Below are positions 1-40,950 of a stretch of 40,950 nt of DNA, one piece after another. The number at the start of each line of letters is the position of its first letter. Position 1 is the first letter of the stretch. The DNA is from Lachnospiraceae bacterium (GTDB lineage: Bacteria > Bacillota > Clostridia > Lachnospirales > Lachnospiraceae), in contig JAEELW010000070.1 in assembly GCA_016282915.1 (NCBI GenBank), positions 1-40,950 on the forward strand, in the 5' to 3' direction. A program made the position numbers and the translations under genes. A model generated the notes under the pieces. That model worked only from the letters and a program-made list of their open reading frames with translations, ran no database searches and was not told the DNA's origin.

Positions 1-352
1 ACAAATAATTATTTCTTTTTCAGATCCGTCTGTACAGAATATGATGAAAAATTTGATAGAAACAAATTGCGGAACAGTCGGGTTGTCTTTGAATTCGAAA
101 CAATTGATATTGCCTGTAGAGAGCTTTATTCTTTTGGCCGCACAGGCAGAAAAAAAGCCTGAAGAGGTGATCAAGCAGATAAATAAAGAGCTTAGCAGGA
201 ATAAAGAGATTACTGGAAGGATCGAAAAGGGAAAACTACATCGGAGGCTTCTGAAAAACATACCAAATGTACTGGCATTTCTCACGAATTTGGCAAATTT
301 ATTTGTAGATGGGAAACCCATTATGGATGGCATTATGCAATTGATCAAATGA
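1..352 (+). CDS. 3' end of an unrecognised gene (truncated by the window edge)
   Basis: The reading frame is open from base 2 to the TGA at 350-352 and no stop separates it from the left edge. An ATG at 41 exists but has no Shine-Dalgarno sequence in front of it, so I read this as the C-terminal ~117 residues of a longer protein, not as a complete 103-residue one. The visible part is basic and probably helical, with a Lys/Glu-rich stretch in the middle and a hydrophobic segment near the end (around PNVLAFLTNLANLF) that could be an amphipathic or membrane-associated helix. I recognise no family. It reads in the same direction as the giant exported protein that starts 153 bases later, but with a weak hairpin between them co-transcription is uncertain. 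Confidence 0.55.
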   Translation, partial: QIIISFSDPSVQNMMKNLIETNCGTVGLSLNSKQLILPVESFILLAAQAEKKPEEVIKQINKELSRNKEITGRIEKGKLHRRLLKNIPNVLAFLTNLANLFVDGKPIMDGIMQLIK

Positions 353-363
353 AAAGGTCAGTA

Positions 364-399
364 GGGATGATAGGGGGTATAGATGGATCATCTCCTTCT
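364..399 (+). terminator. weak terminator-like hairpin after the left-edge gene
   Basis: GGATGAT at 365-371 can pair with ATCATC(T)CC at 387-395 across a purine-rich loop, followed by only TTCT. The stem is short and the T run poor, so this is a weak candidate. Nothing else recognisable lies between 353 and 494. Confidence 0.2.
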
Positions 400-505
400 A
401 AATGCATGAAATGATGGTTTCCTACGACATGGTACATTTCGGAAATCGGTATCGTATAGCATCATAGCAAATATACAAAATACATCATCATACGAGGTGA
501 CGCAT

Positions 506-3500
506 ATGAAAAAATTCAGATTAGCACTTAATGTTCTTTTGTCAATATCCATGTTTATGTCAGGTTTTAATCCTACTTTGACAGCGGAGGCCCATGGGGC
601 AGAAGATATCGAGGTCGTAGAGGATGATGAAACCCTTGTATCGGGGAATTATTGTGATGAAGATGAAGAGCTTATAGCTGTGGATGAGGCTGAGGAGGCA
701 GATTCGGAAAGTTCGACCCAAAAGAGTGAGGACGATGCAGAGGCGGATGAGCCTGAAAAAGATGAAGAAACGGAAAATACCGTGGCTCCGGATGCTGACG
801 GCGTAAAAAGCAGGATCGTAGTGACCGGCGGGACGGAGGGTGTTGATTATATCAAGGACAATGAAGGTACCGTGACGGTAAAAACATCGACACCGCTGGT
901 GCTTGATGGCAATGGCATAGAAACAAGCACGAAACAGATAATTCTCGGAGATGAAAGTGTACCTGCAGATATAAATGTGACGCTTAAGGATATCGTGATA
1001 GCCGGAACTACGCTTGCACCGGTAAAAATCCCGGATGATTATGAGAAAAATGTGAATATTACACTTGTAGGTGAAAGTACCCTAAAGGCCGGAGAAAACT
1101 TCGCAGGTATTGAAAAGAACAGTACTTCTGCAAATGGTATGCTTACCATTGACGGTGAAGGTAGTCTTACGGTTAGCGGCGGTAGATATGGGGCGGGCAT
1201 TGGAGGCGGAAAAGATGGAGCTGGAAGCAATATAACGATCAGTGGAGGGACGGTAACGGCCAAAGGTGGATATTATGGAGGAGCTGGCATCGGTGGCGGC
1301 GACAATGGAGCCGGAAGCAATATAACGATCAGTGGAGGGAAGGTAACGGCTACCGGCAGCAATGGAGCTGGGATTGGAGGAGGCTCTTTAGGCTCAGGAA
1401 GTAATATAATGATCAGCGGAGGGACGGTAACGGTCGAAGGTTGTACGGGTATCGGAGGCGGTTTAGGAAGAGCCGGAAGCAATATAATGATCAGTGGAGG
1501 GACGGTAACGGCTACCGGTAATGGAGCCGGGATCGGAGGCACCCCAGGTAGCAATATAACGATCAGCGGAGGGACGGTAACGGCTACTGGCGGTGACAGA
1601 GGAGCTGGGATTGGAGGCGGCTCAGGAAGCAATATAACGATTAGCGGAGGGACGGTAACGGCTATCGGCGGTGACAGAGGAGCTGGGATTGGAGGTGGAG
1701 AATATGGAAAGGCAAGTGATATTTATATCAAGGATGCCTCTGTAAAGGCTGTAGGAGGAAGTAAAGCATCTGATATCGGCAGCGGGTTTATTTCCGATGG
1801 AATAGAGGAATTGATCCCCAAGAATGAAGAAAATGGAAATAATGTATATCTTGTCACCGTACCGCATTATGGCAATTTATCCGTGCAATATAAGCTCCAT
1901 TCAGAATCCGTTTGGACGAGCCTAAGCTTTCCGGCGCATCATAAAGGATATGATCTGTTTTATTTGTATCTTATTAAAGGGGTATACGACTTTAAACTTG
2001 GTGATCATAGATTTGATTCAGTTTATGTGGGTCCGGAAGAGGATAATATGCCCATCGTTGTAAATACCCGAAAGATCATCATAGACGATATCATCGGTGA
2101 TGAGCTGGTCATTGTTTCAAATAATCAATATACGGCGGGAAATCATATATACGACTGTTCCAACGCAACGGATGAATACTATCTGGAGCAGCGTTCATCC
2201 GATCCAGTAAAAAGAAATGTGGTTGTCAGGGAAGTGAACAAAATCACGGTCAATAATCTCAATCTCGCACCGGTATCGAAAGCCGCTATCCTGATCGAGT
2301 CTAAAACGGATATCCTGTTATGGACGGAGGAAGGAAGTGAGAATACCTTTACCAGTCCATCTAATCATGCCGGAATAGAGAAAGCGATTGAAACAGGGAA
2401 ACTGACATTAGACGGCGAAGGCAACCTGACGGTTAGCGGTGGCTCTGACGGAGCTGGGATCGGAGTCGGCTCAGGAGGAGATGGAAGCGATATAACGATT
2501 AGTGGAGGGACGGTAACGGCTACCGGCGGTGACAGAGGACCTGGGATTGGAGGCGGTTCAGGAAGCAATATAACGATCAGCGGCGGGACGGTAACGGCTG
2601 CCGGCGGTGGCAGAGGAGCTGGGATTGGAGGCGGTTCAGGAAGCAATATAACAATCAGCGGCGGGACGGTAATGGCAGAAGGTGGATATGGATCTATTTC
2701 TGGAGGAACTGGAATCAGAGGCGGCAATATAACGATCAGCGGCGGGACGGTAACGGCAAAAGGTGGATCTGCACTTGAAGGAAAAGGAGGAGATGGGATT
2801 TACTGCGGCTCAGGAAGTAATACGATCAGTGGAGGGACGGTAACGGCTACCGGTGGCGAAGGAGGAGCTGGAATCGGAGGAGGCTCTGGAAGCAATATAA
2901 CGATCGATGGAGGGGAGGTGACGGCGACCGGTGGTTATAGTCGATTATCTAAAGGAGAATATGGAGGAGCTGGAATCGGAGGCAGCTCAGGAGAAGATGG
3001 AAGCAATATTACGATCAATGGAGGGACGGTAACGGCTACCGGTGGCGAAGGAGGAGCTGGAATCGGAGGCGGAAAAAATGGAAACGGAAGCAATATAACG
3101 ATCTGTGGAGGGGAGGTAACGGCGACCGGTAAAGGAGGTGGAGCCGGGATCGGAGGAGGCATTGAGAAGGAAGAGTGGATAAAGGGAAAAGGTTATGTCT
3201 ATACGGGTGGTAATGGAAGCAATATAACGATTAGTGGAGGGACGGTAACGGCCATAGGTAGTGCGGGAATCGGAGGAGGCTCTCATGGAGATGGAAGCGA
3301 TATAACGATCAGTGGAGGGAAGGTAACGGCTACCGGCAGCAGAGGAGCTGGGATTGGAGGAGGCTATTATGACGGTAATGGAAGCAATATAACGATCAGT
3401 GGAGGAACGGTGACGGCGACCGGTGGTGGTTCATTTAATGGAAAACCTGAAGGAGCGGGAATCGGAGGCGGTTATTACGGTAATGGAAGCAATATAACGA

Positions 3501-6031
3501 TCAACGGAGGGACGATAACTGCGACAGATATAAGATCCGAAGATAAGATAACAATCAGCGGTGGTAATATAAAGGCTGATTTGTCTACTAATAAACTGCA
3601 ACTATCATCCACCGATATCAGTAAACTTTGTCTTGTAAAGGTAACAGGATATCTGCCGGGCGACTCTAATCCCTTTACTTCCATACCTGATGCGGAATAC
3701 TATGGCCTTAAGGATGTTGTGGCGCATGACGATGGCAATTTCTACTTCTACCTTCCTTACGGTATTGATCTTTCTTCCTACAACCGCTGCAGGGTGAGCT
3801 TTGATGCAGACAATGGTACGGTAGTCCCTGATCAGTCGTTAAATGTCGGTGATAAGATCATAAAGCCGGAAGATCCCATTAAGGAAGGCTATCTGTTTGC
3901 GGGATGGTACAGGACAAAGGATTCCACTGATGAAATGGAACCATGGGATTTTGAGAATGATGTGGTGACGAACACAGATGGGATAACGATCTATGCAAAA
4001 TGGAAGAAACTATATACGGTTTCCTATGACACATGCTGTGAAGCGTCCGTTCCATCACAAACAGTAGAAGGCGGAGGTAAAGCGGAGAAACCTGAAGATC
4101 CCGTATGGGATGATCATACCTTTGTCGGCTGGTTCAAAGTCGCAGAATCAATATCTTATGAGGATATATGGAATTTTGATACGGATACCGTGACAAAAGA
4201 TATCATATTGTATGCCGGCTGGATCAGCGGGACAGCATATACGGTTTCGTTTCATACCGGTTGTGAAGATTTCTTGGAGCCGCAATTTGTCCGGGCAGGA
4301 AGCAAAGTGATCAGACCGACGAATCCGGTATGGGAAGATCATGTATTCCTGGGATGGTTCAAGACGGCAGAGTCAACGGATGAAGCAGACAGGTGGGTTT
4401 TTGAAAACGATGAAGTGACGGAGGATATAACACTTTACGCAGGATGGAGGGATACATTAAAATATACGGTTAGTTTTGAGACCGGCTGTGAGGCGGTGAT
4501 ACCGCCACAAATACTTGAAGAGGGAAGCAAGCTGATCAAACCGACAGATCCAGAATGGGAAGATTATACCTTTGTCGGTTGGTTCAAGGTGGCGGATTCA
4601 ATATCCTATGAGGATATATGGAATTTTGATAAGGATATTGTAACAGCGGATATGACGCTTTATGCCGGCTGGATCAGCGGGAAGGCATATACGGTTTCGT
4701 TTTATACTGGCTGTGAAGATTCCCTGGAATCACAATTAGTCATAGCGGGCAGTAAAGTGACCAAACCGACGGATCCGGTATGGGAAGATCATGTATTCCT
4801 TGGATGGTTTAAAAAGGCAGGGTCTACAGATGAAGACGATAAGTGGGATTTTGAAAATGATGAAGTGACGGAAGATATCACTCTTTACGCGGCCTGGGAG
4901 GAAGTGGAGAAATATACTGTCAGCTTCATATCGGGCTGCAATGTGACGGTTCCTTCCCAATCCGTGACAGCGGGAGGCAAAGTAAACGAGCCTTCGGAAC
5001 CTGTCTGGAAGGATCATCTGTTCTTTGGCTGGTATAAGATGAAGGACGCTAGATCGGATCAGGACAGATGGTATTTTGATACGGACCGGGTAACATCGAA
5101 CATCACGCTTTACGCCCGGTGGGTGCCGGAGTATCCGATGAGCCCTCTTCCGGCAATCGATTCGGAGACTGTGGAACTGCATCTGGTGAAGGGACAGAAG
5201 TTCGCCCTTCCTGCGGGGACCTGGGAAAGCACAGATACCAATGCGGTCAGTATCAGCAAAAAGGGGGTGCTCACTGCGAAAAAGATTGGCAATGCGGAGC
5301 TCAGGGAGACAAGCGGCAATACAAGAATAAAGGTATATGTTACTCAGCCGAAGATGGGTGAAAAGAAGTATAAGCTTAACGCAGGATCGAGTGTCCGCAT
5401 CGCCTTTGAGTATGACAGCTTGAATTATGCTGTGGCCTGGTACAGTTCTGCGCCTGACATTGCGACAGTCTCTGATAGTGGTATGGTACAGGGGATAAGC
5501 AAGGGTGTTGCGACAGTCACGGCCTTTGTGAACGGTAAAGAATACAAATGCAAGGTGGCGGTAGCAGAGCCGGCAGCAGCATACGAGCGGACATTGCATA
5601 TGAATGTAAATGCCCAGAAAGCTATAAAACTGAAGGGAATAAAGAATGCTATATGGAAATCGGGGGATATCTCGGTAGCCGAAGTGAGCTCCAAAGGTAA
5701 GATAATAGCCAAAGCCGTCGGCGAGACAATCCTTACTACGGTGTATTACGGTAAGGAATATAGGATATACCTTTATGTGGAGGATATTCATATCAAAGCG
5801 AAAAATCTTTTTGAGAATAAAACCAATAAGTACACGATGAATATAAATTCCGGTGACAGCATTAAACTTGTGTTTTCCAAGCTATATCAGCAGCCGATGT
5901 TTAAGAGCAGCAAATCGGAATATGCGTTTGTTACATCGGATGGGATCGTAAAAGCAATGAAAACAGGAAAGACAAAGCTTACAGGCAAAATAAACGGAAA
6001 GACGATCACGATCACCGTAAATGTTTACTGA
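506..6031 (+). CDS. giant exported beta-solenoid / InlB-repeat / Ig-like protein
   Basis: This encodes a surface or secreted protein of 1841 residues. A GTG at 497 is in frame, but the AGGTGA at 495-500 is ideally placed for the ATG at 506, so I start there. Order of parts: signal peptide (about 1-30, likely cut near TAEA), an Asp/Glu-rich linker (about 30-100), a first Gly-rich solenoid block (about 212-405), an insert (405-632), a second solenoid block (632-1008), six InlB-type repeats (about 1094-1540) and about 300 C-terminal residues resembling Big_2 bacterial Ig-like domains. No LPXTG sorting signal or C-terminal membrane anchor is visible, so attachment is unexplained. Such architectures are common in gut Clostridia and are usually taken to be adhesins or glycan-binding proteins; that role is inferred. 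The codons are more AT-rich than in the metabolic genes downstream. Confidence 0.9.
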   Translation: MKKFRLALNVLLSISMFMSGFNPTLTAEAHGAEDIEVVEDDETLVSGNYCDEDEELIAVDEAEEADSESSTQKSEDDAEADEPEKDEETENTVAPDADGVKSRIVVTGGTEGVDYIKDNEGTVTVKTSTPLVLDGNGIETSTKQIILGDESVPADINVTLKDIVIAGTTLAPVKIPDDYEKNVNITLVGESTLKAGENFAGIEKNSTSANGMLTIDGEGSLTVSGGRYGAGIGGGKDGAGSNITISGGTVTAKGGYYGGAGIGGGDNGAGSNITISGGKVTATGSNGAGIGGGSLGSGSNIMISGGTVTVEGCTGIGGGLGRAGSNIMISGGTVTATGNGAGIGGTPGSNITISGGTVTATGGDRGAGIGGGSGSNITISGGTVTAIGGDRGAGIGGGEYGKASDIYIKDASVKAVGGSKASDIGSGFISDGIEELIPKNEENGNNVYLVTVPHYGNLSVQYKLHSESVWTSLSFPAHHKGYDLFYLYLIKGVYDFKLGDHRFDSVYVGPEEDNMPIVVNTRKIIIDDIIGDELVIVSNNQYTAGNHIYDCSNATDEYYLEQRSSDPVKRNVVVREVNKITVNNLNLAPVSKAAILIESKTDILLWTEEGSENTFTSPSNHAGIEKAIETGKLTLDGEGNLTVSGGSDGAGIGVGSGGDGSDITISGGTVTATGGDRGPGIGGGSGSNITISGGTVTAAGGGRGAGIGGGSGSNITISGGTVMAEGGYGSISGGTGIRGGNITISGGTVTAKGGSALEGKGGDGIYCGSGSNTISGGTVTATGGEGGAGIGGGSGSNITIDGGEVTATGGYSRLSKGEYGGAGIGGSSGEDGSNITINGGTVTATGGEGGAGIGGGKNGNGSNITICGGEVTATGKGGGAGIGGGIEKEEWIKGKGYVYTGGNGSNITISGGTVTAIGSAGIGGGSHGDGSDITISGGKVTATGSRGAGIGGGYYDGNGSNITISGGTVTATGGGSFNGKPEGAGIGGGYYGNGSNITINGGTITATDIRSEDKITISGGNIKADLSTNKLQLSSTDISKLCLVKVTGYLPGDSNPFTSIPDAEYYGLKDVVAHDDGNFYFYLPYGIDLSSYNRCRVSFDADNGTVVPDQSLNVGDKIIKPEDPIKEGYLFAGWYRTKDSTDEMEPWDFENDVVTNTDGITIYAKWKKLYTVSYDTCCEASVPSQTVEGGGKAEKPEDPVWDDHTFVGWFKVAESISYEDIWNFDTDTVTKDIILYAGWISGTAYTVSFHTGCEDFLEPQFVRAGSKVIRPTNPVWEDHVFLGWFKTAESTDEADRWVFENDEVTEDITLYAGWRDTLKYTVSFETGCEAVIPPQILEEGSKLIKPTDPEWEDYTFVGWFKVADSISYEDIWNFDKDIVTADMTLYAGWISGKAYTVSFYTGCEDSLESQLVIAGSKVTKPTDPVWEDHVFLGWFKKAGSTDEDDKWDFENDEVTEDITLYAAWEEVEKYTVSFISGCNVTVPSQSVTAGGKVNEPSEPVWKDHLFFGWYKMKDARSDQDRWYFDTDRVTSNITLYARWVPEYPMSPLPAIDSETVELHLVKGQKFALPAGTWESTDTNAVSISKKGVLTAKKIGNAELRETSGNTRIKVYVTQPKMGEKKYKLNAGSSVRIAFEYDSLNYAVAWYSSAPDIATVSDSGMVQGISKGVATVTAFVNGKEYKCKVAVAEPAAAYERTLHMNVNAQKAIKLKGIKNAIWKSGDISVAEVSSKGKIIAKAVGETILTTVYYGKEYRIYLYVEDIHIKAKNLFENKTNKYTMNINSGDSIKLVFSKLYQQPMFKSSKSEYAFVTSDGIVKAMKTGKTKLTGKINGKTITITVNVY
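1141..1720 (+). repeat. in-frame solenoid repeats, block 1
   Basis: About six copies of a unit encoding (N)ITISGGTVTATGG followed by a variable GAGIGGG turn. At DNA level the cores are almost identical (for example AGCAATATAACGATCAG followed by GGAGGGACGGTAACGGC), so the block behaves as a coding tandem repeat. Unit length varies because the loop between cores differs. Confidence 0.85.
2401..3570 (+). repeat. in-frame solenoid repeats, block 2
   Basis: About thirteen more copies of the same unit as block 1, introduced by a repeat of the same cap sequence (LTxDGEGxLTVSGG) that opens block 1. Core variants include IDGG, INGG and ICGG in place of ISGG. The last two copies decay into ITATDI and IKADLS before the InlB repeats. 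Confidence 0.85.
3787..5125 (+). repeat. six InlB-type (Flg_new) repeats
   Basis: Six consecutive ~74-residue units run from a YTVSF-like strand through a KP..PVWEDH..F.GWFK core to an ITLYAGW end. Repeats 2 and 4 match each other more closely than their neighbours (both share SISYEDIWNFD and end in AGWISG), and so do 3 and 5 (ESTDE / GSTDE and FENDEVTEDITLYA). That indicates that a two-repeat unit was duplicated. Confidence 0.85.
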
Positions 6032-6039
6032 AATGGAGA

Positions 6040-6073
6040 ATGGTCGCTGCAGTATGGAAGCTGCAGCGGCCAT
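6040..6073 (+). terminator. hairpin behind the giant exported-protein gene
   Basis: A 13-base-pair stem (ATGGTCGCTGCAG with CTGCAGCGGCCAT, one G-U pair) with an 8-base loop lies 8 bases after the stop codon. Only TTT follows inside CATTTGG, so it may work weakly as a terminator or protect the 3' end. Confidence 0.5.
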
Positions 6074-6143
6074 TTGGCTATATCGACCTTAGCGGCAGAT
6101 AGATTTATGACAGGCATCAAAGAGATAAATAACTACTAAAAAA

Positions 6144-6171
6144 TTTGAATCTGGAATAAAACGTTTATAAT
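6144..6171 (+). promoter_or_regulatory. possible promoter for the LytTR regulator
   Basis: TTTGAA at 6144-6149 and a perfect TATAAT at 6166-6171 are 16 bases apart. The -10 sits inside an inverted repeat (AACGTTT at 6160-6166 and AAACGTT about 24 bases on), which could be an operator. The transcript would have a leader of about 195 bases. The rest of the 6074-6374 gap shows nothing I recognise. Confidence 0.35.
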
Positions 6172-6374
6172 GCACTGTTTCGCCTTGATGAAACGTTCTC
6201 TCTTTCGATGCGGTCCTTCCGTTAAGGTAATGCTCCAGATTAAGGATCGGGCTTTATAAAGGACTTATTCTGTAGCATGATTTTCCCATACAGTTGTGTA
6301 TAGAGTCACGCGGACAGCGATGTTATATTTTATGTAAACCACGTTCCTTTATGTGATCCCTTCCGGAGGAAAGC

Positions 6375-7091
6375 ATGATTAGGATCGCTGCCTGTGACGG
6401 GAAACCGTCGTTCGTCGGTGAGCTTGCGAGGATACTGGATATATGGGCGGACGGCATGTGTCTGAATATGGAATTCCGCTGTTATGAAAGTCTTAATGAT
6501 CTCCTGACGGAAATAGAGCTGCATGGCCACGTAGATCTGGTCTTTCTGGATCTTTGCTCCGAGTGCGGCGGAGCGGAGGCGGCCGGCAGGATACGGAAGG
6601 AGGACCGGGAAGCGGAGCTTGTTTATGTATCCGCCCGGCGCTATTGCAGACGGGAGCTGTTCCGGCTGCATCCGCTGGACTGTGTGAGCAATCCCCTCTG
6701 CGACAGCGAAATACTGGAACTGCTGCAGCGTTATATGGATCTTAGAAAAGGCAGTAAATTTGTTTTCCGCTGCCGTCACCGTATCATCGCCCTGGCTGTA
6801 CGCCAGATCCGTTATCTCTATCATTTCAACAGAAAACTGTATATTTACTGCAGCGGGAACAGGATGTTTGAGACCTATATGCGCATGGAGGAAGCGGAGC
6901 GTCTGCTGAGCCGCTGTGAGACGCATTTTTTTCGTGCACATGCTTTCTATCTGGTGAATCCGGGATTTGTGGAACAGCTGAGCTGCAGCCTCCTTCTGAT
7001 GAACGGGGGAGACGAGATCCCGGTAGGACGCCCGTATGGACAGCAGCTGATGCGCTATTTTGAGGCCTATCTGAAGCTGAGAAAGAGATGA
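6375..7091 (+). CDS. LytTR-family response regulator with degraded receiver
   Basis: This is a 238-residue regulator of the AgrA/LytR type: an N-terminal receiver-like domain (about 1-115) and a C-terminal LytTR DNA-binding domain (about 130-238; FVFRCRHRIIALAVRQIRYLYHFNRKLYIY and RAHAFYLVN are typical). Start: GGAGGA at 6363-6369 precedes the ATG. The receiver keeps the phospho-acceptor strand (DLVFLDL) and the Ser of LVYVSA, but the usual acidic pair near the N-terminus is ACDG, not CDDE or CDDD, and the conserved Lys-Pro loop is SNP. Phosphorylation may therefore be weak or absent. No histidine kinase is next to it in this window, so it is an orphan. Its targets cannot be told from here. 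Confidence 0.85.
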   Translation: MIRIAACDGKPSFVGELARILDIWADGMCLNMEFRCYESLNDLLTEIELHGHVDLVFLDLCSECGGAEAAGRIRKEDREAELVYVSARRYCRRELFRLHPLDCVSNPLCDSEILELLQRYMDLRKGSKFVFRCRHRIIALAVRQIRYLYHFNRKLYIYCSGNRMFETYMRMEEAERLLSRCETHFFRAHAFYLVNPGFVEQLSCSLLLMNGGDEIPVGRPYGQQLMRYFEAYLKLRKR

Positions 7092-7249
7092 TGAAAAAAA
7101 TCGTACAAAAAATCCGCAGAATCGTGCAAAAGGATCTGCGGCAGGGGGAAGTGTATTATATTGGACAGGCACGGGGAAAACGGATAAACGGTATTTCGGG
7201 AGTATTCACCTGCCATGAAGCATATCGAACATCTGGGTTCATTTCATAA
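7088..7249 (+). CDS. possible 53-residue basic small protein
   Basis: An ATG overlaps the stop codon of the LytTR regulator in an ATGA arrangement, which suggests translational coupling. It opens a frame of 53 codons ending at TAA 7247-7249. The N-terminal part (MMKKIVQKIRRIVQKD) would form a basic amphipathic helix; the rest has no recognisable domain. The frame lies before the terminator at 7286, so it would be on the same transcript. A Shine-Dalgarno sequence is only weakly present (AGAAAGAG). It may be a chance frame. I assign no function. Confidence 0.3.
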   Translation: MMKKIVQKIRRIVQKDLRQGEVYYIGQARGKRINGISGVFTCHEAYRTSGFIS

Positions 7250-7285
7250 GCACCGCGGATCCGGGATTTTCCATCACCAGAGTGC

Positions 7286-7319
7286 GGCATCCCGTCAGAA
7301 CTGGGCGGGGTGCCTTTTT
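7286..7319 (+). terminator. intrinsic terminator of the LytTR transcript
   Basis: GGCATCCCG at 7286-7294 pairs with CGGGGTGCC at 7306-7314 (one G-U pair), followed by TTTTT at 7315-7319. It closes the plus-strand transcript before the convergent radical SAM gene. Confidence 0.75.
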
Positions 7320-7376
7320 ACAAGCCGGGAAGCCGGGCATCAGCCGGAGCGGCACATTGGGAGGGAGATCCTGCTT

Positions 7377-8342
7377 TCAGACAGGGGGAGTCCAGAGGCG
7401 GCCCTGATAGCTGCCGAGACGGTCCATTTCGCTGTGCAGGCCGTTCAGCACGCCTTTTTTGTCCGTACTCCACAGAGGAGCCAGAAGTATCCTGCGCGGT
7501 CCGTCGCCGGTGAGGCGGTGGACGGTGATCTCGGGACAGAGATGTTCCAGTACATCGATGAGGAGGTGAATGTATTCTTCCCGTGTCAGCACCTCAAAAC
7601 GGCGGGCGGCGAAATCCTTTGCAAGATCGGTTCCTTCCAGTACATGAAGAAGCTGCAGTTTTACGCCGAAGACTGGAAAGGTATTGATGTATTCGATGGT
7701 GGAGAGCATCTGCGTCCGGTCTTCTCCGGGAAGGCCGAGGATCAGATGCACGATGACGGGGATCTGGAGACCGTTCAGTTCATGGACGGCCTTTTCAAAA
7801 ACGGAATTGTCATATCCGCGCCGGATATAGCGTATGCTGGCGGGATGCATGGTCTGAAAGCCGAGTTCGATCCAGAGCGCCTTTTCGGGGTAATCGTGCC
7901 GCAGCTCGTCGAGGATCTGTAATATGCGTGGCGGCAGGCAGTCCGGCCGCGTGGCGATGGAGAGACCGATGATGCGTTCATCCTCCAGAAGACGGCGGTA
8001 GATCGCGTTTAGGCGCTCCGGATCGCCCCAGGTATTGCTGAAGGGCTGCAGATAAGCCATACAGTAGCGGCCGCCGAATTTATCGCGGATACGCGCCAGA
8101 CTGTCTTTCAGCTGGGCGTCGATATCCGGCCGGCCTTCCGCATCGAGAGGAAGTGCTGCGGCAAATTCACCGCTGCCACCCTCCGAACAAAAAATACAGC
8201 CCCGCACATCCAGCGTCCCGTCCCGGACAGGACAGGAACAGCCGGCGTGCAGGGCCAGCTTATAGATCTTTTCGCCGTATACGCTTTTGAAATAATGGTC
8301 CAGCGAGAAATAGGGTTTGTCACCCCATCGGCGTTTGAGCAT
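7377..8342 (-). CDS. YhcC-like radical SAM protein (TIGR01212 family)
   Basis: A 321-residue protein of the YhcC/TIGR01212 radical SAM family. The N-terminal GCSCPVRDGTLDVRGCIFC segment carries the family's Fe-S-binding cysteines (residues ~34-53), followed by SEGGSGEF, which is typical of this family. Members are thought to use S-adenosylmethionine radical chemistry, possibly on RNA or a small metabolite; the substrate is not established to my knowledge. It starts 4 bases after the malic enzyme stop codon, with AGGAAG in the end of that gene as its ribosome binding site, so the two are one transcript. The functional link to malate metabolism is not evident. Confidence 0.88.
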   Translation of the reverse strand: MLKRRWGDKPYFSLDHYFKSVYGEKIYKLALHAGCSCPVRDGTLDVRGCIFCSEGGSGEFAAALPLDAEGRPDIDAQLKDSLARIRDKFGGRYCMAYLQPFSNTWGDPERLNAIYRRLLEDERIIGLSIATRPDCLPPRILQILDELRHDYPEKALWIELGFQTMHPASIRYIRRGYDNSVFEKAVHELNGLQIPVIVHLILGLPGEDRTQMLSTIEYINTFPVFGVKLQLLHVLEGTDLAKDFAARRFEVLTREEYIHLLIDVLEHLCPEITVHRLTGDGPRRILLAPLWSTDKKGVLNGLHSEMDRLGSYQGRLWTPPV

Positions 8343-8346
8343 GGGC

Positions 8347-9516
8347 TTACTTCCTGATGTTGGTTTCGCGGATGTGGTCCATCACGGCCTTGGCAACTAC
8401 GTCCGCTACCTGCGGATGGAAGGCTTCCGGAATGATGTGCTCCTCGTTCAGTTCGCTCTCGGGGATCAGATCCGCGATGGCGTGTGCGGCAGCCATCTTC
8501 ATCTCCTCGGTGATCTGGCGGGCGCGTCCTTCCAGCGCTCCGCGGAAGATGCCGGGGAAAGCGATCACATTGTTGACCTGGTTGGGGAAGTCGCTGCGGC
8601 CGGTACCGATGATGCGGGCGCCGGCGGCCTTAGCCAGATCCGGCATGATCTCGGGAACGGGATTGGCCATCGCAAAGAGGATGGCGTCTTTGTTCATGCT
8701 GCGTACCATATCTTCGGTGACGATGCCGGGCGCGGATACGCCGATGAAGATATCGGCGCCTTTAAGCGCATCGGCCAGACTGCCGCTGATGCCGCGGGGA
8801 TTGGTGATCTCCACCATCTTTTCCTGCATCCAGTTCAGACCCTTTGCACCCCTGGAGATGATGCCCTTGCTGTTGCAGAGGATGATATCCTTAAAGCCGT
8901 AGGAAAGCATGAGCTTGGCAATGGCTACACCGGCGGCACCGGCGCCGCTGATCACGGCGCGCATATCGGCGGCCTCTTTTTTCAGAAGCTTCAGGGAATT
9001 GATCAGGCCCGCAAGAACAACGATCGCGGTACCGTGCTGGTCATCGTGGAAGACCGGGATATCCAGCTGTTCCTTTAAGCGCTCTTCAATCTCGAAGCAG
9101 CGGGGAGCGGAGATATCCTCCAGATTGACACCGCCATAGCCGGGAGCCAGCCAGCGTACGGCATTGATGATCTCTTCCGTATCCTGGGTGTCCAGGCAGA
9201 TGGGAACGGCGTTGACTCCGCCGAATTCCTTAAAGAGTACGGCTTTGCCTTCCATAACGGGCATGGCTGCCTTCGGCCCGATATTGCCGAGACCGAGTAC
9301 TGCGCTGCCGTCGGATACAACAAGGATCGTATTCTGTTTGATCGTATAACGGTAGACTTTTTCGGGATCCTCCGCGATCTCACGGCAGGGCGCCGCAACA
9401 CCGGGGGTATAGGCAAGTGCCAGATCGGCGGCACTGTTTACCGGAGCCGCGGAAACGGTCCGGACTTTTCCCTGCCACTGCGCATGCAGCTCAAGGGCTT
9501 TTTCATCGTTCGTCAT
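8347..9516 (-). CDS. malic enzyme (NAD(P)-dependent, decarboxylating)
   Basis: The 389-residue protein converts malate to pyruvate and CO2 with reduction of NAD(P). Visible features are the N-terminal catalytic part with LALAYTPGVAAPC, SDGSAVLGLGNIGP, FGGVNAVPICLDT and the active-site region VNLEDISAPRCFEIE ... PVFHDDQHGTA, then the Rossmann part with SGAGAAGVAIAK. The length is right for the short bacterial form without a phosphotransacetylase-like domain. The start has GAGGAG seven bases upstream. It heads a two-gene minus-strand operon, divergent from rho. The cofactor cannot be fixed from motifs alone. Confidence 0.93.
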   Translation of the reverse strand: MTNDEKALELHAQWQGKVRTVSAAPVNSAADLALAYTPGVAAPCREIAEDPEKVYRYTIKQNTILVVSDGSAVLGLGNIGPKAAMPVMEGKAVLFKEFGGVNAVPICLDTQDTEEIINAVRWLAPGYGGVNLEDISAPRCFEIEERLKEQLDIPVFHDDQHGTAIVVLAGLINSLKLLKKEAADMRAVISGAGAAGVAIAKLMLSYGFKDIILCNSKGIISRGAKGLNWMQEKMVEITNPRGISGSLADALKGADIFIGVSAPGIVTEDMVRSMNKDAILFAMANPVPEIMPDLAKAAGARIIGTGRSDFPNQVNNVIAFPGIFRGALEGRARQITEEMKMAAAHAIADLIPESELNEEHIIPEAFHPQVADVVAKAVMDHIRETNIRK

Positions 9517-9618
9517 GATGTTTCTCCTCTCATTCGTTAAAAACTGCTTCCATACCCGCGAACATCATCATCTGCCGCTTGCAGTCTGTCTCCGCGGTAT
9601 ATGCAGTCAAAGCTGATC

Positions 9619-9635
9619 GCCTGCCATCGGCAGGC
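9619..9635 (-). other. perfect hairpin in the malic enzyme leader
   Basis: GCCTGCC-ATC-GGCAGGC is a 7-base-pair perfect stem with a 3-base loop. It lies between the predicted minus-strand promoter and the malic enzyme start, so it would be in the 5' leader. Neither strand has a T run after it, so it is not a terminator; it may affect mRNA stability or be a protein site. Confidence 0.4.
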
Positions 9636-9653
9636 AAAAAGATTAACTAATAT

Positions 9654-9682
9654 ATCTTACCATTGAAAGAAATGCGATGCAA
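9654..9682 (-). promoter_or_regulatory. probable promoter of the malic enzyme operon
   Basis: On the minus strand TTGCAT (9677-9682) and TAAGAT (9654-9659) are 17 bases apart. It stands back to back with the rho promoter; the two -35 boxes are only 8 bases apart. Confidence 0.5.
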
Positions 9683-9690
9683 GAAAGTAT

Positions 9691-9718
9691 TTGCAAAAAG
9701 AAAAAAAGGGTGTATAAT
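9691..9718 (+). promoter_or_regulatory. rho promoter
   Basis: TTGCAA at 9691-9696 and a perfect TATAAT at 9713-9718 with a 16-base spacer. It gives a leader of roughly 125 bases before the rho start. Rho is autoregulated in other bacteria and such a leader could serve that; no attenuator is visible in it. Confidence 0.7.
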
Positions 9719-9848
9719 ATAAAACGCAGGTGTGAAAGGCAAGATCAATTCTGACGATAATTTATGTCCGTAATACCCCGATAAAATCAGAACAGAGAAA
9801 GTACGAAAGAAACATTGCTGTTTTTATTGTATTTCAGGAGGAGATAGT

Positions 9849-11312
9849 ATGGCAAATATGCGGGAGCGTTATGAGACGATCTCTCTGACGGATCTGAAGG
9901 AAATGGCAAAATTCCGTGGGATCAAGGGTGTTTCCACGATGAAGAAGGCAGATATCATCGAAGCAATGGTGCAGAAGGACGAAGAAGAATCGGCCGAGGC
10001 TGCTCCGGCTGCAGCGCCCGCGGCGGCTGCCGTATCTGCAGTACTTACTGCGGCGGAAAGTGCCGAGGCGGAAAAGAAGACGCCAGTAGCCTTTGCCCCG
10101 ACGACCTTCCGGCATCCCGAAGAAGGGGAGAAACCGCGCAGGGTCGATCCCGAACAGCTGGATGAGGAGCAGATCAAGGAACTGGACAGCGGCGTGGCCG
10201 TGGATGGTATCCTTGAAGTGATGCAGGACGGTTTCGGTTTTATCCGCTGCGAAAACTTCCTTCCCGGCAGCAACGATATCTATGTGGCGCCCAGCCAGAT
10301 CCGCCGCTTCGGCTTAAAGACCGGCGATATCCTGGAAGGCCACACCCGTCTGAAGACCGAAAAAGAAAAGTTTGCCGCGCTGCTTTATCTGACCAGCGTC
10401 AACGGCAGAAATCCCGAAGAAGCCACGAAGCGCTTCAATTTCGAAAACATGACTCCCATCTTTCCGAATGAAAAGATCCATCTTGAGCGCCCCGGTGCTC
10501 CGGTTTCCATGCGTATCATGGATCTGATCAGCCCTATCGGAAAAGGACAGCGCGGCATGATCGTTTCCCAGCCCAAAGCCGGAAAGACCACGCTCCTTAA
10601 GGATGTGGCGAAATCCATCAAGCTCAATCATCCGGATATGCATATGATCATCCTTCTGATCGACGAGCGTCCCGAGGAAGTTACGGATATGAAAGAGGAA
10701 GTGGGCGGAAACGGCGTGGAGATCATATACTCCACCTTCGACGAAACGCCCGAACATCATAAGCGCGTAGCCGAAATGGTCGTGGAGCGTGCGCGCCGTC
10801 TGGTGGAATACAAAAAGGATGTGATCATCCTGCTTGATTCCATCACAAGACTGACCCGTGCCTACAACCAGGTCGTACCGCCCAGCGGACGTACGCTTTC
10901 CGGCGGTCTCGATCCTGCGGCCATGCATCCGCCCAAACGTTTTTTCGGCGCGGCGCGTAATATGCGCGAGGGAGGCAGCCTGACGATCCTGGCGACGGCT
11001 CTGGTGGATACCGGGAGCAAGATGGACGACGTGGTCTATGAGGAATTCAAGGGAACCGGCAACATGGAGCTGGTACTGGACCGCAAGCTGTCCGAACGCC
11101 GTATCTTCCCGGCCATCGATATCCCCAAGTCCTCGACCAGACGCGAGGATCTGCTTCTCACCCCGGAAGAACTCTCGGCGATGAGCACCATACGAAAGGC
11201 GATCAACGGCGTGCGGCCCGACGATTCGGTGGACAAGATCATCGATATGTTCACCCGCACGAACAATAACCGGGAATTTGTCCAGATGGTTGAAAAAACA
11301 AGATTTTACTGA
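9849..11312 (+). CDS. rho: transcription termination factor Rho
   Basis: The 487-residue hexameric RNA helicase ends transcription of untranslated RNA. In order: the Rho N-terminal helix bundle ([17 protein letters not shown], about 10-45), an Ala/Glu-rich linker (about 45-85) that is absent from the E. coli protein, the cold-shock-like RNA-binding domain ([14 protein letters not shown], about 118-190) and the ATPase with P-loop SQPKAGKT (about 239-246), Walker [11 protein letters not shown] (about 324) and the R-loop/arginine region [20 protein letters not shown] at 9838-9843 precedes the ATG. Low-complexity insertions between the N-terminal and RNA-binding parts are known from other Rho proteins. 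hpf follows 47 bases later, possibly on the same transcript. Confidence 0.97.
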
Positions 11313-11359
11313 TAAAATAGTAACAGCTTCCAAATCTTACTTTAGGAGGACAAGACCAT

Positions 11360-11887
11360 ATGAAGTTTATCATCGTTGGAAAGAATATCGAAGTGACGGA
11401 AGGACTGCGTTATGCAGTGGAAGACAAGATCGGCAAGCTTGAGAAATATTTTGCCGAGGATACCGAAGTGCATGTGACGCTCAGCGTGGAAAAGGAGCGG
11501 CAGAAGATCGAAGTGACGATCCCCGTTAAGGGCAGCATCATCCGTTCCGAGCAGGTGAGCAACGACATGTATGTTTCCATCGATCTGGTGGAAGAGATCA
11601 TCGAGCGTCAGCTGAAGAAGTACAAGACCCGTCTGACGGACCGTGAGCAGGGAGCGGGAAGCTTCAAGCAGGAATATCTGGACAAGGATTTCATGGATGA
11701 GGAGGAAGTGAAGATCATCCGCAGCAAGAAATTCGACATCAAGCCCATGTATCCGGAAGACGCCTGCGTACAGATGGAGCTGCTGGGACACAGCTTCTTC
11801 GTGTTCTGCAATGCGGAAACGGATCAGGTAAACGTTGTCTACAAGAGAAAGGGCAATACCTACGGCCTGATCGAGCCGGAAGTGTAA
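11360..11887 (+). CDS. hpf: long-form ribosome hibernation promoting factor
   Basis: The 175-residue protein binds the 30S subunit in the decoding region and, through its C-terminal domain, pairs 70S ribosomes into inactive 100S dimers. The N-terminal S30AE/YfiA domain spans about 1-95; the short C-terminal dimerisation domain (about 120-175, with IIRSKKFDIKPMYPEDACVQMELLGH) defines the long form usual in Firmicutes. A strong AGGAGGA precedes the ATG. The gene follows rho closely and ends at a strong terminator. Confidence 0.95.
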   Translation: MKFIIVGKNIEVTEGLRYAVEDKIGKLEKYFAEDTEVHVTLSVEKERQKIEVTIPVKGSIIRSEQVSNDMYVSIDLVEEIIERQLKKYKTRLTDREQGAGSFKQEYLDKDFMDEEEVKIIRSKKFDIKPMYPEDACVQMELLGHSFFVFCNAETDQVNVVYKRKGNTYGLIEPEV

Positions 11888-11912
11888 AAAGCGTATTTCA
11901 GAATGAACGGAA

Positions 11913-11945
11913 ACAGCCGGAGCTCTGCTCCGGCTGTATTTTGTT
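11913..11945 (+). terminator. intrinsic terminator of rho-hpf
   Basis: ACAGCCGGAGC and GCTCCGGCTGT form a perfect 11-base-pair stem with a TCT loop, followed by ATTTTGTT. Confidence 0.9.
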
Positions 11946-12018
11946 GTGCTGAAGGTGCTCAGGCGGACGCGGTGCCTGCATCCGATGTATATTTCGACAG
12001 CCGGCGGGGCAGCGGCAT

Positions 12019-12073
12019 AAAAAACAGGGTTTTGATGCCTGCCGACGGAAAAGCGTCCGGCATCAAAACCCTG
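12019..12073 (-). terminator. intrinsic terminator of bioY
   Basis: On the minus strand CAGGGTTTTGATGCC and GGCATCAAAACCCTG form a perfect 15-base-pair stem, followed by TTTTTT (complement of 12019-12024). The 19-base loop contains a second small stem. It lies 36 bases after the bioY stop. The 11946-12018 stretch holds nothing I recognise. Confidence 0.88.
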
Positions 12074-12108
12074 CGTTTATATTGCCCATGGCGTGACTGA
12101 TGTCCGAC

Positions 12109-12723
12109 TCAGCTGTTATTTACCGCACGCCGGAGAGCCTTGTTGCTGCCGATCGCGATGGCCAGTGCGGCCTTCAGCAGATCGGGGATGATGAAAGGAA
12201 GGACGCATACGCCGAGGGCCGCCCCATAGCCCATGCGGGAACCGTCCTCGCCGACATAAACCTGTACGAACCAGACGGTTCCGAAAGCATAGCAGATCAG
12301 CAGGCCGGGCAGCATGGAGAGGGCCGTGACCCAGCGACGTCCTTTCGCAAAGAGTTCAAACGCCCACATGAACAGAGCGATGAAAATGAATCCTACGATG
12401 TAACCGCCTGTGGGCCCGAGCAGCGCGGTAAGGCCTCCCTTCATTCCGGAAAATACGGGGACGCCGACGGCGCCCAGAAGGATATAGACGAGCACGGCCA
12501 GAAGGGAACGGCGTCCGCCCAGAAGGTAGGAGCTAAGAAAGACCGCGAAGGTCTGCATCGTAAAGCTGACCGACGCCGGTATCGTTATCCAGGCGCAGAC
12601 GGTGATCAGTGCTGCCGAGAGCGCGATGTAGCAGAGATCGATGATGCGGAAGCCCTGTTTTACCGTGGGGACTGCCTTTTCACCGCTTGCATTTGATGTC
12701 ATTGTTTTTGAGTATTCAGCCAT
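12109..12723 (-). CDS. bioY: BioY biotin transporter substrate-binding component
   Basis: The 204-residue membrane protein is the S component that captures biotin for uptake, alone or with an ECF energising module (none in this window). BioY hallmarks are ALITVCAWITIPASVSFTMQTFAVFL, the GGRRSLLAVLVYILLGAVGVPVFSG segment and GPTGGYIVGF; about six membrane helices can be seen. The frame is open further upstream to 12924, but that part overlaps the promoter and operator. The ATG at 12721-12723 has GAGGCAGG in front of it, so I start there. The gene is monocistronic, between its own promoter and terminator. Confidence 0.95.
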   Translation of the reverse strand: MAEYSKTMTSNASGEKAVPTVKQGFRIIDLCYIALSAALITVCAWITIPASVSFTMQTFAVFLSSYLLGGRRSLLAVLVYILLGAVGVPVFSGMKGGLTALLGPTGGYIVGFIFIALFMWAFELFAKGRRWVTALSMLPGLLICYAFGTVWFVQVYVGEDGSRMGYGAALGVCVLPFIIPDLLKAALAIAIGSNKALRRAVNNS

Positions 12724-12763
12724 GATCCTGCCTCTTTTCTGTTTTTTTTGTTTTCCACGCGAG

Positions 12764-12816
12764 ATTCTATCACGCATATTTTTGATTGTCAACCATAAAA
12801 ATACCGTGGTTAACAA
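12764..12816 (-). promoter_or_regulatory. bioY promoter with BirA-like operator
   Basis: On the minus strand TTGACA (12787-12792) and TAGAAT (12764-12769) are 17 bases apart. Overlapping the -35 box is an inverted repeat: TTGTCAACC at 12786-12794 and GGTTAACAA at 12808-12816 on the plus strand, 13 bases apart. It resembles the known biotin operator (TTGT.AACC, a spacer of about 14-16, GGTT.ACAA). Binding by the biotin-protein ligase/repressor BirA would block RNA polymerase when biotin is plentiful. Confidence 0.75.
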
Positions 12817-12840
12817 TTGGACATTCCCGGACGTTTTTCC

Positions 12841-12869
12841 TTGAACCGTCCGGGAAGTAATACTATAAT
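12841..12869 (+). promoter_or_regulatory. promoter ahead of the structured leader
   Basis: TTGAAC at 12841-12846 and a perfect TATAAT at 12864-12869 are 17 bases apart. Transcription would begin near 12876 and pass through the whole structured region into the glycosyltransferase gene. Confidence 0.6.
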
Positions 12870-12875
12870 ATGATG

Positions 12876-13236
12876 CTAGGGGCAAAAGCTCATGAGACGA
12901 ACATGCTTGCATGATTCGGCTCATGAGTTTGGGACCCGCACGAACATGAGCAATACTACAAGCACTTAACGAATGCGAAGCATGAGTTTAGTGCTCGTGC
13001 ATGCTTTAGCTGTAGCGGAATGCCTGTTTTTAGGCATTCCTGCGGAGTTTGCCGCCGACCAAAGGGAGGGGGCGTTACCGATTGCGAATGGTCGTAGGGT
13101 GCCGTGTGCCGGTGGCACACGGCTGGCACCGACCGAAGCGGAGCGGAGATGCGAGAGTGCGAAGCACGAAGCAATCCGTAAGCATCATAAAGAGAATAAA
13201 AAAACAAATGATATAAACGTCATAGTACTCTTCGGA
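12876..13236 (+). ncRNA. structured noncoding leader or small RNA (unrecognised)
   Basis: Between the promoter at 12841 and the glycosyltransferase ribosome binding site lie about 360 bases with no credible gene but several hairpins. (1) 12889-12927: CTCATGAG pairs with CTCATGAG, then CGAA with TTCG, then CATGC with GCATG. (2) 12962-13006: GCACTTAAC/GTTTAGTGC and AAGCATG/CATGCTT have interleaved arms, so they are exclusive or form a pseudoknot. (3) 13017-13040: GGAATGCC/GGCATTCC. (4) 13090-13134: GGTCG/CGACC outside GCCGTGTGCC/GGCACACGGC, a 10-base-pair perfect inner stem. None has a T run. It could be a regulatory leader, a separate RNA or a dispersed intergenic repeat. I match no known riboswitch. 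Confidence 0.45.
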
Positions 13237-13246
13237 GGAATATCGC

Positions 13247-14767
13247 ATGAATGTCTGTCTTTTAAATGATTCTTTTCCGCCGATCATCGACGGCGTTGCA
13301 AATGTTGTGATGAATTACGCGCGTATCATGACCGAACAGCTTAAGGCCAGAGTGCTGGTAGGTACGCCCGCTTATCCGGATACGGACTATACGCAGTATC
13401 CCTACCGTGTGGTAGCCTATCCCAGCCTGGATACTACGGGTTTCATCTCGGGTTACCGTACCGGCAATCCGCTGTCCATGAGGGAGATCGGCGAGATGGC
13501 GACTTTCGGGCCGGATATCATCCATACCCACTGCCCGGCTTCTTCCACGATCATGGCGCGCATATTGCAGAATGAAACGGGAGCGCCCATCGTTTTTACC
13601 TATCACACGAAATTCGATGTGGACATTGCGAGAGCCGTGGGGGAAGGTTTCCTGCAGCGGGAGACCATCAAGGCCATGGTGGGAAATATCTCGGCCTGCG
13701 ACGATGTGTGGGTGGTGAGCGAGGGAGCCGGTGAAAACCTGCGTTCCCTGGGTTATGAAGGAGAATACCGTGTGGTGTCCAACGGGGTGGATTTCCCGAG
13801 AGGGCGTGTATCGCAGGAGGCTGTAGGGGAAGCGACAAAAGGCTTCGACCTTCCGGAAGGCGTGCCGGTATTTCTTTTTGTCGGCCGTATGATGAAATAC
13901 AAAGGCCTGCCCCTGATCATCGATGCGATGAAATATCTCTCGGAGAGCGGAGTGGATTTCCGCATGGTCTTTATCGGCGGCGGCGCCGATGCGGAAGAGA
14001 TGCAGACAAAGGTTAACGAGCTGGGGATGACCCTGGATGTGGTCGGAGAGGACGGAAAGGTTTCCACCATTCCCGGCGCAGCGGACGCGAAGGGGCGCGT
14101 GATCTTTACCGGTCCCATCCGCGACCGGGAGAAACTGCGCGCCTGGAATACCCGTGCGGACCTGTTCCTCTTTCCTTCGGTCTATGATACCAACGGCATC
14201 GTAGTGCGTGAGGCGGCGGCCTGCGGGCTGGCCAGCGTACTGATCAGGGGTTCCTGTGCGGCGGAGGGTATCACCCATACGAGAAACGGCTACCTGATCG
14301 AAGAAACGGCCAGGTCCATGGCGGTACTTCTGGCGGATGCCTGTTCGGATCTGGAATGTCTGCACCAGGTGGGGCAGAACGCCATGGACGAGATCTATAT
14401 CTCCTGGGAACAGGCCACGGCGGATGCCTACCGGCGTTACGAGGAACTGCGGCAGATGCTGCAGGACGGTACCCTTGCCAGACGTAAAAAACATGCTTCG
14501 GATTATCTCCTGGAGGCTGCCAGCGCAGTGGCGGAGGGAACGAGGCGTATTTTTGACATCCCGCGGAATATCTATGGCGGCATGATCGAAAATGTGACCG
14601 AACTGAAAGAAGATATCCACAGGATCGCGGAAGACCTGCCGGAAGGCGTGAAAAAGGTGGGTACGGACGCAAAGAGGGGCGTGAAAGCGGGCCTGGCATT
14701 TGCGGGAAAGAGCATCCGGGAAGGACTGGAACTGGGGATAGGCAAAAAGGACGATGACGGGGAATGA
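13247..14767 (+). CDS. GT4-family glycosyltransferase with C-terminal tail
   Basis: The 506-residue protein has the two-Rossmann GT-B fold of family GT4. Visible marks are the N-terminal NDSFPPIIDGVANVV acceptor-side loop, DIIHTHCP, FTYHTKFD, the nucleotide-sugar region VFLFVGRMMKYKG and the donor-phosphate region VYDTNGIVVREAAACG. In that last region the usual first Glu of the EX7E pair is replaced by Asp. Relatives include diacylglycerol glucosyltransferases and other retaining enzymes, so the acceptor is uncertain. About 100 residues after the catalytic fold (from ~410) form a charged, probably amphipathic helical tail that might bind membrane. GGAGG lies before the ATG. The stop overlaps the start of the GH13 gene (ATGA), so the two are translationally coupled. 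Confidence 0.88.
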   Translation: MNVCLLNDSFPPIIDGVANVVMNYARIMTEQLKARVLVGTPAYPDTDYTQYPYRVVAYPSLDTTGFISGYRTGNPLSMREIGEMATFGPDIIHTHCPASSTIMARILQNETGAPIVFTYHTKFDVDIARAVGEGFLQRETIKAMVGNISACDDVWVVSEGAGENLRSLGYEGEYRVVSNGVDFPRGRVSQEAVGEATKGFDLPEGVPVFLFVGRMMKYKGLPLIIDAMKYLSESGVDFRMVFIGGGADAEEMQTKVNELGMTLDVVGEDGKVSTIPGAADAKGRVIFTGPIRDREKLRAWNTRADLFLFPSVYDTNGIVVREAAACGLASVLIRGSCAAEGITHTRNGYLIEETARSMAVLLADACSDLECLHQVGQNAMDEIYISWEQATADAYRRYEELRQMLQDGTLARRKKHASDYLLEAASAVAEGTRRIFDIPRNIYGGMIENVTELKEDIHRIAEDLPEGVKKVGTDAKRGVKAGLAFAGKSIREGLELGIGKKDDDGE

Positions 14768-16464
14768 GAAAGAACGACTGGTTTAAAAAGATGAGCTTCT
14801 ACCAGATCTGGGTAAGGAGCTTTGCGGACGGAAACGGAGACGGGATCGGCGATCTGTACGGTGTGTATGACCGCCTGGAATATGTAAAGAGTCTTGGCGT
14901 GGACGGGATCTGGTTTTCGCCGGTCTATCCTTCGCCAAATGCGGATTACGGTTATGATATTTCGGATTATAAGGACATCCATCCGGATTTCGGAACCCTG
15001 GAGCAGTTTAAGAAAGTGCTCGCGCGGGCGCATGAACTGGGGCTGAAGGTGATCATGGATCTGGTGGTTAACCACACTTCGGACGAGCATCCCTGGTTCA
15101 TCGAAAGCTGCAAAGGAAAAGACAATCCCTACAGCGATTATTATATCTGGAGGGATAAGCCGAACAACTGGTTCAGCCTTTTTGAAGGCAGGGCCTGGGA
15201 ATACAATAAGGAACGCGGGCAGTATTATCTGCATATCTTTGCAAAAAAGCAGCCGGACCTGAACATGGACAATCCGAAGGTAAGGGAAGAAGTAAAGAGC
15301 ATCATGCGTTTCTGGCTGGACCTGGGAGTGGACGGTTTCCGTGAGGATGTGATCAATTTCATTTCCAAAAAAGAAGGCCTGCCCAACGGGCTTCCGTTTA
15401 TACCCGCGGTCAACGGCATGCCTTTTTACAAGGACGGTCCGCATATCCATGAGTATATGGCGGAATTCCGCGAGGTCTGTAACGGATACGACTGCTTCCA
15501 GCTGGGCGAAGGCCCTATGACCACCGTGCAGTCGGCTTTGAAGTATCTGAGCGGTCCGACGAAGTCGCTGGATATGATGTTCGGTTTCGACCATATGATG
15601 GCGGACTGCGTTTATACGGAATATATCCACCGGCCTTTTTCCCTCGTCAAGCTGAAAAAGGCATTTTCAAAATGGCAGTACGCGCTGCAGGGAAAGGCCT
15701 GGAACGCCCTGTATCTGGAAAACCACGATCATCCCCGCATCATCAGCCGTTACGGTGACGAACGTTACCGTCGCGAGAGCGGGACCATGCTGGCGGCCAG
15801 TTATCTCTTCCAGTGCGGCACGCCCTTTATCTATCAGGGGCAGGAGATCGGGATGAGCAACATCCGCCTCTGGTCGATCGACCAGTACGTGGATGTGTCA
15901 ACGAAAAACAATTTTCACAGCTATCATCTGAAGGACGACATACGGGAACGTTTAAAGCGCATCCATCTGTCCAGCCGGGATTCCTCGCGCACGCCCATGC
16001 AGTGGAGTGCGGGAAAGAACGCCGGTTTTTCGACGGCAAAGCCCTGGTTCTATGTTAATCCGAATTACCGCCGGGTCAACGTGGCCGCGGAGGAGAAAGA
16101 CCCGGACAGCATCCTGAATTTCTACCGGAAGGCGCTTGCGCTGCGCCGGCATTCGCGCACCCTGATCGCCGGGAGCTACCGCGAGTATTTTCCGAAGGAT
16201 CCTAATGTGTATATGTATGAAAGAAAACGGGGGGATATCCGTTATCTGATCGTCTGCTCGTTTTCACCGCTTCCCTTACGTCTGCGCATACCGAAAAGCT
16301 ATGTGGGGAAGAAGGGAAAGCTCGTCCTCTGCAATTATCCGGAGGGACGTCCGCAGATGGCGGAGCGCCTGAAGGAGCGCCTTAAGCAGGAGGTGAGCCT
16401 GCTGGCCTGGGAGCATGGGATGCTGAGACCGTATGAGGCCAGGGTGTATCGTTTCCGCTGGTGA
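14764..16464 (+). CDS. GH13 alpha-glucosidase (oligo-1,6-glucosidase type)
   Basis: The 566-residue protein is a cytoplasmic glycoside hydrolase of family 13 with a (beta/alpha)8 barrel and a C-terminal beta domain; no signal peptide is present. The conserved regions are DLVVNHTSDEH, GFREDVIN with nucleophile Asp195, QLGEGP with acid/base Glu249, and ENHDHPR with Asp322, so all three catalytic residues are kept. Relatives cleave alpha-1,6 or alpha-1,4 glucosides, or trehalose 6-phosphate. The exact substrate cannot be told here. The ATGA overlap with the glycosyltransferase means both proteins are made together, which suggests one makes and the other trims or recycles an alpha-glucosyl product (inference). 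Confidence 0.9.
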   Translation: MRKNDWFKKMSFYQIWVRSFADGNGDGIGDLYGVYDRLEYVKSLGVDGIWFSPVYPSPNADYGYDISDYKDIHPDFGTLEQFKKVLARAHELGLKVIMDLVVNHTSDEHPWFIESCKGKDNPYSDYYIWRDKPNNWFSLFEGRAWEYNKERGQYYLHIFAKKQPDLNMDNPKVREEVKSIMRFWLDLGVDGFREDVINFISKKEGLPNGLPFIPAVNGMPFYKDGPHIHEYMAEFREVCNGYDCFQLGEGPMTTVQSALKYLSGPTKSLDMMFGFDHMMADCVYTEYIHRPFSLVKLKKAFSKWQYALQGKAWNALYLENHDHPRIISRYGDERYRRESGTMLAASYLFQCGTPFIYQGQEIGMSNIRLWSIDQYVDVSTKNNFHSYHLKDDIRERLKRIHLSSRDSSRTPMQWSAGKNAGFSTAKPWFYVNPNYRRVNVAAEEKDPDSILNFYRKALALRRHSRTLIAGSYREYFPKDPNVYMYERKRGDIRYLIVCSFSPLPLRLRIPKSYVGKKGKLVLCNYPEGRPQMAERLKERLKQEVSLLAWEHGMLRPYEARVYRFRW

Positions 16465-16574
16465 AGTATCCCGGCCGGGACAGTATGTGATCGCTAAGCG
16501 GAAGTATCCGCAGGCAGACACATACGGACGAAGCCGGATGGGGAGCAGTATTAACAGGAAAGGATCGGTGAAAT

Positions 16575-17681
16575 ATGATCGAAATGGAAGATGCGGGAAA
16601 GCTGGGATTCGGACTGATGCGTCTGCCCCGCCGGGGGCTGTCCATCGACATCCCCCAGACCAGTGAGATGGTGGATCATTTTCTCGAAGCCGGTTTCAAC
16701 TACTTTGACACGGCCCATGTATATCCCGGCTCCGAGGAGGCGACACGGAAGGCGCTGGTGGAGCGCCATCCGAGGGAGAGCTTTACTCTGGCGACCAAGC
16801 TCTTTGCGGTCACGGCCCTGAGCAAAAAATCCGCGGAGCAGCAGCTCTATACCAGTCTGCAGCGCATGGGAACGGAATATATCGATTATTATCTGCTGCA
16901 TACGCTGATGAAATCCAACTACCAGAAATACGAGCGTTTCAAACTCTGGGATTTTGTGAATGAACAGAAAAAGGAAGGACGCATCCGGCATGTGGGCTTT
17001 TCCTTCCATGACGGTCCGGAGCTTCTGGAGCAGATCTTAAAGGATCATCCCGAAGCGGAATTCGTCCAGCTCCAGATCAATTACGCCGACTGGGAGAATC
17101 CCTCCGTTACCTCCCGCGCCAATTATGAAGTGGCGAGAAAGTACGGCAAAAAGATCGTTGTCATGGAACCGGTAAAGGGCGGCCGGCTGGCCAAGCCGCC
17201 GGCAGAGGCGCTGAAGCTCTTTAAGGAATATGCACCGGAACGTTCGGCGGCAAGCTGGGCCATACGTTTTGTGGCGTCGCTGGAAGGGATACTGACGGTA
17301 CTTTCCGGCATGTCCAATACGGCACAGATGCTGGACAATCTTTCCTATATGAGGGATTTTCAGCCGCTGAACGCAGAGGAACGGGCGATCATCAAAAAGG
17401 CGCAGGATATCCTCGGACGTTCCTCGGGCATTCCCTGCACGTCCTGCAGCTACTGCACCAAGGGCTGTCCGAAACAGGTACCGATCCCGGAGATCTTTGC
17501 GGCGATGAATCTGAGCCTCTCCCATGGTCAGATGCAGGAGGCGAAAGACGAATACGCAAAGATACTGGAAAGGGGCGCAGGTGCGGATGCCTGTATCGCC
17601 TGCGGACAGTGCGAAAATGTCTGTCCCCAGCATATCGGGATCATCGCTAAGCTGAAAGACTGCGCGGAAGCGCTGAAGTAA
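16575..17681 (+). CDS. aldo/keto reductase with C-terminal ferredoxin domain
   Basis: The 368-residue protein joins an aldo/keto reductase barrel to a ferredoxin-like tail. The barrel (about 1-270) shows the catalytic set: Asp and Tyr in FDTAHVYPGSEE, Lys in LATKLF and His in YYLLHTL. The tail carries CTSCSYCTKGCP (about 288-299) and CIACGQCENVCP (about 340-351), enough for two [4Fe-4S] clusters. This combination is common in anaerobes and is thought to pass electrons between ferredoxin and a carbonyl substrate; the substrate is unknown. It is followed 44 bases later by the [FeFe] hydrogenase, probably in one transcript, which supports a shared electron-carrier role. Confidence 0.9.
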   Translation: MIEMEDAGKLGFGLMRLPRRGLSIDIPQTSEMVDHFLEAGFNYFDTAHVYPGSEEATRKALVERHPRESFTLATKLFAVTALSKKSAEQQLYTSLQRMGTEYIDYYLLHTLMKSNYQKYERFKLWDFVNEQKKEGRIRHVGFSFHDGPELLEQILKDHPEAEFVQLQINYADWENPSVTSRANYEVARKYGKKIVVMEPVKGGRLAKPPAEALKLFKEYAPERSAASWAIRFVASLEGILTVLSGMSNTAQMLDNLSYMRDFQPLNAEERAIIKKAQDILGRSSGIPCTSCSYCTKGCPKQVPIPEIFAAMNLSLSHGQMQEAKDEYAKILERGAGADACIACGQCENVCPQHIGIIAKLKDCAEALK

Positions 17682-17725
17682 AAATATTTTGACCGGCTTG
17701 AGAACTGCCGGGGAGGAGATGAAAC

Positions 17726-19246
17726 ATGAGTGTACGCGGCGTCTACACATCGGTCAACCAGATCCGGAAGATGGTCTTCACGGAGGTTGCGAAGCTTTCC
17801 TACAATTATAAGGACGGGGATCTGTCCGAAATGGAACTGATCCCTTACCGCATCATACCCGGTGAGGTTTCCACTTACCGCGAGAGCGTGTTCCTGGAAC
17901 GGGCCATCGTGAGGGAACGGATGCGCCTTGCCATGGGCCTCAACTTCCGGACGGCGGCGGAGCATGCCCCCGTATCCACTGGGGCGGAAGAGTGCGTAAA
18001 GCCCGAGAAATACTATCAGCCGCCCCTGATCAATGTGATCAAGTTTGCCTGTCATTCCTGTCCGGAGAATCAGGTGGTGGTGACGGAGCAGTGCCAGAGC
18101 TGTCTGGCCCATCCCTGCCAGGAGGTGTGCCCGAAAAAAGCCATCTCCTTTGTCCACGGCAAATCGGTCATCAACCAGGAAGAATGCGTCAAGTGCGGGA
18201 AATGTGTGGATGCCTGTCCCTATCACGCCATCGTGCATCTGGAGCGGCCCTGTGCCAAGGCCTGCGGTATGCATGCCATCCATTCCGATGAATACGGCCG
18301 GGCGGATATCGACCAGGACCGCTGCGTCAGCTGCGGCATGTGCCTTGCCAACTGTCCCTTCGGCGCCATCGCGGATAAGGCGCAGATCTTCCAGTGCATC
18401 CAGGCGATCCGTTCGGATACGCCGGTCTATGCAGCCATCGCTCCGGCTATTGTGGGCCAGTTCGGCCCGGACCTGACCCTGGATCGCATGCGTTCCGCAT
18501 TCCGGGCCCTGGGTTTTGCGGATGCCATCGAGGTGGCCATCGGCGCCGACCTGTGCACGCTGCAGGAGGCGGAGGACTTTGTGAAAGAGGTGCCGGACCG
18601 TCTGCCCTTCATGGGCACCAGCTGCTGTCCCGCTTGGTCGGTGATGGCGAAACGGGATTTCCCGCAGCACGCGGAATGCATCTCCATGGCGCTGACCCCC
18701 ATGGTACTGACGGGACGCCTGATCAAAAAGGAGCATCCCGACTGCAAGGTGGCCTTTATCGGTCCCTGTGCCGCGAAAAAGCTGGAGGCCAGCCGGCGTA
18801 CCATAAGAAGCGACGTGGATTTCGTCCTTACCTTTGAAGAAGTGATGGGGATGTTTGAAGCGAAGGGCATTGATTTTACGGAACTGGAGACCCACAATAC
18901 CATGCATGGCGCCAGCGGCGATGGACGGGCCTTTGCCGTGGGCGGCGGTGTGGCATCTGCCGTGGCCAATGTGATCAAAGAGAAATATCCGGACCGTGAA
19001 GTGAAGGTGGAGCGGGCCGAGGGCCTGGATGAGTGCCGTAAGATGCTGATGCTGGCAAGGAGCCATAAGTATGACGGCTATCTATTGGAAGGCATGGCCT
19101 GCCCCGGCGGCTGTATCGGCGGCGCCGGTACCGTCAATCCTATCGCGAAGTCAAAGGCTGCGATCCTGAAGAACCAGGAGAATTCCAGCTGCAAACACGC
19201 CTATGAGAGCTCCTTCGGCGACCGCATCACGGACCTGACGGAGTAA
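17726..19246 (+). CDS. monomeric [FeFe] hydrogenase, group B-like
   Basis: The 506-residue enzyme interconverts protons and H2, disposing of reduced ferredoxin. The N-terminal half has several cysteine sets for [4Fe-4S] clusters: CQSCLAHPCQEVCP, CVKCGKCVDACP, CAKACGMHAI and CVSCGMCLANCP. The H-cluster domain shows all three signatures: TSCCPAW (298-304), GPCAAKK (346-352) and EGMACPGGC (455-463). The second reads GPC where the best-studied enzymes have MPC, and with EGMACPGGCIGGAG this looks like the less studied group B (inference). The maturation genes hydEFG are not in the window. GGGGAGGAG precedes the ATG and a strong terminator follows. Confidence 0.9.
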   Translation: MSVRGVYTSVNQIRKMVFTEVAKLSYNYKDGDLSEMELIPYRIIPGEVSTYRESVFLERAIVRERMRLAMGLNFRTAAEHAPVSTGAEECVKPEKYYQPPLINVIKFACHSCPENQVVVTEQCQSCLAHPCQEVCPKKAISFVHGKSVINQEECVKCGKCVDACPYHAIVHLERPCAKACGMHAIHSDEYGRADIDQDRCVSCGMCLANCPFGAIADKAQIFQCIQAIRSDTPVYAAIAPAIVGQFGPDLTLDRMRSAFRALGFADAIEVAIGADLCTLQEAEDFVKEVPDRLPFMGTSCCPAWSVMAKRDFPQHAECISMALTPMVLTGRLIKKEHPDCKVAFIGPCAAKKLEASRRTIRSDVDFVLTFEEVMGMFEAKGIDFTELETHNTMHGASGDGRAFAVGGGVASAVANVIKEKYPDREVKVERAEGLDECRKMLMLARSHKYDGYLLEGMACPGGCIGGAGTVNPIAKSKAAILKNQENSSCKHAYESSFGDRITDLTE

Positions 19247-19249
19247 ATA

Positions 19250-19305
19250 GAAATACCTACTTTCGGCGGTAGCAATACCGCCTTTTTTTGGTTATAGTAT
19301 ATGCT
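19250..19305 (+). repeat. terminator element, copy 1
   Basis: GAAATACCTACTTT, then the GGCGGTA/TACCGCC hairpin, T7 and TTATAGTAT-ATGCT. It matches 25601-25655 at nearly every base, with differences mainly in the loop and after the T run. It lies 47 bases before the ATG of an exported protein. CTAC (19257-19260) could pair with GTAG (19269-19272) as an alternative to the terminator stem. Confidence 0.7.
19265..19289 (+). terminator. intrinsic terminator of the hydrogenase transcript
   Basis: GGCGGTA-GCAA-TACCGCC, a perfect 7-base-pair stem with a GCAA tetraloop, followed by seven T. It is part of a ~56-base element that recurs at 25601-25655. Confidence 0.9.
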
Positions 19306-19317
19306 GAAAAATTATGA

Positions 19318-19332
19318 AATGCCTTCGGCATT
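19318..19332 (+). other. small hairpin before a ribosome binding site
   Basis: AATGCC-TTC-GGCATT forms a 6-base-pair stem with a 3-base loop, ending 9 bases before the GGAGG of the giant exported-protein gene. It could influence translation or mRNA stability. Confidence 0.35.
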
Positions 19333-19351
19333 GAAACAAAGGAGGAAAAGC

Positions 19352-22300
19352 ATGAAAGCTAAGAAATGGAAACGTTTTCTGGCCACGGTCCTTACGGCAG
19401 TGATGTGCCTGGGAGAAGTGGGCGGAACCGGCATGACGGTCCTGGCACAGGACGCGATCGTTGAGGAAGACGAGGCGCTTTCGGAAGAGGAAGCGGCTTC
19501 CGAAAACGAAGCGCTGTCGGAAGATGCGGCAGTGTCGGAAGACGAGGCTGCGGAAGAAGATGCAGCTGTTTCGGAAGATGCGGCAGCAGCGGAAGCGGAA
19601 GAAGCAGAGGAAGCGGATGCAGCACCGGAAGAAGAGGCAGAGGAAGAAGCGGAAGAGCCCGATGCGGCCGGCACTACCTATAATCTGTGGGTCGGCGGCG
19701 TGCAGGTCTCGGAGGGAAACTTAAGCAATATCCCCGGTGTGGCCAGCGGTACGGCCAGCTACGATCCTGCGACGAATACCCTGACGCTTAATGGGGTAAC
19801 AGGCTTTAAGGGGCAGCATGAGCACGCGTATATTTACGGCGAGGATCTGAATGCCGGCGACAAGATGTTCTGGCTGAAGGGCGATGCGGAGTTCAATATA
19901 AGCGATGATACTGTTGATGGTATCCTGATTACGAAGAGTGAAGTCGGCTTTGACGCAGATCTTCGTATCGGCGGAGAGGGTTATCCGGTCTCAATCAGGG
20001 ATTTACCCCTGACCATAGCGGGAGGAAACTATGAGCTGAAAAGTACCAAGTGGACTGCGTTGCACGTGGGTGGCGGCCTTTATATGCAGGGCGGCACTGT
20101 CGTTACCGAAAGTAAAAAACAAGGCATCAAAGCTGGCGGAGAGCTCTGGTTCAACGCCGGCGATGTGACGGCCACCGGAGAGGAATACGGCATTCTGAGC
20201 AATGAGGCAGTTTATGTATCGGGCGGTATCGTACGGGCGACGGCCACCGGAAAACCGGAGGACAGTGCTACTCATGTCTCCGTGGACGATGGAAAGTACT
20301 CCGGCCTGTCTGTTGACGGCAGCCTGATGGTGACCGGCGGTCATGTGAGCGCTTCCGGCGATATGCACGGAGTCTATACCACTGAGGAGATTACGATCGA
20401 CCGGGGAGTCTGGGATGCCGGCTATTTGGAGGCAGCGGCTACCGGGACAACGCACTTTGAAAAAACCGTGGAAAGAGTCGGAACCTTTGCAAATGAGGCG
20501 GATATCACCGTAAACGGCGGCTGGTTTAAGAGCAGCGGTAAAGGCGGCGCTGCAGCTGCCTACAAGGGAACGATCAATGTGAGCGGCGACGCCGCTTTCC
20601 TGGAACCGGCAGACGGCTCCACAAGGCTGTATGATCAGGATCAGAACCGCTATCCTTCAAAAACCACTGCGACGATCTCCGCGACCACGCTCAATCCCGT
20701 GGAGGAGGTCCTGATCGGGGAAGAAGACGGAGGCTATGGTCTGTATCTGGGAAGCGTAGAAGTTACGGCCATGAACCGGGAAGATATCCCCATTGCGTTC
20801 GGTAAGGCCAGCTATGATCCGCTTACCGGGACCCTGAAATGTGAGGATGCGGTGATCAATACCTGTCACGGGGTTGATATGACCCAGGCGATAAGGGTAG
20901 AGGGTGATCTTACCATCACCGGTAAGCTTACCATCAACAAGGTGGATGACAGCGGCTACGGCATCATCATAGATAGGCATCATACCTTGACTTTTAAAGA
21001 TGCGGATGTCACGGCCACCGGGATGAAATATAGTGCGATCCATGTTCCCAGCGGATCCATCGAAGTCATCAACAGCAAACTGGATGTTTCGGCAATGGAA
21101 GGCGGTAGAGGTGATCATGCAATCTACGCCGCGGACAAACTCGTACTTGATAAGGCATGGATAAAGGCAAAAAGCAACAAGTGCGCGATCGCATACGGTT
21201 ACCTCGATGGAAGAGAAAAGCACACGATCGTGGCACCGGCGAATGCATGGTTTGATAATTATCTGGTAGCGGATAAAACATCGAACCAGGCGGTGTTAGA
21301 CGTGGAGATCGAGCCGGCCATGGATGGAGAGATCTGGGTAGGAAATACCCGGGTGACGATGAGTAATCTGGATGACGTTCTGGGTGACGGCAGGGTCAGT
21401 TACGATCCGGATACGAAGACTCTTCGTTTTGCGGCAGGTTCGGAGATCAACTCAGGCCATGACGTTACATACAAGCAGCTGACGAATATCTACGCCGACA
21501 AGGATCTGCGGGTCGAAGGAATCGTAAAGCTGAGTATGAAGGCATATTACGCGATCTATTGTGAAGGATCCCTTACCCTCGATGCGGATATCGAAGGGGA
21601 AAGCACAGGGGTCTTCGTTGTTTCGAATGGTACTCTGTCTGTTGAGGGCGGAACAATAAACGGAAGCGCAACGGAATTCGGTTTCTATGCTAACAGGATC
21701 GAGATCAGCGGCGGAGATATCAGTCTCAGTGCTGCGGTTAAACGCGGATCGGTCATGTATTCCGCTAAGGGGGATACCGTGATCAGCGGCGGAAAACTCA
21801 ATCTGACATCCGACAGTATGAAACCTGCTGTATGTACTGAGGGGGATTTCCGTATGACCGACGGTTATCTGTATGCCGGATCCGACGATCGTGCGATCAG
21901 TTCAAAAACCATAACTATCGACGAAGACGTCATGCGCATCGCGAACCCGGAAGGGGCCTATGTAAAGAAAGGCAGCAGAGATGAACTCATTAATCCTGCA
22001 ACCGGCTTCGGGGCTCATGAGGTGCTGATCTATAAGAAGGGCACGCAGGACGTTACAGTAAGCTTTGACATGGGCGGCCACGGTACGAATGAAAGCCAGA
22101 CGCTGAAGGATGGAGCTAAGGTATCAGAGCCCACAAAACCCACAGCAGACGGATGGATCTTTGCAGGCTGGTTTGCGGATCCGGAGTTTGTGACGGCATT
22201 TGACTTTAACAAAGAGATCATTAAGGATACCACGATCTACGCAAAGTGGTATGAGCATAAGGAGAGCTATGAGCTGTGGCTGGGTGAGACCCTGGTTTCC

Positions 22301-25300
22301 GGCGATAAATGTCTGGATATCTTCGGGGACGGAAAGGCAAGTTACGATCCAACCACAAATACCCTGACACTGAAGGATTATACCGGGAATGGAACATACT
22401 CCGTAAACTCAGGGGATAAGATCCTGATATTTGCAAAGCAGGATCTGACGATCAAGGGAAGCGCTACACTTACTTCAAATACGGCAAACATCGGTATTGA
22501 AAGTGAAAGCGGAAATCTGACCATAGATGCGGATCTCAAGATCAATCTGACAAGCGAGAATGCCGGAAAAGCCGATATCGCTATCAGGGCAATGGGCGGA
22601 GATATCACGATTGACGGTGGAAGCATTAACTGTACCGTGAATCCGTCAAATGAGGAAATTCAGTCTTTCGGTATTGCTGTCGGTTCCGGGAAGATTACGA
22701 TCAATGACGGGATTACGAGCTTAAATGCCGGGCTTTTTGCTATAGCCTCGCTGGGAGCAAATGCTGATCTGATCATGAATGGGGGCGAACTGCAGGCAAA
22801 TGGGTTGAACGACACGAGCGCCGGTATTTTTTGGGCGACCGGAAAATTACAGATGAATGCCGGTACGCTGAAAGCCTCAGGACATGGTGATGAAGGGGCG
22901 GCGGTGGCCTTTGCCGAATCGGTTGCTGATCCGGACTATGTTGAGATCGTAAAGCCTGTTAATGGTAAGTGGGATGATAAAGGGCAGAAGGTCCTTAATC
23001 CTGACGGAACGACGGCAATGGAAGTCGAGATTGCCCGCAGGCAGTTTACCGTCACTTTCGACCTGAACGGCAAGACCGTATACGAAGGCACCGCACCCGA
23101 AGCGCAGAAGGTATATGCGGGCAAACCGGCCCTGGAGCCGGAGTTTCCTCCCGTGGCAGAAGGCTTTGCCTTTAAGGGATGGTATACGGATCAGGCATGT
23201 ACTGAAAAATTTGTCTTCTTCGATTCCTCGATCACTAAGGACACCACACTCTACGCTAAGTGGGTTGAGGGTTTCATCGTAAGCTTTGACGTAGGCGACG
23301 CTTCGGTAGCCACACCCATGGATCAGGCTGTGGAAGAAGGCGGACTGGTAGAAAGACCCGTACTTCCCGCTGTAGAGGGTATGGAGCTCGTGGGCTGGTA
23401 TAAGAATCTTTCGGATGATACCGCTTACGATTTTGAACACACACCGGTAAACAGCAGCTTTACCCTGTATGCAAAGTGGGCAAAAGAAAAACGCAAGGTG
23501 ACCTTTGACGGGAACGGCCATACTCCGGTACCGGCACCGGTAGAGGTGGAATATGGCGACACAGTGACCGAGCCCACGGCTCCCACGGCAGACGGTTTTA
23601 AGTTCATGGGCTGGTATGTGGAAGCTGCATGCATCCATCGTTATGATTTCTCCAGCCCGGTGAAGGACAACATCACGCTTTATGCCCGCTGGGTTGATGC
23701 GACAGTACAGACCTGGACCGTGAGCTTTGACTTAAACGGCATGCCGGGAACGGCTCCCGCCGCACAGGAAGTGGTGGACGGTGAGCTTGCGGCACGTCCC
23801 GAGGCTCCCGTGGTAGCAGGACGCAGCTTTAAGGGCTGGTATACTTCCAGATCCTGCGCGGATGATGGCTGGTTCAATTTCATGACACCGGTGACCGCCG
23901 ACCTGACTCTGTATGCAAAGTGGGAGATGGAGGAAGATGTACCGGGCTTCATCGTGAGCTTTGCAGATACCTCCTATGATATCTACAACGGTCTGGTCCA
24001 GAATGCGGACGGCATCTACGAGACCGTCTATGCCGGCGGAGCCATCAAACCTGCGATCCGGGTCATCGGCGCATACGGCCGCATCCTGATCGAAGGCGAA
24101 GACTATACCGTAAAATACAGCAACAATGTGAAGGCAAACAACAAAAAGCCTGCAAAAGTCACTGTAAAGGGCAAAGGCATTTATAAGGGTTCCAAGGTAC
24201 TGGAATTCTACATTGTTCCGGCGGATCTTGGTATACTTGAGTCCATGGGTAAGCTGGTCGTTCCCCAGCAGTATGCAAAGGGCGGAAAGGCCAATGTGGT
24301 GCTCTATTACGGCAGCTATGCACTGAAGGCAAAGGACTACGAAAAGCCTACGGCAAACGTAAGTGAAGCAACGGCGCTGGATATCAAAGGTAAGGGCAAT
24401 TTCAAAGGATCGATCAAAGAGACTTTTCTGCCCCTTTCCGCTGCGGATGCGAAAGCAAAGACCGTCGCCAAGGTGAAGGTCAAGGTATCGTCGGTAGTAT
24501 ATAACGGTATGACGCAGACGCCGGAAGTTACGGTTACCGCCGGGGACGGAAGCGTACTGACCGAGTATAAGGATTACACGCTGTGCTATGTGAACAATCA
24601 GAATGCCGGTAAGGCTGTGGTAGTGGCAGAAGGCTGCGGTGAATACTTCGGTGCCGCATCGGCGCCCTTCATGATAACGCCGGACAAAGACGGTAATGTT
24701 GTGGTCAGCCGTTCCTCGGAAAAGGTGGCATATGACCCGAACGGCGCGACCATCGGCCTTTCGGTCACTGTGGGCGGACGCTTCCTTGTCGAAGGCGTGA
24801 GTTACAACGTGAAATTCAGCAACAACAAAAATGTGGGCAAAGGAAAATATACCGTAAGCTTCAAAGGCAACTACAAGGGATTGAAGCCCGTTAACGGAGA
24901 ATTCGAGATTGAAAAGGCTTCCATTGCCGGTACGGATATCTTTGCGGGCAGCATGACCTATACGAAGCCGGGCAAATATTTCTCCAAGGTATATGTGACG
25001 GATGGTAGCGCACTGCTGAAGGAAAAGAAGGACTATACCGTAAGCTACTATACGGACGATGCCTGCACGACAGCTCTTTCTGCAAAGTATACGATGGAAG
25101 AGGGCAAGACCCAGGTAACCCTGTACGCAAAGATCACGGGTACGGGCAGCTATAAGGACGACAGCAAGGTGGTCAGCTTTACGGTCTATAAGGCGGATGC
25201 GGAGAAGTTCGATCTGAGCAAGGCGCGTATCGTGGAACCTGCAACTCTTAAGAAACCCGGGAAGGTACAGTACAACGGTACTGCCCTGGAGCCTGTGGTC

Positions 25301-25492
25301 ATTGTACAGGTGAAGGTCGGCAAAGAGTGGAAGACCGTGCCGGAAAGCGCCTACACCATCACCTACAGCAACAATGTAAACAAGGGCAAGGCTACCATCG
25401 TGGTCAGCGGTAAAGGTACCGCAGCCAGCGGCAGCAAAGCCGCCAACTTCAATATCATCGCAAGAGATATGAAGAGTTTTGAAGCAAAGTAA
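19352..25492 (+). CDS. giant exported protein with WVG-type modules and InlB repeats
   Basis: The 2046-residue exported protein starts at the ATG with AAAGGAGG in front (an earlier in-frame ATG at 19301 lies next to the terminator and has no such site). Parts: signal peptide (1-34, probable cut after VLAQ), a Glu/Ala/Ser/Asp-rich linker (about 38-105), and four modules that open with Y.LW(L/V)G.. and continue to SYDP.T.TL (about 110, 462, 660 and 972). These are followed by right-handed-helix-like stretches with ITISGG-type strands. Five InlB repeats lie at about 900, 1232, 1308, 1382 and 1455. The last 500 residues are Ig-like repeats marked by DYTVKYSNN. No LPXTG or other anchor is visible. 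A role in adhesion or glycan binding is inferred from the architecture only. Confidence 0.9.
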   Translation: MKAKKWKRFLATVLTAVMCLGEVGGTGMTVLAQDAIVEEDEALSEEEAASENEALSEDAAVSEDEAAEEDAAVSEDAAAAEAEEAEEADAAPEEEAEEEAEEPDAAGTTYNLWVGGVQVSEGNLSNIPGVASGTASYDPATNTLTLNGVTGFKGQHEHAYIYGEDLNAGDKMFWLKGDAEFNISDDTVDGILITKSEVGFDADLRIGGEGYPVSIRDLPLTIAGGNYELKSTKWTALHVGGGLYMQGGTVVTESKKQGIKAGGELWFNAGDVTATGEEYGILSNEAVYVSGGIVRATATGKPEDSATHVSVDDGKYSGLSVDGSLMVTGGHVSASGDMHGVYTTEEITIDRGVWDAGYLEAAATGTTHFEKTVERVGTFANEADITVNGGWFKSSGKGGAAAAYKGTINVSGDAAFLEPADGSTRLYDQDQNRYPSKTTATISATTLNPVEEVLIGEEDGGYGLYLGSVEVTAMNREDIPIAFGKASYDPLTGTLKCEDAVINTCHGVDMTQAIRVEGDLTITGKLTINKVDDSGYGIIIDRHHTLTFKDADVTATGMKYSAIHVPSGSIEVINSKLDVSAMEGGRGDHAIYAADKLVLDKAWIKAKSNKCAIAYGYLDGREKHTIVAPANAWFDNYLVADKTSNQAVLDVEIEPAMDGEIWVGNTRVTMSNLDDVLGDGRVSYDPDTKTLRFAAGSEINSGHDVTYKQLTNIYADKDLRVEGIVKLSMKAYYAIYCEGSLTLDADIEGESTGVFVVSNGTLSVEGGTINGSATEFGFYANRIEISGGDISLSAAVKRGSVMYSAKGDTVISGGKLNLTSDSMKPAVCTEGDFRMTDGYLYAGSDDRAISSKTITIDEDVMRIANPEGAYVKKGSRDELINPATGFGAHEVLIYKKGTQDVTVSFDMGGHGTNESQTLKDGAKVSEPTKPTADGWIFAGWFADPEFVTAFDFNKEIIKDTTIYAKWYEHKESYELWLGETLVSGDKCLDIFGDGKASYDPTTNTLTLKDYTGNGTYSVNSGDKILIFAKQDLTIKGSATLTSNTANIGIESESGNLTIDADLKINLTSENAGKADIAIRAMGGDITIDGGSINCTVNPSNEEIQSFGIAVGSGKITINDGITSLNAGLFAIASLGANADLIMNGGELQANGLNDTSAGIFWATGKLQMNAGTLKASGHGDEGAAVAFAESVADPDYVEIVKPVNGKWDDKGQKVLNPDGTTAMEVEIARRQFTVTFDLNGKTVYEGTAPEAQKVYAGKPALEPEFPPVAEGFAFKGWYTDQACTEKFVFFDSSITKDTTLYAKWVEGFIVSFDVGDASVATPMDQAVEEGGLVERPVLPAVEGMELVGWYKNLSDDTAYDFEHTPVNSSFTLYAKWAKEKRKVTFDGNGHTPVPAPVEVEYGDTVTEPTAPTADGFKFMGWYVEAACIHRYDFSSPVKDNITLYARWVDATVQTWTVSFDLNGMPGTAPAAQEVVDGELAARPEAPVVAGRSFKGWYTSRSCADDGWFNFMTPVTADLTLYAKWEMEEDVPGFIVSFADTSYDIYNGLVQNADGIYETVYAGGAIKPAIRVIGAYGRILIEGEDYTVKYSNNVKANNKKPAKVTVKGKGIYKGSKVLEFYIVPADLGILESMGKLVVPQQYAKGGKANVVLYYGSYALKAKDYEKPTANVSEATALDIKGKGNFKGSIKETFLPLSAADAKAKTVAKVKVKVSSVVYNGMTQTPEVTVTAGDGSVLTEYKDYTLCYVNNQNAGKAVVVAEGCGEYFGAASAPFMITPDKDGNVVVSRSSEKVAYDPNGATIGLSVTVGGRFLVEGVSYNVKFSNNKNVGKGKYTVSFKGNYKGLKPVNGEFEIEKASIAGTDIFAGSMTYTKPGKYFSKVYVTDGSALLKEKKDYTVSYYTDDACTTALSAKYTMEEGKTQVTLYAKITGTGSYKDDSKVVSFTVYKADAEKFDLSKARIVEPATLKKPGKVQYNGTALEPVVIVQVKVGKEWKTVPESAYTITYSNNVNKGKATIVVSGKGTAASGSKAANFNIIARDMKSFEAK

Positions 25493-25519
25493 GAAAGATC
25501 TGCAATAGCAGTAAACAGG

Positions 25520-25550
25520 CCGCCCGCAGCAATGCGGGCGGTTTGTTTAT
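25520..25550 (+). terminator. intrinsic terminator of the second giant gene
   Basis: CCGCCCGCA-GCAA-TGCGGGCGG, a perfect 9-base-pair stem, followed by TTTGTTTAT. Confidence 0.9.
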
Positions 25551-25600
25551 CCGGGGGCACGCATTGCATGACTCTGTATACAGGCCGGAGAAGCGGTACC

Positions 25601-25655
25601 GAAATACCTACTTTTGGCGGTAGTAATACCGCCTTTTTTATTTTATAGTATGCTA
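25601..25655 (+). repeat. terminator element, copy 2
   Basis: Near-identical to 19250-19305, with GGCGGTA-GTAA-TACCGCC and T6 and again TTATAGTAT-GCT after it. No gene lies between it and the previous terminator, so it is not needed to end the upstream transcript. It sits 68 bases before the ATG of the lipoprotein. TATAGT at 25645-25650 may be a -10 box, but no good -35 is seen. Confidence 0.7.
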
Positions 25656-25722
25656 CGGATGGGCACCTGAGGAGAGGCGTCGATCCGCAAAACTCAGATA
25701 CGAAAAAGGAGGATAAGCTATC

Positions 25723-26814
25723 ATGAAAAAGAAACTGCTTGCACTGGGACTGACAACGGTCATGGCCTTCTCTATGGCAGCCTGCGGGGATAAGGAGGAG
25801 CCCGCGGCAGCTGCACCTACGGAGGCAGTACAGCTGACGGAGAGCGCAACGCCCACGGAAGTGCCGGAGGAGCCGCCCGAGGAGGAACCTACAGAGGCAC
25901 CGGAGCCGGAGAAGCCGGAATTTTCCCTTCCGGACAGGATCGTATTTGACGATAAATTTGAGATACAGGTCGTGGGCTACGAGTATTTTGATTCCGGCGA
26001 CAGCTATGATTATGATTTCCTTAATGTGTATTACGACTATACACCGTTAAATGACCGTTTCTATACCTGCAACGCCATCTACTGGACCGCGAGCCAGAGC
26101 GGAACGGAACAGAAAAAAGATCCGTCAAGCAATCTGACGTTCGGCAACGCCGAGCATACCGATGATATCTGGCTGCATATCCAGCAGGGGGTGACCTTCC
26201 GCGGTATGATGCAGTTTTCCGTTAATAAGGGTGATACTTCCGTGATCACGGTGGGGATCGGTGCAAAATCGGATGAATACGTATTTTTTGATGTAGATCC
26301 TACATGGGAGATGCCGGATATCCGGCATGAGACCTTTGAGCTGGAGAAGGTTCTTTCCCCTTCCTACGGCCCCGGCAATATGCCGCAGTTCACGAGTGCG
26401 GATTTTGATATCAAGTATGACCTGAAGATCAACGGGATCACCGAATATTCCAGCGTAATGGAACTGGATGCGGACCAGAAGCCCGTCTACTATACCTGTG
26501 TCGGGATCTCTTATACGATCACCAATCATTCCGGAAAAGAAGAAAGTCCGTTCATGCTCTTTTCCACGAACAATTACATCTTCCAGGACGGCGTTTCGAT
26601 CAAGGATACCACGCCCGGCAAGGAATCGGTGGACTATCACAAGACCCAGAAGGATCTGCCGCTGTACCAGAAGCTCCAGGACGGTCAGACGGTCGACTTT
26701 GTTCAGTATTACAGGCTCCGTTCCGACAGCCCCATCGAATGGGTACACCGGGATTTCCGCGGCACGCTGATGGGCAACATGGTTTATGAGGTGGAGCCGC
26801 TGGAGCTAAACTGA
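25723..26814 (+). CDS. exported lipoprotein, DUF5067-like
   Basis: The 363-residue protein has a lipoprotein signal peptide with lipobox MAAC (Cys21), so it should be attached to the outer face of the membrane. A Pro/Glu/Thr-rich spacer (about 25-65) precedes two beta-rich halves. The second (about 225-350: YTITNHSGKE, YIFQDGVSI, LQDGQTVDFVQYYRLRSDSPIEW) resembles the DUF5067 family of extracellular immunoglobulin-like domains; the first (about 75-190) may be a diverged copy. AAAGGAGG precedes the ATG. Function unknown; such proteins are frequent in Firmicutes envelopes. Confidence 0.8.
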   Translation: MKKKLLALGLTTVMAFSMAACGDKEEPAAAAPTEAVQLTESATPTEVPEEPPEEEPTEAPEPEKPEFSLPDRIVFDDKFEIQVVGYEYFDSGDSYDYDFLNVYYDYTPLNDRFYTCNAIYWTASQSGTEQKKDPSSNLTFGNAEHTDDIWLHIQQGVTFRGMMQFSVNKGDTSVITVGIGAKSDEYVFFDVDPTWEMPDIRHETFELEKVLSPSYGPGNMPQFTSADFDIKYDLKINGITEYSSVMELDADQKPVYYTCVGISYTITNHSGKEESPFMLFSTNNYIFQDGVSIKDTTPGKESVDYHKTQKDLPLYQKLQDGQTVDFVQYYRLRSDSPIEWVHRDFRGTLMGNMVYEVEPLELN

Positions 26815-26872
26815 CAGAGGAGTGACTGTCCGGCAGCCGTCCGGCCGTCGGAAGTAACAATCGTATAATATC

Positions 26873-26911
26873 GGGGGAGGTTTCCGCATTGTGCGGAGAC
26901 CTCCCCCTTTT
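26873..26911 (+). terminator. strong intrinsic terminator of the lipoprotein gene
   Basis: GGGGGAGGT(T)TCCGCA pairs with TGCGGA(G)ACCTCCCCC, about 16 base pairs with one T-G pair and a TTG loop, followed by TTTT. Confidence 0.92.
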
Positions 26912-26945
26912 GCTTATGAGAGCGGGGAAGAGAGGCGTTGCTTTA

Positions 26946-26974
26946 TTGAAAAAAAGGCGTATTTATGCTATTAT
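26946..26974 (+). promoter_or_regulatory. promoter of operon A (27028-34777)
   Basis: TTGAAA at 26946-26951, 17-base spacer, TATTAT at 26969-26974 with an extended TGC just before it. It lies directly after a strong terminator, so the five genes that follow form an independent unit. Confidence 0.65.
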
Positions 26975-27027
26975 TGACAGACAATTATGCGCGTTATCGC
27001 TGTGATCGCAGTGCAGGAGGAAACGAT

Positions 27028-28308
27028 ATGGCAGAACGGTATGAATATGAGGAAGCAAAGCTGCTTTCGCTGGATGAGACGCTTGGGATCGATCCGGAAA
27101 AGAGCAGGGAGGCGGGAGAAGAACTCGCCGGATTCTATGACGCGGAGGATCTGCTGGAGGACCATAGAGCGGCGGCAGAGATGCTTGCGGAAACGGATGC
27201 ACATCTGGAAGAGTATGTACGAAATTATGAAAAGGATAAAGAACGGGAGAGCGTGGAGATGATCTATACTCTGAAGATCAGTATTCTTCACAGTATGGCA
27301 AAGCGCTTTCATCCGCTTTCGAAATACGGGAAAGAGCAGCTTTTTGCTGCGGCAGACTGCAGGCGGGAGTTTGAAGCGCTGGTGGGGCCCCTGATCACTC
27401 CGATCACGAAAAACAACGTCGATCTGTTCAGGACCGTATTATCCGCGGATCTCTGTGAGGATATCTGCTTTGGGAGACGCGCGGCTCTCGGTGCGCTCCG
27501 TACGCGGAAGGGAACGGTATACGGCGTGGGTGCCGTAGCTTATCATATCGATACGGAGCCGGTCTTTGGCAGGCAGATCCTCCGGATCGACTGGCTTTTT
27601 GTGAATAAAAAGTTCCGGGAAAGAAGCGTTGCGGACTTCCTGCTCGGGGAACTGATGGCGCAGGCGGCAAAAGCCGGCGTTTCTTATATGTCGGCGGAGT
27701 TTGCGGAGAATACGAAGGAAAAAGAAATCCTTGCGTATATCCTCGGTGCCTGGAAGTTTGAGCTGGATGCGGAACTGAGTCCCGACGCCGTCATAAGGCT
27801 CGGCGATGTCACGGAGGAGAAAAAGATCGCCGCACTGAATAAGGAAGCCGTTTCCCTGGCGGACTTTAATGAGACGGAGAGAGAAAGGTTTATCCGGCAT
27901 ACTCTGGGAGGCTTCGGATATGAAGGCTATCTGAAGGAGGTCCCCGGCGAATATACGGATAAGGATCTGTCATTCTACGCCGGGTCGAAATCGGAAGCCT
28001 GTGCCCTGCTTCTGGCGCACAGAAGCGCTTCCGGTATGATGAGGGTGGAATACCTGGCTTCTGCTCCCGAGAAGGAGAAATACCTGCCGGCTTTGCTCTG
28101 CGCATTCCTGGAAAGCGCCAAAAGAGTGGGAGATGCGGATACAAAGGTACTGATCCCGGTGGAAGCGGAGGAGATCGGCCTGCTTTTGGATAAGCTCTGC
28201 AGCCGGCAGCTTGGGCAGTATCTGCTGTCCGGGATGCTGAATCCTCCGGCGGCCGGGCTGGACTTTGATGCGGAAAATATCGAACAACTGTTGGCGGCAA
28301 CGGAATAA
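27028..28308 (+). CDS. tandem GNAT-like protein (first gene of operon A)
   Basis: The 426-residue cytoplasmic protein starts at the ATG with AGGAGGA before it; an in-frame ATG at 26965 overlaps the promoter. Residues 1-110 are acidic and helical. From about 115 a GNAT-like acetyltransferase half can be recognised, with the cofactor-binding-like strand and helix ILRIDWLFVNKKFRERSVADFLLGEL (about 187-212), although the classic R-x-x-G-x-G/A loop reads RERSVA. A second half (about 285-400) looks like another GNAT fold and ends in DADTKVLIPV. The 281-residue protein at the end of the operon has the same plan. Whether it acetylates anything is open, since key loop glycines are missing. The next gene follows after 20 bases. 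Confidence 0.7.
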   Translation: MAERYEYEEAKLLSLDETLGIDPEKSREAGEELAGFYDAEDLLEDHRAAAEMLAETDAHLEEYVRNYEKDKERESVEMIYTLKISILHSMAKRFHPLSKYGKEQLFAAADCRREFEALVGPLITPITKNNVDLFRTVLSADLCEDICFGRRAALGALRTRKGTVYGVGAVAYHIDTEPVFGRQILRIDWLFVNKKFRERSVADFLLGELMAQAAKAGVSYMSAEFAENTKEKEILAYILGAWKFELDAELSPDAVIRLGDVTEEKKIAALNKEAVSLADFNETERERFIRHTLGGFGYEGYLKEVPGEYTDKDLSFYAGSKSEACALLLAHRSASGMMRVEYLASAPEKEKYLPALLCAFLESAKRVGDADTKVLIPVEAEEIGLLLDKLCSRQLGQYLLSGMLNPPAAGLDFDAENIEQLLAATE

Positions 28309-28328
28309 GATCTTGAGGAGGGTTTCCC

Positions 28329-31300
28329 ATGAAAGGTCATAACCTGGAATTACAGAGAAAGATACAGGTACAGAAACAGCAGGAAGAGAACAAGGAAGAG
28401 TCCCTTTTCAGCAGTGCTTTCAAACAGGAAGAGCAGCAGGAAAGCGTGCTTCAGGGAGAGAAGACAGAAAACCTCATTGCCCATGGCTTTAAGGAAGCCA
28501 CGATGAAGGATGATATCGATGAGCTGGGCGGACCGGCACCCGGGGAGCCTGCCTATATCGGCCTGGAGAAAAAGTTTACCCGGAAGCAGGAAGGGGACAG
28601 CGCAAAGATGGAGGCTGTCCGGCTTGCACTGGATGCCTACCATAATCATGAGCATATGAACATAAGCAGGGAAAAGGCGATGGATGACCTGATCGCTGCC
28701 TGTGATAAATACTGTTCGGGACGTTTCCGGCTTTTTAAATGGGGACGGGGGAAACAGCGCCTGGAAGAGGTGATGGCCCTTCGTGAAAAGGTCATGCAGG
28801 AAAGGGAAGCGACCCGGAGCGGGCTGGAGCCGGAGGACGGGACCGGTGCAACGAATCTGATCCACAACGATGCAGTAGGGGCCTATACCGAAGAGACACA
28901 AAAGAAGCTCAAAAAAGCGGGAGTCGGAAAGCTCCTGGTAGCAGGACTTGCAACCATCGTGGGCGTGACCGTCGGTAATATCATAAAACTGGCCACCCTG
29001 CAGCCCCTCTGGAGAAAAAAGGTGGGATGGAAACCGAAGAGTTATTTCATGGGAGCCATGGGCTTTATGGATCGTACCTTCGGCAGGGTTACGTATGTGG
29101 ACAAGCTGGATGAGAAGGGCAATGTCGTGGGGCTGGAGAAAAAGAGGATCTACGAAACGGATACCTCCCAGAAAGAAAAGGACAGAAGTGCGACCTTTGC
29201 TGCCGAGAACGCCATGATGAAGGCCGACCGGGAGATGCTGGAAGAAGACGGCTTCGACGATTTTGATGAGGAAGCCTATATCGATGAGGGCTATGATAAT
29301 GATCTGGCCCTGATCAATGTGAAACGTGATCTGGCCATCGCGTACGGGAAGGATGATCCCGACACGGAGGAGATCGAGCGCCTGGAAAAGGAACTGGAAG
29401 AGCGGAGCCAAAAGTCCGCAGAGTTTGCTGAATACATGAAGGAAAACAAAGCCGATTCCGGCTTTGTTCCGAATATCAGCCCGGAGCTGGATCAGGAAGT
29501 GAAAAATGCCAGGAATGCATATAAGAATACCTCGTTGATAAAGGCACTTAAAGAGCAGGATAAACGGACCAGGGAACGTGTTGAAAAAGAGGGAAAAACA
29601 GAGGAATTCCGGCAGATGCTGAAAGAACAGGTGATGGGTAACTGTCTGGAGGAAAACGGCTCTGCCGACCAGGTGCTTACGGAAAGGGATAAAGCCTATA
29701 ATGAAGAGGAATTAAAAGCGAAGATCGAGAAATTTGAAGAGTTTGACTTACGTACCATCAGTTTTGAAAACAACGTTGATATGCTCAGGGACTTTAAAAA
29801 GAACAAGGAAAGCTTTGAGTATGTCCGTTCCGTTCATTACGAGCTTTTCAAGGGGATCGCGAGCGGCTTTAAGCTGGATGATGAAAGGATGATCAAATTA
29901 AGGGCAAAATTCAAGTGCGCTTTCGAGATGGAGGATTATATGATCCGTGTAAACAGGATGATCCTCCGTGATGAGTTGGAAGGACTTGATCTTGTAAAAG
30001 ACCAGGACAGGATCGATGAGTATATAAGCCAAAAACGTGCCCTTGCAGAAAAAAAAGAGCGTTTTTACAGGCTGCTTCCCAAGCCGGGTGAAACCGAAGC
30101 TTTTCTTGCGGAATGTGAGGAAAAGGTGCGCAGTGAATACAAAAGCAGGGAGAAGACCATAAAGGCACTGTACCGTATCCTGGAGAAGGGCGGAGAAAAG
30201 GGCAGTATTCCTAAGGATGAGCTTAAGAAAAAGGCGGATGCCTATGAGAGCAATGCTGTCGTGTATGATTATATACAATATGCTGCCACCCGGTATATCG
30301 CCTTTTCGGGACCGGATATCATGGAATCCTATAATGTGATAAACAAAAAGACTGAAGATAATAAGGTGAGTACAAAAGCCGAACGATGGGAATTTACCTG
30401 GATGTACGGAAAGAGCCTGGAGGATCGCGTAAGGCTGACAGAACTGAGGAACGGTCCGAATGCGGAACAGAAAAAAGAGATGCTCAGGGAGAGGATCGCA
30501 AAGAAAGAGAGCGAAACAGAAAAAGACAAACTGACGGAGGAAAAGAAAGCTGAAATAGAACAGGAAGCGAAAGCCGAAACAACAAAAGAAGCAGAACTGA
30601 TAAATGCAAAGAATACCCTTGCTTATTACAGGGAAATGATCGTTGATATGAAAAGCTTCGACCTGAAGGAGTTTGATACCAGAGATATCGGTAAGTTTTA
30701 TGAAAACTTCGAAAGGAAAAAACGTGTTCTCTGGATCTACACAAATTCCAGAATAATGATCGGGATCATAAGAGCACAGCTTGAGTTAATCAGAGCTTCG
30801 GAAATCGAGGAAGCAAAGAAGAAGGATCCGGACTACAAAGTCAACCCGAAGGAGAGGCTTAAGCTTCCGGAGGACTTTAAAGAGCTGGGATATGCGGATT
30901 ATGATGAGCTGGTGAAAGATCTGTCTGTAGCGCAGGATATCGGTAATGCGATCCAGGGAAAGATGGACAGTCTGGCACAGATCTCGGAAAAGGAATATCT
31001 TCCGTATTATTCCCTGGAAGAAATCTTTGGGCTGGATGCAGAGAAGAGCGCAAAGATAACAGAGAATCACGACAAGTATTGGGCGGAGATGGAGGAGAAG
31101 GGAGTCTTTCTTGACGACGATCCTGTGGCGCAATGGGTGGAGGAAATGAATGCCTTTAAAAACAATATCAATATTTCAATCCGGACCAGAGAAGTAAAAG
31201 AGGAGGAAGAAGAGGAGGAAAGCAAGGAGAAAAGTAAGGAAGAAACTAAGGAGGAAAGCAAGAAGGTTAAACTGACGCAGAATATGACCGGTGATGTGGA

Positions 31301-32171
31301 TATCATGGAGATCTACCGGGAAGAGCAGGAGTATTATGATAAGGAGAAGATCCTTAAAGGACGAAGTATGCTTTCGAAAAAGGACCGCGTGGCGGAAATT
31401 GAAAAGGCAAAGGCATATAAAGAACGAATCAAAAGCATATCCAATTGCAGGGATGATCAGGTTTCTTCCATGATCAATAATAACAGACAGCGCTATATTA
31501 AGCGATATGTCAGTTCCATGGAATACTTTTATAATGATTCCGAAGAGAAGACAGCCGAAAGAGTGAGGGCACTTGAGGCAGATCCGCAAAGTGCCACTAC
31601 GGAGCAGAAGCAGAAGATGGCAAAGGAGCTTGAAAGCGCTTTTTCAGTGATCATGAATTTTGATCTTCAGGAGATGAATTTCGATAAGATTACGGATATC
31701 TATAATGAGACATACGAAAAAACAGCCGTAATGACCGCTTTCTGCTTTGATTTCAATCTGATCTTTAATGATTATGAACAGCTGCAAAACGACCCCAATG
31801 TGGAAACCCTTCTGACCAAAGAGGAGTTCATGGAAGTGAAGGCGAAGAAGGACTTCATACAGATGACAAATGTCTTCTTCGGTAATTTGCCGGATCTTAT
31901 GAGCCAGCCGCAGCATGAAGAAATAGATGCAGTGACTCTCCTCACATTAAAGGAGGATGAGTTCTGGAAATTGACGGAGAAGAAAAAGAATAACCCCGTC
32001 ATTCAGCTTTATCTGGGAACTGCTATGATGACCGCCAGTACCATACAGAAGCTGGGGATCATTCCGGGGATCGATATGGAAGCGTTGTATCAGAAGCGGC
32101 GTGTCAGTGAGTTTGGCGCTCCCCAGGAGGATATGACCGAAAGCATAAAGAAAAAGCTGCAAAAACAATAA
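28329..32171 (+). CDS. 1280-residue charged helical protein with a threefold motif
   Basis: I recognise no family. The protein is almost entirely charged and helical, has no signal peptide, and has one hydrophobic Gly-rich segment (about 198-224, VGKLLVAGLATIVGVTVG) that could enter a membrane. A low-complexity Glu/Lys tract lies at about 956-978. Three segments resemble each other: KFEEFDLRTISF (about 466), DMKSFDLKEFDT (about 772) and IMNFDLQEMNF (about 1106). Each is followed by a helix with an aromatic- and Lys/Glu-rich pattern and, further on, LFKGI, IMIGII or LIFND. This suggests three diverged ~310-330-residue modules. GAGGAGG precedes the ATG; the neighbours suggest a cytoplasmic partner or scaffold for the two 7TM proteins (inference). 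Confidence 0.75.
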   Translation: MKGHNLELQRKIQVQKQQEENKEESLFSSAFKQEEQQESVLQGEKTENLIAHGFKEATMKDDIDELGGPAPGEPAYIGLEKKFTRKQEGDSAKMEAVRLALDAYHNHEHMNISREKAMDDLIAACDKYCSGRFRLFKWGRGKQRLEEVMALREKVMQEREATRSGLEPEDGTGATNLIHNDAVGAYTEETQKKLKKAGVGKLLVAGLATIVGVTVGNIIKLATLQPLWRKKVGWKPKSYFMGAMGFMDRTFGRVTYVDKLDEKGNVVGLEKKRIYETDTSQKEKDRSATFAAENAMMKADREMLEEDGFDDFDEEAYIDEGYDNDLALINVKRDLAIAYGKDDPDTEEIERLEKELEERSQKSAEFAEYMKENKADSGFVPNISPELDQEVKNARNAYKNTSLIKALKEQDKRTRERVEKEGKTEEFRQMLKEQVMGNCLEENGSADQVLTERDKAYNEEELKAKIEKFEEFDLRTISFENNVDMLRDFKKNKESFEYVRSVHYELFKGIASGFKLDDERMIKLRAKFKCAFEMEDYMIRVNRMILRDELEGLDLVKDQDRIDEYISQKRALAEKKERFYRLLPKPGETEAFLAECEEKVRSEYKSREKTIKALYRILEKGGEKGSIPKDELKKKADAYESNAVVYDYIQYAATRYIAFSGPDIMESYNVINKKTEDNKVSTKAERWEFTWMYGKSLEDRVRLTELRNGPNAEQKKEMLRERIAKKESETEKDKLTEEKKAEIEQEAKAETTKEAELINAKNTLAYYREMIVDMKSFDLKEFDTRDIGKFYENFERKKRVLWIYTNSRIMIGIIRAQLELIRASEIEEAKKKDPDYKVNPKERLKLPEDFKELGYADYDELVKDLSVAQDIGNAIQGKMDSLAQISEKEYLPYYSLEEIFGLDAEKSAKITENHDKYWAEMEEKGVFLDDDPVAQWVEEMNAFKNNINISIRTREVKEEEEEEESKEKSKEETKEESKKVKLTQNMTGDVDIMEIYREEQEYYDKEKILKGRSMLSKKDRVAEIEKAKAYKERIKSISNCRDDQVSSMINNNRQRYIKRYVSSMEYFYNDSEEKTAERVRALEADPQSATTEQKQKMAKELESAFSVIMNFDLQEMNFDKITDIYNETYEKTAVMTAFCFDFNLIFNDYEQLQNDPNVETLLTKEEFMEVKAKKDFIQMTNVFFGNLPDLMSQPQHEEIDAVTLLTLKEDEFWKLTEKKKNNPVIQLYLGTAMMTASTIQKLGIIPGIDMEALYQKRRVSEFGAPQEDMTESIKKKLQKQ

Positions 32172-32185
32172 AGGAGATGTGCGAA

Positions 32186-32896
32186 ATGGACTTTTCGCTT
32201 ACTACGGAAAACATAGCGACACTGCTGATCGACGGCTCCACGATCTTTCTGCTCCTCGGGGTCCTTACCCAGACCTCGATCATGCGGAAGCGGGGCCGGA
32301 AGGAGGATAAACTGTTCTTTGGACTGATCCTTCTGACCATGGTGGTGGCAGTGGCGGATATCGTGACCTATCTGGCGGATGAGAAGCATTTCCCGGGAGC
32401 GAGGATCTTAAACCTGGGAGGGGTCACCGTCTTTTATATGGCGCTGATCCTGGGCGTCATGGGCTTGTTTCATTACTGCGTGATCCGCTTTGGCGGGATC
32501 TTTGATGAACAGCCGAGACTGGAAAGGCTGCTGCTCCTGCCGGGAGCGGTCATAGAGCTTCTCCTGCTGATCAATCTGTTTACGGGGCTGATCTTTTATG
32601 TGGATGAGTCGAATGTCTATCATTACGGGATCCTGTTCATCTCCATGTTCATCATCATGGGGGTATACCTTTTGTCGGGCCTGATCGTGATGGGCCGGTA
32701 CCGCAGTAAAAATGACAATGCGGTCCTGATCCCGGTCTGGATCTTTCTGCTTCCGATCATGGCCGGACTTGTGGTGCCCTTTGTGATCGGCGGGATATCC
32801 CTGACCAGCATCGGGCTGGCCATGTCCGTTGTCTTTATCCATGCAGGCAGCGCATCGGAGATCGTGAACTATGAAACGGAGGAGAAAAGCGCATGA
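32186..32896 (+). CDS. 7TM membrane protein without an output domain
   Basis: The 236-residue protein has seven hydrophobic helices and almost nothing else: N-terminus outside-like, short basic loop MRKRGRKEDK after helix 1, and a ~12-residue C-terminal tail. I choose the ATG at 32186 because the in-frame ATG at 32177 touches the GGAG of the ribosome binding site, while 32186 is 9 bases from it. The helix count and loops resemble the 7TM sensory N-terminal regions found in front of GGDEF or histidine kinase domains in Clostridia, but here no output follows. Its stop overlaps the start of the next gene (ATGA), which encodes a 7TM protein with a tail domain; the two may form a heteromer. Confidence 0.75.
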   Translation: MDFSLTTENIATLLIDGSTIFLLLGVLTQTSIMRKRGRKEDKLFFGLILLTMVVAVADIVTYLADEKHFPGARILNLGGVTVFYMALILGVMGLFHYCVIRFGGIFDEQPRLERLLLLPGAVIELLLLINLFTGLIFYVDESNVYHYGILFISMFIIMGVYLLSGLIVMGRYRSKNDNAVLIPVWIFLLPIMAGLVVPFVIGGISLTSIGLAMSVVFIHAGSASEIVNYETEEKSA

Positions 32897-33924
32897 CGGA
32901 CATCGGATATGTAACCTTATATGTAAATGCCATAGCGATCATGCTCTCGATCGGCATCATGGCGATGGTCTGGAAGCTGAAGATGAAAGACGCGCTGGAA
33001 AAAAAGATCTTCATCGGATTGCTCATCCTTGTGATATTGATGGGGGCGTTCTATATCCTGTGCGCATTAAGGGATGATAAAATGATCAGCTGCTCGCATC
33101 TGGGCGCCATGCTCCTGGAAACGGGGCTGGAGCTTCTGATCAACGCCTACGCGTTTCAGTGGTTTATCTATGTGGAATACCGTCTGTACCACAGCGTAGA
33201 CCATATACGGAGAAACGTTCTCCTCTTTTCGGGCCCTTTTCTGGTGATCACGATCATGGATCTGGTCAATATCTTTACGGAGTTTCTGCTTCAGTATGAT
33301 GACGAGCTGGGGATCATCACGGAGACGCCGGTCTATGTATTGACGGATGTGATCAGGCTGGGCTATTTCATCTGCACCCTGTTCATACTGGAGCTTCGCA
33401 AGAGGCATGATGACAGTCTGAAGTTTTTTTCCGTACGGCCGTTTTTCATTCCCGTGATGATCTATGTTCTTCTTTATTATTTTACCCCCTATGCGACGGT
33501 GGATCTGGGACTGGCGATCGGACTGACCCTGATCTATGTGGAGCTGATCAATGAAAAGTGCTATCAGGATTCGGAAAGCGGCTTTTTCAACAGGCTGTAT
33601 CTGGATTATCTGCGAGGGCGGATCACGGAAGGAAAATATGATCTGGAGAGCGCACTGGTCTATGAGCTCCCGGGCGCTGATATGGCGACGTCCGCAAAGC
33701 TGATACTGAAGCAGCTGCCGAAGGATTGCGATACCATACGGTACGGGAAAGATATTGTGGTAACCCTGACGAAAGTGAATAACAGAGGACCCCTGTCCAT
33801 GCTTTCCGAGGACGTGCAGCAGAGTCTTGATGAGGCCGGCATCCCGGTAGAAGTGCGCATCGATCTGAAAAAGAAGAAAGAAAGCGGCGCGGAATTTCTG
33901 GAAAGAGTATTAGCGAAAGGGTAA
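32893..33924 (+). CDS. 7TM protein with a shortened, degenerate GGDEF-like domain
   Basis: The 343-residue protein has seven membrane helices (about 8-215) and a cytoplasmic tail (about 220-343). The tail begins DSESGFFNRLYLDYL (226 onward), matching the D.LTGL.NRR.... opening of GGDEF domains, and later reads DTIRYGKDIVVTL (280-292), matching the ..D.vaRyGGDEFvvll strand. The signature itself is RYGKDI (283-288). The segment between them is about 25 residues shorter than normal and lacks the D..DFK..ND metal- and nucleotide-binding part. It should not make cyclic di-GMP; it may bind a ligand or a partner. Translation is coupled to the preceding 7TM gene through ATGA. The GGDEF relationship is my reading of motifs, not an alignment score. 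Confidence 0.72.
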   Translation: MTDIGYVTLYVNAIAIMLSIGIMAMVWKLKMKDALEKKIFIGLLILVILMGAFYILCALRDDKMISCSHLGAMLLETGLELLINAYAFQWFIYVEYRLYHSVDHIRRNVLLFSGPFLVITIMDLVNIFTEFLLQYDDELGIITETPVYVLTDVIRLGYFICTLFILELRKRHDDSLKFFSVRPFFIPVMIYVLLYYFTPYATVDLGLAIGLTLIYVELINEKCYQDSESGFFNRLYLDYLRGRITEGKYDLESALVYELPGADMATSAKLILKQLPKDCDTIRYGKDIVVTLTKVNNRGPLSMLSEDVQQSLDEAGIPVEVRIDLKKKKESGAEFLERVLAKG

Positions 33925-33931
33925 AGCGTTC

Positions 33932-34777
33932 ATGAGATCAATAGAGATAGACGAAGATAATGCGGAAGATTTCTCCGACTATATCGATGAAGATATGATC
34001 GACAATATGGATCGTACTTTTTTCCGGGGCATCGGCGTGACGGATGATGACGACACGCCGCTGGGGGCTCTTGTCTTTGAGCTTAAGAACAGCGAGAGCG
34101 AGGAAGACACCACAAGCCGTATCCATTCATTTAAGGCGGAAAACGACGGGGCGAAGAAACTGATCCTGTCGGAGTATGAAAAGCTCATCTCCGAGGAGGA
34201 TGTGGTGGAGAGCTTTTATGAGCTGGCGGATGAGGAAACGGCGAAGCTGCTGAAAGCCGGCGGTTTTTCCTTTGAAACCTCCGAATCCGCGGATATCGTA
34301 GTCGGCATGCCGGATATCCGGCGTGTGGCAGAGAGCGTAAAGAGCAGCAGACTCCCGTCTTTTATCGGTGATCTTTCCGGGATCTCTATTCTTCAATACA
34401 GAAGCTGTATCAAAAACTGTCTCTTTAAAGGGCACCACGGACTTCTGGAGGACCTGGCCTATCTGCCCAAAAACTGGTTTGAGCAGAATGTCTCGGCCTG
34501 CTCTTTATCGGATGAAGCAGTGGATGGTGTGCTGCTTTTGAAGAAGGCCCCGTCCGGTATGCTCTCCGTGCTTTTATATACCGCTTTCGGACCGGACTTT
34601 CAGAAGAGTCTTGCGCTGATGATGATCTACACGGCAAGGAAGATCGTGGAGCTCTATCCGGATGACACAAAGGTGCTGATCCGCCGTCACAATGATATGG
34701 TAAGAAAGCTTACCGACAAAGTATTTGCAAACAGCAGAGGCGAAAACGTATACAAGGGAAAGCGGAAGGAAGGATAA
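33932..34777 (+). CDS. second tandem GNAT-like protein of operon A
   Basis: The 281-residue protein starts 8 bases after the previous stop. It has no signal peptide or membrane helix. Its two halves parallel those of the 426-residue protein at the head of the operon. The clearest match is in the second half: VLLLKKAPSGMLSVLLYTAF...PDDTKVLIRR here against LLLAHRSASGMMRVEYLAS...DADTKVLIPV there. The first half (about 1-130, ending ADIVVGMPDIRRV) corresponds to AVIRLGDV in the other protein but has lost the Arg-rich cofactor loop. It is probably a diverged paralogue with a structural or ligand-binding role. No strong terminator is visible in the 50 bases before the convergent Nudix gene. Confidence 0.65.
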   Translation: MRSIEIDEDNAEDFSDYIDEDMIDNMDRTFFRGIGVTDDDDTPLGALVFELKNSESEEDTTSRIHSFKAENDGAKKLILSEYEKLISEEDVVESFYELADEETAKLLKAGGFSFETSESADIVVGMPDIRRVAESVKSSRLPSFIGDLSGISILQYRSCIKNCLFKGHHGLLEDLAYLPKNWFEQNVSACSLSDEAVDGVLLLKKAPSGMLSVLLYTAFGPDFQKSLALMMIYTARKIVELYPDDTKVLIRRHNDMVRKLTDKVFANSRGENVYKGKRKEG

Positions 34778-34827
34778 AGAGCTTCGCGGAATACGGGAAC
34801 GCGTGAAAAAAGCCGGCCGATGAGAGC

Positions 34828-35718
34828 TCAGCTTTCGAAGTCACGGCAGAAGAGCCGGGCGGGGCGGTGGCCGGGGCCGGTAATGTATTTTTCCGTTTCC
34901 CGGACGAAGGGCTGCATCTTACGGCGGAAATTCGCAGTGAGGAGCGGCCGGTTTAAGACGATCTCGTAAACCTTCTGCAGCTGGTTGAGCGTAAAGTGTT
35001 CCGGCAGCAGGTAAAAGAGGACCGGACTGCTCAGTTCGGCTTCACGGCGCAGCTTAAGGAAGGCTTTAAGGATGATCAGGGCGTGGTCGAAAGCAAAGCC
35101 CTCGTTGTTTAAGATCTGATAGGAATGCGTTTCTTTTCTCGCATCGCAGCGGCAGTTTTCGCGGATGACGGCGGAGAGAACGCATTCTTCTTTGTTTTCC
35201 AGAAGGATACGGTAAGTGCGCTCGCTTGAGGCAGCTTGCGCATCCGCTTTTTTGCTTTCCTCATTTTCTTCTATCCGGAAATCGAACCAGGCGGCCTTCC
35301 AGGCATCGCTGCCTGCGTGGAGCCGGTAATCCGCGGGATCGATCAGTGATAGAAAGGCCTGGGAGACGATCCAGCCGCGGGGATCCCGTCCCCGTTCGCT
35401 GAACATGCCGACGGGTTCGAGATAGGCTTCCGACACATTGGTCTCTTCTTTAAGCTCCCGCGAGGCAGTCTCATCTATGCTTTCATTCTCCCGGCAGAAG
35501 CCGCCGGGGAGCGCCCACAGGCCTTTATACGGATGGCCGCCGCGCTGTATCATCAAAAGCTTCAGCTTGTTCTCCGGATCGCGCCGGTATGTATCGCCTT
35601 CCTCCTGCATCAGGGAGAAAACGGCGATATCGGCAGTCAGCGAGGGCGCCGGCCAGGCGCTGCGGTCATAGTTCTTCAGAAATTCCTTTTCCTCTTTTTT
35701 GCTTGATCCTGAGTTCAT
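34828..35718 (-). CDS. Nudix hydrolase / winged-helix protein, NrtR type
   Basis: The 296-residue protein has an N-terminal Nudix domain and a C-terminal winged helix. The Nudix box GGFCRENESIDETASRELKEETNV (72-95) keeps the REL.EE catalytic core; the usual Gly after EE is Asn. The C-terminal PEHFTLNQLQKVYEIVLNRP...NFRRKM (239-268) is the helix-turn-helix signature of the NrtR family, whose known members bind ADP-ribose and repress NAD genes. An insert of about 50 residues between the domains is rich in Lys, Glu and Ala. It lies 176 bases after the PurA-like gene on the same strand, with AAAGGTG as ribosome binding site. No NAD gene is nearby, so it may instead answer to the product of the PurA-like enzyme (inference). 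Confidence 0.85.
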   Translation of the reverse strand: MNSGSSKKEEKEFLKNYDRSAWPAPSLTADIAVFSLMQEEGDTYRRDPENKLKLLMIQRGGHPYKGLWALPGGFCRENESIDETASRELKEETNVSEAYLEPVGMFSERGRDPRGWIVSQAFLSLIDPADYRLHAGSDAWKAAWFDFRIEENEESKKADAQAASSERTYRILLENKEECVLSAVIRENCRCDARKETHSYQILNNEGFAFDHALIILKAFLKLRREAELSSPVLFYLLPEHFTLNQLQKVYEIVLNRPLLTANFRRKMQPFVRETEKYITGPGHRPARLFCRDFES

Positions 35719-35894
35719 ATCGGCTGCACCTTTATCTGTGGTTATATATCCTGTGATATCTTGAGAAACGGCTCTTCGTCATGGCGTCGGAGCGTCGGAC
35801 CGGAACCGGAGAGCTGTCATCGCTTACAGTTTATAATGTACGTATTCATTTTTCAAGTCCCGGGGACAGGGCTCCGCTTAAAGCTATGGGCGCT

Positions 35895-37100
35895 TCAGTA
35901 CGGTGAACCCTGTCGTGTGTCTTTTGCTTCACGTGACGCGGACAGATAGAAGCGGCCGAAGGTCTCTTTGATCTCGGGCAGCCGGCAGAAACGCGCCACA
36001 TCGATATCGCCTCCGGCACAGAGGATACGGCCGTGGCTTTCGTTTAAATGGGTAAGGAACAGGGTAGCGGTCCGGGGCTCTATGCCGGCAGCGTCCAGGT
36101 CTTCCCTGACGGGGCGGACGAAATCCGCGGCACTGCCGTGGCGGGCAAAACGCAGGCTGCCCTGCCAGGGGTTGGGGATATTTGTTTTGTCTTTTTCAAT
36201 GAGGCCCAGATCCCTGTCACTGCATTCGTTTGCCAGCGGGCCGGCACCGTGTTTGGTCACATAGCTGCGGCTGATGTAAACGGGCTCGGGGAGCGGCAGA
36301 TGATACTTTTTTGCGAGCATGCAGGGATTGGTCAGTCCCGTCCGGGAGCCGGTCACATGGGGGAGCGAAGCCTTGCAGCAGGCATCCAGCAAAAGTCCCT
36401 GGCCGTTTTCAAATATGATATCCTCCCTCTTTTGCAGGAAGCTTTCGCTATCTTCAACGATGCTGATCCGGGCCGCATTCCGCATCATCTGCTCCACGGC
36501 GTTTTCGATCACGGCATCGGAACGCAGCAAGTCGCCGTATTCCCCGGAAGGCGCCGGCAGCCCGGCCCGCTCAAGACGGGCCGGAAGATATTCGCAGCGG
36601 ATCTCCGTGAGTTTCTTTACCAGATGATCGGCGCTTTTGGAGAGGAAATCGGCAGCGCACACGCCGAAACCGGCTTTCGTGCGCAGATCGGCTTCGTAGA
36701 TCCCCATGCCGCAGCTGCCGTGTCTTTTGTTTCCGCGGGCGGTCTCCAGAGCCATATTGGTGAGCACGTCATCGATCAGGACGACCGGAGTGCTGCTGTC
36801 GCAGAAGATGCGCACGTCACCACCGCCGGCAAGGCGGAAAGCGTCGATCTCGTCCTGCAGTTTATAGAGGTCCGGATAGAAGGTCTCTGCCCAGAAGGTA
36901 TCGGCACCGCGGAAGGAGCCGGAGCCCAGCTGGTGGAAGACAAAGCGTTTTTCGCCGCACTCCACCGTATGTCCGGACTGGGCCCCGCCGTTGTGCCGGA
37001 TCACCAGAGGGGCATCGCCCCTCTGGCAGAAAAGATCCACGGCAAGTCCTTTTCCTTCGTCTCCGTATCCTTTTCCGATGATCGCATATACTTTGGTCAT
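35895..37100 (-). CDS. divergent adenylosuccinate synthetase homologue
   Basis: The 401-residue protein is clearly of the PurA fold but shorter than the usual ~425-430. It keeps the P-loop GYGDEGKG with Asp14 and the QSGHTV loop with His44, the counterparts of the catalytic Asp13 and His41 of E. coli PurA, and also FENGQGLLLD and VTKHGAGP. It loses the conserved aspartate/IMP loop TTGRRRR, which reads NPWQGSLRF (about 310-318), and the guanine-recognition TKLD, which reads THLN (350-353). It therefore probably joins a different acceptor or nucleotide, or uses another triphosphate. It starts 2 bases after the vWA gene, so it is not an ordinary housekeeping purA. Whether a true purA exists elsewhere cannot be seen here. 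Confidence 0.82.
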   Translation of the reverse strand: MTKVYAIIGKGYGDEGKGLAVDLFCQRGDAPLVIRHNGGAQSGHTVECGEKRFVFHQLGSGSFRGADTFWAETFYPDLYKLQDEIDAFRLAGGGDVRIFCDSSTPVVLIDDVLTNMALETARGNKRHGSCGMGIYEADLRTKAGFGVCAADFLSKSADHLVKKLTEIRCEYLPARLERAGLPAPSGEYGDLLRSDAVIENAVEQMMRNAARISIVEDSESFLQKREDIIFENGQGLLLDACCKASLPHVTGSRTGLTNPCMLAKKYHLPLPEPVYISRSYVTKHGAGPLANECSDRDLGLIEKDKTNIPNPWQGSLRFARHGSAADFVRPVREDLDAAGIEPRTATLFLTHLNESHGRILCAGGDIDVARFCRLPEIKETFGRFYLSASREAKDTRQGSPY

Positions 37101-37102
37101 AG

Positions 37103-37996
37103 TCAGAAAAACAATCCTTTCTTTGCACCGGGCAGTTTCAGTTCCCGCAGCGCGGAATCAATGACCGGCTGCTTATCATCCGGCCATTGGCGGATGATGT
37201 CATTTTGTTTCATGCCGTTCGTATACTGCATGATGCTGATGATGAGCTCGGGGATGGTATCGACCCGCTGGGGCGACAGCATCACATTGCGGCCGGATAA
37301 AAGCTGTACAAAATCGTTCGCACGATCCCCCGGGTTGTTGACCAGAAAGATGTGGAAGATCTCGAATTTTTCCGAGGCTTTTTTCAGTATGCTTTTCGTA
37401 TCGCAGTTCAGCGTTTCATTAAAGACACGATTAAAGGAAGCTTCGATCCCGACGGTGCGGCAGTCCGCTCCGTCACCGATCGTGAACAGGAAGCCTTTTT
37501 TGCCGCGCTTTTGCTGTGCATCCAGAAGCGTATGTTCCGCGGCAAAGTGCCACAGATAATTGGGGACCACGTCTCCGTTGCCTGCGTTTTCCAGCCACAG
37601 ATCAAAGAGCTGTTCGGCAATACGGATATCCGACTCGAACTGTGTGACCTGCAGGGGGGCCTGGTCCTGGAAATCCCCGTAGGCGGCAAACAGTATTGCG
37701 GGATCGGGGACCGGCTGCAGCGAGTAGAGTTTCATCATGGTCTCGTGCAGGGATTCCTTTGCGATCTGCTTCGACAGGTATCCCATGGAACCGGTCACGT
37801 CCAGACCGATGATGATGGGGGTGGATTCGGGATGATCCTCGGAATCCCTGGCCTCCCTGAAGCTGATGAAGCGGGGATCGAAGCGCTGGTCGATCTGCCT
37901 GCGCCGAAAGATCTCCCTTTCACTTGTGGCAGTGCCGATGTTGCGGCTGCTTTTTAAGCGGCTCCAGTCCGATGCGTTGTAACTTCCTCTTCCCAT
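37103..37996 (-). CDS. vWA-domain protein with intact MIDAS
   Basis: The 297-residue cytoplasmic protein has a basic N-terminal stretch (about 1-55) and a von Willebrand A domain (about 58-260). The metal-ion-dependent adhesion site DVTGS (Asp66, Thr68, Ser70) is complete, and later strands carry FAAYGDFQD and TIGDGAD, which could supply the remaining ligands. Intracellular vWA proteins in bacteria usually act as metal-dependent assembly partners of kinases, AAA+ proteins or stress systems such as TerY. Here the partners would be the pseudokinase-like protein encoded 15 bases upstream and the PurA-like enzyme 2 bases downstream. AGGAGG precedes the ATG. Confidence 0.85.
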   Translation of the reverse strand: MGRGSYNASDWSRLKSSRNIGTATSEREIFRRRQIDQRFDPRFISFREARDSEDHPESTPIIIGLDVTGSMGYLSKQIAKESLHETMMKLYSLQPVPDPAILFAAYGDFQDQAPLQVTQFESDIRIAEQLFDLWLENAGNGDVVPNYLWHFAAEHTLLDAQQKRGKKGFLFTIGDGADCRTVGIEASFNRVFNETLNCDTKSILKKASEKFEIFHIFLVNNPGDRANDFVQLLSGRNVMLSPQRVDTIPELIISIMQYTNGMKQNDIIRQWPDDKQPVIDSALRELKLPGAKKGLFF

Positions 37997-38011
37997 AATA
38001 TTTTCCTCCTT

Positions 38012-38917
38012 TCAGATTTGAATGTTCGTTTTTGCAAAGCGGCGTCCGCCAAAGCCTTTTTCGATCACCTCATCCCAGAGAGCAAAGTCGTCATAGGCAT
38101 TTCTCTTCGGTGCGGAGTTCAGAAAAGCGGTGAATTCCTTCGGGATCCCGCTGCGGTTCACACCCAGGATACGCGAAGCCGTGGAACGGACAGCCTTCAG
38201 ATCTCCGGCGGAACCTTCGGAAGCGTATCCCGCCTCCCACCAGTGACCGATCAGTACGGCGTGGTGGGTGAAGGGGTCGACCGCCAGGCTGTTTTCCGAG
38301 ATACCGTTGTGGGCCAGGTCGCTGTAGGCCAGTACGCAGCAGATGTTCTCCATACGCGAGACCACCCATGCGGCATGTTCCGCGGAGAGAGCACCGAGGA
38401 GAGGCAGGGGGAACAGATTGCCTGCTCTCCTGTAGGCCAGCAGCAGTCCGCCGTTTTCCAGGAGGTAACTGCCGGCAGCGACCGGAAAGCAGTCACGCAG
38501 GCCTTTCATATCGGCGGGGGGGAAGGAGAGCCGCTGCAGGGCTCGTTCCTGGGCTTCCGCCAGCGCCCGCGCTTCTTTCTTAAAATGAAAGAGAAAGGCT
38601 TCGCGGGTCAGGTACATGGTGACGGAAGGACCGTCGTCACAGCGGTAGAGGTAACGGATCGTGATATCGTTATCGTCCGCGCTTTTCAGATACGCATATT
38701 CCGCGGAATGCCAGAGCGCATCTTCATTTCTTACTTCCTCCGCTTTCCGTTCGTGTGTCTCACGGAGGTAGCGGAGCATCCGGCCGCGGAATTCTTTATA
38801 TCCGCGCAGCTGCTCATCGGAGAAATGAAAGCGGCTGCCGCAGTATTCGCAATACAGCGCCCCGCTACTGTCAACGGAGAGCTCGCCGTTACAGTTTTCA
38901 CATTTGAAGCTCAGCAT
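38012..38917 (-). CDS. zinc-ribbon protein with pseudokinase-like domain
   Basis: The 301-residue protein starts at the ATG at 38915-38917 with AGAGGA before it; the frame extends upstream but across the promoter. A zinc ribbon (CENCNG ... CEYCGS, about 5-27) is followed by a helical linker and then by a region that follows the plan of a protein kinase fold: a possible alpha-C helix (FHFKKEARALAEAQ), then DLAHNGISENSLAVDPFTHHAVLIGHWW (about 200-227). The last segment aligns in pattern with the HxD..N catalytic loop and DFG strand of kinases, but the catalytic Asp and the DFG Asp are both absent. It should be a non-catalytic kinase relative. It heads the operon with the vWA and PurA-like genes. 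The kinase assignment is motif-based and moderate. Confidence 0.65.
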   Translation of the reverse strand: MLSFKCENCNGELSVDSSGALYCEYCGSRFHFSDEQLRGYKEFRGRMLRYLRETHERKAEEVRNEDALWHSAEYAYLKSADDNDITIRYLYRCDDGPSVTMYLTREAFLFHFKKEARALAEAQERALQRLSFPPADMKGLRDCFPVAAGSYLLENGGLLLAYRRAGNLFPLPLLGALSAEHAAWVVSRMENICCVLAYSDLAHNGISENSLAVDPFTHHAVLIGHWWEAGYASEGSAGDLKAVRSTASRILGVNRSGIPKEFTAFLNSAPKRNAYDDFALWDEVIEKGFGGRRFAKTNIQI

Positions 38918-38969
38918 TTGTCGCGTCCTCTCTTTCGATCGGGATTGATGATGTCTTGTTGCGAATATA

Positions 38970-38998
38970 ATGATAATATCAAATCGATAATATGTCAA
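38970..38998 (-). promoter_or_regulatory. promoter of operon B
   Basis: On the minus strand a perfect TTGACA (38993-38998) and TATCAT (38970-38975) are 17 bases apart, about 53 bases before the zinc-ribbon start. Between 38999 and 39090 only an A-rich run on the minus strand is seen and no gene. Confidence 0.75.
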
Positions 38999-39093
38999 GA
39001 GGAAATCTTTTGTTTTTTTTTTCAAAACGCCACAGGAGACGGAGGAGTATAGGAAGATCGATATCCGGAGCGGCTGATCATTGAAGGACAGGC

Positions 39094-39124
39094 ATAAAAT
39101 ATGCCGCAGCGTGATAACTGCGGC
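39094..39124 (-). terminator. probable terminator of the 39229-39717 gene
   Basis: GCCGCAG and CTGCGGC form a perfect 7-base-pair stem with an 8-base loop (39103-39124), followed on the minus strand by ATATTTTAT. On the plus strand only AGGATCTTTT follows, so the minus direction fits a little better. The rest of 39125-39228 holds nothing I recognise. Confidence 0.45.
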
Positions 39125-39228
39125 AGGATCTTTTATAAAGCGGCAGGATGGAGAGAGAAAAAGAACGGCTATCCGGAGAAGGATGCTCCGGAACCGGGCG
39201 GCAGGTGGGAAAAGAAGAACAGCACCTC

Positions 39229-39717
39229 CTACATCATTTTCTGAACGGCGAGGCCGTAGAAGAGGGGGGTGAGGATACCCTGGATATTCTGGGAGTTTTT
39301 ACCCCAGTCAATGATCTGCGTGGGTAAAGCGCATTTCGACAGGATCTCGACTACGGTCTGCATATCGTTGTAGGGAAAAATATGCACTTTGATATCCTCC
39401 CCCCAGGAAGCCAGGGAAACTCCTTCGTGCAGCTCAAAAAAGACGCCGCCGCAGCCGTCGGGATATTCGCCGGTATGTTTTATATTCTGCATATATCTGA
39501 GGCGTTCCGCCAGAAACATCACCTGTGCGTTTACCAGATATCTGTCATAAGCCTGTGCAGCCAAGAGCGTGCCCTCCTTATACGGTAAATTCGCTTCACG
39601 GAATACATTGTATATCACTTTCCGCTGCTTGACAATCCCATAGGCAGATCGCAGCATTCCGGGGGGGCCGATCCCGTGAAGTATCTCCTCTGTTTCGATA
39701 GTTCTGATCGATCGCAT
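39229..39717 (-). CDS. unrecognised 162-residue protein
   Basis: I recognise no family. The frame is well formed and ends in TGA/TAA before the probable terminator. The start is uncertain: ATG at 39715-39717 and GTG at 39721-39723 are both possible, and neither has a clear Shine-Dalgarno sequence. The N-terminal half is basic (VKQRKVIYNVFREANLPYKEGTLLAAQAYDRYLVNAQVMF), the centre is rich in Gly and aromatics (YPDGCGGVFFELHEGVSLASW), and the last 20 residues are hydrophobic. No signal peptide or membrane helix is evident. It is divergent from clpB and may share the CIRCE region, but no promoter for it is visible. Confidence 0.6.
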   Translation of the reverse strand: MRSIRTIETEEILHGIGPPGMLRSAYGIVKQRKVIYNVFREANLPYKEGTLLAAQAYDRYLVNAQVMFLAERLRYMQNIKHTGEYPDGCGGVFFELHEGVSLASWGEDIKVHIFPYNDMQTVVEILSKCALPTQIIDWGKNSQNIQGILTPLFYGLAVQKMM

Positions 39718-39837
39718 CGCCACAAGCCGGATCTCGTGTCATTTGTCAATTTTTTGTAAATAATTCCGTTTTGGTGATGAGCTTCATGATTGAAAATGCT
39801 TTATTTACAGGCGTTAACAAAAGACTTGAAATAATTG

Positions 39838-39879
39838 TTAGCACTCGGGCTTGACGAGTGCTAACAAGAGTGCTATAGT
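39838..39879 (+). promoter_or_regulatory. CIRCE operator and clpB promoter
   Basis: TTAGCACTC (39838-39846), nine bases, GAGTGCTAA (39856-39864): a perfect CIRCE element, the HrcA repressor site. TTGACG (39851-39856) inside it and an extended -10 TGC-TATAGT (39871-39879) are 17 bases apart, so HrcA would cover the -35 box and release it on heat stress. Confidence 0.95.
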
Positions 39880-39944
39880 AAGATGCGTAAGGAAAAACCT
39901 TGGGCTTCTTTCTTTATATGGTGAGACGGAGGAGGTGAAGCTTT

Positions 39945-40950
39945 ATGAACATACAGAAATTTACACAGAATTCCATACAGGCGATGCAGGATATGGAAAA
40001 ATATGCCGTGGAATACGGCAACCAGGAGCTGGAGCAGGAACATCTGCTTTATGCACTGCTGAAGCTGGACGATTCCCTGATCCTGAAGCTCGTGGAAAAG
40101 ATGGAGATCAATACGGAGCATTTCACGGACCGTACGGAACAGGCGATCAGAAAACGTGTGAAAGTGCAGGGCGGTGAGCTCCATATAGGGGCGGATCTTA
40201 ACAAAGCCCTGATCTCGGCCGAGGATGAAGCGAAAGCCATGGGTGACGATTATGTTTCCGTGGAACATCTGATGCTGGCTATGATCCGCCATCCGAACCG
40301 TGAGATCAAGGCGATGTTTACGGAGTACGGTCTCACCCGTGAGCGCTTCCTTTCGGCACTGCAGCAGGTGCGCGGGAACCAGCGGGTGACAACGGACAAT
40401 CCCGAAGCCACCTATGACACACTGGAGAAATACGGACAGGATCTGGTGGAAAGGGCAAGGCAGCAGAAGCTGGATCCGGTGATCGGACGGGATGCCGAGA
40501 TACGGAACGTGATCCGCATCCTTTCACGGAAGACCAAGAATAATCCCGTGCTGATCGGCGAACCCGGCGTAGGTAAGACGGCAGTGGTGGAAGGTCTTGC
40601 GCAGCGTATCGTACGCGGGGATGTGCCGGGAGGTCTGAAAGACAAAAAGATCTTCGGGCTGGATATGGGCGCGCTGGTGGCCGGCGCGAAATACCGCGGT
40701 GAATTTGAGGAACGTCTGAAAGCCGTGCTCGAGGAGGTAAAGAAGAGTGAAGGACAGATCATCCTCTTTATCGATGAACTGCATACCATCGTGGGCGCAG
40801 GCAAGACGGACGGGGCACTGGATGCCGGAAATATGCTGAAGCCCATGCTGGCCAGGGGCGAGCTGCATTGTATCGGGGCGACCACGCTGGATGAATACCG
40901 TAAATATATCGAGAAGGATCCGGCGCTGGAGCGGCGTTTCCAGCCGGTAC
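39945..40950 (+). CDS. clpB: ClpB disaggregase, 5' part (runs off the right edge)
   Basis: The first 335 codons of a Hsp100 ATPase that, with DnaK, pulls apart protein aggregates. GGAGGAGGTGAAG precedes the ATG. The N-terminal Clp repeat domain (about 1-145: [42 protein letters not shown]) is followed by the first AAA+ domain with [16 protein letters not shown], Walker A GEPGVGKT (205-212), Walker B LFIDELH and sensor [11 protein letters not shown]. The sequence type is ClpB rather than ClpC (no ClpC-specific NPYSR.. motifs; TYDTLEKYG is typical). The CIRCE element places it in the HrcA regulon. The second AAA+ domain is outside the window. Confidence 0.95.

Follow-up and report, generated by a model that had tools for sequence, protein, structure and literature searches.

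A probably phage-derived pseudokinase/vWA/PurA-like gene triad shares a proposed NrtR-type operator with NAD-salvage genes

A triad of kinase-like, von Willebrand A (vWA) and PurA-like genes, which is mainly phage cargo, was found in a Lachnospiraceae contig behind a promoter whose proposed operator also precedes NAD-salvage genes in related genomes. On sequence evidence, the best reading of this module is that it derives from phages. With a probability of about 0.5, it would be a three-protein module controlled by NAD status, in which the PurA-like protein would serve as a nucleotide-modifying enzyme in nucleotide repair or salvage. The operator shared with NAD recycling genes points to an undescribed nucleotide pathway. 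Searches of the open-licence literature on the triad, its parts, XTP specificity, NrtR and NARP1 yielded no description of the triad, and a term search of a jumbo-phage overview (PMC7824862) returned no mention of adenylosuccinate or PurA.

The window, i.e., the whole stretch of DNA analysed, comprised 40,950 nucleotides of Lachnospiraceae bacterium (GCA_016282915.1, contig JAEELW010000070.1, positions 1-40,950), with the module located at 34828-38998. Its four genes lie on the minus strand in the order zinc-ribbon pseudokinase, vWA, PurA-like and Nudix-winged-helix (NrtR-type), with the following features:

38970..38998, minus strand: sigma-70-type promoter of the triad, TTGACA-17-TATCAT, 11/12 consensus matches
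38974..38992, no strand assigned: proposed NrtR-type operator TATTATC-GATTT-GATATTA, a palindrome within the -35/-10 spacer
38012..38917, minus strand: zinc-ribbon pseudokinase, 301 aa; CxxC...CxxC at residues 6-26, kinase fold at 74-286, catalytic Asp residues gone
38840..38902, minus strand: zinc ribbon (Cys6, Cys9, Cys23, Cys26); a J domain is at this place in most phage relatives
37103..37996, minus strand: vWA protein; MIDAS motif D66-V-T-G-S70, conserved Met1-Gly2
35895..37100, minus strand: PurA-like ligase; catalytic Asp/Lys/His retained, IMP-phosphate and aspartate sites substituted
34828..35718, minus strand: NrtR-type Nudix-winged-helix regulator; NrtR_WHD 66.7 bits (residues 235-290), Nudix box GX5EX7RELKEE intact

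Profile, motif and fold evidence bore out the gene identities of the original prediction for all four proteins, and the strong promoter it had placed ahead of the triad was recovered; the stretch held five promoter-like sites, compared with 2.1 on average in shuffled sequence, and apart from this one all had 9/12 matches.

The assumption of a conserved gene unit was likewise confirmed. Relatives of the vWA protein were detected in 323 viral contigs, and among the 80 viral loci examined for co-occurrence, 76 have a PurA-like gene close to that for the vWA protein. In phages and bacteria, the unit consists of a pseudokinase of the J-domain or zinc-ribbon type, or a small protein of ~200 aa instead, then the vWA protein, then the PurA-like protein; the small protein gave no Pfam or PHROG match above noise. 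In Mycobacterium phage Pleione, the gene order is kinase-vWA-small gene-PurA. Plasmids of other phyla carry the triad as well, and 7/9 of these loci have an adjoining Nudix gene. It was further found in 16 of 35 genomes of the genus and in one of 398 genomes of the phylum, namely that of the window itself. In the phylogenetic analysis, bacterial members nest within the phage tree in at least two separate branches; the window type stands beside phage L047, which also carries a zinc-ribbon pseudokinase (support 0.997), and type B, represented by nine sister genomes, is placed near phages likewise carrying the small protein.

Analysis of the triad promoter revealed one match of the operator pattern in the window and none in 100 shuffles. 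The palindrome TATTATC-N5-GATAATA was present in the triad promoters of 10 genus genomes (the window and all nine type-B loci), which include sister genomes of shared ancestry, so that p-values overstate independence. Twelve of the 35 genus genomes have the strict, promoter-embedded operator; each of the twelve possesses the NrtR-Nudix gene, and the reversed control gave zero matches in all 35. Besides the triads, the operator precedes pnuC-nadR in genome G032, pncA-pncB in G032 and G018, a pncA-prs-NAMPT-nadE-nrtR operon in G017, and nrtR itself in G018 and, if an inner start is used, in G025. The window genome has two promoter operators, at the triad and at a radical-SAM/Nudix gene, and none before an NAD gene; four of its six operator-like matches lie inside ORFs and were taken as chance. 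The strict operator was absent from the other six triad genomes not of type B (G013, G014, G021, G024, G025 and G033). A match to the window Nudix protein at E ≤ 1e-10 was missing from G014, G021 and G033; in G013 and G024, the Nudix genes adjoining the triad are only weaker relatives, scoring 119 and 70 bits, respectively. In G013, NadR-, PnuC- and NrtR-type genes adjoin the triad on the opposite strand.

Allowing one mismatch rendered the operator unspecific, as 16 genomes lacking the strict operator had about as many matches each as 13 genomes that have it or the Nudix gene; counts were therefore restricted to the strict pattern. Eight relaxed sites, picked mostly for AT-rich centres, were inspected; two precede pncA-pncB, and the remaining six had no neighbour matching any of nine reference proteins. 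The palindrome at 35733-35758 upstream of the Nudix gene was rejected as an operator, since its sequence does not match. A gene before nrtR in G004, by eye a candidate NAD kinase, was discarded for want of a Pfam match. Palindromes in Alphaproteobacteria and Actinobacteria were identified by visual inspection, with no control.

As in NrtR regulators of NAD metabolism, the window protein combines a Nudix domain with NrtR_WHD, a palindromic site precedes NAD genes, and in relatives the gene adjoins NAD-salvage genes. It differs from them in that the site here also precedes the PurA-like/vWA/pseudokinase triad, and TATTATC-N5-GATAATA is unlike the boxes that PMC6800001 gives for Mycobacterium and Streptococcus. 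The NrtR family also includes sugar regulators such as AraR, according to PMC4666351. That the Nudix regulator belongs to the unit, as was originally proposed, agrees with the operator in the triad promoter and the Nudix genes adjoining the plasmid loci. The further proposal of a modified nucleotide sensed by the Nudix protein held as to the regulator role and was revised, within the genus, as to what is sensed: NAD/ADP-ribose sensing by an NrtR-type protein common to NAD-salvage operons is more probable there than sensing of the PurA-like product. Co-regulation with these operons is not proof of a common pathway. Among 70 viral loci, eight have NAMPT and/or NadM-Nudix genes at most six genes from the triad, a count that has no matched control and may include related phages. 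Phage NAD+ reconstitution pathways (NARP1) resemble the triad in being phage-borne and possibly NAD-linked, and the NAD operon of G017 with this operator includes Prs-like and NAMPT-like genes; the triad differs in having no Adps or Namat (PMC12774641).

Selfish or relic cargo, with phage genes captured repeatedly under nearby promoters and the NAD operator being coincidental, would likewise fit the patchy presence and the fact that bacterial members form at least two branches of the phage tree. We regard this as unlikely, considering that the frames are intact and the active site is conserved, and that the operator occurs in two distinct triad types (that of the window and the nine type-B loci) and ahead of three kinds of NAD-salvage operon.

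The partner proteins were assigned from structure prediction, because a PDB sequence search with the vWA and the kinase-like protein gave nothing below E 0.5. A protein-kinase fold was predicted for residues 74-286 of the kinase-like protein of the window, in which the HRD Asp and the DFG Asp are both absent (G205 and G224, respectively). Among 37 kinase-like relatives, four have the double CxxC and 31 the HPD motif of J domains. The vWA fold was confirmed by structure prediction, and the MIDAS residues of the DxTxS...D motif (D66, T68, S70 and D175) were invariant in 62 aligned rows; outside these rows, the vWA protein of Rhizobium phage RHph_Y65 has Ser for T68. Of 103 loci, 85 begin with Met-Gly at their first start codon and 17 more have an inner Met-Gly that was selected by alignment; the one left over is truncated by its contig end.

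A vWA protein adjoining a kinase relative recalls the TerY-P module, which consists of vWA, kinase and PP2C phosphatase. The original prediction had accordingly considered a TerY-type stress link and a defence role. In a system of this type, damage would be sensed by the kinase-like and vWA proteins, and the PurA-like enzyme would make a signal nucleotide for the Nudix protein to read. The patchy spread within genus and phylum and the plasmid copies would fit such an anti-phage or stress system. However, the kinase relative is a pseudokinase with a J or zinc-ribbon head, its partner is PurA-like, and no PP2C gene was recognised by eye among recurrent neighbour clusters; moreover, the triad is carried by phages themselves and its operator is common to NAD-salvage genes. 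Of the four proteins, the Nudix protein alone matched PADLOC models, and weakly so (PDC-S07, 25 bits; PDC-M64C, 12 bits). Neither the TerY link nor the defence role was upheld, and we consider this explanation improbable.

The PurA-like protein matched PF00709 with 108 bits (cut-off 27) and missed the PurA equivalog cut-off (88.7 versus 402 bits needed). It shares with PurA the fold, the P-loop GDEGKG, Asp13, His41, Gln224 and Thr239. The catalytic residues Asp13, Lys16 and His41 were kept in 95/95 aligned PurA-like proteins, that of the window included, and the residues of 6-oxopurine chemistry (D13, H41, Q224 and T239) were retained in the alignment. Substituted in comparison with PurA are Asn38, Thr129, Lys140, Arg143, Val273 and the TTGRRR loop: N38 is replaced by Q in 91/95, T129 by C or V in 90/95 and V273 by H in 94/95 proteins. 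The window protein has Q, C and G at Asn38, Thr129 and Arg143, which we take to be the IMP-phosphate residues of PurA, and N-P-W-Q-G for TTGRRR, presumably the aspartate loop. The altered substrate loops noted originally were thus corroborated. With catalytic residues kept and IMP-phosphate and aspartate binders substituted, the enzyme looks active on substrates other than IMP and aspartate. The gene is not the sole purA but a second copy tied to the vWA gene, as a separate canonical purA is present in the window genome; 15 of the 16 genus carriers have a further PF00709 gene of canonical type, intact or fragmented, the exception being G021 (72% complete).

In the favoured reading of an NAD-controlled module, the Nudix-winged-helix protein would repress the triad and release it when ADP-ribose or NAD turnover goes up. 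The PurA-like enzyme would then use phosphoryl transfer to activate a purine nucleotide at its 6-oxo group, or a similar lactam, and aminate it, the donor being some amine that is not free aspartate. The vWA protein and the pseudokinase may be scaffold or delivery subunits with no catalysis of their own; in the phage versions, the J domain might recruit Hsp70. Its purpose would be nucleotide repair or salvage coupled to NAD economy, to the benefit of phages in hosts with NAD-depleting defences and of bacteria under the same stress. More tentatively, the triad may form a new NAD-linked purine-modifying complex with which phages repair or rebuild nucleotides when host defences burn NAD; bacteria would have acquired it on two or more occasions and brought it under an NrtR-type regulator. 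The boldest version, permitted by the conserved glycine and the missing aspartate loop, is that the amine donor might be the N-terminal glycine of the vWA protein rather than a free amino acid, which would yield a protein-purine conjugate. As the unit is common in phages and several bacterial phyla and its enzyme is, judged from its residues, probably active, it would add a new branch of nucleotide metabolism. The NAD-regulon link provides a concrete handle on when the module works; a role for phages in NAD-depleted hosts would also make it directly relevant to phage-host conflict.

The retained 6-oxopurine chemistry would also suit re-amination of purines deaminated by host defences or stress (IDP/ITP, dIMP or the hypoxanthine form of NAD), where the changed 5'-phosphate site might accommodate a nucleotide bearing more than a single phosphate; the frequency in phages and the NAD link agree with this. 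Against it, no deaminase, adenylosuccinate lyase or NTP pyrophosphatase was recognised by eye among recurrent neighbour clusters, and the vWA and pseudokinase partners are left unexplained, which makes it a rather poor candidate.

PurZ, the 2-aminoadenylosuccinate synthetase of Z-DNA phages, is likewise a phage paralogue of PurA, and PHROG 1211, named '2-aminooxy adenylosuccinate synthetase', matched at 154 bits; the same label on many phage genes is suggested to mislead. At position 13, Ser is found in PurZ of phiVC8 by alignment and in 100% of 147 phage PurZ according to PMC12884076, as opposed to Asp13 throughout the PurA-like set. Next to PurZ in phiVC8, the annotation lists a phosphohydrolase, a hypothetical gene and one named integrase, and no gene called vWA. 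A DNA base-modification enzyme of the PurZ kind, making a modified purine deoxynucleotide, was rejected as highly improbable on account of Asp13, the NF038379 score (19.9 bits versus a cut-off of 300) and the separate tree branch, with the canonical-type gene alongside in nearly all genus carriers also arguing against it.

Also in keeping with an active PurA-like enzyme, one phage copy contains an intein-like insert inside the active-site motif.

The kinase-like, vWA and PurA-like genes form a conserved unit that is mostly phage-borne, and in ten genomes of the window's genus this triad sits behind an operator common to NAD-salvage genes. In the window, all four genes of the original prediction were found at their predicted positions, on the minus strand in the order zinc-ribbon pseudokinase, vWA, PurA-like and Nudix-winged helix; the first three nearly touch, as described (intergenic gaps of 15 and 2 nt), and the Nudix gene starts 176 nt past the end of the PurA-like gene. 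The promoter had been called strong; it is listed below with its consensus score.

38998-38970, minus strand: triad promoter TTGACA-17-TATCAT, consensus score 11/12
39838-39864: perfect TTAGCACTC-N9-GAGTGCTAA (CIRCE element), ahead of a gene resembling ClpB by eye and divergent from the triad

A tblastn search of 50,697 phage records revealed PurA-like matches in 221 and vWA matches in 206 (40 listed for each). The two genes are adjacent in three of the four phages inspected (Vibrio phage Va1, Rhizobium phage RHph_Y65 and one faecal phage) and separated by one small gene in the fourth, Mycobacterium phage Pleione, where the annotated order is kinase, vWA, small gene, PurA. Scanning IMG/VR with a profile yielded 323 vWA relatives, and among the best 80 of these the anticipated co-occurrence was observed in 76 loci, with the PurA-like gene near vWA on the same strand; in 49/80 the two genes lie no more than 150 bp apart, and no PurA-like gene was found near vWA in L045, L050, L112 and L113, the DNA of the latter two stopping 9 and 2002 nt past vWA. 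A kinase-like gene lies close by in 40 of the 80 loci, mostly directly upstream, a gene for a small protein of ~200 aa in 11, and neither partner in 29. Kinase-like gene and small protein were never found together (0/80; p for none 2e-4 assuming independence, which related phages do not have). In six viral loci (L105, L106, L107, L108, L119 and L120), a conserved ~125-aa gene directly ahead of vWA occupies the position of the kinase-like or small-protein gene, possibly as a third partner type.

The vWA gene was detected in 16 of 60 relatives of the window genome, all 16 being among the 35 genomes of its genus, in 1/398 sampled phylum genomes (the window's own) and on 21/72,556 plasmids. The genus carriers comprise six of window type with the zinc-ribbon pseudokinase (including G025, whose contig ends within vWA), one with a J-domain kinase-like protein (G024) and nine of type B, with the small protein. 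Nine plasmid loci representing eight genera were examined, from nine of the 21 records, and the triad is complete in seven of them. In a PurA-like tree built without the plasmid copies, the family stands apart from PurA and PurZ (FastTree local support 0.95), and the bacterial copies form two clear branches within the phage part, one uniting the window type with its sister, the zinc-ribbon-bearing phage L047 (0.997), the other being type B (1.0). Because of this support, bacterial capture is counted as at least twice; the G024 copy lies beside type B, its separateness depending on a weak node (0.47). In genome G014 (L027:3383-6232), the PurA-like frame continues in frame into a flagellin-like gene, giving 949 aa by fusion or a lost stop.

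A canonical purA is present elsewhere in the window genome, the PurA-like gene being a second copy; PF00709 matched in 33/35 genus genomes. Judged from its residues, the PurA-like enzyme is probably active, with an altered substrate site. In an alignment of 95 proteins, some near-identical and with three short fragments left out, D13, K16 and H41 (canonical PurA positions) are retained in all, Q224 in 94 and T239 in 93. N38 is exchanged for Q in 91/95, T129 for C or V in 90/95, and V273 for H in 94/95; the TTGRRR loop gives way in 94/95 to a motif that has Q at position T301. Position D333 is D in 68/95 and N in 25/95, the window copy having N; by the title of Kang 1994, a reference of PMC7952092, D333N reportedly switches E. 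coli PurA from GTP to XTP. The functions of the compared residues, R303 excepted, we take from PurA work. The role of R303 in PurA follows PMC8342488. In one phage PurA-like ORF (L063:3403-5925, 840 aa), the GHTV motif is split by an in-frame insert, named intein-like by eye, that separates the catalytic His and Thr; such an insert in the active-site motif points to an enzyme that is active and conserved.

AlphaFold models and PDB searches confirmed the vWA fold (pLDDT 91) and the kinase-like fold (pLDDT 90), with no Pfam match above cut-off for either protein. D66, T68, S70 and D175 are invariant across 62 aligned vWA rows of 76 at hand. Of 103 vWA loci, 85 have Met-Gly at the first start codon (GTG and TTG starts included) and 17 at an inner position, picked by alignment; the remaining locus, L086, is cut by a contig end. 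An annotated HNH endonuclease gene is overlapped by the vWA match in Mycobacterium phages Quasimodo and Yassified, and many of their relatives have a match that ends at residue 195, perhaps reflecting an intein inside vWA. Among 37 aligned kinase-like rows of 40 at hand, 31 show a J-domain HPD motif, and four, phage L047 among them, have a double CxxC; the HRD Asp is retained in six and the DFG Asp in one.

The palindrome TTGACATATTATC-N5-GATWATATGAT, or a close variant, precedes the triad in 9/9 type B loci as well as in the window, filling the promoter spacer of these ten triads. A search with its loose form gave a single match in the window, versus 0/100 shuffles, and six in the whole window genome, four of them within ORFs; of the two promoter sites, one precedes the triad and the other a gene fusing radical-SAM and Nudix domains. 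Such a fusion with the palindrome in its promoter was observed on contig C91 of G000 (L149:5526-7433), and similar radical-SAM genes adjoin Nudix genes in G025 and G028. The strict form, with the operator embedded in a promoter, was found in 12/35 genus genomes (the window genome, nine type B, G004 and G017; reversed control 0 in all 35) and in 1/299 phylum genomes, the window's own.

Genes behind the 14 operator sites
Triads: 10 sites
pnuC-nadR: genome G032
pncA-prs-NAMPT-nadE-nrtR: genome G017
Band-7 gene, unknown gene, nrtR: genome G004
Contig end: genome G032

The NAD operon of G017 (L147:6358-10959) comprises pncA, Prs-like, NAMPT-like, nadE and nrtR genes, and its Prs-like and NAMPT-like pair resembles the phage NARP1 pair. 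A Band-7 gene (L146:3882-4958) is first in the operator-controlled nrtR operon of G004. Two of eight chosen relaxed sites lie ahead of pncA-pncB (G032 and G018), and a relaxed site also precedes nrtR in G018.

A near full-length Nudix-winged-helix relative (at least 45% identity) is present in 12/12 strict-operator genomes, G004 and G017 having Nudix and operator without triad; a 13th, G025 (48%), has a looser site near its Nudix start. The containment of all 12 within 13 Nudix genomes of 35 has a hypergeometric p of 1.6e-8, not corrected for relatedness. Close orthologues (at least 50%) occur in 10/35 genus genomes, all triad carriers, and in 0/19 non-triad genomes (Fisher p 4e-5). An intact catalytic Nudix box was seen in the window gene, in 7/7 type B genes tested and in 0/5 plasmid genes tested. 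On plasmids, the triad has a neighbouring Nudix gene in 7/9 loci (in Rhodovulum, the neighbour of a triad remnant); four of these seven went into the profile, but their own records also annotate them NUDIX. NrtR_WHD scored above cut-off in L178, L179, L181 and L184 and below it in L180 and L182, L186 lying outside the scan; the Acetobacter persici gene is split into two ORFs. According to PMC6800001, M. smegmatis NrtR is an auto-repressor of NAD synthesis whose DNA binding is disrupted by ADP-ribose.

Against control by NAD, the strict operator is absent from the six other non-type-B triad carriers of the genus, three of which also lack the Nudix gene, and no NAD gene of the window genome has the site. 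We infer a mechanism in which the Nudix protein would bind the triad operator, vWA and pseudokinase would serve as scaffold, and the PurA-like enzyme would contribute its chemistry, to a putative benefit of the carrier. The component families are known. In the open-licence papers searched, no description of the triad was found, and neither the unit nor its connection to NAD appears to have been described there.

NAMPT-type genes (L051, L054, L061, L063, L079, L084) and/or NadM-Nudix genes (L051, L054, L079, L084, L095, L098) are found no more than six genes away from the triad in 8/70 viral loci by sequence clustering, the neighbour listing covering 70 of the 80; Pfam agreed for 6/6 checked of these twelve genes. 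This proximity points to an NAD context and is suggestive only, because it has no matched control. In genome G013, NadR-, PnuC- and NrtR-type genes adjoin the triad on the opposite strand. Candidate palindromes, taken without a control, precede plasmid triads in Actinobacteria (TTTTAGTC-N5-GACTAAAA and TTTCTAGTC-N5-GACTAGAAA) and Alphaproteobacteria (TTAGAC-N9-GTCTAA). Genes resembling SPFH/Band-7 by eye were observed near the triad in phage loci L045, L050, L056 and L101.
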